Assembly: GCA_005883905.1 (NCBI GenBank)
Contig: VAYD01000183.1
Location: 1-14,415, forward strand
Origin: Actinomycetota bacterium
GTDB lineage: Bacteria > Actinomycetota > Thermoleophilia > Solirubrobacterales > Solirubrobacteraceae
DNA: 14,415 nt
Direction: 5' to 3'
Shown here: piece by piece, positions 1 to 14,415 of the stretch
Layout of the letters: every line of letters starts with the position of its first letter
Position numbering within the stretch: the stretch's first letter is position 1
The notes under the pieces: generated by a model
Seen by the model: the letters and a program-made list of their open reading frames with translations, nothing else
What the model was told of the DNA's origin: nothing
Database searches by the model: none
Made by a program: the position numbers and the translations under genes

Positions 1-1
1 G

Positions 2-148
2 CAGTTCCACCCCGAGTTCAAGTCGCGCCCGGAGAACCCGGCGCCGCTGTTCCGCGAGTTCGTCGCAGCGGCGAAGGAGCACGCCACCGGCGGGGAGCCG
101 GCGGTGGCGGACGAGATCCGCGCGTCGCGCGGCGCGTCCAACAACTAG
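2..148 (+). CDS. pyrG: CTP synthase, C-terminal fragment
   Basis: Only the last 48 codons are in the window; the gene enters from the left. CTP synthase makes CTP from UTP, ATP and glutamine in the cytoplasm. The visible part begins with QFHPEF, followed by SRP and PLFREF. This is the end of the class I glutamine amidotransferase domain, where His and Glu of the FHPE motif complete the catalytic triad with an upstream Cys outside the window. A polar tail of about 20 residues follows the usual domain end. The TAG stop shares its last G with the GTG start of the next gene, so the two are probably co-transcribed and translationally coupled. Assignment rests on a short but very characteristic motif. 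Confidence 0.9.
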
Positions 149-1287
149 TGCGCCCGGCCTCCGAGGTCGAGCGCCGGCGGCTGAATGACCTGTTCGCCGA
201 GCTGTGCGCGATTCCGTCGGCGTTCGGGAACGAGCGCGCCTGCGCGGACCGCGTGGCCGCGGAGCTGCGCGCGCTCGGTCTCGAGGTGAGCGAGGACGGC
301 GCCGGCCCGGAGGTGGGCGCGAACGCCGGCAACCTGTTGGCGCGGATGCCAGGCCGGTCGGAGCGCTCGATCGTGCTGTGCGCGCACCTCGACACCGTGC
401 CCCACGGCGACGTCGCGATCGAGCCGGTCTGCGAGGACGGCGGCTGGACCAATCGCAACGAGGCGATCCTCGGCGCCGACAACAAGGCAGCCGTGGCGGT
501 GATGCTCGCCCTCGCGCACCGGATCGCGATCGAGGGCTCGCCGGTCGGCGTCGAGCTGCTGTTCACGGTCTCCGAGGAGAACGCGCTGGCGGGCGCCAAG
601 GCGTTCGACGTCGGTGAGCTGCGGTCCGACTTCGGCTACGTGCTCGACCACGCCTCGCCGATCGGCGAGGTCGTCGTCGCCTCGCCGACCTACTACCGCA
701 TCGAGGCCACGTTCCACGGCAAAGCCGCGCACGCAGGGATCCGCCCGGAGGACGGGCGCAGCGCGATCGAGGCGGCCGCGCGCGCGATCGCGGCGATGAG
801 GCTCGGCCGCCTGGACGAGGAGACGACCGCGAACGTCGGGGCGATCCACGGTGGCGCGGGCGGGACCAACATCGTTCCGGATCGCTGCACGCTGCTGGCG
901 GAATCGCGCTCGCTGAGCGAGTCGCGCGTCGAGGAGGTCGTGACCGAGATGGTCGACCGCCTGCACGACGCCGCCAACGTGCCGAGCTGCGCGTGCGACC
1001 TGGACGTGGCGGTCGAGCGGCTGTTCACGGGCTACCGCCACGCGGCCTCGGCGCCGAGCGTGCTCGCCGCAGAGGAGGCGCTGCGCGCCTGCGGCTACAC
1101 GCCGAAGCGGATCCTGACCGGGGGCGGATCGGACGCCAACGCGCTCGAGGCGGTCGGGTTCGCGTGCACGAACCTCGCCAACGGCACCGAGCGCAACCAC
1201 GAGCCGACCGAGCGGGTCAGCGTGGCTGCGCTGGAGGGGATGCTGGACGTCGTGCTGGCGCTGCTCGACGCAGTGGCAGCCGGCTGA
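148..1287 (+). CDS. M20-family zinc metallopeptidase, peptidase T-like
   Basis: A 379-residue cytoplasmic di-zinc aminopeptidase of the M20 family, closest in style to peptidase T/PepT2, which removes N-terminal residues from small peptides. Candidate metal ligands are visible in the right order: His80 and Asp82 in AHLDTV, Asp111 in GADNK, the catalytic Glu143 and ligand Glu144 in VSEEN, Asp167 in VLDHAS, and His351 in NHEPTE. The dimerisation domain lies at about residues 180-290, with FHGKAAHAG at its start. The GTG start overlaps the pyrG stop by one base. The 3' end overlaps the opposing ltrA gene by 71 bases. The exact substrate cannot be told; M20 enzymes also include deacylases and carboxypeptidases. 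Confidence 0.9.
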   Translation: MRPASEVERRRLNDLFAELCAIPSAFGNERACADRVAAELRALGLEVSEDGAGPEVGANAGNLLARMPGRSERSIVLCAHLDTVPHGDVAIEPVCEDGGWTNRNEAILGADNKAAVAVMLALAHRIAIEGSPVGVELLFTVSEENALAGAKAFDVGELRSDFGYVLDHASPIGEVVVASPTYYRIEATFHGKAAHAGIRPEDGRSAIEAAARAIAAMRLGRLDEETTANVGAIHGGAGGTNIVPDRCTLLAESRSLSESRVEEVVTEMVDRLHDAANVPSCACDLDVAVERLFTGYRHAASAPSVLAAEEALRACGYTPKRILTGGGSDANALEAVGFACTNLANGTERNHEPTERVSVAALEGMLDVVLALLDAVAAG

Positions 1288-2476
1288 GCACCAGCGCCGT
1301 GAGCAGCGCGACGAGCGCGGCGATCTGAGCTGCCGCGGCGACGAGGCCGAGCGGGATCGTGAGCGGCGCGACGAGCGCCGCGCGCATGCGCGCCGGGCCG
1401 CCGCGGATGCGCAGGACGCGCCGGAAGGCCGAGTCGGCGCCGAGGAACAGCGCGACGCCGGCGCCGAGCGCGACCGCCGCGAACGTGGTCGCCTCGTGGA
1501 ACGGGTGCCCGGTGGCCTTCTTCAGCGCGGCGGCGACCGCGACGATCGCCAGCAGCATCGCGAAGTGCCAGTAGCCGAAGCCGGTGACGCCGATGCGCGC
1601 GCGGCGGACGTGGTCGGCGCGCGCCATCGCCTCGCCGACCGCCTCCTCGTCGGCGAAGTAGGTCCACCACAGTCCGGCGACGAGCAGCAGGCCGAGGACG
1701 GCGATCCCGACGAGCTCGAGATCGACCGGGAGGCCGGCCGTCCCGATGCCGATCGCGACCACCGACTCACCGAGCGCGACGATGACGACGAGGCCGTGGC
1801 GCTCTACGAAGTGCGCGGGTTCGATCTCGAAGACGCCGACGCCGCGGATCTCGGGCACCACCCACAGCCCGATCGCCGAGGCGACCCAGATCACCCACTG
1901 GGCCGTGCCGCCGATCGATCCGCCGACGACGATCAGGCCGGCGAAGATCAGGTTCGTCTGCCCGACGCTGAGAATCGACCGCGCCGAGACCTCCGAGGTC
2001 GCGTGCGTGAACAGGCCCAGGTGCAGCGCGATGATCGCCAGGTACGCCAGCCCGAACGTCAGGCCCGTCGACGTGAACGCGTCCGGGATGGCGAGGGCGA
2101 GCACCAGGTAGGCGCACATCGCCCCGAGCAGGAAGAGGCGGAACGTCGGGCGCGCGAGGTCAATCGAGTTCGTCAGCCACGCGTAGCCCGCGTACATCCA
2201 CCAGATCGCGAACAGCATCACGGCGACCTGCGCGACCCCGTCCCAGTCGGGGTGATGCACCAGCACGGTCGTGAGCTGCGTGATCGTGAACACGAACACG
2301 AGGTCGAAGAACAGCTCGAGCGTGCTGACGCGCGTCTCCTCCACGCGCTTAGTGTCGCGATTCGTCAGTTCGGCGGCAGTTCCTCGGCGTCTCGCCGCCT
2401 GTGGAACCAGCCGCTTCCCTGGCTGTGCCACCGGCACAGGCTGCGTCGTCGGCCGGCCCCACAGACGACGGTCCAT
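1217..2476 (-). CDS. ltrA: Low temperature requirement protein A (LtrA) family membrane protein
   Basis: A polytopic membrane protein of about 419 residues with roughly ten or more hydrophobic segments. The family signatures are VSTLELFFDLVFVF before the first segment and ERHGLVVIVALGES in the middle. The family is named for a Listeria gene needed for growth in the cold; its molecular activity is not established. ATG 2476 is chosen because AGGGG lies five bases upstream (2482-2486), a rare clear Shine-Dalgarno in this window. A GTG at 2344 just before the conserved block would give a 376-residue protein and cannot be excluded. The Arg/Pro/Ala-rich C-terminus (last 23 codons) runs antisense through the end of the M20 peptidase gene. 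It sits on the opposite strand to a block of plus-strand genes, so it may be a later insertion. Confidence 0.85.
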   Translation of the reverse strand: MDRRLWGRPTTQPVPVAQPGKRLVPQAARRRGTAAELTNRDTKRVEETRVSTLELFFDLVFVFTITQLTTVLVHHPDWDGVAQVAVMLFAIWWMYAGYAWLTNSIDLARPTFRLFLLGAMCAYLVLALAIPDAFTSTGLTFGLAYLAIIALHLGLFTHATSEVSARSILSVGQTNLIFAGLIVVGGSIGGTAQWVIWVASAIGLWVVPEIRGVGVFEIEPAHFVERHGLVVIVALGESVVAIGIGTAGLPVDLELVGIAVLGLLLVAGLWWTYFADEEAVGEAMARADHVRRARIGVTGFGYWHFAMLLAIVAVAAALKKATGHPFHEATTFAAVALGAGVALFLGADSAFRRVLRIRGGPARMRAALVAPLTIPLGLVAAAAQIAALVALLTALVLSRLPLRRAAPARRPASPPAQPR

Positions 2477-2481
2477 CCGAG

Positions 2482-2486
2482 CCCCT
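2482..2486 (-). promoter_or_regulatory. Shine-Dalgarno sequence of ltrA
   Basis: Read on the minus strand, AGGGG is followed by five bases and ATG 2476. It decides the start chosen for the LtrA-family protein, because the alternative GTG at 2344 has no such site. Confidence 0.55.
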
Positions 2487-2508
2487 ACCACCGCCCTTCG
2501 GAATCACG

Positions 2509-2514
2509 ACACTA
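2509..2514 (-). promoter_or_regulatory. Candidate -10 element for ltrA (TAGTGT)
   Basis: TAGTGT on the minus strand fits the actinobacterial TANNNT -10 pattern. It would start a transcript near 2501, giving a leader of about 25 bases that contains the AGGGG ribosome site. It overlaps the plus-strand hexamer for the divergent DUF3866 gene at the palindrome ACTAGT (2511-2516). Pattern match only. Confidence 0.35.
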
Positions 2515-2518
2515 GTCT
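2513..2518 (+). promoter_or_regulatory. Candidate leaderless -10 element for DUF3866 gene (TAGTCT)
   Basis: TAGTCT lies eight bases before ATG 2527 with no Shine-Dalgarno between. A TANNNT hexamer at this distance puts the transcription start at or next to the start codon. The same hexamer at the same distance precedes the RiPP precursor at 7199. Confidence 0.45.
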
Positions 2519-2526
2519 CCCGGCCG

Positions 2527-3528
2527 ATGCTGACGCTTCGCCGTGGCACCGTCGTGGACGTGGAGAACCACCCGCCTGCCGCCGAGCAGCGGGTGACCGT
2601 CGAGGTCGACGGGCAGCGCCGCCGGGCGATCGTCGATGTCGAGCTGCTCGGCTGGTGTGCGGCCGGCGACGACGTGGTCGTCAACACCGCGGCGGTGGAC
2701 CTCGGGCTCGGCTCGGGCGGGTTCGACGTCGTGCACGTGAACCTCACGCGCGGGCTCGGCGGCGCGGGTTCGCAGGGCGCGCACGTGATGAAGCTCAACT
2801 ACACCTCGCTGCAGCACGCGGTGCGTCCGGTCGAGAGCGAGGAGCTGCGGATCCCGCTGGATCGCCCGGCGGCGGTGTTCGGGCTCCACGGACAGTTACC
2901 GGCGATCGCCTGGGCGTTCGCCCAGGGCCGGTCCGACGGGCGAGTCGGATACATCCAGACCGCCGGCGGCGCGCTGCCGGGCGGCCACTCGCGCGTCGTG
3001 CGCGACCTGCGCGCGCGCGGGCTGCTTGCCGGGCACATCACCGCGGCGCCGTCGTTCGGCGGGGAGGAGGAGGCGATCAGCACCGCCGGCGCGATCCACC
3101 ACGCGATTGCGGTGCGCGGATGGGACGCGGTGATCTGCGGGCCCGGCCCCGGCATCCTCGGCTCCGCCTCCGCGCTCGGCCACGGCGGGATGTCCGCGCT
3201 GGACAGCGCGCACGCCGCGGCCGCGCTCGGCTGCCCGGTTGTCCTGTGCGCGCGGATGTCCGGCTCCGACGAGCGCCGCCGGCACCGCGGGCTCAGCCAC
3301 CACAGCGTCACGGTGCTGTCGCTGCTGCTCGCCCGCGTGACGGTCGCGTTCCCGGCCGGGGACGCCGCGTCGATCCCAGGCGACCACGTGGTCCGCGAGC
3401 TGCCGGTCGACCTGGACGGGTACCTGGGCAGCGGCCTCCCGGCGCGGTCGATGGGCCGCGACGACGCGCTGTTCTTCCGGGCGGCGCTCGCATGCGGCGC
3501 GGCGCTCGCGGATACGTTGCCTGCGTGA
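2527..3528 (+). CDS. DUF3866 family protein of unknown function
   Basis: A 333-residue soluble protein matching, from memory, the DUF3866 family of Actinobacteria and Firmicutes. Its biochemical role is unknown. An N-terminal beta-rich part of about 60 residues (LTLRRGTVVDV onward) is followed by an alpha/beta part with glycine-rich loops: TAGGALPGGHS, GPGPGILGSASALGHGG and a His/Arg-rich RRRHRGLSHHS stretch that could bind a metal or phosphate. No signal peptide or membrane segment is seen. The reading frame stays open back to 2401, but ATG 2527 is preferred because the protein fold begins there and a TANNNT hexamer precedes it. The stop overlaps the start of the NUDIX gene (GTGA), so the two form an operon; this pairing near pyrG and xerD suggests a conserved housekeeping role. 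Confidence 0.8.
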   Translation: MLTLRRGTVVDVENHPPAAEQRVTVEVDGQRRRAIVDVELLGWCAAGDDVVVNTAAVDLGLGSGGFDVVHVNLTRGLGGAGSQGAHVMKLNYTSLQHAVRPVESEELRIPLDRPAAVFGLHGQLPAIAWAFAQGRSDGRVGYIQTAGGALPGGHSRVVRDLRARGLLAGHITAAPSFGGEEEAISTAGAIHHAIAVRGWDAVICGPGPGILGSASALGHGGMSALDSAHAAAALGCPVVLCARMSGSDERRRHRGLSHHSVTVLSLLLARVTVAFPAGDAASIPGDHVVRELPVDLDGYLGSGLPARSMGRDDALFFRAALACGAALADTLPA

Positions 3529-4064
3529 GCTCAGAGCGACAGTTCGAGCTCCTCGGCGGCGAGACCGTCTACGAGGGGCACTTCATCAGGGTCGAGCACA
3601 ACCGCTATCGCTACGCCGACGGCGAGGAGATCGAGCGCGACATCGTCCGCCACCCGGGCGCAGTCGGGATCGTCTGCCACGACGACGAGCACCTCTGGCT
3701 CGTCCGGCAGCCGCGCCAGGCGATCGACGACCCCGACGTGCTCGAGATCCCGGCGGGCAAGCTCGACGAGGAGGGCGAGTCGCCGCTGGAGACCGGCCGG
3801 CGCGAGCTCGCCGAGGAGATCGGCAAGGGCGCCGAGCACTGGGAGTCGCTCGGCTCGTTCTGGACGAGCGTGGGGATCCTCGACGAGGAGGTCCACCTCT
3901 ATCTCGCGACCGCCCTGTACGACCAGCACGCCGAGACGCACGAGAACGAGCGCATCGAGATCGTGCGCTGGCCGCTCGACCGCCTGGAGGACCTGCTCGG
4001 CACGGTCAAGGACTCCAAGACGAGGATCGGGCTGCTGGAGCTCCACCGCCGCCGCGCCACCTAG
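3525..4064 (+). CDS. NUDIX hydrolase, ADP-ribose pyrophosphatase-like
   Basis: A 179-residue protein expected to hydrolyse ADP-ribose or related nucleoside diphosphates, with Mg bound by the NUDIX glutamates. The NUDIX box spans about residues 78-100, with the core RRELAEEIG containing the metal-binding Glu94, Glu97 and Glu98. The spacing between the first Gly (Gly78) and Glu85 is one residue longer than the canonical GX5E; such slack occurs in this subfamily. LEIPAGK before the box and SVGILDEEVHLYLA after it are typical of the ADP-ribose pyrophosphatase group. GTG 3525 overlaps the preceding TGA by three bases, indicating translational coupling to the DUF3866 gene. It is followed by a palindromic repeat region that may end the transcript. 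Confidence 0.88.
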   Translation: MSSERQFELLGGETVYEGHFIRVEHNRYRYADGEEIERDIVRHPGAVGIVCHDDEHLWLVRQPRQAIDDPDVLEIPAGKLDEEGESPLETGRRELAEEIGKGAEHWESLGSFWTSVGILDEEVHLYLATALYDQHAETHENERIEIVRWPLDRLEDLLGTVKDSKTRIGLLELHRRRAT

Positions 4065-4069
4065 GGCCA

Positions 4070-4086
4070 GTCCCCCTGCCGGCAAC
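4070..4086. repeat. Degenerate half-unit of the REP-like array
   Basis: GTCCCC at 4070-4075 and GCAAC at 4082-4086 line up with the right half of the next unit at an exact distance of 34 bases. This suggests the array once held at least three units. Confidence 0.45.
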
Positions 4087-4119
4087 CTGCAACTGAGGGG
4101 TCTGTCCCCTTTATTGCAG
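4087..4119. repeat. REP-like palindromic unit 1, terminator-like
   Basis: An imperfect palindrome: CTGCAA (4087-4092) pairs with TTGCAG (4114-4119), and GGGG (4097-4100) with CCCC (4106-4109) around a five-base loop, followed by TTTATT. It lies between convergent genes and could act as a bidirectional terminator. The GGGGTCTGTCCCC core resembles dispersed REP-type palindromes of other genomes (recollection, not searched). Confidence 0.6.
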
Positions 4120-4120
4120 T

Positions 4121-4151
4121 CTGCAACTGCGGGGTCTGACCCCTATTGCGG
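4121..4151. repeat. REP-like palindromic unit 2
   Basis: Second unit, 34 bases after the first: CTGCAA (4121-4126) and TTGCGG (4146-4151) flank GGGGTC T GACCCC (4131-4143), a perfect six-base-pair inverted repeat around one base. It ends just before the stop codon of the minus-strand hexapeptide gene. The unit differs from unit 1 at a few positions, including changes that improve the inner stem. Confidence 0.6.
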
Positions 4152-4154
4152 CTG

Positions 4155-4751
4155 CTACGGCTCGATCGTGCAGTCCGCGCGGTGCGCGGCGAACCACGCC
4201 GCCTGGCGCTCCATCCGTTCGCGCGCCGGCGCGGAGCGCGCGAGCCCGTAGACCGTGCCCGGGAAGTCCAGGCCCTCCTGGATCGCCCAGATCTCGTCAT
4301 GACGGTCCGGCGGCAGAACGGTCGCCGGATCGCCGACCGCCACCCAGCCGATCGGGACGAGACCGTCGTCTGGCAGCACCGAGTTGACGTGCACGACGCC
4401 GTTGATGCGCACCTCGGCGCGCGCCCCGACGCGGGCGCCCGGGAACAGCGCGGTGCCCGTGGCGAGGAACGCCCCGGCGCCGACGGTCGCACCGTTCACG
4501 TGCGCGTGTGGTCCGACAAGCACGTCGTCGCCGAGCACGACAGGATTCCGGCCGCGCCCGCGCACCAGCGCGTTCTCCATCACGACGCAGCGCGCGCCGA
4601 CCTCGATGCGGCCGTCTTCGGCGGTGAGCACGGCACCGAAGAGGATCCGGGCCTCCGGGCCGACGCGTACGTCGCCACAGACGACCGCCGTCGGCGCCAC
4701 GTAGGCGCTCGGATCGATCGCGGGCGCGGCGCCTCGATGCTCGAGGATCAT
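4155..4751 (-). CDS. Left-handed beta-helix (hexapeptide repeat) protein, gamma-carbonic-anhydrase-like without zinc histidines
   Basis: A 198-residue protein with the repeating hexapeptide pattern of a left-handed beta-helix from about residue 10 to 125 (for example APTAVVCGDVRVGPEARI), then a C-terminal helical part ending RADCTIEP. The overall layout is that of gamma-carbonic anhydrase, PaaY or CaiE-type proteins, which form trimers. In carbonic anhydrases three His bind the metal. By eye those positions are Arg64, Pro81 and Asn86 here, though His82 and His84 lie close by. Enzymatic carbonic anhydrase activity is therefore doubtful; a small-molecule binding or acyltransferase role is possible. 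The ATG at 4751 is preceded by TACGGT six bases upstream. It is divergent from xerD, 74 bases away. Confidence 0.75.
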   Translation of the reverse strand: MILEHRGAAPAIDPSAYVAPTAVVCGDVRVGPEARILFGAVLTAEDGRIEVGARCVVMENALVRGRGRNPVVLGDDVLVGPHAHVNGATVGAGAFLATGTALFPGARVGARAEVRINGVVHVNSVLPDDGLVPIGWVAVGDPATVLPPDRHDEIWAIQEGLDFPGTVYGLARSAPARERMERQAAWFAAHRADCTIEP

Positions 4752-4757
4752 CCGACA

Positions 4758-4763
4758 ACCGTA
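4758..4763 (-). promoter_or_regulatory. Candidate leaderless -10 element (TACGGT) of the hexapeptide gene
   Basis: On the minus strand TACGGT is followed by six bases and ATG 4751, with no Shine-Dalgarno sequence. This fits a leaderless actinobacterial promoter. No similar hexamer is seen for xerD on the other strand of this 74-base gap. Confidence 0.4.
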
Positions 4764-4825
4764 AGCGCGGTGGGTGAGACCTTGCAGGCGCGAGGACAGC
4801 GCCGTCCGGGGGCGAACCACGGTGC

Positions 4826-5766
4826 ATGGCGATCGCCCCGGCTCGGCCGGACCAGCGCAGCTTCGAGCACCACGTGCTCGATTTCCTCGCGTACCTGGAA
4901 TACGAGCGCGGGCTGTCGCGCAACACGCTCGAGGCCTACCGATCGGATCTCCTGCAGCTCGGCGACTACCTGCAGCGCGCCCGCGTCGACGTGCTCGACG
5001 CGCGCCACGAGCACCTCGCGGGCTTCCTCTCCGAGCTCGCACGGGGGGCAACGGACGCGCACCGGCGTCGGCCGCCACGCTGCACCGCAAGGCCGCCTGC
5101 CTGCGCTCCTTCTACCGCCACCTGCGGCGCGAGAACGTCATCGACCACGACCCGACCGCCGATCTGCGCGCGCCGCGCAAGAGCCAGAAGCTTCCCCAGG
5201 TCCTGACACGCGGTGAGGTGGCGCAGCTCCTCGGGGCGCCGAAGGGAACGGATCCCTCGGCGCTCCGGGATCGCGCGCTGCTCGAGCTCATGTACGCGTG
5301 CGGGCTGCGCGCCAGCGAGGCGATCGACCTCGACGTCGGCGACGTCGACCTGCGACACGGCGTCCTGCGGGCGCGCGGCAAGGGCTCCAAGGAGCGCCTC
5401 GTCCCGGTTGGGCGCGAGGCGATCGCGGCCGCGCGGACCTACCTGCAGCGCGGCCGCCCCGAGCTGGTCGGCCTGCGCGAGGAGCGGCGGCTGTTCGTCA
5501 ACCGGCGCGGCGGCGGGCTGACACGTCAGGGGCTGTACAAGATCGTCCAGCGCCACGCGCGCGCGGCCGGGCTCGCCGACAAGATGAGCCCGCACACGCT
5601 GCGCCACACGTTCGCCACCCACCTGCTGGCAGGCGGCTGCGACCTGCGCGCCGTGCAGGAGATGCTCGGCCACGCCGACATCGCGACGACGCAGATCTAC
5701 ACGCACCTGTCGGCCGAGCGCCTGAAGGACGTCTACTTCGCGGCGCACCCACGCGCGACCGACTGA
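4826..5766 (+). CDS. xerD: Tyrosine site-specific recombinase XerD/XerC type, with an internal -1 frameshift
   Basis: Xer recombinases resolve chromosome dimers at dif by DNA strand exchange. The N-terminal core-binding domain is read from ATG 4826 (FEHHVLDFLAYLEYERGLS) to about 5047. The rest continues in a different frame from about 5047 (GNGRAPASAATLHRK onward) to the stop at 5766. The switch falls in a run of six G at 5043-5048; one more G would restore a normal protein of about 313 residues. The catalytic set is complete after the shift: Arg in CGLRASE, Lys in GKGSKER, His and Arg in HTLRHTF, His in LGHAD and Tyr in TTQIYTHL. The intact second half argues against an old pseudogene, so an assembly error in the homopolymer or a very recent mutation is likely. 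XerD rather than XerC is inferred from context near a NUDIX gene and pyrG. Confidence 0.85.
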
Positions 5767-5779
5767 CAGACTCGCGGCG

Positions 5780-6331
5780 ATGCGCCGCCTGCCGCTGCTC
5801 GCCTGCCTGCTGGTCGTCGCCGGCTGTGGCAACGAGCAGGCCAAGCCCCCCGACATGTCGGTCCCCGCGCGGCCCTCGGGAGCGACGGCCGTTTCGTTCG
5901 CGCCGCAGGGCATCAGGCTCGCCGCGCCGGGCGGGTGGAAGGTGCAGCCGGGGCAGGCGCCGCTGGTGGCGACGATCCAGTCCGGCACCGCGCAGATCGC
6001 GATCTGGCGCTACCCGCGCACGGAACCCCTGCCGAAGACCGGCGCGCAGCTGACCCAGGCGCGCGACCTCCTGCTGCAGGCCGCCAAGGCGCGCGACCAG
6101 ACGTTCACGGAGGCCAAGACCACCATCACGAGGATCGGCGGCCATCCGGCGATCCAGGTGCGCGGCACCGAGACGCTGGCCGGGCAGCCGCAGACCGTGC
6201 GCTCGACGCACGTCTACGCCTTCGGTGGCGAGGTCGTGGTCGACGCGTTCGCGCCCGCGGCCGTGTTCGGGCAGGTCGACAGGGACGCCTTTCGCCCGCT
6301 CGTGAAGAGCCTGCGCCTGCAGGCTCCGTAG
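5780..6331 (+). CDS. Putative lipoprotein of unknown function
   Basis: A 183-residue protein with a short lipoprotein signal: Met-Arg-Arg, a hydrophobic stretch, then the lipobox VAGC with the lipidated Cys16. It is thus predicted to be anchored on the outer face of the cytoplasmic membrane. The mature part has a Pro-rich linker to about residue 35 and a single alpha/beta-looking domain (GIRLAAPGGWKV, then AQIAIWRYPRTEP, ending VKSLRLQ). It resembles secreted actinobacterial domains of unknown role, but I do not recognise a named family. It starts 13 bases after the xerD stop without a clear ribosome site, and its stop is 10 bases before mutM, suggesting a run of closely packed plus-strand genes. 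Confidence 0.75.
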   Translation: MRRLPLLACLLVVAGCGNEQAKPPDMSVPARPSGATAVSFAPQGIRLAAPGGWKVQPGQAPLVATIQSGTAQIAIWRYPRTEPLPKTGAQLTQARDLLLQAAKARDQTFTEAKTTITRIGGHPAIQVRGTETLAGQPQTVRSTHVYAFGGEVVVDAFAPAAVFGQVDRDAFRPLVKSLRLQAP

Positions 6332-6334
6332 GCT
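6329..6334 (+). promoter_or_regulatory. Candidate leaderless -10 element for mutM (TAGGCT)
   Basis: TAGGCT begins with the TAG stop of the lipoprotein gene and is seven bases before ATG 6342. A GAAGGA one base before the ATG is too close to work as a normal ribosome site, so a leaderless start is the better reading. Confidence 0.35.
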
Positions 6335-6341
6335 GAAGGAC

Positions 6342-7187
6342 ATGCCCGAGCTGCCCGAGGTGGAGACGATTCGCCGTCACCTCGCGCCGCGCGTGGAGGG
6401 CCGGGTGCTCACCGAGCTGGACATCGAGGATCCGCGCTGGTGTGAACCGCTGGCGCCCGCCGAGCTGCGCGACGCCGTCGAAGGCCGGGTCGTCGAGAAG
6501 CTCGGGCGGCGCGGCAAGTACCTGGTGTGGGAGCTGGCCGACGAGGTCTTCCTGCTCGTGCACCTGCGCATGACCGGGACGCTGCTGCTCGACCCGGCGC
6601 CCGGTGTCCTGTACCGGCGGGTGCGGTTCGTGCTGTCCGACGGGCACGAGCTGGCGTTCTGCGATCCGCGCCGCTTCGGGACCGGCCAGCTCGTGGTCGG
6701 CTCGGACGCGCTGAAGGCGTTCTTCGCCACCCGCGTCGGCCTCGAGCCGCTCGGGTCCGAGCTGACGGGCGAGACCCTGCGGGCGCTGGCGAAGGGCCGC
6801 CGCGCGCCGATCAAGGCGTTCCTGCTCGACCAGCGGCGGATCGCGGGCGTCGGGAACATCTACGCCGACGAGGCGCTGTTTCGCGCGCGCGTGCACCCGC
6901 TGCGCCCGGCCGGCTCGCTCAAGCGGGCGCAGTACGACGAGCTGGCGGCCGCTGTGCAGGAGGTGCTGGCGGCCGGGATCGACGCCGGCGGCGCGTCGAT
7001 CGACGACTTCCGCCATCCCGACGGCGTGTCGGGCGCGTTCCAGAACGGCTTCCTGGTGCACCTGCGCCGCGGCGAGTCCTGCGTGCGCTGCGGCAGCGAG
7101 ATCGTGAAGTTCGTCGCCGCCGGGCGCGGAACCTATGCGTGCGAGACCTGCCAGCCACGCCCTCGGATTCGCCGGACCGTCGGATAG
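6342..7187 (+). CDS. mutM: Formamidopyrimidine-DNA glycosylase (Fpg/MutM)
   Basis: A 281-residue base-excision repair enzyme that removes 8-oxoguanine and formamidopyrimidines and nicks the abasic site. The N-terminus PELPEVE supplies the catalytic Pro2 nucleophile and Glu3. Lys59 in RRGKYL is the conserved DNA-contacting Lys. The helix-two-turn-helix part includes RRIAGVGNIYADEALF. The C-terminal zinc finger has Cys247, Cys250, Cys267 and Cys270. Length and motifs are normal for the family and no key residue is missing. In other bacteria mutM often sits near polA or coaE; here it is followed after 11 bases by a putative peptide precursor, and its stop codon overlaps a promoter-like hexamer for that gene. 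Confidence 0.95.
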   Translation: MPELPEVETIRRHLAPRVEGRVLTELDIEDPRWCEPLAPAELRDAVEGRVVEKLGRRGKYLVWELADEVFLLVHLRMTGTLLLDPAPGVLYRRVRFVLSDGHELAFCDPRRFGTGQLVVGSDALKAFFATRVGLEPLGSELTGETLRALAKGRRAPIKAFLLDQRRIAGVGNIYADEALFRARVHPLRPAGSLKRAQYDELAAAVQEVLAAGIDAGGASIDDFRHPDGVSGAFQNGFLVHLRRGESCVRCGSEIVKFVAAGRGTYACETCQPRPRIRRTVG

Positions 7188-7190
7188 TCT
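7185..7190 (+). promoter_or_regulatory. Candidate leaderless -10 element for the precursor peptide (TAGTCT)
   Basis: TAGTCT starts with the mutM stop codon TAG and ends eight bases before ATG 7199. Hexamer and spacing are identical to those before the DUF3866 gene at 2527. There is no Shine-Dalgarno in the 11 bases between mutM and the peptide, so leaderless expression or read-through from mutM would be needed. Confidence 0.45.
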
Positions 7191-7198
7191 GCCGCGCT

Positions 7199-7315
7199 AT
7201 GGACCAGAACGAGCAGCAGGACACCGACTACGAGGCGCCGAAGGTCGAGGACCTCGACGTCAAGGAGAGCCCGGCCACGACTGCGGCCGGCGCCGCCGTC
7301 TCGCCGCCCGCCTGA
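7199..7315 (+). CDS. Putative RiPP precursor peptide (38 residues)
   Basis: A short gene placed exactly between mutM and a radical SAM gene. The first 23 residues are strongly acidic (nine Asp/Glu) and contain YEAPKVEDLD (Tyr11, Pro14, Val16, Leu19). This fits the YxxPx(L/V) leader motif bound by PqqD-like RRE proteins in lasso peptide systems. The last 15 residues (SPATTAAGAAVSPPA) are small, uncharged Ala/Thr/Ser/Pro/Gly/Val and would be the core. The peptide has no Cys, Trp or His, so thioether or Lys-Trp crosslinks are ruled out. Ser24, Thr27, Thr28 and Ser35 are possible kinase targets; the Ala, Val and Pro residues are possible radical SAM targets. The TGA stop is five bases before a possible TTG start of the radical SAM gene. 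Precursor status is inferred from size, composition, motif and context. Confidence 0.65.
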   Translation: MDQNEQQDTDYEAPKVEDLDVKESPATTAAGAAVSPPA

Positions 7316-7320
7316 GGGCT

Positions 7321-8763
7321 TTGCTTCAGCAACGCCTGCCCGCCCCGGTCCGGCGTGTCGCGCGCCGGGCGCGGTGGCGGTCGCCCGCGGGACGCCCTCC
7401 GGCGTCGCCGGTGGGCGTCAAGCTGGAGCTCACGCACGCCTGCAACCTGCGCTGCGGCTTCTGCTACACGGACTCTCCGCGCCACACCCTGGCCCGCACC
7501 CCCGAGCTGGCGGACGCCGACTGGCTGGCGATCGTCGACGAGGCGATCGAGCTCGGCGTCCTGGAGGCGGTGATCACGGGGGGCGAGCCGCTGCTGCGCC
7601 GCGAGCTGACCCTCGCCGTGATCGAGCGGCTCGATGCCGCCGGCGTGGGAACGACGCTGAACACGAACGGCTGGTTCGCCGACGACGCGCTGGCCGACCG
7701 GCTCGCGGCATGCCGCGGCCTCTCCGTCTTCGTCTCGCTCGACGGGGCGACCTCGGCCACCCACGACGGCAGCCGCGGCGTGCCGGGGAGCTGGGCGCGC
7801 GGGGTGGCCGGGATCGACCGCATGCTGTCGCGCGACGTGCCGGTCCGGGTCGTGCACGTGGTCACTCCGGACACCGAGCCGGAGACCGAGGCGCTGATCG
7901 AGCTCTGCTGGCAGCTCGGGGTCAAGTCGGTGCAGATGACGCCTGTGGTGCCCACCGGCGCGGCGGCCCGCGGCGGCGAGTGGAAGGTCGACTCGGCCCG
8001 CCTGCGGCGGATCGCCGACCGTGCCGGCGCGCAGTGGCCGGGCATGCCCGTCAGCGTCCGCACCGGCTCCGTGAACGACGGCATGGGGCCGACGCGAAGG
8101 ACGCCGTTGAGCCTGCTCGTGCGCCCGAGCGGCACGGTGCGGATCGAATCCATCAACCCGTTCTCGTTCGGCGACGCGCGACGCGACGGCCTGGCGAGCT
8201 GTTGGGCGCGGATCGCCGAGGGCTTCGACGCTCCGGAGCTGATGGCGTGGGACCGCAAGCTCGGCGTCATCGGCGACTACGCCAGGCAGGACGTCGTGCC
8301 CTACCTCGACGACGACGTTCCCGCCGACGCGGCGAGCACCTCCGCCGCCGCGCGCGCCGCCGCGCTCAGCGCGCCGGTCCCGGCCAAGGCGAGGGCGCGT
8401 GAGCCTGGGCCCTACGCGAGTGTCGCCGGCGCGCACGCCCACGCCCGCGAGCTTGCGCTCGCGCGCCGCTACCGCAGCGGGGCGGTCCGCGTCAGCGGCC
8501 AGCACGTACGGATCCCCGCCACCGGCGCGATCACGCGCCTCAACGCGACGGCGCTCACTGTGCTCGACGCGTGCTCGCCGGGCACGGCGGCCGACGTGAT
8601 GGCTGCGCTGCGGGCCGCGTACCCGTCCGAGCCACCGGACCGGATCGAGCGCGACGTGCGCGGGACGATCCGCTCGTTGGCCGCGCGGGGCATCCTGCGC
8701 CCCGCGCTCGCCGCCGGCGATCTGCCGTCGACGGCCGACGGCACCGTCGACCTGCCGGTTTAG
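7321..8763 (+). CDS. Radical SAM peptide-modifying enzyme with C-terminal PqqD-like (RRE) domain
   Basis: From TTG 7321 the protein has 480 residues. Cys41, Cys45 and Cys48 in ACNLRCGFC form the CxxxCxxC site that holds the [4Fe-4S] cluster cleaving S-adenosylmethionine, and GGEP at 87-90 is the usual SAM contact. After the barrel, GTVRIESINPFSFGDAR followed by SCW looks like a SPASM/twitch region without its cluster cysteines. A disordered Ala-rich linker leads to a PqqD-like domain at about 385-465 (GAITRLNATALTVLDAC), expected to bind the leader of the neighbouring peptide. The start is uncertain: GTG 7411 (450 residues) skips an Arg-rich stretch, while TTG 7321 is five bases after the precursor stop and could be coupled. 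The product modification is unknown. The stop codon overlaps that of the opposing RRE gene. Confidence 0.88.
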   Translation: MLQQRLPAPVRRVARRARWRSPAGRPPASPVGVKLELTHACNLRCGFCYTDSPRHTLARTPELADADWLAIVDEAIELGVLEAVITGGEPLLRRELTLAVIERLDAAGVGTTLNTNGWFADDALADRLAACRGLSVFVSLDGATSATHDGSRGVPGSWARGVAGIDRMLSRDVPVRVVHVVTPDTEPETEALIELCWQLGVKSVQMTPVVPTGAAARGGEWKVDSARLRRIADRAGAQWPGMPVSVRTGSVNDGMGPTRRTPLSLLVRPSGTVRIESINPFSFGDARRDGLASCWARIAEGFDAPELMAWDRKLGVIGDYARQDVVPYLDDDVPADAASTSAAARAAALSAPVPAKARAREPGPYASVAGAHAHARELALARRYRSGAVRVSGQHVRIPATGAITRLNATALTVLDACSPGTAADVMAALRAAYPSEPPDRIERDVRGTIRSLAARGILRPALAAGDLPSTADGTVDLPV

Positions 8764-9047
8764 ACGTCCTGAATGAGCTCGCGGGCGCGCAGCGCGTCCA
8801 GGAACGCGGCCGCGTCGCGTTCGGCGACGGCGCGCTCGATGCCGTGGCGCTCGGAGAGGGCCTCAGCGATGTCGGCGGGTGTGCACGGCTCGGCGAGCAG
8901 ATCCCAGATCACGGCGCCGGTCGCATTCAGGCGCAGGTAGCGATCGCCGACCGGATCGAGGAGGACCGTCTCGCCGGCCACCGTCTCGGTCACCGCCCAC
9001 CCGACGCGCTGCACCTGTGCGGGCGCACCTACGATGTCGCCTCCCAT
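8760..9047 (-). CDS. Free-standing PqqD family / RRE peptide-binding protein
   Basis: A 95-residue winged-helix protein of the PqqD family, which binds leader peptides and hands them to modifying enzymes. Visible features are the beta-hairpin GETVLLDPVGDRYLRLN, the family signature NATGAVIWDLL and C-terminal helices ending DALRARELIQDV. This is a second RRE besides the one fused to the radical SAM enzyme; it may serve another substrate or step. ATG 9047 is chosen because TACAGT lies nine bases upstream. GTG 9014 with AGGTG eleven bases before it, or ATG 9074, are alternatives. The start codon overlaps that of the divergent kinase-like gene, and the stop (TAA) shares bases with the radical SAM stop (TAG) within TTAG. 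Confidence 0.85.
   Translation of the reverse strand: MGGDIVGAPAQVQRVGWAVTETVAGETVLLDPVGDRYLRLNATGAVIWDLLAEPCTPADIAEALSERHGIERAVAERDAAAFLDALRARELIQDV
9030..9035 (+). promoter_or_regulatory. Candidate -10 element for the kinase-like gene (TACGAT)
   Basis: TACGAT is ten bases before ATG 9046 with no Shine-Dalgarno between. It lies inside the coding region of the opposing RRE gene. If it is a -10 element, an ATG inside it at 9034 is not the start. Confidence 0.35.
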
Positions 9048-9894
9048 GGGGGCGACACTGTACGGGTACGCCATCGAGTCCGACCTGCCGCTGCCGCGCG
9101 CGCGCAGCGGGCCCGCGACGCGGGGCACGATCCGCGTGCGGGCGACCGACGAGGATCTGCTCGCCCGGCACGGGCGACTCGTTCGCTACGAACCCGCTGT
9201 CTGGGCCGTGGCGCGGACCCGCGAAGGGATCCTCGTCTGGTGTCCCGGGACCGGCAGCTACCACGCGGACGTCGCCGCCGGGCTCGTCGAGGTGCGCCCG
9301 GACGAGCGCTTCGAGGGGTTCCTCGAGCACCGGCTCGCCTGCCTGGTCGTGCCGTTGCTGCTGGCCGAGCGCGGCGATCTCGCGCTGCACGCGGCGGTGC
9401 TGGCGCGTGACGGGAGGGCGGTGGCGTTCTGCGGCGAGACGATGCGCGGGAAGTCGACGATCGCGGCGGAGCTCGCCGCACGCGGCTGCGACCTGCTCGG
9501 AGACGACAGCGCGGTGCTGTCGCTCGAGGGAGACGATGCGGTCACCGTCTGGCCCGGACCTTCGGGCTCGCGGCTCCGCAGCCCGGGGGAGCGTGCGCTG
9601 CGCCGCCTGGTCCATGCCGACCGCGGCCGCGACCAGACCGCTCCCGTGCCCCTCGCCGCCGCCGTCGTGCTCGACGAGCGCGGCGGCGACCGGATCGCGC
9701 TCGAGCAGATGGCGCCCGTGATCGCCGCCACGAGCCTGTACGCCTACGCGCCCCAGGCGGATGGTCCGGCGGTTGCGCGGACGTTCGCCCTGTCCGCGCG
9801 CCTCGCCGAACGGGTGCCGGTCTATCGCGCGCGGATGCCAGACGCACGCCGCGGCGCTGTTCAACGCAGTGATCTGATCCCCGCGGCCATGTAG
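9046..9894 (+). CDS. HPr kinase-like P-loop protein, putative peptide Ser/Thr kinase
   Basis: A 282-residue protein whose second half resembles the C-terminal domain of HPr kinase/phosphorylase. His115 in LALHAAVL precedes the Walker A loop GETMRGKST (130-138, Lys136) and the acidic LLGDDSAVL (Asp153, Asp154). The N-terminal 100 residues are not recognised. There is no HPr gene here. Relatives in lasso peptide clusters, such as the paeninodin kinase, phosphorylate a Ser of the peptide; a similar role on the 38-residue peptide is inferred. ATG 9046 overlaps the ATG of the RRE gene on the other strand by two bases; ATG 9034 in frame is an alternative. The last 34 bases overlap the opposing nucleotidyltransferase gene. 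Confidence 0.8.
   Translation: MGATLYGYAIESDLPLPRARSGPATRGTIRVRATDEDLLARHGRLVRYEPAVWAVARTREGILVWCPGTGSYHADVAAGLVEVRPDERFEGFLEHRLACLVVPLLLAERGDLALHAAVLARDGRAVAFCGETMRGKSTIAAELAARGCDLLGDDSAVLSLEGDDAVTVWPGPSGSRLRSPGERALRRLVHADRGRDQTAPVPLAAAVVLDERGGDRIALEQMAPVIAATSLYAYAPQADGPAVARTFALSARLAERVPVYRARMPDARRGAVQRSDLIPAAM
9057..9062 (-). promoter_or_regulatory. Candidate -10 element for the RRE gene (TACAGT)
   Basis: On the minus strand TACAGT is nine bases before ATG 9047, inside the coding region of the kinase-like gene. It mirrors the plus-strand hexamer at 9030-9035 around the shared CCATGG start. Confidence 0.35.
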
Positions 9895-10823
9895 CGCAGC
9901 CGCTCGCGCCCGTTCAGCGCGGCGAGCCTCCCGACGTGGACGGCGACCGGGCGCGGTGCGCACCACAGGGCGGTGCGCAGCGGGCCGAGCGGCGGTTTCG
10001 GCGGCCGCGGCGCCGATCGCTGCACGGCGAGGCCGGCGAACCGCTCGGCGGCGTGGAGCGCGAGATGGAGCTCCCACGCGACGCCGTGACGCGCGGCGAC
10101 GTCGAACGCGTGTGAAACGTCGGCCGCCCGCGCCGCAAGCGCGACGTCCTGCACCATCGCGAGCCGGCGGTCGGGGTGCGCGACGAGGTGCAGCGCGAGC
10201 GCGACGAGCAGCTCCGCCGTCGCGGGCACGATCGCTCCGTCCAGCGCGGCCCCGCCCCGCGCGAGAACGTCGCGATCCAGCGCGTTCGCGCGGGGGTCGT
10301 CGACCAGCCGCCAGTGGAGCTCGAGGCCGACCGCCTTCGTCCCGATCTCGCGCCCGAGCCCGAGCTCGTGGCCATAGGCCTCGGCGAAGCCCCGCCAAGG
10401 CTCGCCGCCTGCGACGCCCATCCGCGGCGCGCGGCTGAGCTGCCAGCCGTCCGCCTGCAGCGCCGTGGCGGCCAGGCGCAGCTGCGCCTTAGGCACGACG
10501 AGGTCCAGGTCGCCATACGCGCGAAGCTCGGGCGAGGGATGCAGCGCCGCGGCGGCCGGGCCCTTGACGAGCACCGGCGGCTCGCCGGCCGCGTCGGCGA
10601 CCACACGCGCGGCGTCCGGCAGCTGCGCGCGGACCAGCGCGGTCGACAGGGCGATCTGGCGGTGCGCATCGAGCAGCGGTGAAGCCGGATCGGCGCGCAC
10701 GGCATAACCCTGGAGCCGGTGATAGAGGGCTGCGCGCGTCGTGGCACAGTCGTGCGGCAGCGGGCGTCCCTCGGTCAGGAGTGCGGTCAGCGCCGGGAGC
10801 TGCGCGGCGTGGGCGAAATGCAC
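9861..10823 (-). CDS. Nucleotidyltransferase-fold protein (NTP_transf_5-like)
   Basis: A 320-residue protein of the uncharacterised nucleotidyltransferase family often found in RiPP and polysaccharide clusters. The signature is VLVKGPAAA (Lys87, Gly88) followed by ELRAYGDLDLVV, with Arg101 and the metal-binding pair Asp105 and Asp107. The remaining C-terminal two-thirds are helical with several His and Arg (for example LELHWRLVDD). Such genes accompany HPr-kinase-like genes in some lasso peptide clusters, where they are thought to modify the peptide further; the donor here is unknown. The GTG start is three bases after the glutaredoxin stop, so both are probably one transcript. The 3' end overlaps the kinase-like gene by 34 bases on the other strand. 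Confidence 0.82.
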   Translation of the reverse strand: MHFAHAAQLPALTALLTEGRPLPHDCATTRAALYHRLQGYAVRADPASPLLDAHRQIALSTALVRAQLPDAARVVADAAGEPPVLVKGPAAAALHPSPELRAYGDLDLVVPKAQLRLAATALQADGWQLSRAPRMGVAGGEPWRGFAEAYGHELGLGREIGTKAVGLELHWRLVDDPRANALDRDVLARGGAALDGAIVPATAELLVALALHLVAHPDRRLAMVQDVALAARAADVSHAFDVAARHGVAWELHLALHAAERFAGLAVQRSAPRPPKPPLGPLRTALWCAPRPVAVHVGRLAALNGRERLRYMAAGIRSLR

Positions 10824-10826
10824 CGG

Positions 10827-11081
10827 CTACGCCGCAAGCAGCTGGCGAAGGCGGCCCGAGCGATCGGCCTCGACCGTCTCGCGGAACCCGCCGAGCACCT
10901 CGTCGCCGATCACGACCTGCGGGAATGAGAGCATTCCTGTGCGCTCCACCAGCTGTGCGCGACCCTCGGGATCCTTGGACAGGTTGACCTCTTCGTACAC
11001 CACACCCCGCTGCGCCAGCAGCTGCTTGACGCGCAGGCAGAACGAACACGGCTCGGTGGTGTACACAGTGATCTGGGCCAT
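10827..11081 (-). CDS. Glutaredoxin family protein
   Basis: An 84-residue thioredoxin-fold protein with the active site CSFC (Cys12, Cys15) after TTEP, and the cis-proline loop LSFPQVVIG. It would reduce disulfides or mixed disulfides in the cytoplasm using glutathione, mycothiol or another small thiol. The active-site sequence is neither the classical CPYC nor, from memory, mycoredoxin-like CGYC. It is full length for the family. The gene is first in a minus-strand pair with the nucleotidyltransferase and divergent from recO across only 18 bases. A TATACT hexamer lies twelve bases before the ATG. Confidence 0.9.
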   Translation of the reverse strand: MAQITVYTTEPCSFCLRVKQLLAQRGVVYEEVNLSKDPEGRAQLVERTGMLSFPQVVIGDEVLGGFRETVEADRSGRLRQLLAA

Positions 11082-11093
11082 TTCGCTTTACAA

Positions 11094-11099
11094 AGTATA
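11094..11099 (-). promoter_or_regulatory. Candidate -10 element of the glutaredoxin gene (TATACT)
   Basis: The 18-base gap between the glutaredoxin and recO starts is unusually AT-rich for this window. On the minus strand it reads TATACT, then twelve bases, then ATG 11081, predicting a leader of about five bases. The same bases on the plus strand read TATAGT (11096-11101), but that hexamer overlaps the recO GTG and is too close to serve recO. Confidence 0.5.
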
Positions 11100-11819
11100 G
11101 TGGGACCGCTGCGCTCAGAGGCGGTCGTGCTGCGGTCGCTGCGCTACGGCGAGGCGGACAGGATTTTGCACCTCTATACCCCGATGCGAGGCCGCGTCGG
11201 CGCGATCGCGAAGGGCGTTCGGCGCACGCGCAGCCGGTTCGGCGGGCGGCTGGAGCCCTTCACCCACGCGGACCTGCAGCTGCACGAAGGCCGCAGCGAC
11301 CTGCTGACCGTCACGGGCGCCGACACGATCCACGCCCATGCGCGCCTGCGCGACGACGCGGCCGCGCTCGACGCCGCCGGCCGGGCGTGCGACGCGGTCT
11401 CGCGCCTGTTCGAGACCGGGGACCCGCACCCGGAGGTCTTCCACCTGCTGTGCAACGAGCTGCGACTGCTCGAGGCGGGACCGGCGCGTGCCACGCTCGC
11501 CAACCAGCTCGCGTTCCGGCTGAAGCTGCTGGTCGCCGCCGGCTTCGGCCCGCAGCTGTCGGCGTGCGCCTCGTGCGGCGAGCGCGAGCACCTCTTCGGC
11601 TTCTCCGGCGCCGCCGGCGGCGTGGTCTGCGAGGCGTGCGAGGCCTCGGCGTTCCCGCTCGACGAGGAAGCCCACGGCTTCATGGTCGAGGCGCTCGGGC
11701 GCCCGCTCGCGCAGGCGCCGGACGCCCAGCTGCGCGCCCTGCGCCAGGTCGAGCGGGCGATCACCGAGCTTGCCGAGCACCACGGGCACGTTCGTTTGCG
11801 CGCCGCAGCGGCAGGATAG
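11100..11819 (+). CDS. recO: DNA repair protein RecO
   Basis: A 239-residue recombination mediator that helps load RecA on SSB-coated DNA in the RecFOR pathway and anneals strands. The N-terminal OB-fold shows EAVVLRSLRYGEADRIL and KGVRRTRSRFGGRLEPF, both typical of RecO. A zinc finger follows with Cys156 and Cys159 (CASC) and Cys177 and Cys180 (CEAC). The GTG start at 11100 is set by the conserved N-terminus; no ribosome site or well-placed promoter hexamer is visible. The gene ends 13 bases before the ppdK start. Clear family member. Confidence 0.94.
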   Translation: MGPLRSEAVVLRSLRYGEADRILHLYTPMRGRVGAIAKGVRRTRSRFGGRLEPFTHADLQLHEGRSDLLTVTGADTIHAHARLRDDAAALDAAGRACDAVSRLFETGDPHPEVFHLLCNELRLLEAGPARATLANQLAFRLKLLVAAGFGPQLSACASCGEREHLFGFSGAAGGVVCEACEASAFPLDEEAHGFMVEALGRPLAQAPDAQLRALRQVERAITELAEHHGHVRLRAAAAG

Positions 11820-11822
11820 GAT
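11817..11822 (+). promoter_or_regulatory. Candidate -10 element or weak ribosome site for ppdK (TAGGAT)
   Basis: TAGGAT begins with the recO stop codon and lies ten bases before GTG 11833. It fits TANNNT, but the AGGA inside could instead act as a weak, rather distant Shine-Dalgarno. The two readings cannot be separated from sequence. Confidence 0.25.
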
Positions 11823-11832
11823 CGGCTCCACG

Positions 11833-14415
11833 GTGGGCACGGCAGTCGCGACGCAGTGGGTGTACGACTTCGCCGAGGGGTCCAAGGACATGCGGGACCT
11901 GCTCGGCGGCAAGGGCGCGAACGTCGCGGAGATGACGCGGGTCCTCGGCGCGGATCGCGTCCCGGCGGGCTTCACGATCACGACCGAGGCGTGCGTCGCC
12001 TACATGAACGCCGACAAGGAGTTCCCCGATGGGCTCGAGGAGCAGGTCGCCGAGGCGCTGACGCGGCTCGAGGAGCAGGCCGGCAAGCGACTGGGCGACG
12101 ACGGCGACCCGCTGCTCGTCTCGGTCCGCTCGGGTGCGCGCGAGTCGATGCCGGGGATGATGGACACGGTCCTCAACCTCGGGCTCAACGACGCATCCGT
12201 CGACGGGCTTGTGGACAAGACGGGCAACGAGCGCTTCGCCTGGGACTCCTACAGGCGCTTCGTGCAGATGTACGGCAACGTCGTCATGGGCGTCGAGGGC
12301 TCGAAGTTCGAGGACGAGATCAAGCGCGTCAAGGGCGCGCGCGGCGTGCGCGAGGACACCGAGCTCGACGTCGACGCGCTGCGCGAGCTGACCGATGCGT
12401 TCAAGGGCTTCTACGAGTTCCCGTCGGATCCGCAGGAGCAGCTGCACGGCGCGATCCGAGCGGTCTTCGACTCGTGGATGGGCAAGCGCGCCGTCGAGTA
12501 CCGGCGCATCAACCGCATCCCCGACGACTGGGGCACCGCCGTCAACGTCCAGCAGATGGTGTTCGGCAACAAGGGCGACACGTCCGGCTCGGGCGTTGCG
12601 TTCAGCCGCGACGAGGTGACCGGCGAGCCTGACCCGAGCGGCGACTTCCTGCCCAACGCCCAGGGCGAGGACGTCGTCAGCGGCGTGCGGACGCCCAGGG
12701 ACATCCGCGAGCTGCGCGAGTGGGAGCCCGAGGTGCACGCGCAGCTCATGGAGATCCTGCGCACGCTTGAACGCCACTACGCCGACATGCAGGACACCGA
12801 GTTCACGGTGGAGGAGGGACGCCTCTACATGCTCCAGACGCGCAGCGCCAAGCGCCCGGCGCAGGCGGCCGTGCGGTTCGCGGTCGACGCGGTGAACGAG
12901 GAGCTGCTGACGCGCGAGGCCGCGCTGATGACGATCGACGCCGAGAAGCTCGACGCGCTGCTGCATCCGACGTTCGACCCGAACGCCGACTTCAAGGTGC
13001 TCGCCCGCGGCGTCGCGGCGTCACCGGGCGCCGCGAGCGGCGCGATCGTCTTCACCGCCGATGACGCGGTCGCGGCGACCGACGACGTGATCCTCGTGCG
13101 GCCGTTCACCGAAGCAGATGACGTCGCGGGCTTCCACGCCGCGAAGGGCATCGTCACGAGCGAGGGCGGCAAGGCGTCGCACGCCGCACTGGTGGCTCGC
13201 GGCATGGGCGTGCCCGCGGTGACGGGCGCAGGCGACCTGCAGATCGACCTCCAGGACCGCACCGTGACCGTCGGCGACACGGTCCTCGGCGAGGGCGACC
13301 ACATCGCGATCGATGGCACGACCGGGGCGATCACGACCGACGAGGTGCCGCTGGTCGAGCCCGAGGTCGGCGAGCACTTCGACACGGTCCTGAAGTGGGC
13401 CGACGAGCTGCGGACGCTCGGCGTGCGCACGAACGCCGACACGCCGCACGACGCGCACAAGGCGCGCGAGCTCGGCGCCGAGGGGATCGGGCTGTGCCGG
13501 ACCGAGCACATGTTCTTCGGCGAGGACCGCCAGCAGAAGATGGTCGACGTGATCCTCGCGGAGGACACCGAGACGCGGCGTGCAGCGCTCGACCTGCTGC
13601 TGCCGCTGCAGCAGGGCGACTTCGAGGGGCTGTTCGAGGAGATGGCGGGGCTGCCCGTGACGATCCGGTTGCTGGACCCGCCGCTGCACGAGTTCCTGCC
13701 ACACCGCCCGGTCGTCGAGCAGGAGGTCGAGCGCGCGCGCATCGAGCAGTCCGACGACCTCGAGTCGCTGGAGCGCACGTTGCGCCGGGTTCGCGAGCTG
13801 GAGGAGGCCAACCCGATGCTCGGCACGCGCGGCTGCCGGCTCGGGATCCTGTACCCCGAGATCTACGAGATGCAGGCGCGCGCGATCTTCCGCGCCGCGG
13901 CCGCCGTCGAGCACAAGCCCGAGCTCGAGGTCATGATCCCGCTGGTCGACTACGAGCGCGAACTGGAGATGCTGCGCGGCCTCGTCGAACGGGTCGGGTC
14001 CGCGGAGGGCTTCGAGCAGGGCTCGTACCTCGTCGGCACGATGATCGAGCTGCCGCGGGCGTGTTTCCTGGCCGATTCGATCGCGCACCAGGCCGACTTC
14101 TTCTCGTTCGGCACGAACGACCTGACGCAGACCGGGCTCGGGTTCTCGCGCGACGACATCGAGAAGCGGATCCTCGGCCGCTACATCGACACGAAGATCC
14201 TCGACCGCTCGCCGTTCGAGACGATCGACGCACCCGGGGTGGGGCAGATGCTGCGGATGGGCGCGTGGCTCGGGCGCAAGACGAAGGTCGGCCTGAAGCT
14301 GGGCGTCTGCGGCGAGCACGGCGGAGATCCGGACTCAATCGAGTTCTTCCACCACTCGGGCATCGACTACGTGTCCTGCTCGCCGTTCCGCGTGCCGGTC
14401 GCCCGCGTGGCCGCC
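11833..14415 (+). CDS. ppdK: Pyruvate phosphate dikinase, 3' end cut by window
   Basis: 861 codons are visible and the gene runs off the right edge, probably lacking only about 10-40 residues. The enzyme interconverts pyruvate, ATP and phosphate with phosphoenolpyruvate, AMP and pyrophosphate in the cytoplasm. In order: the ATP-grasp N-terminal part (WVYDFAEGSKDMRDLLGGKG, then SVRSGARESMPGMMDTVLNL), the swivelling phosphohistidine domain with His450 in GGKASHAALVARG, and the PEP/pyruvate barrel with GIGLCRTEHMFF, GTNDLTQ and catalytic Cys826 in VCGEHGGDP. GTG 11833 is the first in-frame start after recO; GTG 11860 is possible but would cut into the conserved WVYDF. No PPDK regulatory protein gene is in the window. 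It allows gluconeogenesis from pyruvate or pyrophosphate-based glycolysis. Confidence 0.95.
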   Translation, partial: MGTAVATQWVYDFAEGSKDMRDLLGGKGANVAEMTRVLGADRVPAGFTITTEACVAYMNADKEFPDGLEEQVAEALTRLEEQAGKRLGDDGDPLLVSVRSGARESMPGMMDTVLNLGLNDASVDGLVDKTGNERFAWDSYRRFVQMYGNVVMGVEGSKFEDEIKRVKGARGVREDTELDVDALRELTDAFKGFYEFPSDPQEQLHGAIRAVFDSWMGKRAVEYRRINRIPDDWGTAVNVQQMVFGNKGDTSGSGVAFSRDEVTGEPDPSGDFLPNAQGEDVVSGVRTPRDIRELREWEPEVHAQLMEILRTLERHYADMQDTEFTVEEGRLYMLQTRSAKRPAQAAVRFAVDAVNEELLTREAALMTIDAEKLDALLHPTFDPNADFKVLARGVAASPGAASGAIVFTADDAVAATDDVILVRPFTEADDVAGFHAAKGIVTSEGGKASHAALVARGMGVPAVTGAGDLQIDLQDRTVTVGDTVLGEGDHIAIDGTTGAITTDEVPLVEPEVGEHFDTVLKWADELRTLGVRTNADTPHDAHKARELGAEGIGLCRTEHMFFGEDRQQKMVDVILAEDTETRRAALDLLLPLQQGDFEGLFEEMAGLPVTIRLLDPPLHEFLPHRPVVEQEVERARIEQSDDLESLERTLRRVRELEEANPMLGTRGCRLGILYPEIYEMQARAIFRAAAAVEHKPELEVMIPLVDYERELEMLRGLVERVGSAEGFEQGSYLVGTMIELPRACFLADSIAHQADFFSFGTNDLTQTGLGFSRDDIEKRILGRYIDTKILDRSPFETIDAPGVGQMLRMGAWLGRKTKVGLKLGVCGEHGGDPDSIEFFHHSGIDYVSCSPFRVPVARVAA

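Follow-up and report, generated by a model that had tools for sequence, protein, structure and literature searches.

A radical SAM-RRE gene cassette with a small precursor-like peptide in Thermoleophilia: a predicted, uncharacterized RiPP system

Genomic setting and distribution of the cassette

The window, that is, the whole stretch of 14,415 nucleotides analyzed, derives from a bacterium of the class Thermoleophilia and carries a compact cassette of five genes at positions 7199 to 10823, confirmed as real by reading frames and family scans. These encode a 38-residue peptide, a radical SAM enzyme (rSAM) with a C-terminal RRE, a discrete RRE, an HprK-type kinase, and a nucleotidyltransferase-like protein (NT). 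The initial annotation had described five adjacent genes between mutM and recO, and its description holds: the reading frames and Pfam matches agree with it, mutM (6342 to 7187) is the 5' neighbor, and glutaredoxin and recO genes lie beyond the other end. Among the window proteins scanned, the sole peptidase is an M20 peptidase 6 kb off, and neither a leader peptidase nor an exporter adjoins the cassette, a point against the interpretation that we favor below. An Rfam scan of the window gave no match.

A genome search at E ≤ 1e-60, across overlapping samples of the class (399), the phylum (396), the family of genome G153 (103), the window's own order (232), and the order of G153 (129), recovered only G153, G323, and G777 besides the window's own genome. 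In all four genomes with a readable rSAM-RRE fusion (three of them 60 to 67% complete and one 94% complete, these four only constituting the genomic context), the discrete RRE, the HprK-type kinase, and the NTP_transf_5 gene follow the fusion in identical order and on identically alternating strands, with the cassette of one genome being split over two contigs. The initial annotation had proposed, as a check, that a YxxP-bearing small frame should co-occur with the rSAM gene, and had regarded homologous loci devoid of a small peptide as evidence against it; one or two YExP peptides are encoded directly upstream of the rSAM-RRE gene in 4/4 readable loci, with the RRE, kinase, and NT alongside. 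The loci L024 and L026 each have two precursors with differing tails. The hallmark arrangement of an RRE-dependent RiPP, a precursor gene beside an RRE and a modifying enzyme, is present in 4/4 rSAM genomes; genome G023 (see below) has the peptide but not the enzymes. Each cassette genome has exactly two PqqD domains (E ≤ 0.001), both within the cassette, and two of the four also have a formyltransferase-like gene.

In a contig scan, only L024 and L026 matched over nearly full length among the matches listed (at least 80 loci); viral contigs gave six weak matches, and no plasmid record covered 80% of the query. In the PMC open-licence literature, the strings PAVTAAG and GPAVTA and the names SynChlorMet, HPr-rel-A, and HprK-related were not found, VEDLDT occurred only in papers with unrelated titles, and none of the matches listed described the cassette in its title or the start of its abstract.

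The peptide family

The peptide (MDQNEQQDTDYEAPKVEDLDVKESPATTAAGAAVSPPA; 7199 to 7315, plus strand) is not a chance frame: related peptides occupy the same place in 4/4 loci, namely, this one and those of three other genomes, and the family comprises 316 database matches at E ≤ 1, the best 120 of which were inspected. Its segment YEAPKVEDL (Y11 to L19; 7229 to 7255, plus strand) is the predicted leader recognition motif, and SPATTAAG (7268 to 7291, plus strand) corresponds to a core with the family consensus GPAVTAAG. Among 119 anchored homologs, the leader motif YExPxVEDL retains the Y in 118, the P in 119, and the V at +5 in 113, and the core columns T, A, A, and G are kept in 117, 117, 118, and 112, respectively, while the exact strings PAVTAAG and GPAVTAAG occur in 96 and 83 of the best 120 of 316 peptides; all of these figures are inflated because the homologs were collected by similarity. 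The core, which lacks Cys and aromatic residues, is strongly conserved in the anchored peptides, while the N-termini and tails vary.

In the window's peptide, the variable tail is AAVSPPA (7292 to 7312, plus strand), with Ser35 as a candidate phospho-acceptor. Tails are 2 to 8 residues long in 103/119 anchored peptides, and 117/119 have a Ser or Thr in the tail, at tail position 2 in 86. The sole tail Ser of the window's peptide lies at position 4, not 2, and a C-terminal Ser is present in 25/120 peptides and is thus not conserved; both observations count against our preferred interpretation. Six peptides of the family matched no NCBIfam family, and when four were scanned against Pfam, the single match was that of the window's peptide to DUF4927, below the threshold (0.053). 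In G023, a 99% complete genome, a lone peptide of the family occurs without the cassette enzymes: no rSAM of the family was found in it, and the 19 kb read there contained no rSAM, kinase, RRE, or NT. This too is a point against that interpretation.

The radical SAM-RRE fusion

The rSAM gene (7321 to 8763, plus strand; 480 residues) begins with a TTG codon 5 nt past the peptide stop. Family scans, alignment, an AlphaFold model (pLDDT 88.3), and Foldseek searches agree on its architecture: Pfam recognizes a Radical_SAM domain (2.7e-18) and, at residues 399 to 459 (8515 to 8697, plus strand), a C-terminal PqqD domain (PF05402; 1.6e-8). The family profile also matches the lasso RRE TfuB1 (6jx3) over this C-terminal domain (1.1e-4). 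Of 518 rSAM matches at E ≤ 1e-20, 120 were inspected. The motif CNLRCGFC (7441 to 7464, plus strand) supplies the cysteines for the [4Fe-4S] cluster, C41, C45, and C48, which are present in 42/42 aligned family members and are the only invariant cysteines. Six columns that are Cys in 6/6 SPASM relatives are Cys in 0/42 members of the window's family, and the position of the SPASM VPC cysteine is Glu276 in the window's enzyme and Asp or Glu in 35/42. Of the features of SPASM radical SAM maturases, the family has CxxxCxxC and has lost the auxiliary-cluster cysteines. Cys294, which could conceivably donate an H atom, is absent from 6/42 members, another observation at odds with our preferred interpretation.

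The best structural matches of the model are the RiPP maturases SkfB and SuiB. These enzymes and EpeE share their fold with the rSAM half of the window's enzyme but carry auxiliary Fe-S clusters, whereas in the latter only the CxxxCxxC cysteines are invariant. The fold also matches BlsE, viperin, and DesII, whose substrates are not peptides, which likewise speaks against that interpretation. Assignment to the PQQ (PqqE, 70.7 of 381 bits) or mycofactocin (MftC, 84.7 of 265 bits) families was rejected as the main reading.

The discrete RRE, kinase, and nucleotidyltransferase

The discrete PqqD-like RRE (8760 to 9047, minus strand; PF05402, 1.3e-19) was taken to start at the ATG at 9047, its frame being open to 9128. 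It matches the lasso RREs TbiB1 (1.6e-8) and TfuB1 (8.4e-8), and its match to the lasso PqqD model NF033530 (3.2e-14) is below the cut-off. With the C-terminus of the rSAM, it accounts for the two PqqD-like domains noted initially. The kinase (9034 to 9894, plus strand; alternative ATG at 9046), which the initial annotation had assigned to the HPr type, is weak by sequence, with matches to Hpr_kinase_C (0.018) and HprK_rel_A (TIGR04352; 2.3e-10) below the Pfam and NCBI cut-offs, respectively; yet HPr kinase/phosphatases fill the first rows of a Foldseek search with its predicted model. Its family has H119, K140, and D158 in 29/29 members, and residue 157 is Asp in 13 and Glu in 16. The last gene (9861 to 10823, minus strand) encodes an NTP_transf_5 protein with the signature GDLDLVV (PF14907, 2.2e-24); the counterparts in L024, L123, and L026 match PF14907 at 1.8e-33, 6.3e-35, and 1.5e-12.

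Relationship to known systems

We compared the SynChlorMet cassette (ScmC, ScmD, ScmE, and ScmF) through its NCBIfam models only, and the window's proteins score far below the NCBI cut-offs (ScmC, 27.9/125 bits; ScmD, 13.7/100; ScmF, the best NCBIfam match of the rSAM, 94.9/400). Six further loci of the same class (L124 to L129) resemble the window's cassette in combining an HprK-like kinase, an rSAM, and an adjacent small ORF with [YW]xxP in 6/6 cases; an RRE was matched in 4/6, and ScmC is the best NCBIfam match of the L126 and L128 kinases. However, their rSAMs keep the six further cysteines (6/6) lost in the window's family, and their small ORFs contain Cys, in contrast to the window's core; no NT was matched in these six loci, whereas the window's family has both an NT gene and a C-terminal RRE on the rSAM.

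Paeninodin-type lasso clusters have a lasso-like discrete RRE, an NTP transferase, a [YW]xxP leader, and an HprK-type kinase with His, Lys, and (Asp/Glu)-Asp in common with the window's cassette, and published passages bear out the initially proposed link to this tailoring module. Of the His-Lys-Asp-Asp set of the paeninodin-type kinase, the window's family keeps His, Lys, and the second Asp in 29/29 members and the first Asp in 13/29. Those clusters, however, have a B2 peptidase, and the kinase acts on a C-terminal Ser; the window's cassette instead has the rSAM-RRE, and its family has mostly short tails. The B2 transglutaminase-like leader peptidase (PF13471) was found in none of the four cassette genomes (three of them 60 to 67% complete), while the same search matched 2/14 control genomes; on this ground, a lasso peptide was rejected as the main reading. 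No Asn synthetase-like macrolactam synthetase was among the window proteins scanned. The rSAM may, as initially suggested, substitute for the protease and cyclase of the lasso pathway.

The account of linear polyphosphorylated peptide (LPP) clusters in PMC13381572 provides a second parallel: an RRE, an HprK kinase, and an NTP transferase without a lasso cyclase, one to three precursors per cluster with a YxxPxV leader, and a kinase acting on core Ser3. In that account, these mostly Bacillota clusters have an SpI-type peptidase, an MsbA-like exporter, and variable cores, while the window's family has the rSAM-RRE, a conserved core, and a Thermoleophilia host; of the precursor motif YxxPxVLxHQxIxFETxxS it shares YxxPxV only. 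Neither the SpI-type peptidase nor the MsbA-like exporter was among the window proteins scanned. The initial remark that no described pathway with exactly this set is known must be qualified by these near relatives, the LPP clusters and the Cys-precursor kinase and rSAM/SPASM cassettes.

Proposed function and alternatives

Very probably, the cassette serves to modify very small ribosomal peptides whose GPAVTAAG-like ending is nearly constant. The best reading is an uncharacterized RiPP family, a variant of the RRE-guided radical SAM RiPPs, with an rSAM-modified core and a phosphorylated tail Ser or Thr, and we regard the following scheme as likely, inferring its chemical steps, their order, and the role of the product. 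The RREs would bind the YExPxVEDL leader, the fused RRE handing the core to the rSAM active site and the discrete RRE delivering the peptide to the kinase and NT. The single-cluster rSAM would alter a residue of the PAVTAAG core that is aliphatic or bears a hydroxyl group; our tentative choice among the possible reactions, with the balance somewhat against it, is that Val, Thr, or Ala undergoes epimerization or a different reaction by C-H abstraction at a single site. The HprK-like kinase might then phosphorylate a Ser or Thr of the short tail, the NTP_transf_5 protein might decorate the phosphate, and the leader would be cleaved by a protease encoded outside the cassette.

PQQ and mycofactocin are built from Tyr residues of their precursors. 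It is conceivable, if improbable, that the peptide is likewise a carrier whose core becomes a small cofactor-like molecule, only the excised product mattering; the constant core between variable N-termini and tails and the lack of an adjoining exporter or leader peptidase would fit this. However, the core has no Tyr, the paired precursors of L024 and L026 differ in their tails, and the Ser/Thr kept in 117/119 tails would be needless in a discarded segment. A further point in its favor is that PQQ precursors share this RRE motif, according to PMC13381572.

The RRE, kinase, NT, and YxxP leader shared with lasso and LPP systems could also indicate a divergent pathway of either type, with the peptidase and cyclase elsewhere in the genome and the rSAM as add-on tailoring. 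We give this very little weight, as PF13471 is missing even from the 94% complete genome, no PqqD domain at E ≤ 0.001 lies outside the cassettes, and a lasso ring and tail need more than the 2 to 8 residues of 103/119 tails. Least credible, in our estimate, is an rSAM acting on a sugar or nucleotide, the peptides being mere RRE-bound regulators: the NTP_transf_5 and formyltransferase-like genes recall nucleotide-sugar chemistry, and BlsE, viperin, and DesII share the fold, but the RRE is fused to the rSAM itself and its best structural matches are RiPP maturases.

Extending the preferred reading of an RRE-guided, rSAM-modified RiPP, we see about an even chance that the cassette represents a distinct class, apparently spread in uncultured Thermoleophilia, in which a SPASM-less rSAM with its own C-terminal RRE acts on the conserved aliphatic motif PAVTAAG and the tail is phosphorylated and nucleotidyl- or glycosyl-decorated, the product being a phosphorylated, linear peptide in which a fixed active center is combined with a variable tail. 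The cassette brings rSAM enzymes together with the kinase/NT tailoring module found in lasso and LPP systems, and its rSAM enzyme combines the loss of the SPASM cysteines with a fused RRE. It offers a small, well-defined gene set for a predicted radical reaction on residues without an obvious radical handle, with a precursor and enzymes short enough for direct expression tests.

Gene organization of the cassette

Between mutM on one side and a glutaredoxin/recO pair on the other, the window carries five closely packed genes, and the set noticed in the initial annotation is confirmed by their coordinates and by matches to Radical_SAM, PqqD (twice) and NTP_transf_5. A small forward-strand reading frame (7199-7315) encodes a 38-residue peptide. 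Five bases past its stop, a TTG start opens, on the same strand, the gene for a radical SAM enzyme (rSAM) with a C-terminal PqqD-like peptide-recognition domain, or RRE (7321-8763; Radical_SAM, 2.7e-18; PqqD, 1.6e-8). There follow a discrete RRE, the second PqqD-like protein, on the reverse strand (8760-9047; PqqD, 1.3e-19); an HprK-like kinase on the forward strand (9034 or 9046-9894), weak by sequence (TIGR04352, 2.3e-10; Hpr_kinase_C, 0.018); and, on the reverse strand, an NTP_transf_5 protein, NT (9861-10823; NTP_transf_5, 2.2e-24). Gene ends overlap throughout 8755-9894: the rSAM and RRE genes overlap tail to tail at their stop codons, a single CCATGG permits head-to-head starts of the RRE (ATG 9047) and kinase (ATG 9046) genes, and the 3' ends of the kinase and NT genes overlap. 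In the same window, an XerC/D-like tyrosine recombinase (4774-5766) is broken across two reading frames, with its N-terminal domain in the frame 4826-5206 and its catalytic domain in the frame 4774-5766, reflecting either a sequencing error or a genuine frameshift.

Conservation of the cassette and its precursor

A scan of named genomes recovered two nearly full-length rSAM-RRE relatives (45 and 48% identity) at L024 and L026, loci from the same class as the window, Thermoleophilia. Immediately upstream of each lie two small ORFs, all with a YExPx(V/I)E-L and a TAA motif, providing direct observation of tandem precursors. In another genome, G777, a single peptide of this type is present, the rSAM gene is cut off by the contig end, and the remaining cassette genes are on a second contig. 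The search suggested in the initial annotation, for the same gene set with an equally placed YxxP ORF, found peptide(s), rSAM-RRE, discrete RRE, kinase and NT together in all four genomes where the rSAM could be read, with identical gene order and alternating strands, a co-occurrence that supports the RiPP interpretation. Each cassette genome has two PqqD matches; outside the window, NTP_transf_5 is matched at 1.8e-33 (L024), 6.3e-35 (L123, another of the four cassettes) and 1.5e-12 (L026), and the kinases match weakly (TIGR04355, 4.5e-9; TIGR04352, 2.9e-7; Hpr_kinase_C, 9.2e-4). Custom HMMs for the cassette enzymes were built from these very loci, and hence their scores there lend no added support. 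A formyltransferase-like gene separates the rSAM gene from the RRE gene in two of the four cassettes (L024:9393-10376; L123:759-1718).

Of 399 genomes searched within the class, three contain the rSAM family (E ≤ 1e-60), each together with the peptide; the peptide itself occurs in four. The expectation that homologous loci have a conserved small peptide held in every rSAM-bearing genome read, but the peptide also occurs without the enzymes. G023, which is 99% complete and falls in one genus group with G777, has one lone precursor-like peptide (L139, about 9416-9500; G023:C18:73415-73498), with no rSAM match in two rSAM searches and no rSAM, kinase, RRE or NT within the 19 kb read around it. 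This peptide, either a relic or an orphan, is the clearest result against a strict peptide-enzyme linkage. As an indirect measure of linkage, 12 of 31 kinase clusters (longest contig at least 3 kb) match the exact contig size of one of the best 120 rSAM clusters, against a mean of 0.26 expected by chance; one pair (7758 bases), with ill-matched identities, may be a coincidence.

A profile from six peptides retrieved 316 database proteins at E ≤ 1, and 119 of the best 120 could be anchored on the motif. Among these 119, the leader motif is conserved as Y (118), E (116), P (119) and V (113), and the core as P (114), A (104), V (104), T (117), A (117), A (118) and G (112). Exact PAVTAAG is present in 96 and GPAVTAAG in 83 of the best 120; the window's own core is SPATTAAG. 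All these motif counts are inflated by ascertainment, and they include the peptides of the window and other loci. The short tail following the core contains Ser/Thr in 117 of the 119, and 86 have it at tail position 2, against a Ser/Thr share of 24% among all tail residues; the window tail has its sole Ser at position 4. Sixteen groups of two to four of the best 120 peptides lie on same-size contigs, suggesting further tandem precursors, with some short sizes possibly coinciding by chance.

Predicted chemistry

The initial assignment of the kinase to the HPr-kinase type is borne out by its AlphaFold model (pLDDT 85.9), for which Foldseek places HPr kinase/phosphatases first and PEP carboxykinases likewise near the top. 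In an alignment of 29 kinases, His119, Lys140 and Asp158 are invariant and residue 157 is Asp (13) or Glu (16). As described in one study (PMC9266682), PadeK phosphorylates the C-terminal Ser of a lasso precursor, PadeK-type kinases require His-Lys-Asp-Asp, and PsmN either adds a hexose to the phosphoserine or acts as a nucleotidyltransferase, with glycosylation carried out by the host. Clusters for linear polyphosphorylated peptides are described in another (PMC13381572) as lacking a lasso cyclase and combining an RRE, HprK kinase, NTP transferase, SpI peptidase and exporter, with the kinase targeting Ser3 of the core.

For the cassette, we infer that the precursor is probably recruited to the RREs through its leader motif, that its conserved core would be modified by the rSAM enzyme, and that a tail Ser/Thr would be phosphorylated by the kinase and the phosphate decorated by the NT protein. 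No exporter or leader peptidase lies beside the cassette; an M20 peptidase is encoded 6 kb upstream. PF13471 was not found in the four cassette genomes, three of which are only 60-67% complete (64.75% for the bin containing the window).

Relationship to other rSAM/kinase cassettes

Distant rSAMs filled 19 of 21 places in one rSAM search. Of these, only the six loci of the same class with a kinase match within about 1.5 kb of flank (L124-L129) were re-read over a wider stretch. An HprK-like kinase is present in each of the six, as are an adjoining small ORF containing Cys and a [YW]xxP motif and an rSAM retaining the SPASM cysteines; four have an RRE match and none an NT match. In L124, L125, L126 and L129 the small ORFs contain EPLAYAC, and their core includes Trp; the two remaining loci have different Cys-containing small ORFs. 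ScmC, of the NCBI SynChlorMet cassette, was the best match for two of three kinases scanned (7.5e-13 and 8.4e-8, below the cut-off). A distant rSAM relative also occurs in a deltaproteobacterial locus with an HprK-like kinase match (L046:10086-11207; 1.4e-6).

Unlike these SynChlorMet-like loci, the window cassette is Cys-less and SPASM-less and has an NT gene. It therefore appears to represent a branch of the RRE/kinase/rSAM RiPP cassettes distinguished by these three features, and the chances are roughly balanced that its chemistry would constitute a RiPP class of its own.
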